In this document: positions 1 through 64,000 of the stretch, in pieces | How the letters are laid out: every line of letters begins with the position of its first letter | Position numbering within the stretch: position 1 is the stretch's first letter | Assembly (NCBI RefSeq): GCF_024158035.1 | Contig: NZ_JAMZEK010000001.1 | Coordinates: 372,001-436,000, forward strand | Reading direction: 5' to 3' | DNA from: Dyella lutea | GTDB lineage: Bacteria > Pseudomonadota > Gammaproteobacteria > Xanthomonadales > Rhodanobacteraceae | DNA: 64,000 bases | Made by a program: the position numbers and the translations under genes | The notes under the pieces: model-generated | The model's input: only the letters and a program-made list of their open reading frames with translations | Told to the model about the DNA's origin: nothing | Databases searched by the model: none

Positions 1-296
1 TGGTCGGCCAGGTTCTGGTGCGCGGTGGCGTTGGCCGGGTCGAGCTCGAGCACGCTCAGGTAGAACTCGTAGGCATTGGCACCGGCCGGGGCGATCAGGC
101 GGTGGTCCTTGAGCGCCTCGTCGGCCAGGTTGAGCAGGATGCCGACGCCATCGTTGTTCGAACCACCGGCGCTGTCTACGCTGGACGAATCGCTGCCGCC
201 ATGCGATGTACCGCACGCCGCGAGCATGGCCGCGAGGGCAAGCAAAGCGGCGCGGCGCGGAATCTCCCGGCACGCGGCCGGTATCAGGGGCTGCAT
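1..296 (-). CDS. Lipoprotein with TPR-like segment, 3' end outside window
   Basis: This reading frame starts at an ATG at 296 and runs without a stop off the left edge, so only the first 98 residues are visible. The N-terminus is a lipoprotein signal: basic residues, a hydrophobic Leu/Ala stretch and the lipobox LAAC, with the acylated Cys near residue 28. It is followed by a Ser/Gly-rich linker. The segment after it (LLNLADEALKDHRL and YEFYLSVLELDPANATAHQN) reads like a tetratricopeptide helix pair. It lies 79 bp downstream of a TonB-family gene on the same strand, so the two may be co-transcribed. Its precise role is unknown. Confidence 0.75.
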   Translation of the reverse strand, partial: MQPLIPAACREIPRRAALLALAAMLAACGTSHGGSDSSSVDSAGGSNNDGVGILLNLADEALKDHRLIAPAGANAYEFYLSVLELDPANATAHQNLAD

Positions 297-375
297 GGAT
301 ATCACTCTCGGTCGGGGGAGCCAGGCATGGTGCGGGGCACGCATGTCATCGCCGTGACGATGGTGCGGGTTTGCG

Positions 376-1347
376 TTACAGGCGGAAGTCCAGCCGCTGG
401 TGCAGGTCCATCGCGATCGGCCGGCCGTCGCGCGTCGCCGGCTTGAAGGTCCAGCGGCGCACCGCGGTGGTCGCGGCCAGGTCGAACATGCTGCCCGGCT
501 CGGCCTGCAGCACGCGTACCGCGTCCACCCGCCCGTCGGGCAGCACGGTGAAGGCCAGCTCCACCCACCCTTGGCGGCGGGCCCGACGCGCGGCCTGGGG
601 ATAGTACGGCTCCACCCGGCGCAGCAGCACCGGCGGGGTCACGCGGGGCGCCGGTGCCGCCGCGGGCTTCGGCGATGGCGCGATCCGGGCGACCGGCGGC
701 GGCACGGGCATCGTCGACGCGGGCGAACGGCTTTCCGGTACGGGCACCGCTGCAACGGTTGGCGCCGGCGGCTCGCGTCGTGGCGCCGGCACCGCGGCGG
801 AAGGACTGTTTGCCGTTGTCGCGGCAGCGGCCGTCGCGGCGAGCTGTGCCTCCTGCGCGGCGAGCTGGTTGCGCAGCAGGGTCAACGTGTAGTTGGCCGG
901 GTCGGCGCGAGCGAGCAGGTCGAGCTCGCGCTTCGCCTCGTCGGTATGGCCGTCGCGGATCGTCGCCGCCACATGGTCCGCCGCATACGGAAACAGTTCA
1001 CGCAGGGCATCGTCGGCGACCCCGCGCGAAGACGGCTGGGCGCGCAGGACCAGGTAACGCTCGAATGCGTTGTCGCCGACCGGGGCCAGCAGGTGCTGCG
1101 CGGCGACATCGGCGCGCGCCGCGCGCAGCAGCGCATCCGGCGGTAGCGCCTCGGCCGGACGTGCCACGGAGCCGGCAGCGGCGCTGGTCACCGGGGATGG
1201 CGGCAGCGAGGCATCGCGATGGATGCGCTGCCACCACGCGTGAACGAACACGCCGGCCAGCACCAGCAGCAGCACGACCACGGCGAGGGCCGGACGGGTG
1301 ACGCCGCGCTGGCTGCGACGCCGCGCGGGAATGGAAGATCGGAACAT
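376..1347 (-). CDS. TonB-family energy transducer-like protein
   Basis: About 323 residues from the ATG at 1347; an in-frame GTG at 1371 would add eight residues, and neither has a clear Shine-Dalgarno sequence. A basic cytoplasmic N-terminus is followed by one membrane segment (AVVVLLLVLAGVFVHAWW), an Ala/Pro-rich periplasmic linker, and a C-terminal TonB domain of about 90 residues with the family signatures VEPYYPQAARR, GWVELAFTVLPDGRV and RRWTFKPA. Such proteins span the envelope and pass proton-motive energy to outer-membrane receptors or act as structural relatives. No exbBD lies nearby; that set is at 34-36 kb. The neighbour downstream is a TPR lipoprotein. Confidence 0.85.
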   Translation of the reverse strand: MFRSSIPARRRSQRGVTRPALAVVVLLLVLAGVFVHAWWQRIHRDASLPPSPVTSAAAGSVARPAEALPPDALLRAARADVAAQHLLAPVGDNAFERYLVLRAQPSSRGVADDALRELFPYAADHVAATIRDGHTDEAKRELDLLARADPANYTLTLLRNQLAAQEAQLAATAAAATTANSPSAAVPAPRREPPAPTVAAVPVPESRSPASTMPVPPPVARIAPSPKPAAAPAPRVTPPVLLRRVEPYYPQAARRARRQGWVELAFTVLPDGRVDAVRVLQAEPGSMFDLAATTAVRRWTFKPATRDGRPIAMDLHQRLDFRL

Positions 1348-1482
1348 GGGCTGACCGGGGATCGTCGGCACCGGCAGGCATACCGGCGGCGCGCAGGGTA
1401 GTCAGGCGATGTTGCGATCGCGTGGCGACTTGCCATCGAGCGGGAGTGCCGCTGCCGTGCGCGCACGACAGCGGCGATATGG

Positions 1483-3252
1483 CTACCAGCCCAGCAAGGC
1501 GCTTCCGCTGACCGGCGAGCCATCCGGACGGGTGAACCAGTAGACGTGGTTCTGGCCGTCCGGGCAGCCCACCCCGGTGGCTTCGTCGGTGACTACGCCG
1601 TCGGTGCTGGCCACGTCCGTGCGGTAACAGCCGCCGAGCGAGTCGCGGAAGGCGAAGCTCTGCGCGTTCTGCTGCCCGTTGTGTCCGGTCACGTTGAAGC
1701 TGCCGTCGAAGTCCAGCGTGTCGCCGGCATCCACCGTGTTGCTGACGTGCGCGGCGTACAGCGTGCGCCCGGCGAACTCGCGGCGGATGTCGTTGGTGTA
1801 ACCCTGATGCACCTGGGTCGCCATGACGTAACCGCCATCGCTCGTGGGATCGAAGCTGTAGTCGACGTGCAGCGGGTAGCGGAGCCGTTCGTGGTACTCG
1901 GCGACGAGGTGGCGACCGATGCGGTGGCGGCTGACGCCATCCACCGAGGTGAGCTGGTCGGTGACCTGGCGATAGGTGCTGGCGTCGATGGTGAAGCTCT
2001 GCGTGTCGGTGAAGGCCACGGTCTGATCCACCGTGCTGTCCACCCGCCCGTGCGAGGTGATGGCGTATCCCGCGATCACGTAATGGCGGCTGAGACGGGT
2101 GGTGATGGCACCGCTCACGTTGCCGTCCGTGTCGGTCGCCAGCGTGTCGCCGATGGTGGGCGTCGGTGCCTGTCCGGCCAGGGTGTTGCGGAGCAGTCCG
2201 CCGCGGACCCGGCGCAAGTGCGGATCCTGGTAGAGCAACAGCGTGGCGCTGGCCAGGAAATAGTGGTTGGCGCCGGCGACATTCACCGCCACGGTGTGCG
2301 GGTTGCCGTCGCTGAGCAGCCCGGCGAATGGCGTGAGGTCGACCCGGTAGGGCATGAAGTTGAGCGTCTGCACGCCCGGCGTCGGCCGCCACAGGTAGGG
2401 ATCGATGCCGCCGGTGTAGATCCATGGATACACCGGAGCCACGCCGGCCGGCTGCCCGTCGATGCTGACCTCCGCCTCGCGGAAGTTGCCGCCGCCGCAC
2501 TCCTGCACTTCGGCCGCGTAGCTGTCGGGTACGCAGGTGTACCAGAACTCGTCGCTGCTCTGGCTCTGCGCGATGACGTCCAGATAGGCGCGATCGATGT
2601 TGGTCGGCAAGGTCAGCGTCTTCGACAGCGGGCTGTCGGAGGTGTCCAGCAGGGTGGCGTTGCCGACGGCGTCGCTGCCGAGCGGCAGCACGCTGTCGGG
2701 CGTGAGGGCCCCCGGAGCCCGCAGCGAGGCCGGATAGAACAACAGACGCGCGCTGCCGTGGATCACGCCTGTGTAGGTGCCGTTGACCACGTTGCCCAGC
2801 ACCGCGCGGCCAGTGCCGGCCTGACGGAGCAGGGCGCTGTAGTCGGTCAGGTCGCGCTCCACGTGCCAGCTCGGCGAGACCGTGGACGAAGGCTCCTGGG
2901 TGGTGCCGTAGTAGAGGTTCACCCCACCCAGCCAGAGCTGCGCAGTGCGGTCGAACTGACGTCCGGCGGTGACGGAAAAATCGGCCTCCAGCACCACCTT
3001 GGCCCAGTGTGTGCCGCAGCCGCCGGGCGGCGCATAGCTGTACGGGTGGTCGCTGAAATCGACGAAGCTGTCGCCGCTGAACAAGGTCACCACGCACGGT
3101 GTGCCGGGCGGTCGCGGTACCGTCGGATCGGCGACCGTGACATTGGTCGAACCTACCGCGCTGGCGTCGGCCACGCATGGTCCGGCGATCGACAACGCAC
3201 CCAGCAGCCCGCACAACCACGGACCGCACTTCGAATATCCCCTCGGCAGCAT
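1483..3252 (-). CDS. Secreted peptide-N4-asparagine amidase A (PNGase A)-like protein
   Basis: 589 residues starting at an ATG at 3252 preceded by GAAGGGAG. A signal peptide occupies roughly the first 30 residues. The N-terminal half has the PNGase A signature set: VTLFSGDSFVDFSDHPY, a CGTHWAKVVLEADF strand, QFDRTAQLWLGGVNL, a W-VERDLTDYSALL stretch and TYTGVIHGSARLLFYPA. Family members remove whole N-glycans from glycopeptides by cleaving the glycosyl-asparagine amide bond; they are best known from plants and fungi. Several Cys pairs (TCVPDS/QECGGG, GGCYRT/GVGCPDG) suggest disulfides and an extracytoplasmic location. It stands alone on this strand and no glycan-use genes flank it. Activity is inferred from similarity only. 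Confidence 0.8.
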   Translation of the reverse strand: MLPRGYSKCGPWLCGLLGALSIAGPCVADASAVGSTNVTVADPTVPRPPGTPCVVTLFSGDSFVDFSDHPYSYAPPGGCGTHWAKVVLEADFSVTAGRQFDRTAQLWLGGVNLYYGTTQEPSSTVSPSWHVERDLTDYSALLRQAGTGRAVLGNVVNGTYTGVIHGSARLLFYPASLRAPGALTPDSVLPLGSDAVGNATLLDTSDSPLSKTLTLPTNIDRAYLDVIAQSQSSDEFWYTCVPDSYAAEVQECGGGNFREAEVSIDGQPAGVAPVYPWIYTGGIDPYLWRPTPGVQTLNFMPYRVDLTPFAGLLSDGNPHTVAVNVAGANHYFLASATLLLYQDPHLRRVRGGLLRNTLAGQAPTPTIGDTLATDTDGNVSGAITTRLSRHYVIAGYAITSHGRVDSTVDQTVAFTDTQSFTIDASTYRQVTDQLTSVDGVSRHRIGRHLVAEYHERLRYPLHVDYSFDPTSDGGYVMATQVHQGYTNDIRREFAGRTLYAAHVSNTVDAGDTLDFDGSFNVTGHNGQQNAQSFAFRDSLGGCYRTDVASTDGVVTDEATGVGCPDGQNHVYWFTRPDGSPVSGSALLGW

Positions 3253-3347
3253 GCGCGTACTCCCTTCGTCATGATGCCCCCTGTGAGGCGCACGCTAGCA
3301 CGGACCTGCCGCGCAAGAATTCGCGCTTCGCGGATGAAGCGCGGGGC

Positions 3348-3599
3348 TCAGCGCGTCGCCGCTTCCAGCCGGGTCAGCCAGCGCATGGCGTGGTCGCGAT
3401 CGTCGCCACACATCGCCGGTTCCGGGCGCAGGCTGGCGCAGACGGCCGGGCGTTCTGGCCGGCCGAACAGCCGGCAGCGGTTGGCCTCGTCCAGCTGCAC
3501 GCAGCGCACGCCGGCCGGCTTGCCGTTTGGCATGCCGGGGATCGGCGAGCTGATCGACGGGGCGATGCAGCACGCGCCGCAGCCGGCGCGGCAGTCCAT
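3348..3599 (-). CDS. YkgJ-family cysteine cluster protein
   Basis: 83 residues from the ATG at 3599, which lies 8 bp after the aroE stop. The protein starts [11 protein letters not shown] and has eight Cys, including [13 protein letters not shown] and a C-terminal ECAMCGDD-like pair (PAMCGDD). This is the pattern of the YkgJ/UPF0153 family, thought to bind zinc or an iron-sulfur cluster; the biochemical role is unknown. It is probably translated from the same message as aroE. Small size is normal for the short members of this family. Confidence 0.82.
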
Positions 3600-3607
3600 C
3601 GGGCGGC

Positions 3608-4429
3608 TCAGCCGCGCAGCATGGCGTAGACCGGATCGGTGTCCGGACGATGCCCATGCCACAGCTCGAACGCGTCGGCTGCGGTCTCCACCAGCATGCC
3701 CAGCCCGTCGAAGGCGAACAGCGCGCCGGCGCTCTTCGCCCAGGCGAGGAAGGCGATCGCCGCAGTGCCGTAGCTGAGGTCGTAACAGAGCGCGCGCGCG
3801 CCGACCAGCGCGGTGGGCAGCTCCAGCGACTTGCCCAGCACCCCGGCCGAGGTGGCGTTGAGGATCAGGTTGTAGCTGCCGATATCGGCGAGGTCTTCCC
3901 AGTAGCGGGTGTGGACGCGATCCGGCTCGCCGATGGCGTCGGCCAGCGCATCGGCCGGCGCCGGGCTGCGGTTGACGATGGTCAGGCTCTGCACCCCCGC
4001 ATCGAGCAGCGACCACGCCACGCCGCGCGCCGCGCCGCCGGCGCCGAGCAGCAGCGCATCGTGGCCGCGCAGGTCGACGCGGTGGCGGTCGGCGAGGTCG
4101 CGCACCAGGCCGGCGCCATCGGTGTTGTGGGCGGCCAGCCGGCCGTCCTCCAGCCGGGTCAGCACGTTGGCGGTACCGGCGCGGTGCGCCGCCTCGCTGG
4201 CGGTGTCGGCCAGCGCCAGTGCGGCGGCCTTGTGCGGCAGGGTGACGTTGGCGCCGTGGCCGCGGTCGGCGAAAAACGCGTGCACGGCCTCCGGGAAATC
4301 CGCCGGGGCCGCGTCGATGGTGCGGTAGTCGACGGTGAGGCCGAACTGCCGCCCGAACGCCTCGTGGATGCGCGGCGACAGCGAATGGCCGATCGGATGG
4401 CCGAACACGGCGTAGCGGCGGTCGGTCAT
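3608..4429 (-). CDS. aroE: Shikimate dehydrogenase (NADP+)
   Basis: 273 residues from the ATG at 4429, with an AAGGA ribosome site; longer upstream reading is non-conserved. It reduces 3-dehydroshikimate to shikimate in aromatic amino acid synthesis. Visible family motifs: [16 protein letters not shown] at the N-terminus (shikimate-binding Ser residues), [11 protein letters not shown] with the catalytic Lys, HNTDGAG with the catalytic Asp, the nucleotide-binding loop GAGGAARG and NRSPAP, consistent with NADP use. The length matches the family. The YkgJ-like gene follows 8 bp downstream. Confidence 0.96.
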
Positions 4430-4493
4430 GGCGGGTCCTTCGATGGAAGCGGGCGTCGATTCTAACCGGGCCGCGGCGGCGTTCCGACCCGGC

Positions 4494-5051
4494 TCAGGGC
4501 GTGTCGAAGCCCGGCTGGCCGAAGTCTTCCGGCTTCTGCGGCACCTTGCGCACCTCCTCGACCGGGAAGCCCTGTGCCTTCGCCACATCGAGCAGGCGGC
4601 GGTACTCGGCCTCCGGCAGCTGCCGCTCGCGCGCCATGATCCACATGAGCTTGCGCGAGGGCAGGCCGACCAGCACCGAGTGGTAGTCCGGCGACAGGTC
4701 GACGATCACGTAGTCGGAGCGCAGCGGCCATACCAGCTGCACTTTCCAATGCGCCGCGTTGGACGGATCCGGCAACCATGCCTTGCCGCCCCAGGTTTTT
4801 TCCGGCGCGTCGAAGCCCTTGCGGTAGTGGTAGGTGACGGCAATGGTGCCGTCCGGCTTGAGCCGATACTCGTCGGCGGTGGCGACGTCGCCGCGCTCGG
4901 CGAAGTAGGGCACGTGGGCGATGACGTACCAGGTGCCCATGTAGCGCTGCAGGTCGACCGAATGCGCTTCGCGCAGCGGCGGCTGGCTGGCGCAGCCACC
5001 GAGCAGGGCGATGCCGAGCAGGAGGGCGAGCGAGTGGGAGTGGCGTTGCAT
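4494..5051 (-). CDS. blc: Outer-membrane lipoprotein lipocalin Blc
   Basis: 185 residues. The N-terminus is a lipoprotein signal with lipobox LLGGC near residue 20. The mature part begins with the lipocalin kernel motif DLQRYMGTWYVIAHVPYFAE, then the NGTI-type strand (KPDGTIAVTYHY), and the late motif of the family around LMWIMARERQLPEAEY. Blc-type lipocalins sit on the inner leaflet of the outer membrane and bind lysophospholipids or fatty acids, probably for membrane repair. It is a monocistronic gene upstream of aroE on the same strand with 64 bp between them. Confidence 0.92.
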   Translation of the reverse strand: MQRHSHSLALLLGIALLGGCASQPPLREAHSVDLQRYMGTWYVIAHVPYFAERGDVATADEYRLKPDGTIAVTYHYRKGFDAPEKTWGGKAWLPDPSNAAHWKVQLVWPLRSDYVIVDLSPDYHSVLVGLPSRKLMWIMARERQLPEAEYRRLLDVAKAQGFPVEEVRKVPQKPEDFGQPGFDTP

Positions 5052-5204
5052 GGGGAGCCTCGCTTGGGGATCGGGAATCGCTCAGAGGTACGGCCTGCCA
5101 TGCCGAACCGATGCACGCTCCCGGCGGTTGCCGTCAGCCATCGCAGCCGCTGAGACGGCCCCAACGGAAGCTCGCCGGCAACCGTTCGGCCACCGGAGTC
5201 CGCC

Positions 5205-5414
5205 ATGTCCCGCCTGTCCACCGCACGCCTCGTCGCTCCCTCGTTCACGCAGTACGCCGCCGCGATCGCCCTGTGCTGGCTGCTGGTCGGTGCCTTCGCC
5301 CTGACGCTGACGCCGCTGCCGGCGAGAACCGCCGGGGCGGGGTGGTCGCCCTTGTTCTGGCTGGTGCTGGCGCCGGCCTGCACGCTGGCCGGGTTGCGTC
5401 TGCGCCGGGGCTGA
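5205..5414 (+). CDS. Small two-segment membrane protein, unknown
   Basis: 69 residues starting at an ATG with GGAG eight bases upstream. Two hydrophobic segments can be seen, about residues 17-36 (YAAAIALCWLLVGAFALTL) and 48-64 (PLFWLVLAPACTLAGL), separated by a short loop; the C-terminus is basic. No family recognised. It lies between the divergent blc gene and the GGDEF-EAL gene and points the same way as the latter, 108 bp upstream of it. Codon use is like its neighbours, which with the ribosome site supports a real gene. Confidence 0.6.
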   Translation: MSRLSTARLVAPSFTQYAAAIALCWLLVGAFALTLTPLPARTAGAGWSPLFWLVLAPACTLAGLRLRRG

Positions 5415-5522
5415 ACCCACCGCGGTCCCCGCGCCGGGGGCGTGCTTCTGTGCTACAAGACGCGCTCGCTTGAACGTCGACAGTGCCCGGGGATGCGGCC
5501 CCGGGCGTGAACACGGGGCCGC

Positions 5523-7526
5523 ATGGCACTACCTCACAACCTCTGGTTGCCCGCGCTGCTGGGCGCGCTCGCCACCCTGCACGCCTATCTCGCGCTGGAC
5601 ACGATCCCGCGAGTGGCTGCCGCGCGCGGTGCGGTGGCCATGTTGTGGCTGGGGTTCGGCGCGGCGGTGCTGGCGGTCGGTGTGTGGACCACGCAGTACC
5701 TCGGCCACGCCGGGACCTCCGGCCTGGGCGGCGCGCGTGCGGCCGTGGCCGGCGGCATCGCCTGGGCGAGCGCCGTGCTGGCGCTGTGCCAGGCCGCACG
5801 GGGACGCGCCTGGCTCGCCGGCATTCTGCTCGGCACGGGCCTGGTGCTCGCCACCACCTTCGACCAGCGGCTGGACCGCCCGGGCATGGCCAGTTGCCTC
5901 GCGTGCATGCTGCTGCTCGGCGCTGGCGGCGCGATGGCCGCGCTGGCCTGGCGCGAGCGGCGGCCCCCGGCGCCGCGGGTGTGGAGCGCCGCGGTGCTGC
6001 TCGGTCTGACCATCGCAGCGCTGCCGGTCGCCGGTAACGCCCTCGCGCCCGACGCGGCGATGCGCCCTCCGGCACAGGTGCCCGGCGCCGCGGCATTCGT
6101 GATCTCCGCGCTGGTACTGCTGCTGGCCGCAGTGGTGCAGCTCGCGCAGCGCGAGCTGGCGCGGCAGGCGGCGCAGATCCGCGGCGAACTGGAGTCGGCG
6201 CGCCAGGCGCTGGTGCACCAGGCCTTCCACGATGCGCTCACCGCCCTGCCCAACCGCGCCAAGGTGCTCGCGCAGTTGCAGGAGCTGCTGCCGGAGGCGC
6301 GACGCGACGGGCAGGACGTGGCGGTGATGTTCATCGACCTGGACGGCTTCAAGTCGATCAACGACACCCTCGGCCACGAGGCCGGCGACGAGTTCCTGCG
6401 CCGCGTCGCCGAGGCGCTGAGCGCCAGCGTGCGCCCGCGCGACACGGTGGCCCGCTTCGGCGGCGACGAGTTCGTGGTGGTGCTGGAACGGTTCCGCAAC
6501 CGCGAGAACCTCGGCGCGATCTGCGAGAAGATCCTCGCCCGCGTCGGCGCCCCGGTGCTGGTGGCCGGGCAGAAGGTGACCGCTACGCCCAGCATCGGCG
6601 TGGCGGTGTTCCCCGACGATGGCGCCGAGCCCACCGAACTGCTGCGCCACGCCGACATCGCCATGTACGCCGCCAAGGAGCGGGGCAAGGCCGGCTTTTG
6701 CTTCTACGAACCGCAGATGATCGCCCGCGCCAGCGAGCGGCTGGCGCTGTCCACCGACCTGCGCGAGGGTCTGGGCCGCGACGAGCTGCGCGTGTGCTAC
6801 CAGCCGAAGGTGGACCTGCGCTCGCGTCGGCTGGTCGGGCTGGAGGCGCTGGCGCGCTGGGCGCATCCGACCCGCGGGCACCTGCCGCCGTCGATGTTCA
6901 TCCCGCTGGCCGAGGACTGCGGCCTGATCGCCCGTCTCGGCGAACGCGTGGTGCGCGAGGTGGCCGGGCAGATCGCGCGCTGGCGCGCCGAGGGCCTGCC
7001 GCTGGTGCCGGTGGCGATCAACCTGTCGATGCAGGAGATCCAGGGCGTCAACTTCGTGCCGTCGCTGCTGCGCACGCTTGCCGAGGCCGGACTGGACCGC
7101 CACGCGATCGAGTTCGAGATCACCGAGACCGCGGCGATGACCGACGTACACACCACGCTGCGCCACCTGCGCGAACTGGAAGCGCTCGGCTTCCGCATCG
7201 CCATCGACGACTTCGGCACCGGCTTCTCCAGCCTCAGCCACCTGCGCCAGCTGCCGGCGCGCACGATCAAGATCGACCAGTCGTTCGTGCACGGCGCAGA
7301 CGCCTCGCACCACGACCGCGAGATCACCGAGGCGATCATCGCGCTGGCCCGCAAGCTGCGCCTGCACACCGTGGCCGAGGGCGTGGAGAGCGAACAGCAG
7401 GCGCGCTGGCTGGTGCAGGCCGGCTGCGACATCGGCCAGGGCTATCTGTTCGGACGGCCGCTGCCGCCGGGCGAGACGGCGACCCTGCTGGCCGCGGGGT
7501 TCGCCGGCGCGCCGATCGACGCCTGA
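5523..7526 (+). CDS. Membrane-bound GGDEF-EAL bifunctional c-di-GMP protein
   Basis: 667 residues. About seven hydrophobic segments fill residues 1-215, a short coiled coil follows, then a GGDEF domain (residues ~230-390) and an EAL domain (~405-655). The cyclase site GGDEF is intact at about 313-317, with the inhibitory RxxD (RPRD) at 304-307. The EAL domain has the EAL motif at 441-443, AINLS, EITE, DDFGTG, IKID, AEGVE and QGYLFGRPLPP, so the phosphodiesterase metal and catalytic residues are all present. It may therefore make or break c-di-GMP. The membrane part resembles an MHYT sensor with the MHY replaced (VGVWTTQYLGHAG). Monocistronic. Confidence 0.92.
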   Translation: MALPHNLWLPALLGALATLHAYLALDTIPRVAAARGAVAMLWLGFGAAVLAVGVWTTQYLGHAGTSGLGGARAAVAGGIAWASAVLALCQAARGRAWLAGILLGTGLVLATTFDQRLDRPGMASCLACMLLLGAGGAMAALAWRERRPPAPRVWSAAVLLGLTIAALPVAGNALAPDAAMRPPAQVPGAAAFVISALVLLLAAVVQLAQRELARQAAQIRGELESARQALVHQAFHDALTALPNRAKVLAQLQELLPEARRDGQDVAVMFIDLDGFKSINDTLGHEAGDEFLRRVAEALSASVRPRDTVARFGGDEFVVVLERFRNRENLGAICEKILARVGAPVLVAGQKVTATPSIGVAVFPDDGAEPTELLRHADIAMYAAKERGKAGFCFYEPQMIARASERLALSTDLREGLGRDELRVCYQPKVDLRSRRLVGLEALARWAHPTRGHLPPSMFIPLAEDCGLIARLGERVVREVAGQIARWRAEGLPLVPVAINLSMQEIQGVNFVPSLLRTLAEAGLDRHAIEFEITETAAMTDVHTTLRHLRELEALGFRIAIDDFGTGFSSLSHLRQLPARTIKIDQSFVHGADASHHDREITEAIIALARKLRLHTVAEGVESEQQARWLVQAGCDIGQGYLFGRPLPPGETATLLAAGFAGAPIDA

Positions 7527-7532
7527 GCCGGC

Positions 7533-9017
7533 TCAGCGGCCGATGCCCAGCCGCTTGTGCTCCAGCCGGCGCAGGAACTCCTGCATGATCCGGCGATACA
7601 GGTCCTCGCCGAGGTAGACGTCCTCGACGCCGGCGTCGATCGACGGGTTGTCGTTCACCTCGATCACCACCGGCTTGCCGTTGACCTGCTTCAGGTCCAC
7701 GCCATACAGGCCGTCACCGACCGCGTGGGTGGCCTTGAGCGCCAGCTTCAGGACGTCCGACGGCACGTCGCGCACCGGGATCGTCTCGAACCCGCCTGAC
7801 TTGGCGGTGCCCTTCGCGCCGTGGTTGTAGATCTGCCAGTGGCCGCGCGACATGTAGTACTTGCACGCGTACAGCGGCTCGCGGTTGAGCACGCCGATGC
7901 GCCAGTCGAACTCGGTGTAGAGGAACTCCTGCGCCAGCAGCAGCGCGCTGTGCTGGAACAGCTCGCCGGCGGCCTTCTCCAGCGCCGCGGCGTCCTCCAC
8001 CTTCACCACGCCGCGCGAGAACGAGCCGTCCGGGATCTTCAGCACGATCGGGAAGCCGAGCTTCTCGCCGATCTCCTTCAGTCCCTTGGTGTTCTCGCGG
8101 TAGAGGATCTCCGTGCGCGGCACCGCCAGTTTGCGCGAGACCATCAGGTCGTTGAGGAAGATCTTGTTCGTGCAGCGCAGGATCGAGGCGGGGTCGTCGA
8201 TCACCACCATGCCCTCCTTCTCCGCGCGGTGGGCGAAGCGGTAGGTGTGGTTGTCGCTGGCGGTGGTCTCGCGGATGAACAGGCCGTCGTACTCGGCCAG
8301 GCGCTGGTAGTCGTTCTTGCCGATCGGATCGACCTCGATGCCGAGCTCCTTGCCGGCCTCGACGAAGGACTTCAGCGCCTTCTTGTTCGACGGCGGCATC
8401 GCCTCGTTCGGATCGACCAGCATGGCGATGTCGTAGCGGTAGCGCTTGCGCGCCCGCGGCTTGCGCCAGAGCTTCTTGGAGAAGCGGTCCAGCTCGGCGG
8501 CAAAGGCGTCTTCCTGGGCGTCGTCCAGCGTGTGCAGGCCGACCGGCTTGATCGAGGCGACCTGCCACACGCGCTCGCGCTCGAACTCGATCCGCAGCAG
8601 CGGGCAGGGGAACATCTCGAACACCTGGCGCGACAGATCCTGCAGCGCGGGGTAGGCAGTCTCGCCGAAGTACACCAGGATGCCGAAGTCGGTGGTGTCG
8701 CGACCGCCGGCCGGCAGGAAGTGGGTGAGCTTGCTGTTGAGGTCGTCGATGTCCAGGCCGTACAGCGAGCGCCGGCGCAGGTCGTTGATGGTGCGCACCG
8801 AGGGCATCACGCGGTGCCCGCGCGCCTCGGCCAGCAGCGACACGTAGTAGCCGGTGCCCAGGTACTTGTAGCTGCGGCACAGGTTGATGACGTGGGTGCG
8901 CTCGTCGTCGGTGCCGATCGGCTCGCGCAGGTAGTCCATCGCGCTGACCACGTCCACCGACGGGTAGTACGAGCCCCAGTCCGAGGCTTTCTCCACAACG
9001 ATGACCAGGCGGGTCAT
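7533..9017 (-). CDS. RimK-like ATP-grasp ligase with N-terminal RLAN-type domain
   Basis: 494 residues from the ATG at 9017; upstream codons read as non-coding. The first ~200 residues fit the domain found N-terminal to some RimK-like ATP-grasp enzymes (MTRLVIVVEKASDW, INLCRSYKYLGTGYYVS, LYGLDIDDLN). The second half is the ATP-grasp core: FIRETT, NKIFLNDLMVSRKLAVPRT, FPIVLKIPDGSFSRGVVKV, DWRIGVLN, and the metal-binding VVIEVNDNPSIDAGVED. Known ATP-grasp ligases of this kind form amide bonds between carboxylates and amines, as in adding Glu to ribosomal protein S6, but the substrate here is unknown. It is divergent from the GNAT gene at 9229, a recurrent partnership for this subfamily. Confidence 0.88.
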   Translation of the reverse strand: MTRLVIVVEKASDWGSYYPSVDVVSAMDYLREPIGTDDERTHVINLCRSYKYLGTGYYVSLLAEARGHRVMPSVRTINDLRRRSLYGLDIDDLNSKLTHFLPAGGRDTTDFGILVYFGETAYPALQDLSRQVFEMFPCPLLRIEFERERVWQVASIKPVGLHTLDDAQEDAFAAELDRFSKKLWRKPRARKRYRYDIAMLVDPNEAMPPSNKKALKSFVEAGKELGIEVDPIGKNDYQRLAEYDGLFIRETTASDNHTYRFAHRAEKEGMVVIDDPASILRCTNKIFLNDLMVSRKLAVPRTEILYRENTKGLKEIGEKLGFPIVLKIPDGSFSRGVVKVEDAAALEKAAGELFQHSALLLAQEFLYTEFDWRIGVLNREPLYACKYYMSRGHWQIYNHGAKGTAKSGGFETIPVRDVPSDVLKLALKATHAVGDGLYGVDLKQVNGKPVVIEVNDNPSIDAGVEDVYLGEDLYRRIMQEFLRRLEHKRLGIGR

Positions 9018-9228
9018 GACACCTCGAGAACACGCGTGAGAGGGAGGCCCCGTCGCAGGCCGTGAGCGGGCGGCGCGGCACAAGGCGCGCAGTTTGGCAT
9101 AGCGCCGCGGGCGTACAAACCGGTCCACTGAAGGACGACTAAACCGCCTGTGGCCAAGCCAGCCGGACCGGTGCAGCGCAAGCGTCGCTGCACTAAAGTG
9201 CCGCGCTCGTCACGGCTGCCCCACACCC
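9018..9228. promoter_or_regulatory. Divergent intergenic region between RimK-like and GNAT genes
   Basis: 211 bp between two outward-facing start codons. It must hold both promoters and leaders, but I cannot assign convincing -35/-10 pairs on either strand. No short open frame with a good ribosome site that would look like a peptide substrate was found here. Confidence 0.4.
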
Positions 9229-9786
9229 GTGGCGCGAACCTTCGCGCTTTCCCTGTCTGGATCGACCGCCCTGAACAGAGCTACCCGCCCCGCCCATGAC
9301 GCCGCGCCTGCGCCCGCCACCGCTGACGTGCGCGTGCGACGCGCCGAGCTGTCCGACCTGGACGACCTGGTGGCACTGGAAGACGCCACCTTCGACAGCG
9401 ACCGCATGAGCCGGGTGCAGTATCGCCGCCACCTGGACAGCGGAAGCGCCAGCATACTGGTGGCCAGTGCCAACCATCGGCGCTTCCTCGGCACGGCCGT
9501 GGTGTTCTTCCGCAAGGGCAGCCGGGTCGCTCGACTGTATTCGCTGGCCAGCCGGCCCGAGGCGCGCGGCAAGGGGGTCGGATCGGCGCTGCTGGCGGCA
9601 GCCGAGCGCACTGCACGCCAGCGCGGCTGCACCGAACTGCGGCTGGAAGTGCGTACCGACAACGCCAGCGCGATCCGCCTGTACGAGCGACTCGGCTACC
9701 AGCGCTTCGCCCGCATCGATGGCTACTACGAGGACGGCGCGGACGCCTGGCGCTACGCGCGGCCGCTGGACGCGGCGACGCGCTGA
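9229..9786 (+). CDS. GNAT-family N-acetyltransferase (RimI-like), partner of RimK-like enzyme
   Basis: 185 residues from a GTG at 9229; the start is uncertain, since the conserved domain begins only at about residue 34 (VRVRRAELSDLDDLVALE), near another GTG at 9328. GNAT motifs: the acetyl-CoA loop RPEARGKGVGSALL, RLEVRTDNASAIRLYERLGY and a final GYYEDGADAWRY. The sequence pattern, including FDSDRMSRVQYRRHL, fits the N-terminal half of proteins described as GNAT/peptidase C39 fusions, but no peptidase half follows here: the gene ends right after the acetyltransferase. It probably acetylates an amine on a small molecule or peptide handled by the divergent ligase. Confidence 0.85.
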   Translation: MARTFALSLSGSTALNRATRPAHDAAPAPATADVRVRRAELSDLDDLVALEDATFDSDRMSRVQYRRHLDSGSASILVASANHRRFLGTAVVFFRKGSRVARLYSLASRPEARGKGVGSALLAAAERTARQRGCTELRLEVRTDNASAIRLYERLGYQRFARIDGYYEDGADAWRYARPLDAATR

Positions 9787-10473
9787 CTAGCGCAGCAGTT
9801 CCTGCATCCGCTGTGCGGTCGCGTCGTCCGGACGAGCCACCAGCGCGCCGGTGCGCATCATGGACACCTCGTAGTGGCCCCGGTCGACCAGCGGCAGGAA
9901 CGCGCCGCTGCCGAACACGGCATCCACTTCGGGTAGCCAGCCGGGCAGCTCCTTGCGCAGGGTCAGCAGGTCGAAGCCACCGGAGGGAGCGAAGTCGATT
10001 ACCGTACGCGGCGCCTCCTGCTCCTGGCGGGCATCGTCATAGCGACCGTCGATGCGGTCGAGCCGGTATACCGGCGGGGCGCCGGCGAGCAGCGCCGGCA
10101 GCTTCCACTTCAGCACGATCGCCTCGACCCGGAAGGCATCGCCGGCCACCTCGACCACCCGCGAGCTGCCGTCCGGCCAGGTCAGGGTGAGCGCCCAGCG
10201 CTGGGGCGACAGGATGCGTGCGTCGACCGCCACCACCGGCACTTCGGCGACCAGCTTGCGGTAACCCCGCAAGCTCCATCCCAGCGTGAACGAGCCCAGT
10301 GCCAGCACCAGCCAGGCCAGAGTCAGCACGAGCGCCAGCGAGGCACGCAGGTGCCGCCGGTCTCGCCAGTGACGACGGCCACCCGCGGCAGCGGTCAACG
10401 CCAACAGCAGCAGCGCGGCGGCGACCACGAACAGCAGGGTGGCAGGCAGAGCGAGCAGATGCTCCCAGTTCAC
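9787..10473 (-). CDS. Inner-membrane protein of unknown function
   Basis: 228 residues from a GTG at 10473 with GGAGTG seven bases upstream. Two N-terminal membrane segments (residues ~8-30 and ~44-67) are followed by a soluble domain of about 150 residues, probably periplasmic, with VAEVPVVAVDARILSPQRWAL, a WPDGSSRVVEVAGDAFRVEA strand and VYRLDRIDGRY. I do not recognise a family; related proteins in Xanthomonadales are, from memory, called efflux-pump-like without evidence. It converges tail-to-tail with the GNAT gene, with no gap, and diverges from the Sel1-repeat gene. Confidence 0.72.
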   Translation of the reverse strand: MNWEHLLALPATLLFVVAAALLLLALTAAAGGRRHWRDRRHLRASLALVLTLAWLVLALGSFTLGWSLRGYRKLVAEVPVVAVDARILSPQRWALTLTWPDGSSRVVEVAGDAFRVEAIVLKWKLPALLAGAPPVYRLDRIDGRYDDARQEQEAPRTVIDFAPSGGFDLLTLRKELPGWLPEVDAVFGSGAFLPLVDRGHYEVSMMRTGALVARPDDATAQRMQELLR

Positions 10474-10583
10474 GGATCACTCCAGCGACAGGACAGGTTC
10501 AGGCCGTGACCATCGGCGTGTTGCCGGCCGCGACTCCCGGGCGTAGGTTAGCCGATGCTCCCCAGCGACCAAGGAGGTTCGCC

Positions 10584-11336
10584 ATGCGCAGGATGTGTGT
10601 TGCCGTTTTCGTGCTGGCCGGGACGGCCGGTTTCGCCCAAGCCGCCAGCCAGCCACCGAAGCCACCGGAAGATCCCCAGGTGCGCGCCCTGCTCGACGGC
10701 ATGGCCGAAGCGAGCACCTGGGGACATCCCGACCAGTTCGGCCAGTACCAGGGCATGGTTGCCTACTCGCACGGCCGCTACGCGGCGGCGATGCGGCTGT
10801 TCACCATCGGCGCCTATTACGCCGACAAGGTGTCCCAGCTCAGCATCGGCCTGATGTATCTCAACGGCCAGGGCGTCGCGCGCGATCCGGTGAAAGCCTG
10901 GGCGTGGACGGCACTGGCCGCCGAGCGCGGTTATCCCCGTTTCGAGGCGACCCGCGACGGCATCTGGAAGAACCTGTCCAGCGACCAGCGCAAGCAGGCA
11001 TTGGCGATGCGCGACGAGTTGGCCAGGACCTATGCCGACGTGCACGCGAAGCCGCGGATGATCGGGGAGTTGCGTTATTACCGCACCCAGCTCACCGGCT
11101 CGCGCCTGGGCGACGATCCCGGCGTGCATACGGTAGCGGTCGGGCCGTCGCAGACCGAGGGCGTGAATTGCATGCGCGCAGCCCGGGTCGGGTTGCGTGG
11201 GGCAGGGTGTGGCAGCGCGGACATGGCCTCGCCCGAACAATGGGACCCGAAGCTCTACTTCAAGGTGCGCGACGCGCAGTACGAGGGCACGGTGACCGTC
11301 GGCGAGGCCCAGCGGGACACCAGCAGCAAGCCCTGA
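10584..11336 (+). CDS. Exported Sel1-like repeat protein
   Basis: 250 residues from an ATG at 10584 with a near-perfect AAGGAGG. A signal peptide with likely cleavage after AQA (residue ~20). A single clear Sel1-type repeat lies around residues 78-115 (VSQLSIGLMYLNGQGVARD and KAWAWTALAAERGY). The C-terminal part is rich in Gly and Cys (NCMRAARVGLRGAGCG) and lacks a recognised domain. Sel1 repeats mediate protein contacts; function here unknown. It lies just before the lptM-dapF group, but a promoter-like sequence separates them. Confidence 0.78.
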   Translation: MRRMCVAVFVLAGTAGFAQAASQPPKPPEDPQVRALLDGMAEASTWGHPDQFGQYQGMVAYSHGRYAAAMRLFTIGAYYADKVSQLSIGLMYLNGQGVARDPVKAWAWTALAAERGYPRFEATRDGIWKNLSSDQRKQALAMRDELARTYADVHAKPRMIGELRYYRTQLTGSRLGDDPGVHTVAVGPSQTEGVNCMRAARVGLRGAGCGSADMASPEQWDPKLYFKVRDAQYEGTVTVGEAQRDTSSKP

Positions 11337-11360
11337 CCGGCAGCGGCGGATGGCTATACT
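11333..11360 (+). promoter_or_regulatory. Candidate promoter for lptM-dapF
   Basis: A -35-like CTGACC (11333-11338), 16 bp spacer and a good -10 TATACT (11355-11360), 28 bp before the lptM start. The -35 overlaps the stop codon of the previous gene. Confidence 0.45.
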
Positions 11361-11387
11361 CGCGGTCTCTTATTCGAGGAATCCCGC

Positions 11388-11588
11388 ATGCGCCGTCTGC
11401 TCCTGCCCACCCTGGCCGCCCTGTCCGCAGCCGCCTTGGCTGGTTGCGGCAACAAGGGTCCGCTGGTGCTGCCCGCGAGGCCGGTGGCGCCCGCCTCCGC
11501 CACGAGCGTGCCGGTGACTCCCGCTGGCGCAAGCAGCTCGTCGCCGGCGCCGGCGACGAGCGCGCCGGCATCGACCGGCTCGCGCTGA
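11388..11588 (+). CDS. lptM: LPS translocon maturation lipoprotein LptM (YifL family)
   Basis: 66 residues. The lipoprotein signal ends in LAGC with Cys near residue 20 and continues CGNKGPLVLP, the hallmark of this family. The rest is a low-complexity Ala/Ser/Pro/Thr tail. In E. coli LptM helps oxidative maturation of the LptD-LptE LPS export machine in the outer membrane and sits upstream of dapF, as it does here (15 bp spacing). The Cys and the short conserved block are the only functional part, so the tail's poor conservation is expected. Confidence 0.85.
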   Translation: MRRLLLPTLAALSAAALAGCGNKGPLVLPARPVAPASATSVPVTPAGASSSSPAPATSAPASTGSR

Positions 11589-11603
11589 AGCGGCTCCCGG
11601 CGC

Positions 11604-12437
11604 ATGAAGCTGCGCTTTTCCAAGATGCACGGCATCGGCAACGACTTCGTCGTGCTCGACCGCCGAAACGATCCTTCCGTCCCGGATGTCGCGTTGGTCC
11701 GCGCCATGGCGGATCGTCGCAAAGGCGTTGGTTTCGACCAGCTGCTGACCATCGAGCCGGCGCGCGATCCGTCCTGCGCCTTCTATTACGGCATCTGGAA
11801 TGCCGACGGCTCGCCGTCCGGCCAGTGCGGCAATGGCGCGCGCTGCGTCGCTGCCTGGCTGCACCGCGCCGGGGCGCTACCGCTGGGCCGGACGGTGCGG
11901 CTGGAGAGTCCGTCCGGCCCGGTCGCGGTGCAGCTGCAGGCTCCGCTGGACGTGGCGGTGGACATGGGCGAACCGGCTTTCCAGCCGTCGCGCATACCGT
12001 TCCAGCGCGCGCGCGACGTCGACAGTCATCCGCTCATCGTGGGCAGCGACACGCTGACCATCGGCGTGGCATCGATGGGCAATCCGCACGCGGTGCTGCT
12101 GGTGGAAGACACCGATGCCCCGAGGGTGGATGCGCTGGGGCCGCGCATCACCACGCACCCGGATTTTCCGCAACAGGTCAACGCAGGCTTCGCCCAGCCG
12201 CTGGCGCGCGACCACATCCGGCTGCGCGTGCACGAACGCGGTGCCGGCTGGACGCTGGCCTGCGGCACCGGGGCCTGTGCGGCGATGGCGGTGCTGCGGC
12301 GGCGTGGCCTGGTGGACACCGAAGTACGCGTGGATCTGCCCGGCGGCTCGCTCACGATCACCTGGTCCGGCCCCGGCCACACGCTGTGGATGCGCGGTCC
12401 GGCCGCCTTCGTGTTCGAGGGCGAGTGGCCGGCGTGA
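11604..12437 (+). CDS. dapF: Diaminopimelate epimerase
   Basis: 277 residues, normal length. It converts LL- to meso-diaminopimelate for lysine and peptidoglycan synthesis. Both catalytic Cys are visible: C75 in SGQCGNGARC and C220 in LACGTGACAA. The N-terminal GIGNDFVVLD and ASMGNPHAV are also typical. It is second in the E. coli-like order lptM-dapF-DUF484-xerC. The next gene begins 99 bp later. Confidence 0.97.
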   Translation: MKLRFSKMHGIGNDFVVLDRRNDPSVPDVALVRAMADRRKGVGFDQLLTIEPARDPSCAFYYGIWNADGSPSGQCGNGARCVAAWLHRAGALPLGRTVRLESPSGPVAVQLQAPLDVAVDMGEPAFQPSRIPFQRARDVDSHPLIVGSDTLTIGVASMGNPHAVLLVEDTDAPRVDALGPRITTHPDFPQQVNAGFAQPLARDHIRLRVHERGAGWTLACGTGACAAMAVLRRRGLVDTEVRVDLPGGSLTITWSGPGHTLWMRGPAAFVFEGEWPA

Positions 12438-12536
12438 CGCAGCGTTGATGTTCGCCGGCGCAGGTCGCAGACTCGGTGCGTTCGCGCGGCGAAAGATGCT
12501 GCGCCCTGTCCCCGACGTGCCCGAGGATCGACCCGC

Positions 12537-13220
12537 ATGACCGACAGCGTGACCGAGCCGACGCTGCAGCCCGAGCAGGTGGCCGCCTACCTGCGCCGCC
12601 ACCCCGACTTCCTGACCGACTATCCCGACCTTGCCGCGAAACTCACGCTGCCCCGCGAGCAGGGGGCTGCCGCGTCGCTGGCCGTGTACCAGCTGCAGAG
12701 CCTGCGCGAGAAGAACGCCGAACTCGAGGGCCGGCTGGCCGAGCTGATCGCCATCGCCAGCGAGAACGAAACGCTGATGAAGCGGGTGCACGACCTGACC
12801 ATCACCCTGCTGCGCGCCAACACGCCCGAGGTTACCGCGCGCAGCGTGATCGCCAAGCTCAGCGCCGACTTCCAGACCGAGCAGGTCCGGCTGGTGCTGT
12901 TCGGACCGGCCACGCTGCCGCCCGCGGACTGGCTGGTGCACGTGCCGGAGGGGCGTGGGGGGTTGCCGGAGTTCGCGGACTTCCTGGCCCACCACGAGCC
13001 GATCGCCGGACGCCTGTCGGCCGAACGCCTGTATCGGCTGTTCGGTCAGCGTGCGGAAAACGTGCGCTCTGCGGCAGTGATGCCGCTGGGCGAACTGGGC
13101 CTGCTGGCGATCGGCTCGAGCAATCCCGATCATTTCCAGCCGGGCATGGGCACGCTGTTCCTGAAGATGATCGCCACCACGATCACCGCCGCGCTCGCGC
13201 GGGCACGCGACATCGGCTGA
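12537..13220 (+). CDS. DUF484 (YigA-like) protein
   Basis: 227 residues. Begins with a helical N-terminal region (VAAYLRRHPDFLTDYPDLAAKL), then a coiled coil (about residues 50-85, LREKNAELEGRLAELIAIA), then a GAF-like globular part (LVLFGPATLPPADWLVHV, SAAVMPLGELGLLAIGSS, GTLFLKMIATTIT). The family is unassigned biochemically; it nearly always sits just before xerC, as here (10 bp spacing). A sensory or partner role in recombination or signalling is only a guess. Confidence 0.9.
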   Translation: MTDSVTEPTLQPEQVAAYLRRHPDFLTDYPDLAAKLTLPREQGAAASLAVYQLQSLREKNAELEGRLAELIAIASENETLMKRVHDLTITLLRANTPEVTARSVIAKLSADFQTEQVRLVLFGPATLPPADWLVHVPEGRGGLPEFADFLAHHEPIAGRLSAERLYRLFGQRAENVRSAAVMPLGELGLLAIGSSNPDHFQPGMGTLFLKMIATTITAALARARDIG

Positions 13221-13230
13221 GTCCGTCGCC

Positions 13231-14136
13231 ATGACCCGGACATCGGCCGCCCCCGCCCGATCGCAGGTGGAGGCGTGGCTGGCACGGCTGGCCGACGAAC
13301 GGCAGGCATCGCCACATACCCTGGCCGGCTACCGGCGCGATCTGGACAAGCTGCTGCGCTACATGAAGGCACAGGATTTGGCCGGCTTCGACCGGCTCGA
13401 CGTCCACGCCATGCGCCGTTTCGTCGCCGCCGAACACCGCGCCGGACTCTCGCCGAAAAGCCTGCAGCGCCTGCTTTCGGCCTGTCGCAGCCTGTTTCGC
13501 CACCTCACACGGGAGGGTCGGCTCGACCACGACCCCGCACTCGGGGTACGGGGACCCAAGGTGCACCGCAAGTTGCCGCAGGTGCTCGATGTGGACGAAG
13601 CGGCCAGCCTGATCGAACACGGCGGGCAGGAAGGCCCGCTTGGTCTGCGCGACCGGGCCATGCTGGAGCTGTTCTATTCCTCCGGCCTGCGTCTGTCCGA
13701 ACTGTGCGGGCTGCACTGGCAGGACCTGGACCTGGAGGGGGGCGAGGTGCGCGTGCTCGGCAAAGGCCGCAAGACCCGCATCGTGCCGGTGGGCCGCCAG
13801 GCGGTGGAAGCGTTGCGGGCGCTGGCTGCCGCCGAAGGCATGAGCCCTGCCTCGCCGGTGTTCCGGGGCAGAGCGGGCGCGCCGATCAGCCCCCGGACGG
13901 TGCAGGCCCGCCTGAAGACGCTGGCGCTGCAGCAGGGGAGCGCCAAGCGCGTCCATCCCCACTTGCTGCGGCACACCTTCGCCAGCCACATGCTGGAGTC
14001 TTCCGGCGACCTGCGAGCGGTGCAGGAGTTGCTCGGCCATGCCGACATCGCCACCACGCAGATCTATACCCACCTGGATTTCCAGCATCTGGCCCGCGTC
14101 TACGACGCGGCCCATCCGCGTGCCAAACGCAAGTAA
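13231..14136 (+). CDS. xerC: Tyrosine recombinase XerC
   Basis: 301 residues. With XerD it resolves chromosome dimers at dif near the terminus. N-terminal SAM-like DNA-binding domain (about residues 8-95); catalytic domain with the Arg in SGLRLSELCGL, the Lys in GKGRKTR, the HLLRHTFASHML box (His, Arg) and the nucleophile Tyr in TTQIYTHLDF. Length is typical. Co-directional with DUF484, 10 bp apart. XerC rather than XerD is preferred because of the dapF-DUF484 context. Confidence 0.94.
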   Translation: MTRTSAAPARSQVEAWLARLADERQASPHTLAGYRRDLDKLLRYMKAQDLAGFDRLDVHAMRRFVAAEHRAGLSPKSLQRLLSACRSLFRHLTREGRLDHDPALGVRGPKVHRKLPQVLDVDEAASLIEHGGQEGPLGLRDRAMLELFYSSGLRLSELCGLHWQDLDLEGGEVRVLGKGRKTRIVPVGRQAVEALRALAAAEGMSPASPVFRGRAGAPISPRTVQARLKTLALQQGSAKRVHPHLLRHTFASHMLESSGDLRAVQELLGHADIATTQIYTHLDFQHLARVYDAAHPRAKRK

Positions 14137-14232
14137 ATCCGGCGGCGAAAGGTTGGCGACGGAATGACGCAAGCGGCCTGAAAGCAGGGAACGTGGACAC
14201 TCCCGGACACCCTCCGCTCAGCATGGCTGCCG

Positions 14233-15348
14233 ATGGTTCCCGTCGTCTCCCCGGACAACCCGTTGGCACAATCCCCCGCATCCCGGGAGTTCGGACCGTC
14301 GTCACCGCCCATGACAGGTGGACGCGTACCGGTCGGCGGGCTGGCTTGCCGCGGCATCCACCGGATCCTGGTGCTTCGCCCCAACCACCGGCTGGGCAAC
14401 ACGCTGCTGATCACGCCGCTGCTGTGCGAACTCGAGCGCTATTTCCCGGGCGCCGAGGTCGACGTGGTCACCGGTTGCGAGGCCGCCCCGGACATCTTTG
14501 CCGGCTTTCGCCAGGTCCGCCGCATCTATCAGCTCACCCGCCGCCCTGGTCACCATCCCTGGCGCCTGTGGCGGGCGATCCGTTCGATGCGTCGCGCCCG
14601 CTACGACCTCGCTATCGACTGCGTGAAGGGGTCGCACTCCGCCCGCCTGCTCATGCGCTGGAGCGGCGCACGACATTGGATAGCACCGCCATTCGATGCC
14701 CGGGATCAGCGCCAGGCCGGCCCTGCGTGGCAGGCGGTGTGGTCGAGCGCCCCGGGCCATTTCGCCCTCGATGCGGTGCACGCGCTGCGGCATGCGCTCG
14801 TGGCCGGGGCGGGCGCCCCGGAACGTCCGCAGCCCCGGTTGTGCATGAAACTGCGCGCCGATGAAATACAGGACGGACGCGCCACGCTCGACAATCTGCT
14901 CGAACAGGCGCCCCCCCGCGGGCCGGTGGTGGCGATCTTTCCCAATGCCACGGGCAACAAACGACTGCCCGGCAAGTGGTGGCAGCAGTTCATTGAGGCG
15001 CTGCAGCAACACGATCCTTCACTGCGCTTCATCGAAATGGTGGCTGCGCACGGCTGCTCGCAGCTCGAGGGAAAGCTGCCGGCCTACTTTTCCAGCGATG
15101 TGCGCCGGATGGCGACACTCATCCGCCAATGCGACGGCTACATCAGTGGCGACTGCGGCGTGATGCATCTGGCCTGCGCCAGCGGCACGCCCACGTTGGG
15201 CCTGTTCACCCGGCCCAATCTGGAGCGCTACCGACCATACGGCCCGCTCGACGGCGCCATCGCCGTCGATCCGTCCGACGTGGCGCCAGCCGTCGCGGCC
15301 GCGAAATCCTTCCTGGATGCCCTGTCCGAAAGCCGGGCCGTGAACTAA
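14233..15348 (+). CDS. Glycosyltransferase family 9 (heptosyltransferase-like)
   Basis: 371 residues from the ATG at 14233; an alternative ATG at 14311 would remove 26 poorly conserved residues and lies closer to the domain start ([21 protein letters not shown]). That motif, [17 protein letters not shown], the nucleotide-sugar loop [21 protein letters not shown] and [20 protein letters not shown] are the GT9 features shared by WaaC/WaaF-type enzymes. It probably adds a heptose or other sugar to LPS core or another glycan. It stands between xerC and hslV with no other LPS genes nearby. Confidence 0.88.
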
Positions 15349-15427
15349 GCGCGGGCTGGACTCGCCGCGCTTGCAATCGCCAGCTCCGAACCCCACTGAG
15401 ACCGTTCGTCTGTCTCGCGGAGCTGCC

Positions 15428-15961
15428 ATGGAATCGTTCCACGCCACCACCATCGTCTCGGTGCGCCGCCACGGCAAGGTCGTGATCGGCGGCGACGGTC
15501 AGGTGACCCTGGGGCACACGGTGATGAAGGCCAACGCCCGCAAGATCCGCCGGCTCGGCAAAGGTGACGTGCTGGCTGGTTTCGCCGGTGCCACCGCCGA
15601 TGCGTTCACTCTGTTCGAGCTGTTCGAGCAGAAGCTCGAAAAGCACGGCAACAACCTCACCCGCGCCGCGGTGGAGATGGCCAAGGATTGGCGCACTGAC
15701 CGTCGCTATGGAAAGCTCGAGGCGATGCTGGCGGTGGCCGACAAGGACACCTCGCTGCTGATTTCCGGCAACGGCGACGTGCTGGAGCCCGAGCAAGGCC
15801 TGATCGCGATCGGCTCAGGCGGACCCTACGCCCAGTCCGCGGCGCTCGCGCTGCTGGAGAACTCCGACCTCGATGCCCGCAACATCGTCGAGAAATCGCT
15901 GAAGATCGCCGGCGACATCTGCATCTACACCAACCACAACGCGGTGATCGAAGAGCTCTGA
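15428..15961 (+). CDS. hslV: ATP-dependent protease peptidase subunit HslV
   Basis: 177 residues from the ATG at 15428 with GGAG eight bases ahead. A short propeptide MESFHA precedes the catalytic N-terminal threonine of [11 protein letters not shown], so processing is expected. [31 protein letters not shown] and the C-terminal part are typical. Forms the double-hexamer proteolytic core of HslUV in the cytoplasm, degrading regulators and misfolded proteins. hslU follows 73 bp downstream. I saw no sigma-32-like promoter that I would trust. Confidence 0.97.
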
Positions 15962-16034
15962 GCGCTCCCCGCTGCCGCCGTTCCGGCCCCGGGCCGGGAC
16001 GGCGGTCCCGCCAGTCCCCACCGACCGGTGCCCC

Positions 16035-17375
16035 ATGTCCGAACTCACCCCCCGCGAAATCGTCAACGAACTCGACCGTTACATCATCGGCCAGCACGAC
16101 GCCAAGCGTGCCGTGGCGGTGGCCCTGCGCAGCCGCTGGCGCCGCATGCAGCTGGAACCGGCGATGCGCAACGAGGTGACGCCGAAGAACATCCTGATGA
16201 TCGGCCCCACCGGGGTAGGCAAGACCGAGATCGCGCGGCGCCTGGCCACGCTGGCCAACGCGCCGTTCGTCAAGGTCGAGGCGACCAAGTTCACCGAGGT
16301 CGGCTACGTCGGCAAGGACGTCGAGTCGATCATCCGCGACCTCGCCGACGTGGCCTACAAGCTGACCCGCGAGCAGGCGGTCAAGCGCGTACGCACCCAG
16401 GCCGAGGACCGTGCCGAGGACCGCATCCTCGACGCCCTGCTGCCACGCCGCCAGGCGCCGGCCGACTGGAGCCACGACACTGCAGCCACGCCGTCGATCG
16501 ACAGCGACACCCGGCAGAAGCTGCGCAAGCAGCTGCGCGAGGGCGTGTTGGACGAACGCGAGATCGAGCTGGAGACAGCGATGAACGTGGGCGTGGAGAT
16601 CATGTCGCCACCGGGCATGGAGGAGATGGGCGCCCAGCTGCGCCAGATGTTCCAGAACCTCGGCGGCGCCAAGACGCAGAAGCGCAAACTGGCGATCAGG
16701 GCGGCACGGCCGCTGCTGATCGACGAGGAAGCGGGCAAGCTGCTCAACGACGAGGAGATCCGTGCCCAGGCCGTGGAAGCCGCCGAGCAGCACGGCATCG
16801 TCTTCATCGACGAGATCGACAAGGTCGCCCAGCGCAGCGACTACGGCCACTCCGGCGTCAGCCGCGAGGGCGTGCAGCGCGACCTGCTGCCGCTGGTCGA
16901 GGGCTCCACCGTGTCGACCAAGTACGGTCCGATCAAGACCGACCACATGCTGTTCATCGCCTCGGGCGCGTTCTCGCTGGCCAAGCCTTCGGACCTGATT
17001 CCCGAGCTGCAGGGCCGGCTGCCGATCCGGGTCGAGCTGTCGGCGCTGTCGGTGGACGACTTCAAGCGGATCCTGCGCGAGCCGAACAACGCGCTGACCA
17101 AGCAATACGTCGCTCTGCTGGCAACCGAGGGCGTGACGGTGGAATTCGCCGGGTCGGGGATCGACCGGCTGGCCGAGGTGGCCTTCCAGGTGAACGAGCG
17201 CACCGAGAACATCGGCGCCCGCCGCCTGCACACCGTGATGGAGCGCCTGCTGGAGAGCATCTCGTACGAGGCTGCGGACAAGAGCGGCGAAAAATACCTG
17301 ATCAACGACGAATTTGTAGACAAAACGCTCGGTAGTCTCGTCGAGGACCAGGATCTGAGCCGCTACATACTCTGA
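16035..17375 (+). CDS. hslU: ATP-dependent protease ATPase subunit HslU
   Basis: 446 residues, AAA+ unfoldase that feeds HslV. Motifs: N-terminal [16 protein letters not shown], Walker [10 protein letters not shown] (~residues 56-64), the pore motif [10 protein letters not shown], an insertion (I) domain, Walker [10 protein letters not shown] (~255-265), the sensor region, and the C-terminal tail ending DLSRYIL, whose last residues dock into HslV. Length and ends match the family. Second gene of hslVU. Confidence 0.97.
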
Positions 17376-17403
17376 ACAAGCCGGGCTGTCCCAGTCTGCT
17401 AAA

Positions 17404-18027
17404 ATGATTGCCATGGGCAAGGTCATCGAACTCAAAATCACCGGTCAGCGGGCGCAGTTGCGTGAAGCGCAGCAGCGGCAGCAACTGGTGCGGCTGTGGC
17501 GCGGCGACCTGGAACACGGCAGCTTCTGCGGCTACGTGGCCGGCGTGGGGCGGGAGTTCTTCCTGCTCTGGGTGGTCGGTGATGCCATCACCTACGATGG
17601 CTTGTACGTGATGCGCCACCGCGACGTCACCGAGCTGGAGGCGCCGGATGCGCACCACTCGTTCATCGAACGCGCGCTGGCGGTCAAGCACATCGTGCCG
17701 CGGGTGCCACGCCAGTTCCCCCTGGACGGCATCCGCGAGGTAGTGCAGGCCGCCGGCCTGCTCTCGCCGGTGGTCGGCGTGCACGTGGACAGCGAGGAGG
17801 AGTCGGAGGTCTGCTACGTCGGGCGGGTACTCGGCGTGGAGGAAGACGGCTTCAACATGCAGGAAATCACTCCGGACGCGGAGTGGCTGCGAGAGCCCTC
17901 GTTTTTCGCCTGGGACGAGGTATCGACCATCAGCATCCAGGATGGCTACGCACAGTCTTTGCTGGCCGTGGCCGGCGATCCGCCACCGTTGGAGCAGGGC
18001 GATTCCGGCGTCGGTCGCGCACAGTAA
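17404..18027 (+). CDS. Conserved protein of unknown function downstream of hslU
   Basis: 207 residues; the ATG at 17404 or the one at 17413 (MGKVIELKITG) may be used. No signal peptide or membrane segment, so cytoplasmic. N-terminal part is Gln/Arg-rich (RAQLREAQQRQQLVRLWRGDLEHG) followed by beta-rich segments (FCGYVAGVGREFFLLWVVGDAITYDGLYVMRHRDV) that resemble an SH3- or Sm-like barrel, and a second similar one (SEVCYVGRVLGVEEDGFNMQEI, FAWDEVSTISIQDGY). The two halves look like a repeat of the same barrel. I do not recognise a family. It sits 28 bp after hslU and ends in a terminator, so it may be part of the hslVU transcript. Confidence 0.75.
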   Translation: MIAMGKVIELKITGQRAQLREAQQRQQLVRLWRGDLEHGSFCGYVAGVGREFFLLWVVGDAITYDGLYVMRHRDVTELEAPDAHHSFIERALAVKHIVPRVPRQFPLDGIREVVQAAGLLSPVVGVHVDSEEESEVCYVGRVLGVEEDGFNMQEITPDAEWLREPSFFAWDEVSTISIQDGYAQSLLAVAGDPPPLEQGDSGVGRAQ

Positions 18028-18051
18028 GGCCGCCACACCAGCGCCACACGA

Positions 18052-18077
18052 AGCCCACCGGAAACGGTGGGCTTTTT
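18052..18077 (+). terminator. Rho-independent terminator after hslVU-unknown gene
   Basis: Perfect 9-bp stem AGCCCACCG / CGGTGGGCT with a GAAA loop, then five T. Located 25 bp after the preceding stop. Confidence 0.9.
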
Positions 18078-18172
18078 CGTGCGCGCCCTCCGGACGATGG
18101 CGGCAACGTTCACTCCCGCTTGCCGGGACCGGCGTTGCAATGGGGCGATCGCCCATCGACGCGGAGTGCCCC

Positions 18173-19891
18173 ATGTCCAGGAAGAAGGTCGCCGACATCA
18201 TCATCGAGACGCTGGCCGAGGCCGGCGTGCAGCGCTGCTACGGTATCGTGGGTGACACGCTGAACCACATCACCGATGCGATCCGCCGCAGTCCGATCGC
18301 CTGGGTGCACATGCGGCACGAAGAGGCCGGCGCCATGGCCGCGGGCGGGGAGGCGCTGATCACCGGACGGCTGACGGCCTGTGCCGGTACCTGTGGACCG
18401 GGCAGCCTGCACTTCGTCAACGGGTTGTTCGAGGCTCATCGCAATCGCGCACCGGTGGTGCTGATCGCCACCCAGGTGGCGACCGCCGAGATGGGCATGG
18501 ACTTCCCGCAGGAAGTGGATCTGAAGGCGATCTACGACACCTGCAGTCACTTTTGCAGCTACATCCATCATCCGGCGCAGGCGCGCAGGGTCACCGCGCA
18601 GGCCGCGCAGGCGGCACTGAACCGCCGCGGTGCGGCGGTGATCATCGTGCCCGGCGACATCAGCAGCGCCGAGGTGGACGAGGGCCTGCCGTTCCGGCCG
18701 CACCAGCCGCAGCCGGTGCTGCGTCCCAGCGACGCCGAACTGGATGCGATCGCCGAACGGCTCAACGCCGGCAAGCGCGTGACGATCTACTGCGGCTCCG
18801 GCTGCGAGGGTGCGCACGACGAAGTGGTCGCACTGGCCGAGAAGATCCAGGCGCCGGTGGCGCATACCTCGCGCGCCAAGGATTTCATCGAGCCGGACAA
18901 CCCCTACAACGTCGGCATGACCGGCATCATCGGTGAACCCTCGGGATTCCGCGCGATCGACGCCTGCGACACCTTGCTGCTGCTCGGTGCGGACTTCGCC
19001 TGGAGCCAGTTCTACCCACATGAGGCCACCCTGATCCAGGTCGACAGCGACGCCACCCACCTGGGCCGCCGCCATCCCGTCGACCTAGCAGTGGTCGGCC
19101 ACGTGCGCGAGACGCTGCAGGCGTTGTTGCCACGGTTGCATCCGCGTGAGGATCACGCCTTCCTGCGCAACAGCCTGCGCCTTCGCGCCGACACGCGCGG
19201 GCGCGAGCGGGGCGAAGAGCATGCCGGTCACGACGGGCTGGTCCATCCGCAGTACCTGACGGCACTGATCGATCGCCACGCCGACGACGATGCGGTGTTC
19301 ACGGCCGATGGCGGCAGCCCGATGGTGTGGCTGTTGCGGCATGTGCGCAGCAACGGCCGGCGACGGACGCTCACCAGCCTGGTCCACGGCACCATGGCGA
19401 ACGCGATGCCCTCGGCGCTCGGCATCAAGAAGGCCCTGCCGCAGCGGCAGGTGATCGCGTTGTGCGGCGATGGCGGCCTGGCCATGCTGCTGGGCGACCT
19501 GCTCACCGCCGTGCAGGAAGACATCCCGATCAAGGTGGTCGTCTACAACAACGGTTCGCTCGGCTTCGTCGAGATGGAGCAGAAGGTGGAAGGTCTGCTC
19601 GACGCCTATACCGACCTGAAGAACCCCGACTTCGCCCGTCTCGCCGACGCAATGGGCATCTACGGCCGGCGGGTGGAAGGCGCAGACACGCTGGAGGAGG
19701 CGATCCAGGACGTGCTGTCGCGACCCGGGCCGGCCCTGATCGACGTGAGGGTCAACCGCTACGAACTGGTGATGCCGCCGAAGATCGAACCCGGCCAGGT
19801 GCTGCATACCGCGCTTTATTCGGCCAAGGCCGTGCTGAGCGGTCGCGGCGACGAGGTGGGCGAGCTGCTGCGCAGCAACTTCCTCGACTGA
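18173..19891 (+). CDS. poxB: Thiamine-pyrophosphate-dependent pyruvate oxidase / dehydrogenase (quinone), PoxB-like
   Basis: 572 residues from the ATG at 18173 (GGAG eight bases ahead). Three domains of the TPP-enzyme family: N-terminal PYR domain with the activating Glu in MRHEEAGAMAAGGEA, a central FAD-type domain, and a C-terminal PP domain with the TPP motif CGDGGLAMLLGDLLTAV-VVYNN. PoxB oxidises pyruvate to acetate and CO2 and gives electrons to ubiquinone at the inner membrane. The length is that of E. coli PoxB. A related acetolactate- or other TPP-enzyme role cannot be excluded from motifs alone. Acetate made here could be reused through acs at 42-44 kb. Confidence 0.87.
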   Translation: MSRKKVADIIIETLAEAGVQRCYGIVGDTLNHITDAIRRSPIAWVHMRHEEAGAMAAGGEALITGRLTACAGTCGPGSLHFVNGLFEAHRNRAPVVLIATQVATAEMGMDFPQEVDLKAIYDTCSHFCSYIHHPAQARRVTAQAAQAALNRRGAAVIIVPGDISSAEVDEGLPFRPHQPQPVLRPSDAELDAIAERLNAGKRVTIYCGSGCEGAHDEVVALAEKIQAPVAHTSRAKDFIEPDNPYNVGMTGIIGEPSGFRAIDACDTLLLLGADFAWSQFYPHEATLIQVDSDATHLGRRHPVDLAVVGHVRETLQALLPRLHPREDHAFLRNSLRLRADTRGRERGEEHAGHDGLVHPQYLTALIDRHADDDAVFTADGGSPMVWLLRHVRSNGRRRTLTSLVHGTMANAMPSALGIKKALPQRQVIALCGDGGLAMLLGDLLTAVQEDIPIKVVVYNNGSLGFVEMEQKVEGLLDAYTDLKNPDFARLADAMGIYGRRVEGADTLEEAIQDVLSRPGPALIDVRVNRYELVMPPKIEPGQVLHTALYSAKAVLSGRGDEVGELLRSNFLD

Positions 19892-20111
19892 AGGTCGGCT
19901 GGGAGCGACGCCTTGCCCGCCGCCCGGGCAGCACCGGCGGGCCGCCGCAGCCTGGCGCCGCGTTCGGCTGCGCCAGTGGTTCCCGCCCGGCAGCCGTCTC
20001 GCGGACCAGCGGCCGGGATGGCCCGCTACCTCAAGGGAAGCGCCGCCTGAGCGGGTCAACCCACCGCACGGAAGGGCGTTCGGGAGGAACCTTCCCACGC
20101 AGGAGCCGGCC

Positions 20112-20522
20112 ATGTCCCGTCCGCTGATATTCATCGCACTGCTCGGCTTCGGCCTGGTGTCCGTCCAGGCCATGGCGCAGGATGCATCCACCACGCCGCC
20201 CGCCGGTGCCCGTGTCGAAAAGGATCCGCAGCGCCAGGTCCGGCACCTCAGCCGCCTGCTCGACCTGAGCCCGCAGCAGGCCGCCGCATTGGCGCCGGTG
20301 ATCGCGCAACGCCAGCAGCAGCTGGCCCAGTTGCGGCAGGACCCGTCGATGGACAAGCGGGTGCGACGCGACCGGCTCCGCTCGATCCAGCGCGACACCG
20401 ACGCGCAGATCCAGTCGGTGCTGACCGACAGCCAGAAGCAGAAGTACGCGCAGTGGAAGCAGCAACTGCAGGAACGCCGTCAGCAGAAACGGCAGGGCAG
20501 CAGCGCCGCGGACGGCGAGTAG
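20112..20522 (+). CDS. Periplasmic helical protein, Spy/CpxP (LTXXQ)-like
   Basis: 136 residues with a signal peptide cleaved near VQAMAQ (residue ~23) and AGGAG upstream. The mature protein is mostly charged helix: QVRHLSRLLDLSPQQAAALAPVI and a LTDSQKQKYAQWKQQ segment, the pattern of LTXXQ-motif periplasmic chaperones. It is probably a stress-related chaperone or metal-binding protein. The 220 bp before it contains no recognisable gene. Assignment is by pattern; homology should be checked. Confidence 0.72.
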   Translation: MSRPLIFIALLGFGLVSVQAMAQDASTTPPAGARVEKDPQRQVRHLSRLLDLSPQQAAALAPVIAQRQQQLAQLRQDPSMDKRVRRDRLRSIQRDTDAQIQSVLTDSQKQKYAQWKQQLQERRQQKRQGSSAADGE

Positions 20523-20581
20523 GCACGGCACGCGATCGGCATCGCGTATGCTGGACGGCCTGATCGCTTTCCGGAGTGCGC

Positions 20582-21481
20582 ATGACCCGCATCGTCGTCG
20601 TGGGCAGCATCAACATGGATCTGGTGACGCTGGCGCCGCGCTTCCCCGCGGCGGGGGAGACGCTGCTGGGCGAACGCTTCCTCACCGTGCCGGGCGGCAA
20701 GGGCGCCAACCAGGCGGTAGCGGCGGCGCGACTCGGCGCGGAAGTGGCGCTGGTCGGCGCGCTGGGACGCGACGCGTTCGGCGAACAGCTCGCCCGCGGG
20801 CTGTCCGAGGAAGGCGTGGACACGACCCACGTGGCGTGGCGTGATGACGTCGGCAGCGGCACGGCATCGATCACCGTGGCCGAAGGCGACAACCAGATCG
20901 TCGTGGTTCCGGCCGCCAACGCCCATGTCACACCGGCCCAGGTCGAGGCCGCGCGGGCGCACATCGAGCGCGCCGACGCGGTGCTGGTGCAGATGGAAAT
21001 TCCGCTGGAAAGCGTCGAGGCGACCGTCCGGCTCGGCCGGTCGCTCGACGTGCCGGTGATCCTCAACCCGGCGCCGGCCCAGCCGCTGCCGACGGAATGG
21101 CTGGCAAGAGTGCGCTACCTCACGCCCAACCAGCATGAACTGGCGACCGTGCTCGGTGACGAGGGCCGGACCGACTTCCGCGAACTGATACGGCGCGCGC
21201 CCTGCCCCGTGGTACTGACCCGGGGCGGCGAGGGCGCGTGGTACCGCGAGCAGGGCGAACCGCGGCACCAGGCCGGGTTCGCCGTGGACGTGGTCGACAC
21301 CACCGGCGCCGGCGATACCTTCAATGGTGCGCTGGCGGTGTTCCTGCGCGAGGGACTCGAGACCGCCGTGCGCAAGGCCTGCGCCGCTGCCGCACTGTCG
21401 GTGACCCGGCTCGGCGCCCAGGGCGGCATGCCCCGCCGGGTCGAGCTTGATGCGTTTCTCGCCGGCCAGGCCAGCGCGTGA
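20582..21481 (+). CDS. rbsK: Ribokinase-like (PfkB family) sugar kinase
   Basis: 299 residues from the ATG at 20582 (GGAG six bases ahead). PfkB-family kinase with VVGSINMDLV, GGKGANQAVAAARLGA, NPAPAQPLP, LTPNQHE and the catalytic DTTGAGDTFNGAL, all typical of ribokinase. It would phosphorylate D-ribose, or possibly a ribosyl compound. Its last codon overlaps the GTG start of pnuC by four bases, so the two proteins are coupled. No ribose transporter or rbs repressor is near, which makes a nucleoside substrate such as nicotinamide riboside worth testing. Confidence 0.9.
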   Translation: MTRIVVVGSINMDLVTLAPRFPAAGETLLGERFLTVPGGKGANQAVAAARLGAEVALVGALGRDAFGEQLARGLSEEGVDTTHVAWRDDVGSGTASITVAEGDNQIVVVPAANAHVTPAQVEAARAHIERADAVLVQMEIPLESVEATVRLGRSLDVPVILNPAPAQPLPTEWLARVRYLTPNQHELATVLGDEGRTDFRELIRRAPCPVVLTRGGEGAWYREQGEPRHQAGFAVDVVDTTGAGDTFNGALAVFLREGLETAVRKACAAAALSVTRLGAQGGMPRRVELDAFLAGQASA

Positions 21482-22053
21482 GTGCGTTGGAGATCGCTGC
21501 CAACGTGCTGGCCGGGGCGTCGATCCTGCTGGCCGGACGCAACAGCGTGCACACCTGGTGGACCGGCATCGTGGGTTGCAGCCTGTTCGCCATCGTGTTC
21601 CTGCACAGCCGGCTGTATGCCGACGTGGTGCTGCAGGCGTTCTTCGTCGGCACCAGCGTCGTCGGCTGGTGGCAATGGCTGCACGGCCGCGACGGCGAGC
21701 AACTGCCGGTGACCGACCTGCCGCCGCGTCACCTTCTCGGACAGATGCTGGCGGGCGCCGCCGGGGCCGCGCTCTATGGCCTGCTGCTGCGCCGCTTCAC
21801 CAATGCCTACGCGCCGTTCCTGGACTCGACCGTGCTCGCCTTCAGCATCGTCGCGCAGTTGCTGATGATGCGTCGGCGCGTACAGAACTGGCCGTTCTGG
21901 CTGCTGGTCAACTCGATCGCCGTACCGTTGTATTTCAGCCGCGGTCTGTACCTCACCTCGGCGCTGTACGCGGTGTACTGGATCAACGCGCTGGTGTCAT
22001 GGCGGCACTGGCGCCGCTTGCGCGAGGCAACGGCGGGGCTCGCCATCGCCTGA
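21478..22053 (+). CDS. pnuC: PnuC-family nicotinamide riboside transporter
   Basis: 191 residues from a GTG that overlaps the rbsK stop (GTGA). Seven or so membrane segments. PnuC features: NSVHTWWTGIVGCSLFAIVF early, and WPFWLLVNSIAVPLYFSRGLY late, which hold the Asn/Trp residues that bind nicotinamide riboside in known structures. It moves the substrate by facilitated diffusion and needs a kinase to trap it. No nadR or NrtR gene is adjacent. Confidence 0.9.
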   Translation: MSALEIAANVLAGASILLAGRNSVHTWWTGIVGCSLFAIVFLHSRLYADVVLQAFFVGTSVVGWWQWLHGRDGEQLPVTDLPPRHLLGQMLAGAAGAALYGLLLRRFTNAYAPFLDSTVLAFSIVAQLLMMRRRVQNWPFWLLVNSIAVPLYFSRGLYLTSALYAVYWINALVSWRHWRRLREATAGLAIA

Positions 22054-22079
22054 TCCGCGGCGCTGGGCGCGAACAGGCG

Positions 22080-23429
22080 CTACTTGCCGATGCAGAACGA
22101 GCCGAAGATCGCGCCGAGCAGATCGTCACTGGTGTACGTGCCAGTGATCTCGCCCAGCGTGTGCTGGGCCTGGCGCAGTTCTTCCGCGGCAAGCTCACCC
22201 GCGCGCAACGCACCCAGCGCGTGGGCCGCCTGAGCCAGTCGGTTCCCGACCCGCCGCAACGCGTCGACGTGGCGGCGGCGCGCGCTGAAGGCACCTTCGC
22301 CACCGGTCTGACCCGCGAGCCGTTTGAACGCCTCGCGCAGTGCATCCACGCCGAGACCGGTACGCGCCGACAGCCATAGCGTCTGGATCGCGTCCACCGT
22401 CCCGGTGGCGGGAAGCCCGCCATCGCGGTCGATCTTGTTCACCACCACCACGCGCGTGATGTCCGGCGGGAGCGAGGTCAGCAGGGCCAGGTCCTCCGCG
22501 TGGTGCGCCTGTTCGGTCACCAGCAACGCGACGTCGGCCATGGCCAGTTCGCCATGCGCACGGCGCACGCCTTCGCGCTCGACCTCGTCCTCGGTATCGC
22601 GCAGCCCCGCGGTATCGGCCAGCTCCAGCGCGATGCCGTCGAGCCACACGGTTTCGCGCAGTACGTCGCGGGTGGTGCCGGCGATCGATGTGACGATGGC
22701 GCGATCCCGTCCGGCCAGCGCGTTGAGCAGGCTGGACTTGCCCGCGTTCGGCCGGCCGACGATGACCACCCGAAGGCCGTCGCTCAGCCGCACCCCGCGT
22801 TCGGCCTCTTGCAGCAATGCCGCGTGCCCGGCGCGCAACTCCTGCAGTTTCCGGGCAATGGCCGGATCGGCGAGAAAGTCGATTTCTTCCTCGGGAAAGT
22901 CGATCGCCGCTTCCACGTGCACGCGCAGGTCGATCAGTTGCTGCAGCAGATCGAGCACCCGGCGCGAAAAAGCGCCTTCCATCGACTGCAGCGCGGCCCG
23001 GGCCGCTGCTTGCGAGCGGGCCGCGACCAGATCGGCGACCGCCTCGGCCTGGGCGAGATCGAGCTTGCCGTTGAGGAATGCCCGCTCGGTGAACTCGCCG
23101 GGTCGGGCCAGTCGCGCACCTAGCGCGCATACCCGGCGCAGCAAGGCGTCGAGCAACACCACGCTGCCGTGTCCCTGCAATTCGAGCACGTGTTCGCCGG
23201 TGTAGGAATGCGGGGCCGGGAAGTACAGCAGCAGGCCGCGATCGATCAGCTCGCCGTCGGCGCCGCGGAAGGCGGCGAAGTGCGCATGCCGCGGCGTCGG
23301 CGCACGGCCGAGAAGGACCTGCGCGATTGCCGGGACGCCCGGCCCGGACACCCGCACCACGCCGACACCGGCCGCGCCTGCTGCGGTAGCGATGGCAGCG
23401 ATGGTGTCGTGGTTCGCGGTGGCATTCAC
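22080..23429 (-). CDS. mnmE: tRNA uridine-5-carboxymethylaminomethyl modification GTPase MnmE
   Basis: 449 residues from a GTG at 23429 preceded by GGGAG (8-base spacing); an ATG at 23447 would give 455, but it lies right behind a hairpin. N-terminal folate-binding domain (HDTIAAIATAAG, GEFTERAFLNGKLDLAQAEAV), G domain with GRPNAGKSSLLNAL, SIAGTTRD, DTAGLRD and NKID, and the C-terminal GSFCIGK with the essential Cys. Works with MnmG on wobble uridine of several tRNAs. It follows yidC on the same strand, the usual order at the origin. Confidence 0.95.
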   Translation of the reverse strand: MNATANHDTIAAIATAAGAAGVGVVRVSGPGVPAIAQVLLGRAPTPRHAHFAAFRGADGELIDRGLLLYFPAPHSYTGEHVLELQGHGSVVLLDALLRRVCALGARLARPGEFTERAFLNGKLDLAQAEAVADLVAARSQAAARAALQSMEGAFSRRVLDLLQQLIDLRVHVEAAIDFPEEEIDFLADPAIARKLQELRAGHAALLQEAERGVRLSDGLRVVIVGRPNAGKSSLLNALAGRDRAIVTSIAGTTRDVLRETVWLDGIALELADTAGLRDTEDEVEREGVRRAHGELAMADVALLVTEQAHHAEDLALLTSLPPDITRVVVVNKIDRDGGLPATGTVDAIQTLWLSARTGLGVDALREAFKRLAGQTGGEGAFSARRRHVDALRRVGNRLAQAAHALGALRAGELAAEELRQAQHTLGEITGTYTSDDLLGAIFGSFCIGK

Positions 23430-23450
23430 GCGGAGGACTCCCGACATGGA

Positions 23451-23473
23451 ACGGCCCGCCAGGGGCGGGCCGT
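23451..23473 (-). terminator. Hairpin between yidC and mnmE
   Basis: 10-bp stem ACGGCCCGCC / GGCGGGCCGT with a 3-base loop, starting five bases after the yidC stop. No T-run follows on the transcript, so it may be a partial terminator or an RNA stability/attenuation element. It would mask an ATG at 23447 and favours the GTG at 23429 as the mnmE start. Confidence 0.6.
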
Positions 23474-23478
23474 CCGGA

Positions 23479-25212
23479 TCAGCGGCTGGCCAGCGCCTTG
23501 GCGGCCTCGGCGCGATCGATACGTCGCGTGACCCACCACTGCTGCGCCAGACGGCACAGGCCGTTGACGATGTAGTACAGCACCAGGCCAGCAGGGAAGA
23601 AGGCAAACATCACGCCGAACATCAGCGGCATGAACTTCATCATCTTCGCCTGCGTCGGGTCCATGCCCGGCTGGGTCGGCATCATCCACTGGGTCATGAG
23701 CATCACGCCCATGTAGAGCACCGGCAGCACGAAGTACGGATCGGCCGCGGACAGGTCGTGGATCCAGCCGATGAACGGTGCCTGGCGCAGCTCCACGCTC
23801 TCGCGCAGCACGGTGTACAGAGCGAAGAAGATCGGGATGGTGATGAGGATCGGCAGGCAACCGGCGACCGGGTTGATCTTTTCCTTCTTGTACAGCTCCA
23901 TCATCGCCTGCTGCATCTTCTGCTTGTCGTCGCCGTAACGCTCCTTCAGCGCGTCCATCCGCGGCTTGAGCTTGCGCATGCGCGCGGCGGAAACGTACTG
24001 CGCCTCGCTGAGCTTATAGATCGCAAGGTTGATCAGCAGCACCAGCAGGATGATCGCGAAACCCCAGTTGCCGACCAGGTGGTGCAGGTGGGAGAGGATC
24101 CAGTGCAGTGGGCTGGCGACGATCGAGAAGATGCCGTAGTCCAAAGCCAGCTCGAAGCCCGGCGCCAGCGCGCCGAGCTGCTCGCGCAGCTTCGGTCCGA
24201 CGTACAGGCGGGCATCGGTGGTGCTGCTCTGACCCGGCGCCACGGTGATCGACGGGCCCATGTCGCGCACCAGATAGCGTGGGCCGTCCTGGTCGTTGAT
24301 CACCGTGCTGGAGAAGGTGTCGGCCTCGCTCGCCGGCGGCAGCCAGGCGGTGACGAAGTAGTGCTGCTCCATCGCCAGCCAGCCACCGGTGACCGGCTGG
24401 TTCAGCGGCTCCTTGGCAAATTTGTCGAAGGCCAGCTTGTCGAACTTGTGCTCCGGGCTGTACCACGCGGCACCGAAGAAGCTGTAGCGCGACTGGTCGG
24501 AGAACTTCGCCAGGAAATTGCTGTGCACCGGAGCCGGCGGCACCACACGCTGCAGCTGGCGGTAGGCGTTGCCGGTCCACGGCTTGGCGCTGCCGTTGTC
24601 GATCTTTTGGCTCAGGTCGACCACGTAGCTGCCGCGGTGCAGGGTGTAGCGCTTGATGACCTTCAGGCCGGAGGGGTCGGTCCAGGTGAGGTCCACGTTG
24701 AGCGCGTCCTGGCCGTTGGCCAGCGTGTAGCTGGCCTGCGTCGACTGGAACAGCGCGCGGTGGTCCGGCGCCGGGCCGGTGCCGCTGATCAGACCGTCCT
24801 GGGCGGCGAAGAAATGCGAGCCGGTATCGTCGAGCAGGCGGATCGGCGCGGGATCCGGATCCCTCTTCGTACGCGGTGTAACCGGGTAGTCCAGCAGTTC
24901 CGAGCGGACCAGGCTGCCGCCGCGGGTGTCGATGGTCAGCCGCAGCACGTCGGTGGTAACGGTGATCAGCTGTGTCTTGTCGCCGGCGGCCGGTTTGGCC
25001 ACCTCGTTCGACGGCAGCGCTGGCGTGGTCGGCACGGACGCACCCGGAACGCTTCCGTCAGCGGTGGTCGCAGCTGCCGGTGCGGCGGCGGTGCCTGCGG
25101 CCGCCACGGCGGGTACGGCTGGTTGCGGACCGTAGTCCTTTTCCCAGGCGTTCCACAGCAGGTAGGCCACGGCCACCAGGGCAAACAGGAGGAAGGTACG
25201 CGTTTGGTTCAT
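23479..25212 (-). CDS. yidC: Membrane protein insertase YidC
   Basis: 577 residues. N-terminal membrane anchor (FLLFALVAVAYLLWNAWE), a long low-complexity Ala/Pro/Thr linker, the periplasmic beta-domain (residues ~70-340), and the conserved C-terminal insertase with five membrane segments, including WGFAIILLVLLINLAIYKLSE, the positively charged cytoplasmic coiled loop (MRKLKPRMDALKERYGDDKQ) and NPVAGCLPILITIPIFFALY. It folds and inserts inner-membrane proteins, alone or with SecYEG. Located between rnpA and mnmE as usual. Confidence 0.97.
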   Translation of the reverse strand: MNQTRTFLLFALVAVAYLLWNAWEKDYGPQPAVPAVAAAGTAAAPAAATTADGSVPGASVPTTPALPSNEVAKPAAGDKTQLITVTTDVLRLTIDTRGGSLVRSELLDYPVTPRTKRDPDPAPIRLLDDTGSHFFAAQDGLISGTGPAPDHRALFQSTQASYTLANGQDALNVDLTWTDPSGLKVIKRYTLHRGSYVVDLSQKIDNGSAKPWTGNAYRQLQRVVPPAPVHSNFLAKFSDQSRYSFFGAAWYSPEHKFDKLAFDKFAKEPLNQPVTGGWLAMEQHYFVTAWLPPASEADTFSSTVINDQDGPRYLVRDMGPSITVAPGQSSTTDARLYVGPKLREQLGALAPGFELALDYGIFSIVASPLHWILSHLHHLVGNWGFAIILLVLLINLAIYKLSEAQYVSAARMRKLKPRMDALKERYGDDKQKMQQAMMELYKKEKINPVAGCLPILITIPIFFALYTVLRESVELRQAPFIGWIHDLSAADPYFVLPVLYMGVMLMTQWMMPTQPGMDPTQAKMMKFMPLMFGVMFAFFPAGLVLYYIVNGLCRLAQQWWVTRRIDRAEAAKALASR

Positions 25213-25267
25213 CGCGAGGCAGGTCCGGTGGGCGCGTCGCCAAGGCGCGGCGACGGAAGAAAATAGG

Positions 25268-25648
25268 TCAACGCGCGATTGTGCCGGCCGCGGGATCGGG
25301 CTTCAACGGCAGGAGCTTGCGCCACAACAGGTCAAGCTCGGCCAGCAATTCCGTTCCGGGCAAGTGTGCAGCTTGCTCGCGCGCCATCACCACGAGGTCG
25401 ATCGCGGGCAATTGGTGGCGAATGCGGCGGAATGATTCACGCACAAGACGCTTGATGCGGTTGCGCTCGACCGCGCGCTTGGAAACTCGCTTCGAGATCG
25501 CCAGGCCGAGCCGGGCGTGGCCGTGATCGTTCGGTCGATACCGCACAGAAAAACAGCGGCCGCCAAGGCGGCCGCTGGCGTGGCGCAGAGCGGCGAAATC
25601 ACCGGCGCGGCGAAGCCGCGCCTCGCGCGGCAGGCCGGCGGCACGCAT
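25268..25648 (-). CDS. rnpA: Ribonuclease P protein component
   Basis: 126 residues. Short basic protein that assists the RNase P RNA in 5' processing of tRNA. Visible: [16 protein letters not shown] at the N-terminus and the conserved RNA-binding helix [19 protein letters not shown]. It starts 14 bp after the rpmH stop, so both are read from the rpmH promoter. No yidD-like frame is present in the 55 bp between rnpA and yidC. Confidence 0.95.
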
Positions 25649-25662
25649 GGCTTGCGCGCCGC

Positions 25663-25797
25663 TTACGGGATCAGGCGCTTGCGGCCCTTGGCGCGGCGCG
25701 CATTGAGAATCTTGCGACCGTCGGCCGTGGCCATGCGGGCACGAAAGCCGTGGGTGCGGGCGCGCTTGAGCTTGCTGGGCTGGAAGGTCCGCTTCAT
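25663..25797 (-). CDS. rpmH: 50S ribosomal protein L34
   Basis: 44 residues, the usual size: [18 protein letters not shown] at the start and [12 protein letters not shown] at the end are family hallmarks. A strong AGGAGGAA lies just upstream. It binds in the 50S subunit. First gene of rpmH-rnpA; the dnaA gene diverges from it. Confidence 0.98.
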
Positions 25798-25834
25798 GGC
25801 TTCCTCCTGATTAATGGTGAGAAAAAGGTTGGAA

Positions 25835-25864
25835 ATTATGCGGAGTTGCTTGACCTGCTGTCAA
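25835..25864 (-). promoter_or_regulatory. rpmH promoter
   Basis: On the minus strand: consensus -35 TTGACA (25859-25864), 18-bp spacer, -10 CATAAT (25835-25840), 38 bp from the rpmH start. Very close to the sigma-70 consensus. Confidence 0.75.
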
Positions 25865-25894
25865 ATAGCCCCTCGTCCGGGCTGTGGACGGGGG

Positions 25895-25903
25895 TGTGGA
25901 TAA
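25895..25903 (-). promoter_or_regulatory. DnaA box upstream of dnaA
   Basis: Perfect consensus TTATCCACA on the minus strand, between rpmH and dnaA. A degenerate copy (TGTGGACGG) lies 12 bp to the left at 25883. It could serve dnaA autoregulation or be part of the origin. Confidence 0.8.
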
Positions 25904-25989
25904 ATCTGCCATTCGCGGTGGATGGTGCTGTTAGACTTTCGCGTCCACCCTGCGCGCAAGCGCCCCTGCCGTGGTTGAAAGAACGATTC

Positions 25990-27336
25990 ATGAGTGATCT
26001 CTGGCGGCGCTGCCTCGAGCGTCTGGAAGGCGAGCTCGGCGCCGACGAACTGCACACCTGGCTGATGCCCCTGCAAGCGCGGGACGCGCATACCGGGCTG
26101 CAGTTGTTCGCCCCGAACCCCTACACCCTGGACACCGTTCGCGACCGCTACCTGGCGCGGATCGAAGCGGTGATCGAACAGCTCACCGGGCATGTGCTCG
26201 AGGTGCGTCTCGAAGTCGGGTCGAACACCTCACGCGCCCCGACGACGCGATCTGGGTCGGCCACTGCCCCCGCACGCCCGGCGGCAGTGGCCCAGGTCCC
26301 TCAGGGCGCGCCGTTCGTCCACAACCTGGACCCGCACTACACCTTCGAGACCTTCGTCGAGGGCAAGTCCAACCAGCTCGGCAAAGCGGCTGCCATCCAG
26401 GTGGCGACCAACCCGGGACGCGCCTACAACCCCCTGCTGCTGTATGGGGGCACCGGGCTGGGCAAGACCCATCTCATGCATGCCGCGGGCAATCTGATGC
26501 GCGAGCACAACCCGGACTTCAAGGTGCTGTACCTGCGCTCCGAGCAGTTCGTCGGCTCGATGATCGAGGCGCTGCGGACCAAGAGCATGGACCAGTTCAA
26601 GCAACGGTTCCGCTCGGTCGACGCCCTGCTGATCGACGATATTCAGTTCTTTGCCGGGAAGGACACTACGCAGGAAGAGTTCTTCCACACGTTCAACGCG
26701 CTGTTCGAGTCCAAACAGCAGATCATCCTCACCTGCGACCGCTACCCGAAGGAAGTGGACAAGCTCGAGCCGAGGCTGAAGTCGCGGCTGGGCTGGGGCC
26801 TTTCTGTGGCGATCGAACCGCCTGATTTCGAGACGCGCGCCGCGATCCTGCTGTCCAAGGCGCAGGACAAGGGCGTGCAGGTAAGCGAGAGCGTGGCGAT
26901 GTTGCTGGCCAAGCGTATCCGCTCCAACGTTCGTGACCTGGAAGGCGCGCTCAACACGCTCGCGGCCAAGGCCAACTTCTTCGGTCGACCGATCACCACC
27001 GATTTCGCGGAGGAAACCCTGCGCGACCTGCTGGCTACGCACGCCCAGGCTGTCACGGTACCGAACATCCAGAAGATCGTCGCCGAGTACTTCAACGTGC
27101 GTCTGCAGGACCTGTTGTCCAAACGGCGCGTGCGCTCGCTGGCGCGTCCGCGGCAGATGGCGATGGCGCTGGCGAAGGAACTGACCGAGCACAGCCTGCC
27201 CGAGATCGGGGAAGCATTCGGTGGGCGGGACCACACGACCGTCCTGCATGCCTGCCGGACGATCAAGAAGCTGTGCGAGACCGATGCACGCATGCGGCAG
27301 GACTGGGAGCAGCTCATCCGGACCCTTACCGGTTGA
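25990..27336 (+). CDS. dnaA: Chromosomal replication initiator protein DnaA
   Basis: 448 residues from the ATG at 25990. Domain I ([28 protein letters not shown]), a variable linker (domain II), the AAA+ domain with Walker [10 protein letters not shown] and the Walker B region [13 protein letters not shown], and domain IV with the DNA-binding signature [15 protein letters not shown]. It binds DnaA boxes and melts oriC. The promoter region includes one perfect DnaA box; another two lie just downstream of the gene. Confidence 0.98.
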
Positions 27337-27385
27337 GGTTCGGCCCGGATCCAGCCACAAGCTCTTGATAAGACGTGCCGTAACT

Positions 27386-27394
27386 TGTGGATAA
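27386..27394 (-). promoter_or_regulatory. DnaA box 1 in oriC
   Basis: Perfect TTATCCACA consensus on the minus strand. Confidence 0.85.
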
Positions 27395-27419
27395 GCGGGG
27401 GATGTTTTGGCGTCGAAAT

Positions 27420-27428
27420 TTATCCACA
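27420..27428 (+). promoter_or_regulatory. DnaA box 2 in oriC
   Basis: Perfect TTATCCACA consensus on the plus strand, inverted relative to box 1, 34 bp from it (start to start). Confidence 0.85.
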
Positions 27429-27483
27429 ATTGGCGCACAGTCTCGCCAAGGCTTCAGACACAGGGTGGGTTTGCTGCAAAATT

Positions 27484-27512
27484 TTGATTTATAAGCAATG
27501 TTTGCCTAAATC
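27484..27512 (+). promoter_or_regulatory. Candidate dnaN promoter
   Basis: TTGATT (27484-27489), 17-bp spacer and TAAATC (27507-27512), within the A/T-rich part of oriC. Moderate match only. Confidence 0.4.
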
Positions 27513-27589
27513 CGGGTTTTGCACCGGTACAGCAACAACTACCGCCCTTCTTTTAAAAACAGAAAAGCAGTGTTAGGGGACGCCCACCT

Positions 27590-28690
27590 ATGCAATTCAG
27601 CATCCAAAGAGAAGCCCTGCTCAAGCCGCTCCAGCAGGTCGTCGGCGTCGTCGAGAGGCGGCAGACCTTGCCGGTTTTGGCCAACCTGCTCGTCCGCGTC
27701 TCCGACGGTCGTGTTTCCCTGACCGGCACGGACCTGGAGGTCGAGATGGTCGCGACCACAGCGGCCGACAAGTTGGCCGATGGCGAAACCACGATTCCTG
27801 CGCGCAAGCTGTTCGACATTGTTCGTGCCTTGCCCGACGGCGCCCTCATCGAGCTGAAGCTCAACGGTGATCGGGTCGCTCTCAACGCGGGACGGAGTCG
27901 GTTCACTCTGGCGACGTTGCCGGCCGGGGAGTTCCCGACAATCGACGAAATCGAACTGGTCGAGAAGGTCAGCCTCCCTGAAGAAGTGCTCAAGGACCTG
28001 ATGGAGCGCACGGCTTTCGCGATGGCGAACCAGGACGTGCGTTACTACCTCAACGGTATGCTGCTTGATCTGCAGGAACACACACTCCGTTGTGTGGCGA
28101 CCGATGGTCACCGGCTGGCACTCAAGGAAACCCAGCTGGAAAGCTCGGTGTCCGCGCGCCGCCAGATCATCATTCCGCGGAAGGGCGTGAACGAGTTGAT
28201 CGGTTTGTTCGAGAACGGGGACGGCACGGTCGAACTGGAGTTCGGACGGAACCATCTGCGGGTACGTCGCGGCGATGTGGTGTTCACCTCGAAGCTGATC
28301 GATGGCCGGTTCCCGGATTACGAAGCGGTGATCCCGCTCGGTGCGGACAAGCGCGCGACGCTGGATCGCGAGGTTCTGCGTGGAGCACTCCAGCGTGCGG
28401 CGATTCTCTCCAACGAAAAGTATCGCGGAGTGAAACTGGAGCTTTCTCCGGGCAGGCTGCGCATCGTGGCGCACAATCCCGAGCAGGAGGAGGCCGTCGA
28501 GGAAGTCGAGGCGGATACATCAGTTTCCGATCTCGCGGTGGGCTTCAATGTGGGTTATCTGCTGGACGCGCTGGCAGCACTGCGGGGAGACAAGGCTCGG
28601 CTCAACCTTCGCGACGCGCAGTCCAGCTGCCTCGTGCAGGAGGACGACAGCGAGCAGTCCCGCCATGTGATCATGCCGCTGCGACTCTGA
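27590..28690 (+). CDS. dnaN: DNA polymerase III beta subunit (sliding clamp)
   Basis: 366 residues, the expected length. The ring clamp that tethers polymerase III and other partners to DNA. Motifs of the three clamp domains: MQFSIQREALLKPLQQV and LPVLANLL at the start, GEFPTID in the middle, and the end HVIMPLRL, which is highly conserved. Follows dnaA and oriC, precedes recF. Confidence 0.98.
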   Translation: MQFSIQREALLKPLQQVVGVVERRQTLPVLANLLVRVSDGRVSLTGTDLEVEMVATTAADKLADGETTIPARKLFDIVRALPDGALIELKLNGDRVALNAGRSRFTLATLPAGEFPTIDEIELVEKVSLPEEVLKDLMERTAFAMANQDVRYYLNGMLLDLQEHTLRCVATDGHRLALKETQLESSVSARRQIIIPRKGVNELIGLFENGDGTVELEFGRNHLRVRRGDVVFTSKLIDGRFPDYEAVIPLGADKRATLDREVLRGALQRAAILSNEKYRGVKLELSPGRLRIVAHNPEQEEAVEEVEADTSVSDLAVGFNVGYLLDALAALRGDKARLNLRDAQSSCLVQEDDSEQSRHVIMPLRL

Positions 28691-28735
28691 TGTTGATCAC
28701 GTGAGCCGGAGGCGCTCGACCCGTATCGCCACTAG

Positions 28736-28770
28736 ACGCCGGAGCCGTCGCCTGACGCTCCGGCGTTCTT
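28736..28770 (+). terminator. Weak terminator-like hairpin after dnaN
   Basis: 9-bp stem ACGCCGGAG / CTCCGGCGT (28736-28744 and 28758-28766) with a 13-base loop and a short TCTT tail, 46 bp after the dnaN stop and 17 bp before the recF start. May reduce read-through into recF. Confidence 0.5.
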
Positions 28771-28786
28771 CGTTGTGGATGTCCCC

Positions 28787-32355
<3,569 letters not shown>

Positions 32356-32376
32356 CAAGGTTCCGGCGAACCCGTC

Positions 32377-32408
32377 CGGCGGCGCTCATCCTTCTGGTGG
32401 CGCCGCCG
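32377..32408 (+). terminator. Hairpin after gyrB
   Basis: 9-bp G/C-rich stem CGGCGGCGC / GCGCCGCCG with a 14-base loop, 21 bp after the gyrB stop. No U-tract, so termination would be weak or factor-dependent. Confidence 0.45.
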
Positions 32409-32497
32409 TACTCGCGGGAGGCGCGTTACAGGTAACTGCATACGCGGCCGCATGCTAAATGTTTGATTTTTATAAAATCGTCATGTGGCACCGCGAC

Positions 32498-32526
32498 TTG
32501 TTATCGATTGCATGTGCCGCTAGTCT
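32498..32526 (+). promoter_or_regulatory. Candidate promoter of TPR gene
   Basis: TTGTTA (32498-32503), 17-bp spacer, TAGTCT (32521-32526), 51 bp before the start. An AT-rich patch (about 32458-32482) upstream could act as an UP-like element. Confidence 0.45.
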
Positions 32527-32576
32527 TGGGGATCCCCTTACGCCTTTCTGCGCGTAATCCCGACATGAGGACAGCC

Positions 32577-33866
32577 ATGAAGCATGCCCCCCTGTTCAAG
32601 TTGCTGGCAGGTGCGACCCTTGCCTTGACGATCGTCGCTGCGCCGGTGGCCCATGCCAGCCATGCAGACAAGGACAAGAAGGAAGCGTTGTACCCCAACG
32701 CGACCCGCAAGGAGCCCAAGCTCGACCTGACCAGCAGCAAGGATCAGAAGCAGCTCAACGAAGGCCTCGATGCAGTGAACTCGGGCGACGCGGCCAAGGC
32801 CGAGTCGGTCCTGCAGCCCATCCTGGACAAGAGCAAGAGCAAGTACGCCCAGGCACTGGCCCTGCAGGGTCTGGCCAGCCTGAAATACAACGCGGGCGAC
32901 CTGAAGGGGGCGATCTCGCTGCTTTCCCAGGCACTGGCCAACGGGGTCATGCCGAATGACACCTACTTCCAGCTCGAATACGAGATGGCCCAGTTCCAGC
33001 TCGCGGACGAGCAGTACCAGGCATCGATCGACACGATCGCCAAGTGGCGCGCCGAGGGCAAGCGCGACACCGCGGATTCCCACGCGCTCGAAGGCAATGC
33101 CTACTACCGGCTGCAGAAGTATCCGGAGGCGATCGCCGCGATGAAGCAGGCGATGTCGATGTCCGACAAGCCGCAGAGCAGCTGGAACCAGATCCTGATG
33201 GCCAGCTATGCCGAGTCGGGCCAGAGCGACCAGGCCGCGCAGCTGGCCGAACAGCAGTTCGAGGCCAATCCGAATGACCCGACCACGCTGAACAATGCGG
33301 TGGCGGTGCTGATGCAGGCGCAGAAGTACCCGGAAGCCATCAAGCTAATGGAGAAGGCCAAGGCACAGGGTGTGCTGAAGTCCGACAAGGACTATGTGAA
33401 TCTGGCCAAGCTCTACCTGATCACCGGCCAGACGTCCGACAACCCCAAGCCCAGCGCCCTTAAGGCCGTGCAGACCCTGGAGGACGGCATGGCCAGCGGG
33501 ATCATCCCGAGCACCTACGAGAACAACAAGCTGCTCGGCGATGCGGCCTACGTGGCCGGTAACGAATCCAAGGCGGTCGCCGCGTACAAGAAGGCCATCC
33601 CGATGGCGACCGACGGCGAGGCTGCCGTTCGTGCCGGCCAGATCCTGGTGGTGCAGAATAAGAATCGCGAAGCGGTTCCGCTGATTCAGCAGGGTATTGC
33701 CAAGGGCGTGAAGCACCAGGGTTCGGCCTACATGCTGCTGGCCGAGGCCGAGCGCGGCCTGAAGAACAAGCCGGCCGCCATCGCGGCGATGAGGAAGGCC
33801 GCGCAGGATCCGGAAACCGCGGCAAAGGCCAAGGACTGGTTGCGGAAGGCAGGAGCCGGCAAGTAA
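32577..33866 (+). CDS. Periplasmic tetratricopeptide-repeat protein
   Basis: 429 residues from the ATG at 32577 (GAGGA ahead; an in-frame ATG at 32565 is less well placed). Signal peptide with cleavage after VAHA (residue ~27). The rest is TPR-like helix pairs (SKYAQALALQGLASLKYNAGD, YQASIDTIAKWRAEG, ALEGNAYYRLQKYPEAIAAM, AVAVLMQAQKYPEAIKLMEK, MLLAEAERGLKNKPAAIAAM). It is the gene normally found between gyrB and tonB in Xanthomonads; function unknown, perhaps an envelope scaffold for the TonB system. Confidence 0.85.
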   Translation: MKHAPLFKLLAGATLALTIVAAPVAHASHADKDKKEALYPNATRKEPKLDLTSSKDQKQLNEGLDAVNSGDAAKAESVLQPILDKSKSKYAQALALQGLASLKYNAGDLKGAISLLSQALANGVMPNDTYFQLEYEMAQFQLADEQYQASIDTIAKWRAEGKRDTADSHALEGNAYYRLQKYPEAIAAMKQAMSMSDKPQSSWNQILMASYAESGQSDQAAQLAEQQFEANPNDPTTLNNAVAVLMQAQKYPEAIKLMEKAKAQGVLKSDKDYVNLAKLYLITGQTSDNPKPSALKAVQTLEDGMASGIIPSTYENNKLLGDAAYVAGNESKAVAAYKKAIPMATDGEAAVRAGQILVVQNKNREAVPLIQQGIAKGVKHQGSAYMLLAEAERGLKNKPAAIAAMRKAAQDPETAAKAKDWLRKAGAGK

Positions 33867-34067
33867 CGCCAAGGCCTTGTTCCCCGGGTACAAATAGACG
33901 TCCAAAACCCGTGCCCGGGAGCTATACAAACGCCTTGCGCTGATGTACCGTTGAAATCTTTCCGCGCGCGAAAAGTTCCCGCGTTTCATGGCCTTGTTAA
34001 GGCCTGAGACACCGCTTCAGCGCTGCGGCAAACGCCCACCGATCGACTAGCTCCAAGATAGTGACAG

Positions 34068-34727
34068 ATGGCCTCAAGCAACCACGAAATCGACAATAAG
34101 TCGTTCAATTGGAGGCGCACCTGGGCGTTGGCAGCCGCCATCGCGCTGCATTCCTTCGCGTTCCTGATGCTGGTGGCGCCCATGGCCCCGCCCAAGCAGG
34201 CGCAAAAAGAGAAGGATAAGGTCGTCCAGGTAAACTTCATCGAGCCGCCGCCGCCGCCGCCGCCCCCGCCGCCGCCGCCGCCGGAGCCGCCGAAGCAGCC
34301 GCCCCCGAAGATCATCAAGCAGGTGCAGCCGCCGCCGACCCCGCCGCCGCCGGCTCCGCCGCCGCCGGTGGAAGAGGCGACGAACAACCCGGCACCGCCG
34401 GTTCCGCCCGCGCCGCCGGCACCCCCTGCGCCGCCGTCGGACATCACGGCCAGCCAGGACCTGAGCTACAACAGCCGTTTGCAGCCGCGCTATCCGCCGC
34501 AGGCGATCCGTCAACGTCACGAAGGTACGGTGACGCTGCTGATCCTGGTTGGTGTCGATGGCTCGGTGAAGGACGTCAAGGTGGACGTCTCGAGTGGTTA
34601 TCGCGAGCTGGACCGCGCCGCCATCGAAGCTGCACGCCACTGGCGCTTCAACCCGACGATCCGCAATGGTCAGAAGGTCGAGGGCTACGCCCGTGTCCCG
34701 GTCAATTTCAACCTCAATCAGCTGTAA
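34068..34727 (+). CDS. tonB: Energy transducer TonB
   Basis: 219 residues. One N-terminal membrane anchor (LAAAIALHSFAFLMLVAP), then a periplasmic linker with 13 consecutive prolines and several further Pro runs (about residues 58-125), then the C-terminal TonB domain: QPRYPPQAIRQRHEGTVTLL, DGSVKDVKVDVSSGYREL and RHWRFNPTIRNGQ. Couples the ExbB-ExbD proton motor to outer-membrane receptors. First of tonB-exbB-exbD-exbD. No convincing Fur box was found in the 201-bp leader. Confidence 0.95.
   Translation: MASSNHEIDNKSFNWRRTWALAAAIALHSFAFLMLVAPMAPPKQAQKEKDKVVQVNFIEPPPPPPPPPPPPPEPPKQPPPKIIKQVQPPPTPPPPAPPPPVEEATNNPAPPVPPAPPAPPAPPSDITASQDLSYNSRLQPRYPPQAIRQRHEGTVTLLILVGVDGSVKDVKVDVSSGYRELDRAAIEAARHWRFNPTIRNGQKVEGYARVPVNFNLNQL
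34245..34283 (+). repeat. CCG/CCC trinucleotide repeat in tonB
   Basis: 13 successive proline codons (twelve CCG and one CCC) giving a run of prolines in the TonB linker. Slippage would change linker length by whole codons without a frameshift. Confidence 0.9.
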
Positions 34728-34774
34728 TCCCCATTACAGTTACAGTTCACGCTTGACTTCCCAAGGGTAGCGTT

Positions 34775-35509
34775 ATGTTCCAAGAGACCTCTGCACCTCT
34801 GTCCAATGCCGAAGCGATGAAGCAGATCGGCTTCGACGCACTTCTCCACAACCTTGATCCGCTGGGCTGGATCGTGCTGGTCACCCTGGTGATCATGTCC
34901 GTGTCCTCCTGGTACTTCATCGTCGCCAATGCGATCCGCAACGCAATGGTGCGTTCGCGTGCCGACAAGGTGATCGACGGCTTCTGGAACACCGGTTCCA
35001 CTCAGGAAGCCATCCGCGAGCTCGAGGCCCAGCCGAAGAGCGAGCCGTTCTCCAAGATCGCGCTGGACGCGGCTTCGGCCGTCGCCCATCACCAGCAAGC
35101 TGCTGGTGGTGGCAACGGTCTGGCCCAGACCCTGAGCCGCTCGGAGTTCATCGATCGCGCCCTGCGTCAGGCCGTGGCCCGCGAGAGCCTGCGTCTGGAA
35201 GGCGGCCTGACCCTGCTGGCGACGGTCGGTTCGTCCGCTCCGTTCGTCGGTCTGCTCGGTACCGTGTGGGGCATCTACAACGCGCTGATCGGCATCGCTG
35301 CTGCCGGCAATGCGTCGATGGTGGCCGTGGCCGGCCCGGTGGGTGAGTCGCTGATCATGACCGCGATCGGTCTGTTCACCGCCATCCCGGCGGTGCTCGC
35401 CTACAACTTCTTCAATCGCTCCAACCGTCTGACCTACGCCCAGTTCGACGAGTTCGCGCACGACCTGCACGACTTCTTCGCCACTGGCGCGCGCGTCGAA
35501 GGCAAGTGA
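34775..35509 (+). CDS. exbB: Biopolymer transport protein ExbB (TonB motor proton channel)
   Basis: 244 residues. Three membrane segments: IVLVTLVIMSVSSWYFIVA, the central TVGSSAPFVGLLGTVWGIYNAL, and SLIMTAIGLFTAIPAVLAYNF. The MotA/TolQ/ExbB signatures are clear. Forms the pentameric stator around ExbD in the inner membrane. 47 bp after tonB. Confidence 0.95.
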   Translation: MFQETSAPLSNAEAMKQIGFDALLHNLDPLGWIVLVTLVIMSVSSWYFIVANAIRNAMVRSRADKVIDGFWNTGSTQEAIRELEAQPKSEPFSKIALDAASAVAHHQQAAGGGNGLAQTLSRSEFIDRALRQAVARESLRLEGGLTLLATVGSSAPFVGLLGTVWGIYNALIGIAAAGNASMVAVAGPVGESLIMTAIGLFTAIPAVLAYNFFNRSNRLTYAQFDEFAHDLHDFFATGARVEGK

Positions 35510-35520
35510 GGGTCTGACCC

Positions 35521-35931
35521 ATGGCGATGAGCACCGGAAATTCCGGCGGTCCGATGTCGGAAATCAACGTCACGCCCCTCGTGGACGTGATGCTGGTGCT
35601 GCTGATTATCTTCATGATCACGGCACCGCTGGCCAGCCATCGGATCACCGTCAAGCTACCCACGGCGACTCCGATCAAGGCGGACAACAAGCCCATCAAG
35701 CCGCTGGACCTGGCCGTGCAGGCAGACGGATCGATGTTCCTCAACGATGCATCGGTGGATGAGAACCAGCTGAAGGCCGCCCTGGCCGTTGCTGCGTCCG
35801 AGTCGCCCCAGCCGGAACTCCAGATCCGCGCCGACAAGACGACCGAGTACAAGATCGTGAAGAAGATCCTCTCCGATGCGAAGGACCAGGGCATGGTCCA
35901 CGTCGGTTTCATCACGACGGCGAAGGAGTAA
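35521..35931 (+). CDS. exbD: Biopolymer transport protein ExbD, copy 1
   Basis: 136 residues. Cytoplasmic start MSEINVTPLVDVMLVLLIIF with the essential membrane Asp (in LVDVML) that carries protons; then a periplasmic domain (PELQIRADKTTEYKIV). 11 bp after exbB. Partner of the second copy. Confidence 0.95.
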   Translation: MAMSTGNSGGPMSEINVTPLVDVMLVLLIIFMITAPLASHRITVKLPTATPIKADNKPIKPLDLAVQADGSMFLNDASVDENQLKAALAVAASESPQPELQIRADKTTEYKIVKKILSDAKDQGMVHVGFITTAKE

Positions 35932-35936
35932 CGACC

Positions 35937-36341
35937 ATGGCTTTCAGTACGGGAAGCGGCAAGGGACCGATGGCGGACATCAACGTCACGCCCCTCGTGG
36001 ACGTGATGCTGGTGCTGCTGATCATATTCATGCTCACCGCGCCGATCGTGACGCATGACGTGAAGATCGATTTGCCGCAGCCGACCAACAATCCGCCGCC
36101 GGATACCGATCATCTTGATCCGATCCGTCTGAAGATCGATGCATCGGGAGCCTATTACTGGAACGATGTGCCTGTCGACGAGGCAGGCATGAAGGCCCAG
36201 ATGGCGGTGATCGCGCAGCAGACCAACCAGCCGGAAATCCAGATCAACGCGGATGACGCGGTGGCCTACGAGTATCTCGCTAGGGCCCTGGCGGACGCGA
36301 AGAGCTACGGCCTGGTCAAGATCGGCTTCACCGAGCAGTAA
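35937..36341 (+). CDS. Biopolymer transport protein ExbD, copy 2
   Basis: 134 residues, a paralogue of copy 1 with MADINVTPLVDVMLVLLIIF (same membrane Asp) and the periplasmic domain PEIQINADDAVAYEYLARAL. Starts 5 bp after copy 1 with GGAG ahead. Two exbD genes in tandem are characteristic of Xanthomonads, where the second one can have its own role; ExbD forms a dimer, so a heterodimer is possible. Confidence 0.93.
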   Translation: MAFSTGSGKGPMADINVTPLVDVMLVLLIIFMLTAPIVTHDVKIDLPQPTNNPPPDTDHLDPIRLKIDASGAYYWNDVPVDEAGMKAQMAVIAQQTNQPEIQINADDAVAYEYLARALADAKSYGLVKIGFTEQ

Positions 36342-36368
36342 CCCTGCTCGGAGCACAAGCGTGAACTG

Positions 36369-36398
36369 AAACCCCCGCCTCGGCGGGGGTTTTCTTTT
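36369..36398. terminator. Bidirectional terminator between exbD2 and pdxJ
   Basis: Stem AACCCCCGCC / GGCGGGGGTT with a tiny loop, followed by TTCTTTT on the plus strand and a short T-run on the minus. The two genes converge on it. Confidence 0.9.
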
Positions 36399-36417
36399 GG
36401 GCAAACCGGTCGCCGAA

Positions 36418-37161
36418 CTAGTCGAGGATCTGCAGGTAACGACGCACCGTTGCCGCCATTCCTTCGTAGAGCGCCTCGCCGATCAACGCGTGACCGATCG
36501 ACACCTCGGCCAGGCCGGGAATGGCCGCCTTGAAAGTGCCGAGGTTTGCCTGGCTCAGATCGTGTCCTGCGTTGACCGCCAGCCCGGCCTGCTGCGCGCG
36601 CCGGGCCGTTTCCACGCAAGCGGCCAGTGCGTCGCCGACGCGGCCTTCCGCAAATGCAGCGGCGTACGGGCCGGTATAGATCTCCACGCGTTGTGCGCCG
36701 ATGCGCACCGCCGGCTCGAAGTTCGTCGTCCCGGCATCCACGAACAGGCTGACCCGGCAACCGATTTCGCGGAAGCCAGCCACCAGTGGCGCCAGCCGGT
36801 CCGCGTCACGCGCCAGATCGAAACCGTGGTCCGAGGTGATCTGTCCGTCGCCGTCCGGCACCAGGGTGATCTGGGTCGGGCGGACCTCGCGCGCCAGTGC
36901 GAGCAGACCGGGATAGCTTCCGCGCGCCCCGGCGAACGGATTGCCCTCGATGTTGTATTCGACGCGCCCCCGCAACAGTTGCGCCAGCATCCGCACATCG
37001 TCGGGTCGGATGTGCCGCAGGTCCGGGCGCGGATGGACGGTGATGCCCCCGCAGCCGGCCTCGATGCAGGTGTGTGCGGCCCGGGCGAGAGAAGGCTCGT
37101 CGCCGCCGCGCGAGTTGCGCAGTACGGCGATCTTGTTGAGGTTGACGCTCAGCAGGGTCAT
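36418..37161 (-). CDS. pdxJ: Pyridoxine 5'-phosphate synthase PdxJ
   Basis: 247 residues, a TIM barrel that joins 1-deoxyxylulose 5-phosphate with 3-amino-2-oxopropyl phosphate in vitamin B6 synthesis. Motifs: N-terminal [31 protein letters not shown] with the His, [10 protein letters not shown] and the end [16 protein letters not shown]. Convergent with exbD2 across the terminator. Usual neighbour of this locus in Xanthomonads. Confidence 0.96.
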
Positions 37162-37252
37162 CTAAGTCGGCACCGGCGCAGCGAGGAAAGGACACGCGCG
37201 GAGCGAAGTACCGCGGCGAACCCCAAGAGTACGCCAACTGCATGACGCCGGA

Positions 37253-37894
37253 TCACTCCAAGTCGCCGCGCCAGCGAACCTCCATCGGGCGGCCGCGCCA
37301 GGCAAGCGCGGCCACCCAGGCTTCGTCGCACATGAGCTCTTTCAGATGCCAGTCTGCGAGCACTTCGCCCTCGAAAGCGAGCAGCGCGGGCGAGCCGGGA
37401 TCCAACGACACGGCTACCCGCTCCATGCCGAACGCGAGGCCACGGCCCTGCGCCTTCAGCAGCGCCTCCTTGGCTGTCCACAGGCGCAGGAACTGCAGTG
37501 GCCGGCTCGCATCGTCACAGCGTTCGAGAGCGGTCGCCTCGGTCGCGGCGAAGAAGCGTCTGGCAAGCGCCAGCACATCACGCGTCCGCCGGGCTCGATG
37601 CTCGAGATCGATACCCGGCTGCACCGATCGAGCCACCGCGACGAGCGCGCGCTCACCGCTGTGCGACCAATTGAAACGAAGCGCGCCGCGCCCGCCCGCC
37701 TGAAGCACCGGCCGGCCGTGTTCCTCTTCGTGCAACTGGAGCGTATCCGCATCGCTGCCCAGATACCGGGCGAGCAGGCGCCGCAGCGGTTCCCGCCCCA
37801 CCGCGGGACGATAAGCGCAGGACCACACATGAATCTCGTCTTCGCCCAGGGGCTCTGCTAGTTTGGCCTGTGGCGGCCGGACATGCTCGGACAT
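37253..37894 (-). CDS. 4'-phosphopantetheinyl transferase (Sfp/AcpT type)
   Basis: 213 residues from the ATG at 37894; one at 37903 would add three. Motifs: RFNWSHSGERALVAV, the Mg-binding GIDLEHRARR and the WTAKEALLKAQGRGL box. Attaches phosphopantetheine from CoA to a serine of acyl or peptidyl carrier proteins. The carrier is not in this window, so target is unknown. Divergent from crbS with 87 bp between. Confidence 0.9.
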   Translation of the reverse strand: MSEHVRPPQAKLAEPLGEDEIHVWSCAYRPAVGREPLRRLLARYLGSDADTLQLHEEEHGRPVLQAGGRGALRFNWSHSGERALVAVARSVQPGIDLEHRARRTRDVLALARRFFAATEATALERCDDASRPLQFLRLWTAKEALLKAQGRGLAFGMERVAVSLDPGSPALLAFEGEVLADWHLKELMCDEAWVAALAWRGRPMEVRWRGDLE

Positions 37895-37981
37895 GCCCGG
37901 CATGGTGCCGGGCCGCATGCGGCCAGCACAAGAACCGGACAGGAGCGCCACGGACGCGCGCGCATCGGGCGAGGGCCATCG

Positions 37982-40900
37982 GTGATTTCAGGCTGGCTGC
38001 TGCTGATCGTGGCCGCACTCTACGTGGGGCTGCTGTTCGTGGTCGCCTGGAAAGGCGACCGCAACCCGCTGTACCCGCGCAAGGCGTCCCTGCGGCCGCT
38101 GGTCTACAGCCTCGCGCTCGCCGTCTACTGCTCGTCCTGGACGTTCTATGGCGCGGTCGGTACGGCGGCGCGCGATGGCCTGGCCTACTTGCCGATCTAC
38201 CTCGGCCCGGCCCTGCTGTTCCTGTTCGGTTTCGGCCTGATGAGCCGGCTGGTGACCGTGGCCGGCCAGCGCAACATCACCACCATCGCCGACTTCATCG
38301 GCGCACGCTTCGGCAAGTCGCACGGCCTGGCTGCCCTGGTGGCGCTGATCGCGGTCATCGCCGTGGTGCCTTACCTCGCGCTGCAGTTCAAGGCGATGGC
38401 AATGTCGGTCGACGTGCTCTCGGACACCGGGCCGACATCGATCATTCCCTCCGCGGACAGCGCGCTCTGGTGCGCGTTGTTGTTGGCCGCCTTCGCGATC
38501 CTGTTCGGCACCCGCAGCATCGACGCCAGCGAACACCATCACGGGATGATGCTGGCGATCGCTCTGGAGTCGGTCATCAAGCTGGTTGCCTTCCTCACGC
38601 TCGCCATTTACGCGCTGTGGCGCGGGCCCGGCTGGGAGGCCCTGGCGGCGTTGCCGCCGGCGCGTTTCACCCAGGGCCAGTCGCCGGGCTTCCTGGCCCA
38701 GACCGTGCTCGCCTTTCTAGCGATGTTCTGTCTGCCGCGACAGTTCCAGATCGGCGTGGTGGAGTGCGAGGACCCGCACGACCTGCATCGGGCGCGCTGG
38801 ATGTTTCCGCTGTACATGCTGCTGATCAGCGCGGCGGTGTTGCCGATCGTGGCCGCCGGCATGCACCTGCCGGCAGTGCGCGGTGGGCTCGCCGACGCGT
38901 GGGTGCTCAACCTGCCCCTGGCTCACGGCGATCGCGGCACGGCTCTGGTGGCGTTTCTCGGCGGATTCTCCGCCGCGACCGGGATGGTGATCGTCGCCAC
39001 CGTGGCGCTCTCGACCATGATCAGCAATGACCTGGTGATGCCCGCCCTGCTGCGCATCCGGAGGCTGCGGCTGGAGCAGCGGCAAGATCTCTCGCTGCTG
39101 CTGCTGCGCATCCGGCGCGTGGCCATCATCTCGCTCTCGCTGCTGGCCTACGGCTACTACCGGCTGGTGGCGGACAACGCCAATCTGGCGGCGACCGGCC
39201 TGCTGGCATTCGCTGCGGTGGCGCAGTTCGCGCCGGCGATCATCGCTGCGCTGTACTGGCGCGGCGCCAGCCAGTCGGGCGTGGCGATCGGCCTGCTCGC
39301 CGGCTTCGCCTCCTGGTTCTACACCCTCCTGCTGCCGGCCATCGATCGCCATGCCAGCTGGCTGCAGGAAGGGCCGTTCGGCATCTCCTGGCTGCGCCCG
39401 CAGGCGCTGTTTCACCTCAGTGGCTGGGACCCGGTGATGCACAGCACCTTCTGGTCGCTGCTGCTCAACGTCGGTTGTCTGGTGTTCTTCTCGCTGCGTT
39501 TCCGGCCCAGCCTGGCCGAGCGTATCCACGCGGCGATGTTCGTCGATCCGTACATCGCCAGCAGCAGCGGCAGCGGCGACTGGCGCGGCCGCGTCGCGGT
39601 GGGCGACCTGATGACGATCGCCGGCCGCATCGTGGGCGAGCGCAGTTCGCAGCGCGCCTTTGCCGAGTACGGCCTGCGCCAGGGCAAGGCGCTCGAGCCG
39701 AACGAGTCGGCCGACCGCGCGCTGATCCAGTACACCGAACGCCTGCTCGCCGGCGCCGTGGGCGCGGCCAGCGCGCGCCGCATCCTGATGGGCGCGCTGT
39801 CCGGCTCGGGCCTGGACATCGCCGAGGCGATGGCGCTGATGGACGAAGCCTCGCAGGAGCTGCGCTTCAACCGCGAGCTGCTCTCCACCACGCTGGAGAA
39901 CGTCTCCCAGGGCATCAGCGTGGTCGATGCGCGCATGCGCCTGGTCACCTGGAACCGCCGTTATCTCGAGCTGTTCGACTACCCCGACGGCATGGTCTAC
40001 ATCGGTGTGCCGGTCGCCGACCTTATCCGCTGGAACGCCGAGCATGGCGAATGCGGCCCGGGCGAGGTGGAGGAACACGTGGCCAAGCGCATCGGCCACC
40101 TGCGCGCCGGTACGCCGCACCTGTTCCAACGCGTGCGCCCGGACGGCACGGTGATCGAGATGCGCGGCCGGCCGTTGCCCGGTGGCGGCTATGTCACCAC
40201 TTACACCGACGTCACCGCTTACAAGCATGCCGAGCTCGCGCTGCGCGAGGCGAACGAGAATCTCGAGCAACGGGTGGACCAGCGCACCGCCGAGTTGAGC
40301 GAGGCGCTGGACGCCACCGCGCGCGCGCAGCGCGAGGCGGAGGCGGCCATGGTCTCTAAGACCCGTTTCCTCGCCGCTGCCAGCCATGACCTGCTGCAGC
40401 CGCTCAACGCCGCCCGCCTGTTCACCTCGGCCCTGCGCCAGCAGCCGGCACTGGACGAGGAGTCGCGCCGCCTGGCCGAGCGCATCGACGCGTCATTCCG
40501 CGCCGCCGAGGACCTCCTGGATGCGTTGCTCGACGTCTCGCGACTGGATGCCGGGCGCTACCAGCCGGAATTCGGCGATTTCGCCATGGCCGACCTGTTC
40601 GATTCCCTGCGCGCACAGTTTGCCGTGGTCGCCGAGCAGCGTGGTCTGCGCCTGCGCGTGGTGCCGACCAACCTGTCCATCCGCAGCGACCCGCAGTTGC
40701 TGCGGCGGATCCTGCAGAACTTCCTCTCCAATGCGCTGCGCTACACCCGCGAAGGTGGTGTGCTGCTGGGCGCGCGGCGCGACGGCGACGAGGTGCGGAT
40801 CCAGGTCTGGGATACCGGGCCTGGCATCGCGCCGGAGCAGCGTGCGCACATCTTCGACGAGTTCCAGCGCCTGCAGCGCCCTTCCCCGTGGGGCGAGAAG

Positions 40901-41452
40901 GGGCTGGGCCTGGGACTGTCGATCTGCGACCGCATCGCGGCGATCATGGGGCATCGTCTCGAACTGCATTCGCGCGAGGGACACGGCAGCTGCTTCGGCT
41001 GCGTCGTACCGCGTGTGGCTGCGGTGCCCCGTCGCCCCGCGGTCGCCCCGCGCCTGCCTACCGGCGAACAGTTGCCGCTGACCGTGCTTTGCCTGGACAA
41101 CGACCCCGCCATCCTTGATGGCATGAAGGCGCTGCTCGGGCGCTGGGGCGTCGATTGCCGGCTCGCCGAGGACGTGGCGCAGGCCGAGGCCGAGCTGCGC
41201 CGCGGCGGGGTCGATCTGGTGCTGGCGGACTACCACCTGGCCGACAGCACCGATGGCCTGCAGGCGTTGAACCAGTTGCGGCTCAGGCTGGGCAGCCTGC
41301 CGCCGGTGGCGATGATCACCGCCGACGGCAGCAGCGAGCTGAAGCAGCGCGCGCGCGAACTGGGCTACCCGCTGCTGCACAAACCGGTGCGTCCGGCCGC
41401 CCTGCGTGCACTGCTGGGAGCGCTGGTGCGTCGCCAGGCCAGCAACGGCTGA
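37982..41452 (+). CDS. crbS: CrbS-like hybrid sensor histidine kinase with sodium/solute symporter domain
   Basis: 1156 residues from a GTG with GAGGG ahead. Order: a 13-segment SSS-type symporter domain (~1-480), a linker (~490-600) like STAC, a PAS domain (~634-750: LENVSQGISVVDARMRLVTWNRRYLELFDY), coiled coil, dimerisation domain with ASHDLLQPLNA (His ~802), ATPase domain (NFLSNALRY, DTGPGIAPEQ, GLGLGLSI), then a receiver domain with acceptor Asp ~1083 (VLADYHL). The CrbS/CrbA-type sensors control acetate use through a LuxR-family regulator. The CrbR-like gene converges with it at 41462 and acs follows, so the role is well supported. Confidence 0.9.
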   Translation: MISGWLLLIVAALYVGLLFVVAWKGDRNPLYPRKASLRPLVYSLALAVYCSSWTFYGAVGTAARDGLAYLPIYLGPALLFLFGFGLMSRLVTVAGQRNITTIADFIGARFGKSHGLAALVALIAVIAVVPYLALQFKAMAMSVDVLSDTGPTSIIPSADSALWCALLLAAFAILFGTRSIDASEHHHGMMLAIALESVIKLVAFLTLAIYALWRGPGWEALAALPPARFTQGQSPGFLAQTVLAFLAMFCLPRQFQIGVVECEDPHDLHRARWMFPLYMLLISAAVLPIVAAGMHLPAVRGGLADAWVLNLPLAHGDRGTALVAFLGGFSAATGMVIVATVALSTMISNDLVMPALLRIRRLRLEQRQDLSLLLLRIRRVAIISLSLLAYGYYRLVADNANLAATGLLAFAAVAQFAPAIIAALYWRGASQSGVAIGLLAGFASWFYTLLLPAIDRHASWLQEGPFGISWLRPQALFHLSGWDPVMHSTFWSLLLNVGCLVFFSLRFRPSLAERIHAAMFVDPYIASSSGSGDWRGRVAVGDLMTIAGRIVGERSSQRAFAEYGLRQGKALEPNESADRALIQYTERLLAGAVGAASARRILMGALSGSGLDIAEAMALMDEASQELRFNRELLSTTLENVSQGISVVDARMRLVTWNRRYLELFDYPDGMVYIGVPVADLIRWNAEHGECGPGEVEEHVAKRIGHLRAGTPHLFQRVRPDGTVIEMRGRPLPGGGYVTTYTDVTAYKHAELALREANENLEQRVDQRTAELSEALDATARAQREAEAAMVSKTRFLAAASHDLLQPLNAARLFTSALRQQPALDEESRRLAERIDASFRAAEDLLDALLDVSRLDAGRYQPEFGDFAMADLFDSLRAQFAVVAEQRGLRLRVVPTNLSIRSDPQLLRRILQNFLSNALRYTREGGVLLGARRDGDEVRIQVWDTGPGIAPEQRAHIFDEFQRLQRPSPWGEKGLGLGLSICDRIAAIMGHRLELHSREGHGSCFGCVVPRVAAVPRRPAVAPRLPTGEQLPLTVLCLDNDPAILDGMKALLGRWGVDCRLAEDVAQAEAELRRGGVDLVLADYHLADSTDGLQALNQLRLRLGSLPPVAMITADGSSELKQRARELGYPLLHKPVRPAALRALLGALVRRQASNG

Positions 41453-41461
41453 CCGCCGCGC

Positions 41462-42136
41462 CTACTCCGAGTCGTCGTCGGGGAACGACTGCATGGCACC
41501 CGGATCCACCGCCAGCTGGCTTGCGGCAAGCGCTACCTGGGTGCGGTTGTTGACCCCCAGCTTGCGCATGATCGCGGTCATGTGGGCTTTTACCGTCGCC
41601 TCGGACACGCCCAGGTCCCATGCAATTTGCTTGTTGAGCTGGCCCTCGGCGATCATCGTCAGCACGCGGAACTGCTGCGGCGTGAGCGAAGCGACCCGTG
41701 CGGCGACGTCGGCTTCGTCGCGCTTGAGCGCGATCTCGCCGCCGACCAGCTGGTGCGGCAGCCAGGTGTTGCCGTCGAGCACGGCATGGATCGCCTGCAC
41801 GATCTCATCGCCCGGCGTCGACTTCGGAATGTAGGCCGAAGCGCCGTGTGCCAGCGCGCGGCGAGCCACCTGGGCCTCCTCATGGCCGGAGACCACAATG
41901 GTCGGCAGCCCCGGATACTGGCCCCGGATGTGCGCGAGGGCGGAATAGCCACGGGCTCCGGGCATGTGCAGGTCCAGCAGCAGCAGGTCCGCCTCCGGGT
42001 ACTGCTCGATCATCGCCATCAGCTTGTCGACGCTGTCGGCGCAATGCACCGCGGCGGCGGGCAGGGCGGAAACCACCGCGCGCTCCAGCGCGTCGCGGAA
42101 CAGGGGATGGTCGTCGGCGATCAGTACGTCAGGCAT
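41462..42136 (-). CDS. crbR: CrbR-like LuxR-family response regulator
   Basis: 224 residues. Receiver domain (~1-118) with IADDHPLFRDAL and the acceptor Asp about 55 (LLLLDLHMPG), and a LuxR-type HTH (~150-210: SLTPQQFRVLTMIAEGQLNKQIAWDLGVSEATVKAHMTAIM). Lies 43 bp downstream of acs on the same strand, and converges with the sensor gene 9 bp away. Likely cognate regulator for CrbS; the expected target is acs and the nearby transport genes. Confidence 0.9.
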   Translation of the reverse strand: MPDVLIADDHPLFRDALERAVVSALPAAAVHCADSVDKLMAMIEQYPEADLLLLDLHMPGARGYSALAHIRGQYPGLPTIVVSGHEEAQVARRALAHGASAYIPKSTPGDEIVQAIHAVLDGNTWLPHQLVGGEIALKRDEADVAARVASLTPQQFRVLTMIAEGQLNKQIAWDLGVSEATVKAHMTAIMRKLGVNNRTQVALAASQLAVDPGAMQSFPDDDSE

Positions 42137-42179
42137 GGGATGCGGTGCGGGAGCGCTTCGGCAGCACCCCCGCCCATGA

Positions 42180-44120
<1,941 letters not shown>

Positions 44121-44451
44121 GACGGGCTCCTTCGAATGACTTCGTGGCACGGGACGAAGATGCCCGCGCGTTTGACCGAGTGTAGCGTTCGACGCGGTGC
44201 AGCACCCCGGCGGAACCGCTTCGACTTTCGTCGATTCTCGACCAAAGCCGAATAGCTGCGCGCATTGCAGCATCCCCATGCTCGGCCCTGCCTCCGCTGC
44301 GACGTCTTGTCTCCGGCGCGTCTCTCGCTCGGCGGCACCACGTGTTCGACGGGACACATGGACCGGGGGGTCCATCCCGACACATGGCCGCGATGACGCG
44401 GCGCCATCTCCGCCAGGGTGCGGAGCCGTTCTTACCAGAGGGGAATACAGC
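44121..44451. promoter_or_regulatory. Divergent regulatory region between acs and the MHS transporter
   Basis: 331 bp with no gene. It must contain both promoters. A 12-bp element CGACTTTCGTCG is at 44222-44233, followed by GACCAAAGCCG at 44240-44250. The reverse complement of the 12-mer is also in the porin leader (46196-46207). I did not find a clear sigma-70 promoter on either strand; a CRP-like site was not obvious either. Best guess is a regulator-binding region for the CrbR-like protein. Confidence 0.5.
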
Positions 44452-46107
44452 ATGGCCACCACCGGCATCACCGCGGACACCTCGCTCGATGTCAGCCATC
44501 GGCGGGTGATCTTCGCGTCCAGCCTCGGCACCGTCTTCGAGTGGTACGACTTCTACCTTTACGGTTCGCTGGCGGCGATCATCGCCAAGCAGTTCTTCTC
44601 CGGTCTCAACGAGGCCTCGGCGTTCGTGTTCGCCCTGCTCGCCTTCGCCGCCGGCTTCGCGGTGCGTCCGTTCGGTGCGATCGTGTTCGGTCGCATCGGC
44701 GACATGGTCGGACGCAAATACACCTTCCTGGTCACGATCCTGATCATGGGCCTGTCGACCTTCCTGGTCGGCGTGCTGCCGGGCTACAACAGCATCGGCG
44801 TGGCCGCCCCGGTGATCCTGATCGCGCTGCGCCTGCTGCAGGGCCTGGCGCTGGGCGGCGAGTACGGCGGCGCGGCCACCTACGTCGCCGAGCACGCGCC
44901 GGACGGCAAGCGCGGCCTGTACACCAGCTTCATCCAGATCACCGCCACCTTCGGCCTGTTTATCTCGCTGCTGGTGATCCTGGGCTGCAAGATGGCGCTG
45001 GGTCCGAAGTTCGACGAGTGGGGCTGGCGCATCCCGTTCCTGCTGTCCTCGGTGTTGCTCGCGGTATCGGTGTACATCCGCCTCCAGTTGTCCGAGTCGC
45101 CGGCGTTCAAGCAGATGAAGGAAGAGGGTCGTCATTCCACCGCGCCGCTGACCGAGTCGTTTGCCCGCTGGGGCAACCTCAAGGTGGTGATCCTGGCGCT
45201 GCTCGGTGCCACCGCGGGCCAGGCCGTGGTGTGGTACGCCGGCCAGTTCTACGCGATGTACTTCCTCGGCAATACGCTGAAGATCGACGCCACCACCACC
45301 CAGCTGATGATCGCCGGCGCGTTGCTGATCGGCACCCCGTTCTTCGTGGTGTTCGGCTGGCTGTCCGACCGCATCGGACGCAAGCCGGTGGTGCTGGCCG
45401 GCTGCCTGCTGGCCGCGCTCACCTACTTCCCGATCTTCAAGGCGCTCACCCACTTCGGCAACCCGGCGATCGAGGCGGCCAGCACGTCGGCACCGATCCG
45501 CGTCACGGCCGACCCGAAGGACTGCCACGTGCAGATCGACCTGATCGGCAAGAAGGTGTTCACCAGCTCCTGCGACGTGGCCAAGAGCTTCCTGACCAAG
45601 CGCGGCGTGCCGTATGAGAACGTGGCCGCGGCGCCGGGCACGGTCGCGGTGGTGTCGGTGGGCGGCAAGGACTTCCCGTCGTTCGACGGTTCGCAGATGG
45701 CCAAGGCGGACTTCGCCGCCAAGGTCAAGGCGTTCGGCGAGGAGGTTGGCACGGCGGTGAATACCGCCGGCTACCCGGCCAAGGCCGACCCGGCGATGAT
45801 CAACAAGCCGATGGTGATGCTGCTGCTGTGGATCCTGGTGATCTACGTGACCATGGTCTACGGCCCGATCGCGGCATGGCTGGTGGAGATGTTCCCGACC
45901 CGTATCCGCTACACCTCGATGAGCCTGCCGTACCACATCGGCAACGGCTGGTTCGGCGGCTTCCTGCCTTCGGTGTCGTTCGGCATCGTGGCGGCCACCG
46001 GCGATTTCTACGCTGGCCTGTGGTACCCGATCATCATTGCGGCGATGAGCGTGGTGATCGGCGGCCTGTTCCTGCACGAGACCAAGCACGTTTCCATCCA
46101 CGACTGA
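44452..46107 (+). CDS. MHS-family MFS transporter with periplasmic insert
   Basis: 551 residues from the ATG at 44452 (AGAGGGGA ahead). Major facilitator of the metabolite:H+ symporter type: [60 protein letters not shown], then the central loop and [12 protein letters not shown]. Unusually, about 110 residues (roughly 345-450) are inserted between helices 9 and 10, with two cysteines ([21 protein letters not shown]) that may form a disulfide. Probably takes up acetate or another short organic acid, given the acs/crb neighbourhood; substrate not proven. Confidence 0.87.
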
Positions 46108-46113
46108 GCGGTG

Positions 46114-46150
46114 CCGGTGGCGCCATCCCGGGGAGGGAGGGCGCCACCGG
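46114..46150 (+). terminator. Hairpin after MHS transporter
   Basis: 10-bp stem CCGGTGGCGC / GCGCCACCGG with a 17-base loop, starting 7 bp past the stop. There is no U-run, so termination is uncertain. Confidence 0.45.
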
Positions 46151-46195
46151 CCCGACCACGGCCGATGTCGCAGCTTTCTGCGCGGCGGTGCAGCG

Positions 46196-46207
46196 CGACG
46201 AAAGTCG
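46196..46207. promoter_or_regulatory. Shared 12-bp motif upstream of porin gene
   Basis: CGACGAAAGTCG, the exact reverse complement of the 12-mer in the acs/transporter gap, 132 bp upstream of the porin start. A related flank (GGGACAAAGACCG) follows at 46217. Interpreted as a possible operator for the acetate regulator. Confidence 0.45.
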
Positions 46208-46338
46208 TAATGCACCGGGACAAAGACCGCGATTAACGTGCGCCTAATGTTTCGCCACTTGCGATCGATATTGGTCGGAGCGCTGCCCGACGGGTGCGGC
46301 TCCGCCGATACCGGTCCTTCCATCCGGGGATACAAGCC

Positions 46339-47748
46339 ATGAAAAGAAATCCGATGTTCTTCGCCGTTGCTGTCGCACTCGGGCTGGCGGTGGCCGGCCC
46401 GTCGTTCGCTGCCACCAAGCAGAAGACCGACGTCAAGGCGCTGCAGGCGCTGATCGAGAAACAGCAGGCCCAGCTCGATGAGCAGCAGAAGGAACTGGCG
46501 CAGATGCGCGAGGCGTTGCAGCAGATCCAGGGCAACCAGCAGGCGCAGCAGCAGCAGATCGAGAAGGTCGCCAGCACGCCGCCGCCCCCGCCCCCGGCTC
46601 CGTCGGCGTTCAGCAGCGCGCCCGGCGTATCGGTGGCCCTGCATGGCTTCGTCTCGGCCACCGCGTTCAGCCAGGACAAGAGCTTCACCTTCGGCAACGG
46701 CCAGAACGCCGAATTCCCGGTGACCGGCTCGCACGGCAACACCAGTGGCTTCGACGTGCGCAATACGCGTTTCTGGCTCGACTTCAAAGGCGCCAAGTTC
46801 AATGAGAACTGGTCGGGTGGCGGCCGAATTGAGATGGATTTCTTCGGCGGTTTCAACGGCACCGGCGCCTACTCGCTGTCGCAGCCGACGCCGCGTCTGC
46901 GCCAGGCCTACATGGACCTGGCCAACGCCTCCAGCGGCACCACGATCCGCGTCGGCCAGCAGTGGGACCTGCTGTTCCCGCTGGACAATGTGCCGGCCTC
47001 GATCACCCACATCGCCTTCCCGCTCGGCTACGGCACCGGCATGATCGGCTGGCGTTTCCCCGGCGTGGTGATGATGCAGGATCTCAACCACGGTTCGGAT
47101 GGTCCGAAGTGGCGATTGGATCTGGGCGCCTTCGAGGGCTCCTGGGATGGCCCCGGCAACAACGTGAACTACCTCACCGGCGGCAATGCCGGCTTCCGTC
47201 CGCAGCTGCAGGCGCGCCTGCACGTGCAGGACAAGGACTGGCTGGCCTACTTCGTGGCGCACTACTCGCAGATCGACCTGCGCGGCGTCGATGGCACCGC
47301 GGCCACGCCGGTCGCCACCAAGATCGACAGCCAGGGCTTCGAGGTGGGCGGCAACTGGCATCCGGGCAACTGGATGTTCAAGGGTAACCTGTACACCGGC
47401 AAGGGCCTGGGCCAGGTATTCGGCGGCCTGATCCAGTTCGGCGACATCAAGGAGACCGGCGGCTTCCTGCAGGCCGGCTACAAGTTCACGCCGAACTGGA
47501 GCGCCAACGCGTTCTACGGCTACAGCAAGCCCAAGCGCAGCGACGTGGTGGCCTGGCTGGGCCAGGGCTCGGCCGGGCGGCTGGAGAATCGCCAGTCCGC
47601 GCTCAACCTGATCTACACCTCGGGCGCCTACGAGCTGGGCCTGGAGTACATGTACTCCGAGTTGGACAGCACGTCAGCGGCCAATCCTACGGCCACCACC
47701 ACCACCAAGGGCAACCAGGTCTCGCTCAGCGCAAAGTACAACTTCTGA
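46339..47748 (+). CDS. DcaP-like outer-membrane porin with N-terminal coiled coil
   Basis: 469 residues, signal peptide cleaved after SFA (residue ~24). A Gln-rich coiled coil (about 30-75: ALIEKQQAQLDEQQKELAQM) and a proline stretch precede a beta-barrel of about 380 residues that ends in NQVSLSAKYNF, with a terminal Phe typical of outer-membrane barrels. The coiled coil plus barrel is the pattern of DcaP-type trimeric porins that pass dicarboxylates and other organic acids. Following the MHS transporter, it probably admits the same substrate across the outer membrane. Confidence 0.85.
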   Translation: MKRNPMFFAVAVALGLAVAGPSFAATKQKTDVKALQALIEKQQAQLDEQQKELAQMREALQQIQGNQQAQQQQIEKVASTPPPPPPAPSAFSSAPGVSVALHGFVSATAFSQDKSFTFGNGQNAEFPVTGSHGNTSGFDVRNTRFWLDFKGAKFNENWSGGGRIEMDFFGGFNGTGAYSLSQPTPRLRQAYMDLANASSGTTIRVGQQWDLLFPLDNVPASITHIAFPLGYGTGMIGWRFPGVVMMQDLNHGSDGPKWRLDLGAFEGSWDGPGNNVNYLTGGNAGFRPQLQARLHVQDKDWLAYFVAHYSQIDLRGVDGTAATPVATKIDSQGFEVGGNWHPGNWMFKGNLYTGKGLGQVFGGLIQFGDIKETGGFLQAGYKFTPNWSANAFYGYSKPKRSDVVAWLGQGSAGRLENRQSALNLIYTSGAYELGLEYMYSELDSTSAANPTATTTTKGNQVSLSAKYNF

Positions 47749-47792
47749 GTCGGGACCGCGGCGGGCGCCGACCGTCCGCCGTCATTCCCGCG

Positions 47793-47824
47793 AAGAGCCA
47801 CGCCGCGAGGCGTGGCTCTTCCTT
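47793..47824 (+). terminator. Terminator after porin gene
   Basis: Perfect 12-bp stem AAGAGCCACGCC / GGCGTGGCTCTT with GCGA loop, then CCTTT. It also lies at the end of the convergent small membrane gene and may work in both directions. Confidence 0.85.
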
Positions 47825-47839
47825 TACGGACCGGATCGC

Positions 47840-48067
47840 TCAGTCATGGCCGAGCGGCTGCTTGCCTTCGCGCAGCCGCTGCAGGTCGTAACTGGAGAGC
47901 GATTCGGCGCGGGCGCTGGAGCTGATCCGGGCCTGGGCGAAGGCCAGCCCGGTGCCCAGCAGTCCGATCAGGCCCAGTAACAGCCAGATCGCCATGGCCC
48001 CGCCCCCGTGGCGGGTGAAGCACAGCACAAAAGCCAACATTGTTCCGGTCAGCCAAAGCCAGCGCAT
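47840..48067 (-). CDS. Small membrane protein, unknown
   Basis: 75 residues. One or two hydrophobic segments (WLTGTMLAFVLCF and MAIWLLLGLIGLLGTGLAFAQ) and a charged C-terminus (SSYDLQRLREGKQPLGHD). No family recognised. It converges with the porin gene and ends near its terminator; divergent from the radical SAM gene. The coding-like base pattern makes it plausible but not certain. Confidence 0.6.
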   Translation of the reverse strand: MRWLWLTGTMLAFVLCFTRHGGGAMAIWLLLGLIGLLGTGLAFAQARISSSARAESLSSYDLQRLREGKQPLGHD

Positions 48068-48212
48068 GAGAGGAATGCCTCGTCGACCCGGTGCCGCGCC
48101 CCGGTGGTGGCGCCGATCATAAACCTGCTTCCGGGCCGGGCGTCAGCGCAGGGATCCGGTTGTGCCAAAGCCGTCGCGCGCGGTGAGATGCTTGTCACCC
48201 AGGCTGCGTCCC

Positions 48213-49310
48213 ATGTCCGACTTCAACGACCCCTTTTCGCCCCGGGCCCACAGAGGCCGCGGGGCGGCCTCCAACCCGGAAGGCCGCTTCGAGGCCCTGC
48301 GGCGCCAGGCCGAGGACGACGGCTGGCAGAGTGCCCTGCTCGACGACGCAGCGCCACGGCCGCGCACCGAAGTCAGCGAAGAACGCGCGCGCAGCGTGAT
48401 CACCCGCAACGACTCGCCGGACATCCATTTCAGCCAGGCGATGAACCCGTACCGCGGCTGCGAGCATGGCTGCATCTACTGCTTCGCGCGGCCTTCGCAC
48501 AGCTATCTCAACCTGTCACCGGGCCTCGACTTCGAGACCAAGCTGCGCGCCAAGGGCAACCTCGCCGAGGTGCTGCGCCACGAACTGTCACGCCCGGGTT
48601 ACCGCGTGGAGCCGATCAATATCGGCAGCAACACCGATCCCTACCAGCCGATCGAGAAGCGCTGGCGCCTCACCCGCGCCGCGCTGGAGCTGCTGGCCGG
48701 CTGCGGACACCCGTGCACGATCGTCACCAAGAACGCGCTGGTCGAGCGCGACATCGACCTGCTCGCACCGATGGCACGAGCGAATCTCGTGCAGGTGTTC
48801 GTCTCTGTGAACTCGCTGGACAACCACCTCGCCGCGAAGCTCGAGCCGCGCGCCAGCGCGCCGCACCGCCGGATCAAGGCGATCCGCGCGCTGGCCGGGG
48901 CCGGCGTGCCGGTGGGCGTGCTGGTCGCGCCGATCATCCCCGCGCTGAACGACCGCGACATGGAGGCGGTGCTCGAACAGGCCGCCGCCGCGGGCGCCTC
49001 CTGCGCCGGCTACACCGTGCTGCGGCTGCCGTACGAGCTGAAGACCCTGTTCCGCGAATGGCTGGCCCTGCATGCCCCGGATCGCGCGGCCCACGTGATG
49101 AGCCTGGTGCAGCAGATGAATGGTGGCCGCGACTACGACAGCGACTTCCGCACCCGCATGCGCGGGCAGGGCGTGTTCGCCGACCTGCTCAAGCGACGCT
49201 TCGAGGTCGCCTGCCGCCGGCACGAGTTTGGCCGCGCCCGCGATCTCCAGCTCGACACCACCCGTTTCGTGCCCCCGCGCCCGTCGTCACCGCAGGGTCA
49301 GCTGTTCTGA
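48213..49310 (+). CDS. PA0069-type radical SAM protein
   Basis: 365 residues from the ATG at 48213. Cluster motif CEHGCIYCFARPSH (CxxxCxxC) near residue 90 binds the iron-sulfur cluster for SAM cleavage. Other segments: NPYRGCEHG, GSNTDPYQPIEKR, VTKNALVERDIDLL, VLVAPIIPALND. It belongs to the family of Elp3/SplB-like radical enzymes with unknown substrate. Its 3' end overlaps 24 bp of the convergent membrane gene. Confidence 0.9.
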   Translation: MSDFNDPFSPRAHRGRGAASNPEGRFEALRRQAEDDGWQSALLDDAAPRPRTEVSEERARSVITRNDSPDIHFSQAMNPYRGCEHGCIYCFARPSHSYLNLSPGLDFETKLRAKGNLAEVLRHELSRPGYRVEPINIGSNTDPYQPIEKRWRLTRAALELLAGCGHPCTIVTKNALVERDIDLLAPMARANLVQVFVSVNSLDNHLAAKLEPRASAPHRRIKAIRALAGAGVPVGVLVAPIIPALNDRDMEAVLEQAAAAGASCAGYTVLRLPYELKTLFREWLALHAPDRAAHVMSLVQQMNGGRDYDSDFRTRMRGQGVFADLLKRRFEVACRRHEFGRARDLQLDTTRFVPPRPSSPQGQLF

Positions 49311-49631
49311 CCGATCTCCGGTCGCGGCGAGTGCCTGGGCACGCTCCAGCATGGAATCGCGGGCGAGCAGGCGCGGCAGGAAGAAGGCCGGCGTCGTGAG
49401 CAGCAGACCCAACGACTCCGTGCCCGCCAGCGGCCACCCGTGCAACGTCGGGAACACCCAGTGCGCCCCCGCCAGCAGCCAGAACAGACCGGTGAGGTGG
49501 ATCAGCGACAGCAGCCATGCCTGGGCTCCGCGTGTGCCGGCCCGCAGGCATTCATCGCGCACGATCCGTTCGGCCTGCGTCCACGGAATGCGGTAGGCGC
49601 GGACCAGGCGCCGCGTGGTGATCCATCGCAT
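49287..49631 (-). CDS. Small membrane protein 3 of YtrA operon
   Basis: 114 residues, the last gene of the leftward operon, with AGGAGGG ahead of its ATG, 4 bp after the preceding stop. Two membrane segments (about residues 41-60 and 70-88). The N-terminus LVRAYRIPWTQAERIVRDECLR resembles the starts of the two preceding genes, and the C-terminus (LARDSMLERAQALAA) also aligns. Function unknown; possible extra membrane subunit of the ABC transporter. Confidence 0.72.
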   Translation of the reverse strand: MRWITTRRLVRAYRIPWTQAERIVRDECLRAGTRGAQAWLLSLIHLTGLFWLLAGAHWVFPTLHGWPLAGTESLGLLLTTPAFFLPRLLARDSMLERAQALAATGDRSEQLTLR

Positions 49632-49635
49632 GACG

Positions 49636-49968
49636 TCATTCCCTCCTGCGAGCGATGGGATCGCGCGCCAGCCGCTCCGCTTCGGCCAGGATCGTCATCC
49701 GGGCCGCGCGCTGCGCCAGCCACAGATGCAGGCCGAGCAGCGCCAGCGCGGCAACCACCATGAGACCGCCCCAGCCGCGCGGCAGTGTCACCCACCCGAA
49801 GTCTCCTGCCACGCTGGTCAGCCAGAGCGCTGCGGTGGGAGGCGCCAGCCAGCCGTAGCGCCGCCACTGCCTGAGGCTGTGGTCGCGGACTACGGCGCGT
49901 GCCACCGGTAGCCGCAGCCCGTAACGTGCGGCCAACCATTCCGGGCGGATCGCGGTGCGCGTGATCAT
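49636..49968 (-). CDS. Small membrane protein 2 of YtrA operon
   Basis: 110 residues from the ATG at 49968, which overlaps the previous stop (ATGA). Two membrane segments. N-terminus LAARYGLRLPVARAVVRDHSLR and C-terminus ILAEAERLARDPIARRRE are of the same pattern as small proteins 1 and 3. Unknown function; translationally coupled to its neighbours. Confidence 0.72.
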   Translation of the reverse strand: MITRTAIRPEWLAARYGLRLPVARAVVRDHSLRQWRRYGWLAPPTAALWLTSVAGDFGWVTLPRGWGGLMVVAALALLGLHLWLAQRAARMTILAEAERLARDPIARRRE

Positions 49969-50303
49969 GTGTCCGGCCCCGCATGGACGCGAGCGGCGAT
50001 GCGCGCCGCCTCGGCATGGATGGCCGGGCGCGCCAGTCGTTGGCCCAGCAGTCGCCAGGCCAGCATCACCGCCTGGGTAGCCATGATCAGCGCGAAGATG
50101 TTCAGGCCGTGGAGGTCTCCCCGAACGTAATCGCCCAGCGCATACGCCAGGCCAGCCACGCCGCCGAGCCCGACGACGAGCAGGGTCCAGCACCATCCGG
50201 AGCGCAGCAGCGCCTGACGGGTCGCTTCACCGACGATCTCGGCGGTCGTGGCGACGGGTAGACGGTAATGCTCGGCGAAGCTTCGTGCCGTGGTCGGAGC
50301 CAT
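49965..50303 (-). CDS. Small membrane protein 1 of YtrA operon
   Basis: 112 residues from the ATG at 50303, 16 bp after the permease stop. Two membrane segments (about 34-53 and 66-84). N-terminus FAEHYRLPVATTAEIVGEATR, C-terminus IHAEAARIAARVHAGPDT. Appears paralogous to the two following genes. Unknown function. Confidence 0.72.
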   Translation of the reverse strand: MAPTTARSFAEHYRLPVATTAEIVGEATRQALLRSGWCWTLLVVGLGGVAGLAYALGDYVRGDLHGLNIFALIMATQAVMLAWRLLGQRLARPAIHAEAARIAARVHAGPDT

Positions 50304-50319
50304 GGTCGACGGTTCTCCA

Positions 50320-51810
50320 TCATCCGTGGGCGAGGAAAGGGTGCGGCTGCCGCGCCATGCCCCGAGCGCCGCTAGCGGTGATCCAGCCGAGCACCGTGGC
50401 CAGTGCCAGTGCAACCACGAGGTATGCGCTCCACAGGACAGGCGACCCGGCCCAGGGGCCGTCTTGCTGCAACTGGCTGGCGAGCAGGCCGGTGATCGTG
50501 CTGATCAGCACGACGGCGGTCAACGCGCCGCTCACCAGACCGAGAGCCCAGCCGGGCAACGGCTGCCGACCGAGAGCGTCCAGCGTCAGCGCCACGCCGG
50601 CAAGGAGGCAGAGTAGTGGCGCCGCGACCAGCGCGAGGGTAGCGATCACGCTCAGATTCATGCGCTGGGCGACGATCCATCCCGCCACGGCGAGCAGCAG
50701 ATTGATGACGACGGGCCGCGCCAGGGTGGCTCGCAGCAGCGCCCGGCGTACCCGATCGGGTGTACCCAGACCGGGCAGCACCCCCAGGACGGCCAGTTCG
50801 CGCTGCGACGTGGACCAGCGCTGGCGCACGGTCAAGGCACTGACCAGCGGCAGGCCGAGTGCCAGCATGAACGCGAGCCCGGCCAGCATGGGGATGCCCA
50901 GTGCATAGATCAGCCCCAGCCACGACACGCTGGCACCGGGCCTCGTTGCACGGATCAGCACCATCGCAACGATGAAGACCAGCATCGGCCCGGCCATCGT
51001 GAGGCCGCGGCGGCAGAGTCCCCGCAGGGTTTGCGGCACGAACCCGCGGCCGAGCGCCACGCGCAGCGAGCCCACCGGGTGCGCCGGGCCGATATGCCGG
51101 AGGTTCGTCTCCGGCTGCAGCCAGCCTGGCCGCCGCCGATCCACGATGCGGATGCCGGCGCCGCTGCCGTCCCAGTGGCCGGTGGCGTTCTTGCCGCGCA
51201 TGCGCATCACCATGGCGCTCGAACGCCCAGCTTGGCTGGCTTCCAGACGCACCAGGCCGTGCCAGCGGATGGCACAGATCACGCCGAAGCCCGCCGCCGC
51301 CACCGCCCACCAGATCGTCGAACGGGGATCGTCGAGCGTGGGAACGGGCAGCACCCGCCGCGCGGCGTCGGACGCGGCGGGCAGGAGTCCGATCAGCATC
51401 GCCACCGGACCCGGAAGCAGGCTGAATGCGAATCCCGCTGCAAGCACCAGCGCCGTCAGGGCGGCCGCACTCGTCTCCCCCAGCGTGGCACGCCCGAGCG
51501 CGGCTCCGATTCCGATGGTCGCCAGGGCGGCAAGTCCGACGGCAGCGGCTGCCACCACCTCCAGCCGCGGAATGCGCAGTTGACGCGCGTCGCGGGCCAG
51601 CAGCAGGCCCGCCGGCATGAGAAAAGCCCACAGATAGGCCACGCCGGCCTCGAAGGCGAGCAGCGCGATATGGCCGCCCTTCGCACCCGGCCACAGCAGA
51701 CGGACAACGATGGCGACCACGAGCCCGAGCAGGAACACGCCCCCCACGAGCCAGCGAACCGAAGGGTAGGTGGCTCTCCAGAAGGTCAGCAGCAGGTCGC
51801 GCGGTCTCAT
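50320..51810 (-). CDS. ABC transporter permease-like membrane protein
   Basis: 496 residues from the ATG at 51810, which overlaps the ATPase stop (ATGA). About 10-12 hydrophobic segments, with a cytoplasmic or periplasmic region near residue 200-250 (RWHGLVRLEASQAGRSSAMVMRM). No substrate-specific signature. Being directly coupled to an ABC ATPase gene in a GntR-type operon it is probably the membrane half of a YtrB-like transporter, perhaps envelope-stress related. Confidence 0.8.
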   Translation of the reverse strand: MRPRDLLLTFWRATYPSVRWLVGGVFLLGLVVAIVVRLLWPGAKGGHIALLAFEAGVAYLWAFLMPAGLLLARDARQLRIPRLEVVAAAAVGLAALATIGIGAALGRATLGETSAAALTALVLAAGFAFSLLPGPVAMLIGLLPAASDAARRVLPVPTLDDPRSTIWWAVAAAGFGVICAIRWHGLVRLEASQAGRSSAMVMRMRGKNATGHWDGSGAGIRIVDRRRPGWLQPETNLRHIGPAHPVGSLRVALGRGFVPQTLRGLCRRGLTMAGPMLVFIVAMVLIRATRPGASVSWLGLIYALGIPMLAGLAFMLALGLPLVSALTVRQRWSTSQRELAVLGVLPGLGTPDRVRRALLRATLARPVVINLLLAVAGWIVAQRMNLSVIATLALVAAPLLCLLAGVALTLDALGRQPLPGWALGLVSGALTAVVLISTITGLLASQLQQDGPWAGSPVLWSAYLVVALALATVLGWITASGARGMARQPHPFLAHG

Positions 51811-52703
51811 TCGGCCACCTCCACGAACAGGTCCTCCAGCCCCAGCGCGTCGACGCGTGCGCCGGTCAGTCGCGACGCCTCCGGCCACTGGCCGCGTTCA
51901 TCGCGCTCGACCACCAGGCTCAGGCTGCCGTCCTCGTGGCGCCGCCGGCTCAGCGCGGCGGCGGGTGCAGCCGCACTCATTGCGGCCGGCAGCCACAGGC
52001 GGGCGAAGCGCTCCTTGGTGTCGTCGGCGGCGCAATGCAGCAGCAGTTTTCCTTCGTGCAGGAAGGCGATGTCCGAGGCGATCCGCTCCAGGTCGGAGAC
52101 GATGTGGGTAGAGAACAGAACCGTGGTACCGGACTCCCCAGCCCGCAGCGCCACCTCGCGCAGCAGTTCGCGGCGGGCGACCGGATCGAGCGCGGCCGCC
52201 GGTTCGTCCAGCACCAGCAGCTCCGGCTGCGAGGCCAGTGCCCGGATCAGGTCGACGCGCTGTCGCTCACCCGGCGACAGCTTGGCCAGCAGCTTGTTCG
52301 GCGGGATCTTCCAGCGCTCGAGGGTCTTTCCGGCAAAGCGCGCATCCCACCCGGGATAGAAACGGCCGACGTAGTCGAGCAGTTGTGTGGCGGTGAGCCA
52401 GCCCAGCGCCTCGGGCTGTTGTGGCACGTAGGCCAGTCGCGCCTTTGCCTGGTCGTCCATGCGCAACGCCGGCTGGCCGAACACGCGGGCCTCGCCGGCG
52501 GCGGGTTCGAGCAGGCCGAGCATGGCGCGGATCAGGGTGGATTTGCCGGCACCGTTGCGACCGATCAGGCCGAGCACGCTGCCCGGTGCCAGCGCCAGGT
52601 CCACGCCGCGCAGCACCTCGCCATCCGGGTAGCTGTGCCTGAGTCCTGCGACCGACAATGGTGACGTCGTGTCGACGGCGGCTGGGGCGAGCTGGGCGTT
52701 CAT
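51807..52703 (-). CDS. ABC transporter ATP-binding protein (YtrB-like)
   Basis: 298 residues with AAGGAGGA ahead of the ATG. ABC domain in the first 230 residues: Walker A IGRNGAGKST, Q-loop AYVPQQPE, signature LSPGERQRVDLIRAL, Walker B LLVLDEPAAALDP, and the switch His in STHIVSD. The last 65 residues are an accessory domain. Drives a transporter formed with the following permease. Starts 43 bp downstream of the regulator gene. Confidence 0.92.
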   Translation of the reverse strand: MNAQLAPAAVDTTSPLSVAGLRHSYPDGEVLRGVDLALAPGSVLGLIGRNGAGKSTLIRAMLGLLEPAAGEARVFGQPALRMDDQAKARLAYVPQQPEALGWLTATQLLDYVGRFYPGWDARFAGKTLERWKIPPNKLLAKLSPGERQRVDLIRALASQPELLVLDEPAAALDPVARRELLREVALRAGESGTTVLFSTHIVSDLERIASDIAFLHEGKLLLHCAADDTKERFARLWLPAAMSAAAPAAALSRRRHEDGSLSLVVERDERGQWPEASRLTGARVDALGLEDLFVEVAE

Positions 52704-52745
52704 GGGATTCCTCCTTAAATCGGGTTCGGCGATGGCCGGGACGGA

Positions 52746-53129
52746 TCAGGGTTCGAGCAGGCGGCCAAGCCGACGCAGCACGGCGTCGGACGGCAGTTCC
52801 AGTTCCCGGGCATGGCGCGCCAGCGCCTGCAGCTGCGGCTCCAGCAGGGCGAGCCGCTGCGCCTGCGTCTGCGTCGGTCGCGTGGTGGCGGCCACAGCCA
52901 TGCCTTTGCCGCGCAGCCGCTCGAGCAGGCCTTCGGACTCGGCCATGCCGTAGGCGCGCGAGACGGTCATCGGGTTGATCGCATGGAATGCGGCCACCTC
53001 ACGCACCGAGGGCAGCAGGTCGCCCGCGGCGAGCTGGCCGCCGGCGATCAGGCGGCGCAGCTGCTCGACGATCTGCCGGTAGATCGGTTCGGGCGAGGCC
53101 GGCTGGATGGTGAGCAGCGATGCGTCCAT
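52746..53129 (-). CDS. GntR-family regulator of the YtrA subfamily
   Basis: 127 residues from the ATG at 53129. Winged HTH (PIYRQIVEQLRRLIAGGQLAAGDLLPSVREVAAFHAINPMTVSRAYGMAESEGLLERLRGKGMAV) followed by a short helical tail of about 45 residues instead of a large ligand domain, which defines the YtrA type. Heads the operon with the ABC genes. An inverted repeat covers its start codon and suggests autorepression released by some envelope signal; the inducer is unknown. Confidence 0.9.
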   Translation of the reverse strand: MDASLLTIQPASPEPIYRQIVEQLRRLIAGGQLAAGDLLPSVREVAAFHAINPMTVSRAYGMAESEGLLERLRGKGMAVAATTRPTQTQAQRLALLEPQLQALARHARELELPSDAVLRRLGRLLEP

Positions 53130-53154
53130 GTGTATCAGTACATCAATACACATG
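53127..53154. promoter_or_regulatory. Candidate operator of the YtrA-type regulator
   Basis: Perfect inverted repeat CATGTGTAT (53127-53135) and ATACACATG (53146-53154), 10-bp spacer, overlapping the start codon of the regulator. Fits YtrA-type sites with TGTAT half-sites. It could block translation-coupled transcription initiation at the gene's own promoter. Confidence 0.7.
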
Positions 53155-53211
53155 GGGTGCCGTCAAGGGTGATGCGTGGCAGGGCCCGGGCGGGTCGGGC
53201 GCACACCACGC

Positions 53212-53245
53212 AAAAGGGCGAGTCCTGCGACTCGCCCTTTTGCTT
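53212..53245 (-). terminator. Terminator after S9 peptidase gene
   Basis: Perfect 13-bp stem AAAAGGGCGAGTC / GACTCGCCCTTTT with a 4-base loop; its stem ends provide the T-run in both orientations. It lies 26 bp after the peptidase stop. Confidence 0.9.
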
Positions 53246-53266
53246 CATCCGCTCCTGTCGGTTGGC

Positions 53267-55306
53267 TCAGCCGCCCGGCGGAAGGTATTTCTCGAACCAC
53301 ATCAGCGCGCGCTGCAGTACGTCGCGCTGGTGTGCCGGGTCGACGAAGTGGTGGCCCTCGTTCGGGTACACCACCAGCGAGGTCGGCACGCCGAGCGTGC
53401 GCAGCGCGTGCCACATCTCGAACGACTGCGGGGCCGGGCACTCGGCGTCGCGGTCGCCGACCACGATCAGCATCGGCGTCTTCACCTGCTTGATGAAGTG
53501 GATCGCCGAGCTCTTCGCGTACACCGCCGGATCGTCGTACACCGAGGCGCCGAAGTACGGGATCATCCACTGGTCGATCAGGTTCTCGCCGTAGTAGCTC
53601 TGCCAGTCGGAGATGCCGGCGCCGGCCACCACCGCGCGGAAGCGCTGGGTCTGGGTCGGCACGAACATGCTCATGAAGCCGCCGTAGCTCCAGCCGGTGA
53701 GGCCCAGGCGCTTGTCGTCCACCGGCAGCTTCTTCTCGATGGTGTCGACGCCGGCGAGGATGTCGCGCAGGTCGCCGTAGCCGAAGTCCTTGCGGTTGGC
53801 CTGCACGTAGGCCTCGCCCTGGCCGTAGCTGCCGCGCGGGTTGGGCATGAACACGAAGTAGTCCAGCGCCGAGAACGGCACGCCGCCGAAGCCGACCGCC
53901 GGCCAGCGCGGCAGCACGGCACTGGCCGGACCGCCGTGCACGGTGACGATCATCGGGTAGGACTTCTTCGCGTCGTAGTGCGCCGGGTACAGCAGCCAGC
54001 CCTGCACGTGGCGGCCCTCGTTGTCCCACTCGACCGACTCGGCCTTGCCCCACGACGGCTTCAGCGCCGCGTTGATCGCGGTGACCGCCGACGGCGGCGT
54101 GCGCCCCAGCCGGCCGGCATGCACTTCCGGCGCGGCGGCGTAGGAGCTCTGCGCGAACGCGACCTTCGCATGGTCGGCCGACAGCGACAGCCCCATCGCC
54201 GCCGTGCCGTCACCGAGGCTGGCGTCCAGCGCGAACAGCGGCGCCTGCGCCGTCGCGTGGGTCGCGTCGATCGCATACGGCGCCACCTCGCTGCGGCCGT
54301 TGCGGATCTGCGCCACCAGCAGGCGGTCGGCCCCGGTCCAGCCGAACCACACCGGGGTGACCTTGATGCCCGGAGTCAGCGTGGTGACCGCGCCGCGGGC
54401 GGACGGCACGGCGTAGAGGTCGCCGCCGGTCGCGCCCTGGTCGCTCATCAGGCCGCCGATGAAGACGATCCGCGAACCGTCCGGCGACCAGCGCGGCAGC
54501 GCCATCTGCAGGCCGTGCAGCGGGCCCGCCACGGTGCGCGTGTCGACCAGTGCGCGGGGCTCGGCGCCGGCCTTCGCCTCCTGCGCGTACAGCCTGGCGA
54601 TCCACCAGTTGTTGTCGCCGGGTGCCGGTGCGGCGACGTAGGCGAGCTGGCGGCTGTCCGGCGACCAGCTGAACTCGTAGACGTAGCTCGACGCCGGGGT
54701 GATCATCTCCTCCGCGCCACCGGCCGCCGGTACCGCGGCGACGCGCTGCACTTCCAGCCCGTCGACACCGATCTCGCCGGCGGCCGGCTTGGCCGCGGCC
54801 ACCGCGCTGGCGGCACGGGTGGCGCCTTCGACGTAGAGGAAGCCGAGCGCTTGGCCGTCGGGCGACCAGCTCAGCGCGTGCGCGTAGCCGTCCAGCATCG
54901 CCAGCTTCTGCGGCGCGGCGGAGCCAACGGTGTCGGCCACCACCACGGCCGGGTGGCCCTTGCCCGCGCCGACGCTGGCGCAGGTGGAGAGGAACGCGAG
55001 GTGCTGCGAATCCGGCGCCCAGGCGATGCTGGATTCACGGCAGCTGCCGGCCGCGTCGCGGGTGTTGAGTCGGTGGGCGTCGCGGCCGTTGGCCTTCGCC
55101 AGCATCACCGCGGGCTCGCCATCGGTGTCCACCACCCAGGCCAGCTGGCGTCCGTCGGGCGAGAGCTGCACGCCGTGGATGCCGCGCACCTTGCCCAGTT
55201 CGGTCAGCAAATGGTCGATGCGCGGATCGACCGGCGCGGCGCTGGCGAAAGCCGGCAGGGTCAGGCCGGCCAGCAGGGCCAGCGGCAGCAGGGAGACTCG
55301 GGACAT
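53267..55306 (-). CDS. Secreted S9 prolyl-oligopeptidase family peptidase
   Basis: 679 residues, signal peptide cleaved near ASA (residue ~23). N-terminal beta-propeller (WD40-like, ~25-420: SPDGRQLAWVV, WSPDGQALGFLYV, WSPDSRQLAYVA, WSPDGSRIVFIG), then an alpha/beta hydrolase (~430-679) with GWSYGGFMS (nucleophile Ser), the acid in VGDRDAECP and His in NEGHHFVDP. Cuts peptides, probably dipeptidyl or acylaminoacyl, in the periplasm. Monocistronic with its own terminator. Confidence 0.93.
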   Translation of the reverse strand: MSRVSLLPLALLAGLTLPAFASAAPVDPRIDHLLTELGKVRGIHGVQLSPDGRQLAWVVDTDGEPAVMLAKANGRDAHRLNTRDAAGSCRESSIAWAPDSQHLAFLSTCASVGAGKGHPAVVVADTVGSAAPQKLAMLDGYAHALSWSPDGQALGFLYVEGATRAASAVAAAKPAAGEIGVDGLEVQRVAAVPAAGGAEEMITPASSYVYEFSWSPDSRQLAYVAAPAPGDNNWWIARLYAQEAKAGAEPRALVDTRTVAGPLHGLQMALPRWSPDGSRIVFIGGLMSDQGATGGDLYAVPSARGAVTTLTPGIKVTPVWFGWTGADRLLVAQIRNGRSEVAPYAIDATHATAQAPLFALDASLGDGTAAMGLSLSADHAKVAFAQSSYAAAPEVHAGRLGRTPPSAVTAINAALKPSWGKAESVEWDNEGRHVQGWLLYPAHYDAKKSYPMIVTVHGGPASAVLPRWPAVGFGGVPFSALDYFVFMPNPRGSYGQGEAYVQANRKDFGYGDLRDILAGVDTIEKKLPVDDKRLGLTGWSYGGFMSMFVPTQTQRFRAVVAGAGISDWQSYYGENLIDQWMIPYFGASVYDDPAVYAKSSAIHFIKQVKTPMLIVVGDRDAECPAPQSFEMWHALRTLGVPTSLVVYPNEGHHFVDPAHQRDVLQRALMWFEKYLPPGG

Positions 55307-55429
55307 CGGCGGCTCTCTCGGCGGGTGGAGAAGCCTTCGAACCTAGCAGCGCGCGGGGCACCGCTCCAAGTGCTGCAAGCCATGGCGCGGGCGCTTCGCA
55401 AACCCCTGCGGAACGCCCGCGCCGTGCGG

Positions 55430-56464
55430 TCAGCCGCGCAGGCCGTCGGCCTCGCGGTGGTAGTGGGTTGCCCGTTCCACTTCCTCGCGCGAGCCGAGGA
55501 ACACCGGCACGCGCTGGTGCAGGCCATTCGGCTGCACACCGAGGATGCGCTCGCGGCCGGTGGTCGCCGCGCCGCCGGCCTGCTCGACGATGAAGGCCAT
55601 CGGATTGGCTTCATACATCAGCCGCAGCTTGCCGCCCTTGGCCTTGATCTTGGCGTCCAGCGGATAGAAGAACACGCCACCGCGGGTGATGATGCGGTGC
55701 ACGTCGGCCACCATCGAGGCGACCCAGCGCATGTTGAAGTCGCGCCCGCGCGGACCGTCCTTGCCGGCCAGCAGCTCGCCGACGTAGCGCTGCATCGGTG
55801 CCTCCCAGTGGCGCTGGTTGGACATGTTGATGGCGAATTCGCCGGTGGCCTCGGGGATGCGGATGTCGCGCCGGCTGAGGACGAAGCTGCCGACCTCGCG
55901 GTCCAGCGTGAACTCGTGGGTGCCGTGGCCGAAGGTCAGCACCATCACCGTGGCCGGCCCGTACACCACGTAGCCGGCGGCCAGCTGTTCGGTGCCGGCC
56001 TGCAGGAAGTGCTCGGCCTTCGGCTCGGTCACGCCGTCCGGGCAGCGCAGCACCGAGAAGATCGTGCCGACGGAGATGTTCACGTCGATGTTCGAGCTGC
56101 CGTCCAGCGGATCGAACAGCAGCAGGTGGTTGCCCTTCGGGTACATGTCGGGGATCGGCTGCGGATCTTCCATCTCCTCCGAGGCGCAGGCGGCGAGGTG
56201 GCCGCCCCAGGCGTTCGCCTCCAGGAGGATCTCGTTGGAGATCACGTCCAGCTTTTTCTGTGCCTCGCCCTGCACGTTGATGCTGGCCGCGTCACCCTCG
56301 CCGGCGGCCATGCCGAGCACGCCGCCCAGCGCGCCCTTGTTGGTCGCCACGCTGATGCGCTTGCAGGCCCGCGCCACCACCTCGATCAGCAGCGACAGCT
56401 CGGCGTTGATGTGGCCGGCGCGGCGTTCCTCGATCAGGAACTGGATCAGCGAAACGGGCTTCAT
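55430..56464 (-). CDS. fbp: Fructose-1,6-bisphosphatase, class 1
   Basis: 344 residues from the ATG at 56464. Gluconeogenic removal of the C1 phosphate. Motifs: [15 protein letters not shown], the metal-binding [40 protein letters not shown], and the C-terminal [20 protein letters not shown]. Gene start is divergent from the DJ-1-like gene with 156 bp between. Confidence 0.96.
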
Positions 56465-56620
56465 GGCGTCTCCGGGACGAAACAGGACCGCCATTGTCCC
56501 GTGCGCGCCGCAGGCACGCCAGTCGGCGTCCACCATCCGCCCCCGGACGGTCGGGCTGCTGACAGCACGTTGGCAGCAGGCCGGGACCATGCTTGCGCTC
56601 CACCCACGGAGGGCAAGTCC

Positions 56621-57235
56621 ATGCGCGATACGGTTCATGTTCTAGTGTTCGACGGCTTCGCCGACTGGCAGGCCGCGCTGGCCCTGTGCGAGGTGCGCCG
56701 CCCGGGCGACTGGCAGGTACGGACGGTCGGCTTTGACCGCCAGGCTGTCGTCTCGATGGGGGGGCTGACGGTACAACCCGACGCCACCCTGGTCGAAGTC
56801 GACCGGCAACGCGCCGCGCTGGTGATCGTCCCCGGCGGCCACCTGTGGCAACGCGGGGAAGGCCAGCCCGCCGTCGACCTGCTGGCGGAGGTGCACGCCG
56901 GTGGGGCGCCCGTCGCCGGTATCGACAGCGGCGTGCTGGCGCTGGCCCGTGCCGGGCTGCTCGATGACTGCCGCCATACCGGAAACTGGGCCGGGCAACT
57001 CGCCCAGATCCCCGGATATGCCGGCGCCAGCCAGTACGACAGCGACGTGCTGGCGGTCAGCGATGGCGGCGTGATCACCGCCAGCCACCTGGGCAGCGTG
57101 GAGTTCGCCCGCGAGGTGATCCGTACGCTCGACCTCTACAACCCGAGCGACCGCGAGCACTGGTACCGCCTGTTCCGGCACGCCCAGTTGCCGCCCTGGT
57201 GCGTGGGCGAACCGGCGGAGGAGGCGGTGGCATGA
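56621..57235 (+). CDS. DJ-1/PfpI-like protein lacking the active-site cysteine
   Basis: 204 residues with ACGGAGGG ahead of the ATG. DJ-1/PfpI fold: [13 protein letters not shown], a VIVPGGHLW strand with the conserved Gly-Gly, and the nucleophile-elbow region [16 protein letters not shown], where the usual Cys (IC-A/D-x) is Asp. The Glu in the early loop may also be altered. A canonical protease or deglycase activity is unlikely; it may bind or sense something. Starts a run of genes that overlap end to end. Confidence 0.85.
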
Positions 57236-57417
57236 GTACCCGGTTCGATCGCGTGATCCGCGCCTACGGCCCGCTGCGGCTGCGCGGTACCTTGACGGAA
57301 GGCCACTGGATGCAGGCACCGCGCAAGGCAACCACGAAAGACCCGGCGCGCCCGAAGCGTGCGCACCTTTTCGCACTGGTGGCCCTGCTGCTGCGCCAGG
57401 GAAGGAGCCGCCCATGA
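57232..57417 (+). CDS. Small protein between DJ-1-like and NIPSNAP genes
   Basis: 61 residues. It overlaps the preceding stop (ATGA) and its own stop overlaps the next start (ATGA), so translation is coupled on both sides. Highly basic, with Thr/Arg-rich middle ([17 protein letters not shown]) and a hydrophobic end (ALVALLLRQ). No family recognised; the tight fit is the main argument that it is translated. Confidence 0.55.
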
Positions 57418-58178
57418 GCGCGCCGGTGATCGGCGTGCTGGAGCTTCGCCAGTACACCCTGCGCGCGGGCCAGCGCGAACGCCTGGTGGAGTTGTTCGAA
57501 CGCGAGTTCGTGGAATCGCAGGAGGCGCTGGGCATGGTGCTGCCGGGCCAGTTCCGCGACCTGGACGATCCGGACCGCTTCGTCTGGCTGCGCGGCTTTG
57601 CCGACATGGCGACGCGGGCACGGGCGCTGACCGCGTTCTACGACGGCCCGGTCTGGCGCGACCACCGGGATGCGGCCAACGCCACCATGATCGATTCGGA
57701 CGATGTCCTGCTGTTGCGTCCCTGGCAGCCGTTCGACCTGCCGGGGGCGCCTCGGCCGGCCCCGGGGCGTGCCGGGCCTCCCGGCTGGCTGGCGGCCATG
57801 GTCTGCCCGGTCGACGCCCTGGTCGGTGCGGCGCTGGCCCGTGCGTTCGACGACGAGGTCCGGCCATGGCTGGCCACGCGCGGGCTGCGGGTGCTCGGCA
57901 GCGGCCTCAGCGAGACGGCGCCGAACAACTTTCCGCGCCTGCCGGTACGGGAGAACGAGCCGGTGTTCGTCTGGTTCGGCCTGTTCGATCCGCCGGCCGC
58001 CATCGCGCCGTGGCCGGCGATGCTGCTGGCCGAGGCGGAGGAAAACCCTCTGCAGGCGTGGACGCACCGACTGGCCGGACCGTCGCAGCTGCTGCGCCTG
58101 GCGCCGACACCACGATCCCTGCTGCGCGGCCATACGGTGGCGCGTCGCGGCGAACCTTCCATGGAGCCCCCCGCATGA
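57414..58178 (+). CDS. NIPSNAP-family protein
   Basis: 254 residues. Two tandem ferredoxin-like NIPSNAP domains: the first begins [21 protein letters not shown] and has the [15 protein letters not shown] strand; the second contains [10 protein letters not shown] and VFVWFGLFD. Function of this family in bacteria is unknown; a stress-related role is common speculation. Coupled to the small gene before it and to the GFA gene after (ATGA overlaps). Confidence 0.85.
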
Positions 58179-58579
58179 AGACCACCTATCACGGCAGCTG
58201 CCACTGCGGCGCCGTCGCGTTCGAAACCGACATCGACCTGGCCGAGGGTACGGGCCGCTGCAACTGCTCGATCTGCACCAAGACCCGGGCCTGGGGCGTC
58301 ATCGTGCGGCCCGATGCGTTCCGCCTGGTCCGCGGTGAAGAGGCGCTGTCGGACTACCAGTTCGGTACGCGCTCGATGCATCACCTGTTCTGCCGCCATT
58401 GCGGCGTGCACCCGTTCGGGCGGGGTCACCTCGACGTGCTTGGCGGCGACTTCCTGAGCATCAACCTGGCGTGCCTGGACGACGTCGAGCCGCAGGCGCT
58501 GATCGCCGCACCGTTGCGCTACAGCAACGGTCGCGACAACGACTGGATGCACCCACCGGCGGAAACCCGGCACCTGTGA
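58175..58579 (+). CDS. GFA-family (glutathione-dependent formaldehyde-activating-like) zinc protein
   Basis: 134 residues. Zinc-binding Cys: [20 protein letters not shown], and [13 protein letters not shown], plus LACLDDV. GFA enzymes or relatives can bind glutathione or formaldehyde adducts; many are biochemically unproven. Overlaps the NIPSNAP stop by four bases. A glutathione transferase gene comes 38 bp later, which supports a role in handling electrophiles. Confidence 0.9.
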
Positions 58580-58617
58580 AACCGTCGTCGAGCCATCACC
58601 ACGAGCGATCGCCTGTC

Positions 58618-59244
58618 ATGACCACACCCCGGGTCACCTTCTTCTACGCCCCGCAGACCCGCGCCGCCGGCACGCTCGCCTTGTTCGAGGAACTGGGCGT
58701 GGACTACGACCTGCATCTGCTCAGCCTGAAGACCGGCACCCAGCGGGCGCCGGACTACCTGGCGGTCAACCCGATGGGCAAGGTGCCGGCGATCCTCCAC
58801 GACGGCGCGCTGGTGGCCGAGCAGCCCGCGGTGTTCCTCTACCTGGCCGATCTCTACCCGGAGAAAGGGCTGGCGCCGGCGATCGGCGACCCGCTGCGCG
58901 GCCCCTATCTGCGCTGGCTGGTGTTCTACGGCTCGTGCTTCGAGCCGGCGATCGTCGATCGCGCCATGAAGCGCGAACCGGCGGCGCCGTCGACCTCGCC
59001 CTACGGCAGCTGGGAGCAGGTCTACGACACCTTGGTGGCCCAGCTGGCGACCGGTCCCTGGCTGTTCGGCGAGCGTTTCACCGCTGCCGACGTGCTGTGG
59101 GGAACCGCCCTTAACCGGACCACGAACTTCCAGCTGGTGCCGGAGCACCCGGCGATCCGCAGCTACATCGATCGCGTCCTCGCCCGCCCGGCGATGCAGC
59201 GGGCACAGGCGAAGGACGCCGGCTACGCCGCGCAGCAGGCCTGA
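58618..59244 (+). CDS. Glutathione S-transferase family protein
   Basis: 208 residues. N-terminal thioredoxin-like domain (VTFFYAPQTRAAGTLALFEELG, NPMGKVPAILHDGALVAEQPAV) and helical C-terminal domain (GPWLFGERFTAADVLWGTAL, with the capping Asp). Conjugates glutathione to electrophiles, or may be a structural relative. Likely in one transcript with the preceding four genes. Confidence 0.92.
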   Translation: MTTPRVTFFYAPQTRAAGTLALFEELGVDYDLHLLSLKTGTQRAPDYLAVNPMGKVPAILHDGALVAEQPAVFLYLADLYPEKGLAPAIGDPLRGPYLRWLVFYGSCFEPAIVDRAMKREPAAPSTSPYGSWEQVYDTLVAQLATGPWLFGERFTAADVLWGTALNRTTNFQLVPEHPAIRSYIDRVLARPAMQRAQAKDAGYAAQQA

Positions 59245-59339
59245 CCGGTGGCCGGTTCGGCGGAGCGAGCAGGAGCGTCCGCCGTCCGGCATGACCGACG
59301 TCGCAGGCGCTGCGACCGGAGGCAGGGCATCATGCGCGG

Positions 59340-60044
59340 ATGCGCCGTGCCGACCGCCTGTTCCTCATCATCCATGCCCTGCGCGGCCGCCGCACCGCGC
59401 TGCCGGCCCGGTCGCTGGCCGACACCCTGGGCGTTTCGCTGCGCACGGTCTATCGCGACGTGGCCGACCTGCAGCTGTCCGGCGTGCCGATCGAGGGCGA
59501 GGCCGGGGTCGGCTACGTGCTGCGCAAGGGCGCGGACATCCCGCCGCTGATGTTCACCGCCGACGAGCTCGAATCGCTGGTGGTCGGTACCCGCTTCGTG
59601 CGGGCGTTTGCCGGCGACCGTCTGTCTGCCGGCGCCCAGGCGGCGCTGATGAAGATCGAGGCGGTGCTGCCGCCGGAGCTGCGCGAGCGCTCTTCCCGTA
59701 CGCGCATCTATGCGCCGGTCTGGCGCGACGAGGCGCAGGCCACCTTCGCCGCCCGCATCGACCGGCTGCACGCGGCGATCGAGGGCCGGCAGGTGCTGCG
59801 GCTGGACTATCGCGACGAGGCCGGGCGCTCCAGCGAGCGCGAGGTCGAGCCGCTGTGCCTGGCGTTCTGGGGCGGTGCCTGGACCCTGGGCACCTGGTGC
59901 CGGCTGCGGCGGGACTTCCGCAACTTCCGGCCCGATCGCATCGCCGGCCTGGGCGAGACCGGCGAATGCTTCGCCGATCGCCCGGAACACAACCTCGACG
60001 CCTACCTCACGGCAATGCGCGGTTACTACGCAGGCATGGATTGA
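59340..60044 (+). CDS. HTH and WYL domain transcriptional regulator (YafY-like)
   Basis: 234 residues from the ATG at 59340. HTH at residues ~5-60 (RSLADTLGVSLRTVYRDVADL, DeoR-like) and a WYL-type ligand-binding domain (~130-215: VLRLDYRDEAGRSSEREVEPLCLAFWGGAWTL). WYL proteins sense nucleotides, DNA damage products or electrophiles. Position after the GST suggests it controls this cluster, but that is inference. Confidence 0.9.
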   Translation: MRRADRLFLIIHALRGRRTALPARSLADTLGVSLRTVYRDVADLQLSGVPIEGEAGVGYVLRKGADIPPLMFTADELESLVVGTRFVRAFAGDRLSAGAQAALMKIEAVLPPELRERSSRTRIYAPVWRDEAQATFAARIDRLHAAIEGRQVLRLDYRDEAGRSSEREVEPLCLAFWGGAWTLGTWCRLRRDFRNFRPDRIAGLGETGECFADRPEHNLDAYLTAMRGYYAGMD

Positions 60045-60106
60045 CGCTGGCATAAGGCGCAATCTCTGCGAAGATCGTCGACTGATCTTGCGGAGGGAAC
60101 GTCTCG

Positions 60107-61888
60107 ATGAAGTACCTGCTGGGCGGCCTGCTGGCCGCAGTCCTGGGCCTGGTCCCCGTCATGGCCGGCGCACAGGCAAACGATGCCGATGCACGCTTCC
60201 ATGCGATCTATTCGCAGGAATGGGCGTGGCGGACCGGGCAGAGCGGCATCAGCAGCTCGGGCGAGGCCCTGCCCGGCGACGGCCGCCTGGACAGCGTCGA
60301 TGCGGCGACCCAGCAGGCCAGGCTGGAGCGCTGGCAACAGGTGCTGAAGGACCTGGACGCGATCGACCTGCAGGCGCTGTCGCCCGGCGAGCGGGTGAAC
60401 TACGAGGTCTACCGCGCGCAGATCGCCAACCTGCTGGCCGACCAGCGCTTCAAGGTCTGGCAGATGCCGTTCAACAGCGACTCCTCGTTCTGGGGCGACA
60501 TCGGCTACGAACTGCACGACGACCACCTGCGCAGCGTCGACGACTACGAGCACTACCTGGACCGGCTCGGCCAGATCCCCGCCTACTTCGACCAGCAGAT
60601 CGCCAACATGCGCGCCGGCCTGAAGCGTGGCTTCAGCGTGCCGCGGGCGGTGCTGGACGGGCGCGACGTGTCGATCGCCGCGGTCGCCGACCTCGCCGAT
60701 CCGACCGACAGCAGCTTCTACGCGCCGTTCAAGCACCTGCCGGACAGCATCCCCGCCGACCAGGCACAGGCGCTGCAGGGTGAGGCGTTGCGGCGCGTGC
60801 GCGACGACGTGATCCCGGCCTACCAGAAGCTGCTGGCGTTCTTCCGCAACGAATACGTGCCGCAGGCGCGCACCACGCTGGCGGCCGAGGCGCTGCCGGA
60901 CGGCAAGGCGTTCTATCGCCAGCAGATCCGCGAATACACCACGCTGGACCTCGACCCGGAAGTCATCCACCAGCTCGGGCTGGAGCAGGTGGCGAAGATC
61001 CACGCGCAGATGCTGGAAACGATGAAGCAGACCGGCTTCAAGGGCAGCTTCCCCGAGTTCCTGCATTTCCTGCGCACCGACCCGCAGTTCTACGCCAAAA
61101 CCCCGGACGAGCTGCTGATGCGCACGGCCTGGGTGGCCAAGCAGGTCGATGGCCAGCTCGGCAAGTTCTTCGGACGCCTGCCGCGTCAGCGCTTCGCGAT
61201 CGAGCCGGTGCCGGCCGACATCGCGCCGTACTACACCTCCGGCCGCGGCGGCGCCGACACCTACCTGGTCAACACCTACGACCTGAAGTCGCGCCCGCTC
61301 TACAACATGCCGGCGCTGACCCTGCACGAGTCGATGCCCGGCCATGCACTGCAGCTGGCCCTGGCCGCCGAGCAGCATGGTCAGCCGGCGTTCCGTCGCG
61401 ACGGCTACATCTCCGCCTACGGCGAGGGTTGGGCGCTGTACGCCGAGTACCTGGGCAACGAGATGGGCATCTACCACACGCCCTATGAGCGCTTCGGTTA
61501 TCTCACCTACCAGATGTGGCGCGCCTGCCGGCTGGTGGTGGACACCGGCATCCACCACGACGGCTGGACCCGCCAGCAGGCGATCGACTACCTGACCCAG
61601 AACACCGCGCTGTCCGATCGCGAGATCGCCAACGAAGTGGATCGCTACATCAGCTGGCCGGCGCAGGCGTTGTCCTACGAGATCGGCTACCTGAAGATCC
61701 TGGAGCTGCGCCACAAAGCGGAGCAGGCGCTGGGCGACAAGTTCAAGCTGCGCGCGTTCCACGACACCGTGCTGCAGATCGGCTCGGTGCCGCTGCCGGT
61801 GCTGGAGAAGCGCATCGACCGGTTCATCGCCGACGGCGGGCCGGAGCCCGACTTCGGCTGCGACTGCAAGGCCAAGCCGGCCGGCTGA
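60107..61888 (+). CDS. DUF885 family metallopeptidase-like lipidated/secreted protein
   Basis: 593 residues, signal peptide with cleavage after GAQA (residue ~24), GGAGGG ahead of the start. DUF885 features: YNMPALTLHESMPGHALQ (metal-binding HExxxGH-type), YISAYGEGWALYAEYLGNEMG, and a late SWPAQALSYEIGYLKI segment. These resemble M1/M3-like zinc peptidases and probably act on peptides in the periplasm. Monocistronic. No lipobox, so secreted, not lipidated. Confidence 0.9.
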   Translation: MKYLLGGLLAAVLGLVPVMAGAQANDADARFHAIYSQEWAWRTGQSGISSSGEALPGDGRLDSVDAATQQARLERWQQVLKDLDAIDLQALSPGERVNYEVYRAQIANLLADQRFKVWQMPFNSDSSFWGDIGYELHDDHLRSVDDYEHYLDRLGQIPAYFDQQIANMRAGLKRGFSVPRAVLDGRDVSIAAVADLADPTDSSFYAPFKHLPDSIPADQAQALQGEALRRVRDDVIPAYQKLLAFFRNEYVPQARTTLAAEALPDGKAFYRQQIREYTTLDLDPEVIHQLGLEQVAKIHAQMLETMKQTGFKGSFPEFLHFLRTDPQFYAKTPDELLMRTAWVAKQVDGQLGKFFGRLPRQRFAIEPVPADIAPYYTSGRGGADTYLVNTYDLKSRPLYNMPALTLHESMPGHALQLALAAEQHGQPAFRRDGYISAYGEGWALYAEYLGNEMGIYHTPYERFGYLTYQMWRACRLVVDTGIHHDGWTRQQAIDYLTQNTALSDREIANEVDRYISWPAQALSYEIGYLKILELRHKAEQALGDKFKLRAFHDTVLQIGSVPLPVLEKRIDRFIADGGPEPDFGCDCKAKPAG

Positions 61889-61892
61889 ACGG

Positions 61893-62486
61893 TCAGCGGG
61901 GCGCGACCGGTTGGTACTGGCCGCGCTCGCCGTAGCGCTTGCCTTTCGCTTCGACGTGAGCGCACAGGTGTCCGTCGCACAGCGTCACGTCGGCCCGGTT
62001 GTAGGCCTGCAGCAGCTCTGCCGACAGCCGGTTCTGCTCGATCATGCCCGCATAGTGCAGCGACAGCCACGCACCACCGGCCAGCAGCAGCGCGAGGCAG
62101 GCCGCCACGGCGGCGACTGTCTTCCATAGCAGCAGCCGGTGCAGCCGCTGCAGCCGTTCGATCTGTCCACCGAGCTTGAGCGCAGCGGTCTTCAGTTCGC
62201 CGCCGGCACGATGCAGGCGTTGCTGGTATTCCTGCACCGGCCGTTCCAGGCCACCGCCTAGCCGGTCCATCACCAGTCCCGGCAGCGCATGCAGCGAGCC
62301 ATCCGCCGATTGCCGCACGATCGCCGGCACCTGCTGGCTCAACCGCTCCAGCTCGCCCGAATGCGTACGCAGGCGCTGTTCGATCTCCCCGCAGCGGCGG
62401 TCGAACTGCTCCATCAGCATGGCGGTCTTGCTGATCAGGCTGGCGACCTCGGCCGTCTGCAGAGGGCCCGGTGCAGACGCGCTCAT
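61893..62486 (-). CDS. Coiled-coil single-pass membrane protein, candidate partner of DUF2235 hydrolase
   Basis: 197 residues. N-terminal ~115 residues are alpha-helical with heptad pattern (LISKTAMLMEQFDRRCGEIEQRL, LQRLHRLLLW), followed by one membrane segment (~125-145, TVAAVAACLALLLAGGAWLSL) and a short tail ending CDGHLCAHVEAKGKRYGERG. It starts inside the stop of the preceding hydrolase (ATGA overlap), so the two are made together. The tail resembles, from memory only, proteins labelled relaxation protein in Xanthomonadales. Could be an immunity, anchor or delivery protein. Confidence 0.7.
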   Translation of the reverse strand: MSASAPGPLQTAEVASLISKTAMLMEQFDRRCGEIEQRLRTHSGELERLSQQVPAIVRQSADGSLHALPGLVMDRLGGGLERPVQEYQQRLHRAGGELKTAALKLGGQIERLQRLHRLLLWKTVAAVAACLALLLAGGAWLSLHYAGMIEQNRLSAELLQAYNRADVTLCDGHLCAHVEAKGKRYGERGQYQPVAPR

Positions 62487-63895
62487 CGCTGCCAGCCCTG
62501 GGATGGAATGATCGGAAGATCGGGCCTTTGCGGCGGCGATTCGCGTGTCTGCATCTGGTTGTCCACCGTCGTGCGGGCCTCCTGGCGCAATGCCTGGCCC
62601 GGATCCATGGCCGCGAAGCGTTCGGTCCCTTGCCGAAAACCCGACCAGTCGTTTGCCCGTGCGGACGCGAGCATGCGATCGACCTCGTCGGATACAGCCT
62701 GCGCCTGGGGGCCGACGGAGGTCGTGGGCGAGCCGGGTACCGGGCCATCCGGCATCGGTTGGCGCGGGTAGCGGGCGTTGATCGTCTCGTCGCGTGGTTC
62801 GTTGTTGAACGGGTCGGCGACCTTGCCGATATCGCGGCGAGGCACCAGCAGTTCGCGATACCCCTCCGGCTTGAGCCGGTCGACCTTCGGCGTGATGCGA
62901 TAGATGAACATCCCTTCTTCGGATCGGTGGACCACGTTGAGGCGCGGATCGTCCGGTTCAGGCAGCTTGGTCAGGAATGGCTGGTCACTGAGGCCGTTGA
63001 GATAGTCGATCACCAGGTTGCCGGCCCGGTTGGAGAGACCATTGCGGTGGTAGCCACCGCCCACGTCGGAGTGCGCCCCCGGCACGTAGATGCCGGCGAA
63101 GCGGCCATCCGGGGTGATGCCCGGATCGATGATGTGGTCGGACTTGAATAGCCAGCGTCGCTCGTCCGTCGCCGTCAGCTGGAAGCCGGAGATCACCGTC
63201 GGCGGCAGCCGTCGGTCATCGTTGCGCACCTCGCTGCCGGTACCGACCGGGTCCATCAAAGCCACCGCCTGGGCGACCTGGCCGGGTGGAACCAGCGGAG
63301 GAAGAGTGTATTCGACGTGCTTCACCAGTCCGTCGGAGGTGTAGGTGTATTTCGCACCAGCAGGGTTCTGGATGCCGCGCTCATGCACCAGGCGCGCAAA
63401 GATCGCGACCTCATCAGCTCCCCGGCTGAAGCCGATCTCCGCGATGCTGATCTGAGCATCGGGATCTCGCTGCTTGGTACGCCAAGCGAAGTCGGTGAAT
63501 TTCTTGTACATCGTCTCCGCCCGCTGCTCGGCGGTATAGCCATCGGCTCCGTCCAACGCACTGCGGAGCCAACTCTGCTGCGTACCAGGTCCCGCCACGT
63601 ACCCAGCCGCGATATGGCTGGAGCGTTGGTCGGCCCCCTGGCTAATCTGCTGAACGATCTTGGCGACATTGGTCTTGTGCTCGGGATCCGCCGCGGCGTC
63701 ATTCCCGGTGCCGTCCATGCCGGCCACGAAAAGATATTGATGGGGCTTACCCGCGCACACGAAGACCGGCTCATCGAAAGGAGCTATCCCCAGCCGGGCC
63801 GCCTCGTACGTTGCCAGCCGCGTTGTGTCCGCTGGATAGAAGGGTGAACCATCCCCGAGGATGCTATCAGCCTGCAACTTGTGTTTCTCAGCCAT
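62483..63895 (-). CDS. DUF2235 (Tle1-like) alpha/beta hydrolase, candidate secreted lipase effector
   Basis: 470 residues from the ATG at 63895 (GGGAG, spacing 7). Alpha/beta hydrolase with the DUF2235 pattern: FVAGMDGTGND near residue 55, the nucleophile GFSRGADEVAIFARLV (GxSxG), and the late VPGAHSDVGGGYH containing the Asp and, further on, the His-rich region. Tle1-type lipases of this family are toxins exported by type VI (or in Xanthomonads type IV) systems that destroy phospholipids in competitors. The C-terminal ~110 residues are proline-rich and low-complexity; I do not recognise a translocation domain. No secretion genes are in the window. Confidence 0.8.
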   Translation of the reverse strand: MAEKHKLQADSILGDGSPFYPADTTRLATYEAARLGIAPFDEPVFVCAGKPHQYLFVAGMDGTGNDAAADPEHKTNVAKIVQQISQGADQRSSHIAAGYVAGPGTQQSWLRSALDGADGYTAEQRAETMYKKFTDFAWRTKQRDPDAQISIAEIGFSRGADEVAIFARLVHERGIQNPAGAKYTYTSDGLVKHVEYTLPPLVPPGQVAQAVALMDPVGTGSEVRNDDRRLPPTVISGFQLTATDERRWLFKSDHIIDPGITPDGRFAGIYVPGAHSDVGGGYHRNGLSNRAGNLVIDYLNGLSDQPFLTKLPEPDDPRLNVVHRSEEGMFIYRITPKVDRLKPEGYRELLVPRRDIGKVADPFNNEPRDETINARYPRQPMPDGPVPGSPTTSVGPQAQAVSDEVDRMLASARANDWSGFRQGTERFAAMDPGQALRQEARTTVDNQMQTRESPPQRPDLPIIPSQGWQR

Positions 63896-63914
63896 TCCTT
63901 GGCTCCCTGCTCAG

Positions 63915-64000
63915 TCAGTACGTGTGAGTCCAGGCCAGCACGACATCATCTCGGCCATTGCTATAGGGATTTCCGGGAATCTGCAGATGTTGCGTAGGGA
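63915..64000 (-). CDS. C-terminal end of a gene cut by the window edge
   Basis: An open frame enters from the right edge and stops at 63915 after 28 codons (ends GRDDVVLAWTHTY). It lies 19 bp upstream of the hydrolase start, on the same strand. Composition is coding-like; identity cannot be told. An immunity lipoprotein or adaptor for the hydrolase is possible. Confidence 0.4.
   Translation of the reverse strand, partial: PTQHLQIPGNPYSNGRDDVVLAWTHTY

Follow-up and report, generated by a model that had tools for sequence, protein, structure and literature searches.

What does a RimK-type ligase with an extra N-terminal domain do beside a divergently transcribed acetyltransferase, and do the two genes form one unit? 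The question is raised by a 64,000-nucleotide stretch of the Dyella lutea genome, which we refer to as the window. The sequence-only reading had proposed a RimK-like ATP-grasp ligase with an extra N-terminal domain, and a divergent GNAT gene 211 bp away; the open reading frames and Pfam scores bear this out. The features on which the analysis is based are:

7533-9017, minus strand: RLAN plus RimK-type ATP-grasp ligase, 494 aa (open reading frame; PF14401 173 bits, PF08443 35 bits)
8460-9017, minus strand: RLAN, residues 1-186, read as a lid-less, dead ATP-grasp copy (AF2 model, Foldseek, secondary-structure register)
7536-8453, minus strand: catalytic ATP-grasp half, residues 189-494 (Foldseek; invariant K285, K327, D441, E453, N455)
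9018-9228, no strand: divergent intergenic region, 211 bp (MAFFT of 21 family intergenic regions)
9229-9786, plus strand: GNAT resembling N-terminal acetyltransferases, 185 aa, conserved part about 9313-9786 (PF00583, 73 bits)

The ligase starts at the ATG at 9017-9015, with a ribosome-binding site (GAGGTG, 9025-9020) just 5' of it. A longer version with a GTG start, reaching to 9128, is unlikely because in 60 of 60 other loci the alignment to the ATG version begins within its first five residues. The start of the GNAT (a GTG) is uncertain: with a query that starts at 9304, five other genomes give strong matches whose first aligned query residue is 4-9. The ligase belongs to both Pfam families by score (173.4 bits for RLAN, PF14401, with a cut-off of 25; 35.1 bits for RimK, PF08443, with a cut-off of 21). 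Five residues of the second half (K285, K327, D441, E453, and N455), which we take to be the catalytic ATP-grasp residues, are invariant in alignments of 40 and of 48 ligases.

The structural relatives of the ligase indicate what kind of chemistry to expect. In Foldseek, the top matches of the full-length model (pLDDT 80.8, weaker in RLAN) are RimK, Ddl, ArgX, and LysX, all of which form amide bonds. The best NCBIfam scores are 80.8 bits for LysX_arch and 80.7 bits for rimK_fam, both under cut-off, and no NCBIfam model exceeds its cut-off among the matches listed. The catalytic half is close to that of RimK, the S6 glutamate ligase (TM-score about 0.75-0.82 by target length), but the window's ligase carries the additional RLAN domain, falls short of the rimK_fam cut-off of 143.4 bits, and reaches only 30.2 with PRK10446, for which the cut-off is 331. 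Similarly, the LysW-dependent amino acid ligases LysX and ArgX have a close fold and supply the best-scoring model, but the LysX_arch score is far under that model's cut-off of 275.6 bits. S6 glutamylation would be an unlikely job for this ligase, since another RimK-family gene is present elsewhere in the same genome, over cut-off at 275.8 bits.

The RLAN domain is an odd part of the protein. Modeled alone with AF2 (pLDDT 83), it finds ATP-grasp enzymes as its best PDB matches by Foldseek, namely ArgX (4e-5), PsnB (8.5e-4), and LysX (1.4e-3), with RimK at 0.02 and weaker. Query TM-scores are about 0.47-0.59 for the first ten matches, and the rmsd is 9-13 A over 270-310 columns, which is what a large internal gap would give. 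In a viral structure library no Foldseek match reaches 0.001 (the best is 1.3e-3), and several of the named matches there are ATP-grasp proteins. Apart from the central lid, which it lacks, RLAN has its secondary-structure elements in the same order as the catalytic half. In windows picked after the element lists had been seen, RLAN 53-82 fits the catalytic half at offset 202 in 30 of 30 positions (the best of 276 offsets), and for RLAN 120-185 the best of 240 offsets is 298, with 53 of 66 positions fitting. At offsets 297 and 298, the positions of E453 and N455, presumably metal-binding residues in the ligase, correspond to I/S and P/K in RLAN, so that RLAN would be catalytically dead.

We also sought proof of descent from ATP-grasp in the RLAN sequence, and three kinds of comparison do not confirm it. 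Aligned to its own catalytic half by hhalign, RLAN gives a probability of 2.5 and no significant kinship, and a profile search of PDB sequences finds weak, unrelated proteins only (best E 0.041). A profile register scan places the expected registers at rank 1 (167/469, 20-residue windows) and rank 2 (55/257, 23-residue windows), but 55/257 drops to rank 69 and rank 56 with 20- and 26-residue windows. On fold comparison, it is likely but unproven that RLAN is a catalytically dead, lid-less copy of the ATP-grasp half.

The partner gene looks like an enzyme that acts on amines at the ends of polypeptides. The eight top PDB sequence matches of the GNAT are SSO0209 or chains named as N-alpha or N-terminal acetyltransferases, and the segment GYYEDGADAWRYARPL aligns with GYYADGEDAYLMARPL of SSO0209. 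Near the C-terminus lies an aromatic-aromatic-x-D motif ([YF]Y-x-D), which 143 of the 146 partner GNATs retain. This motif marks N-terminal acetyltransferases, and RimI shares its two tyrosines. The likeness to the RimI/Ard1/Naa30 enzymes includes the C-terminal region, which reads YY-x-DG-x-DA in the alignment of the window's GNAT with SSO0209. The gene differs from RimI in scoring under the cut-off of the rimI model (75.0 versus 86.4 bits), and the genome has another RimI elsewhere that is over it (128.4 bits). An HMM built from 16 partner GNATs that occur as fusions gives the window's GNAT 170.5 bits versus 52.4 for the genome's own RimI. These scores, together with the other RimI, argue that the GNAT is a separate acetyltransferase, of the fused-GNAT family. 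Its substrate is probably a peptide-like amine. In two genomes of one genus (G043 and G083), a TGA falls inside the aligned stretch of the GNAT match, and may be the end of the gene.

A GNAT and an ATP-grasp enzyme also meet in the making of an osmolyte, the N-acetylated glutamine dipeptide amide NAGGN, in a pathway that has an asparagine-synthase-like partner. The model for NAGGN synthetase (TIGR03103) is the third-best NCBIfam match of the GNAT, at 41.2 bits. However, this is far under its cut-off of 569 bits, and the model is absent among the 25 of 35 matches listed for the ligase. TIGR03103 is one model of 547 positions, whereas the window has two genes, and the ligase adds the RLAN domain and has its best matches in another ATP-grasp lineage. 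We consider a NAGGN-like pathway very unlikely.

Are the two genes kept together? Within the Rhodanobacteraceae, 145 of 147 genomes, representing all 26 genera sampled, contain exactly one RLAN match each (D. lutea included), and 14 control genomes contain none. In one of the two exceptions (G099) the ligase is cut by a contig end; the other (G056) has neither ligase nor GNAT, and may have an assembly gap there. We do not count G056 as co-loss of the pair, given that one assembly gap could delete neighbors jointly. Presence throughout the order is ruled out by five listed genomes of its other family (G156, G293, G415, G546, and G564), in which no RLAN was found; it is family-wide. A divergent GNAT lies beside the ligase at every one of 20 additional family loci, which were taken one per genus from the 144 other family genomes with an RLAN match and searched by tblastn. 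The pair remains intact at two of these loci (L038 and L041) where the other nine neighbors from the window are absent from the 14-kb stretch, and at a third (L042) only h228 and dapF remain of those neighbors, 3-6 kb off.

The ligase is also highly conserved in sequence. Its closest named relatives, from Frateuria, Fulvimonas, and Dyella, are 88-92% identical, and the median identity to 19 loci of other genera is 83.2%. Over the same range of genera, medians are 60.5% for the GNAT (19 loci), 62.2% for dapF (17 loci), 72.7% for xerC (16 loci), and 69.7% for aroE (14 loci). The ligase exceeds dapF in 17 of 17, xerC in 16 of 16, and aroE in 14 of 14 pairs compared, and the GNAT in every pair. 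A gene that is present as a single copy in nearly all family genomes searched, and that is conserved above dapF, xerC, and aroE, likely matters to the cell.

Conserved blocks at about 9090-9101 and 9191-9206 in the intergenic alignment may mark two predicted promoters. A GGDEF-EAL gene (5523-7526) converges on the ligase with a 6-bp gap. We considered a parallel with rimA, the EAL-GGDEF gene of the Pseudomonas rim operon (PMC12239564), and reject a functional link, as the gene is found at 1 of 19 other-genus loci, plus a same-genus locus (L032) and a named locus (L092). A conserved small peptide gene, which the sequence-only reading suggested looking for, was not found beside the pair in the stretches scanned at 21 family loci. 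The widest-matched small ORF, with matches at 10 other loci, is antisense to the gene at 9787-10473; the lesser matches were traced in part. This bears on the idea that the pair belongs to a graspetide or other RiPP system with an unrecognized precursor: although the combination of ATP-grasp, C39, and peptide chemistry is RiPP-like, and the RLAN model matches the macrocyclase PsnB, the scan yielded no conserved small ORF beyond the antisense one, and we regard such a system as highly improbable.

Outside the family, an RLAN match occurs in 42 of the 184 genomes searched from the class and in 60 of the 299 from the phylum (both counts include D. lutea). We read the loci of 40 of the 41 other class matches (G280, with a partial RLAN, was left out), of 20 of the 60 phylum genomes, and of 80 of 589 genome-contig relatives (named contigs, same-family relatives among them). 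A set of 141 loci, the window included, was classified with HMMs made from the family and class loci and run on six-frame stretches; 135 could be judged, after omission of six cut by contig edges (L091, L147, L148, L151, L163, and L168), and it should be noted that the named contigs and other genomes counted may share species. A GNAT adjoins the ligase in 122 of the 135, alone in 59 and with DUF3335 in 63. Nine have a stand-alone C39_2 protein in place of the GNAT, eight of these with GCS2 and FGase genes as well, and four (L073, L088, L117, and L161) have neither GNAT nor C39. The expected link of this ligase subgroup to GNAT and C39 proteins is supported. The 20 phylum loci fetched all have a GNAT (6 alone, 13 with DUF3335, and 1 with both forms), and together with the 122 of 135 and the 20 family loci this answers the earlier concern that the two genes might be placed at random in relatives: their placement is nonrandom. 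At one locus (L197) the ligase is flanked by a stand-alone GNAT upstream and by a GNAT-DUF3335 gene on the opposite side.

The C39-like half, DUF3335, is missing from the window's system, as had been noted from the sequence. DUF3335 has no match in the D. lutea genome and none over cut-off in 58 family genomes, where the one weak match scores 20.5 bits. In a ligase tree covering 102 of the 170 loci (quick method, SH-aLRT support), the window's clade of 21 rows is a single group (support 99*), nested in a larger group of 61 rows (99*); of the 40 rows there that lie outside the clade, 31 carry GNAT-DUF3335. The window's clade joins most closely with a mainly Pseudomonas group plus L150 (support 83). 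Outside the window's clade, the 12 GNAT-alone rows require 11 changes, at least 7 of them on starred branches, and this label is scattered, with no clustering beyond that of shuffled labels (a count as low arose in 192 of 500 shuffles). Two Pseudomonas loci (L135 and L139) keep the GNAT and lack a DUF3335 match also when the threshold is loosened, in a search for broken remnants that covered these two and six GNAT-alone phylum loci. The C39 half comes and goes while the ligase and GNAT stay. Given a GNAT in 122 of 135 loci, and DUF3335 missing in the family and in scattered lineages, ligase plus GNAT looks like the core unit. From the nesting in the tree, the direction of change in the Rhodanobacteraceae would be loss of the C39 half.

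How much of this is new? Neighborhoods of RimK, GNAT, and C39 proteins were reportedly described by Iyer and colleagues in 2009, as a prediction. The window's pair has the same ligase architecture, with a GNAT of the same family adjacent; the difference is that its GNAT stands alone and divergent, in a family with no DUF3335 over cut-off. Fusion of DUF3335 to GNAT domains is stated to be frequent in PMC10318531, which cites Iyer et al. 2009. The suggestion of an undescribed pathway therefore holds in one respect and fails in another: the neighborhood and the fusion are on record, and no experiment that assigns a function to RLAN or DUF3335 proteins was found in the literature searched, which covered few subscription papers. 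The pair is a variant of a neighborhood already predicted, and what we add is the likeness of the GNAT to N-terminal acetyltransferases and the reading of RLAN as a probable dead ATP-grasp copy.

Relatives on viral contigs show the pair in its smallest form. Nine loci in IMG/VR encode relatives of the ligase, and in four of the nine (L176-L179) a GNAT lies directly upstream of a RimK-type ligase that lacks RLAN, with the two HMM matches 3-26 bp apart and ORFs that adjoin or overlap. The GNAT-ligase cassettes on these contigs are:

L176, 4496-5900
L177, 4555-5864
L178, 4493-5858
L179, 4591-5849

An integrase (L177) and a tail fiber gene (L176) lie near the cassettes. Could ligase and GNAT nonetheless have separate, unrelated jobs and be linked by nothing more than a common divergent promoter region? 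At 59 of 60 loci the ligase ORF is 484-512 aa long, too short to contain a GNAT fusion, and the ligase of the C39_2 group manages with no GNAT nearby (9 of 135 loci), both in keeping with such independence. However, the pair persists where the other nine neighbors are gone, it occurs in both divergent and co-directional arrangements across loci, and it recurs in the RLAN-less viral cassettes. We consider independent jobs improbable.

Which substrates might a single unit act on? Hints come from lineages with other partners. In eight of the 141 loci (L064, L066, L071, L072, L077, L079, L084, and L090), the RLAN ligase sits in an operon with C39_2, GCS2, and FGase (N-formylglutamate amidohydrolase family) genes and no GNAT nearby. 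DUF2817 occurs near the ligase in 16 of the 141 loci (L052, L083, L143, L152-L158, L160, L163, L165, L166, L170, and L171), in 15 of them with GNAT-DUF3335, L163 being cut at a contig edge; M14 occurs in 3 of 141. ArgE is a neighbor in 7 of 141, and these may be ordinary arginine genes. In the D. lutea genome, two FGase genes and two GCS2 genes lie well away from the ligase locus; a search for DUF2817, made without a positive control, gave no match in this genome.

The explanation we favor, tentatively and at somewhat less than an even chance, is that the two genes are one unit, which would form amide bonds on an amino acid or short peptide and add an acetyl cap. The ligase would spend ATP on activating a carboxylate, most likely that of an amino acid or short peptide, and would then attach an amino acid to it; the GNAT would acetylate a free alpha-amine of the ligase's substrate or product. 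RLAN, as a dead and lid-less copy, would probably offer the acceptor a docking or pseudo-dimer surface. The product would probably be a small N-acetylated peptide-like metabolite and not a RiPP; in other lineages it may be trimmed or recycled by a papain-like C39 hydrolase (DUF3335) that is joined to the GNAT, and by metal-dependent amidohydrolases (DUF2817, M14, or FGase). The intact ATP-grasp motif, the amide-forming fold relatives, the Naa30/Ard1-type GNAT, the kept pairing, the hydrolase and GCS2 genes near the ligase in other lineages, and the RLAN-less viral pairs all speak for this explanation. Against it stand the negative sequence comparisons of RLAN with ATP-grasp and the high rmsd of its fold match, the four loci with neither GNAT nor C39 and the nine with C39_2 instead of GNAT, and the RimK/LysX/ArgX-like folds and the conservation of the ligase above its neighbors, which would also suit a protein target. 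For other ATP-grasp families, PMC4431377 proposes that a GNAT may cap the ligated peptide.

The protein target deserves separate attention. Here the ligase would extend the tail of one conserved cellular protein with amino acids, in the manner of RimK on S6, the GNAT would acetylate the N-terminus of that protein, and RLAN would bind it. RimK, LysX, and ArgX, the nearest folds, act on protein tails or carriers, the GNAT resembles protein N-terminal acetyltransferases, and a ligase that exceeds dapF, xerC, and aroE in identity in every pair is as expected with a conserved macromolecular partner. However, the genome's other RimK-family ligase and its RimI are both over cut-off, so these two enzymes probably take care of the known ribosomal targets, and the GCS2 and FGase partners point to small molecules. 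Modification of a protein is possible, though we think it rather unlikely.

What this work leaves is a candidate unit of no more than two genes with a testable chemistry, amide ligation plus amine acetylation. The odd RLAN domain would gain an explanation, and tractable hosts and the minimal version on viral contigs provide a route into the enzymology. More speculatively, and with considerable doubt, the pair may represent a nearly universal core pathway of the family, common to many other Pseudomonadota, that yields an N-acetylated peptide or tail, with RLAN docking the acceptor; phages carrying the bare GNAT and ligase may supply or subvert the product. Among the other viral-contig relatives, L172 (4977-5909; L173 is a near-copy) encodes an ATP-grasp ligase that is 47% identical to the window's catalytic half; terminase and portal genes flank it, and no GNAT match is present. 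L180 has a partial RLAN match (61.6 bits). Named phages give weak matches only (at most 57 bits). Plasmid relatives number 25 records, 11 of which cover most of the ligase protein, with a best identity of 57.7%.
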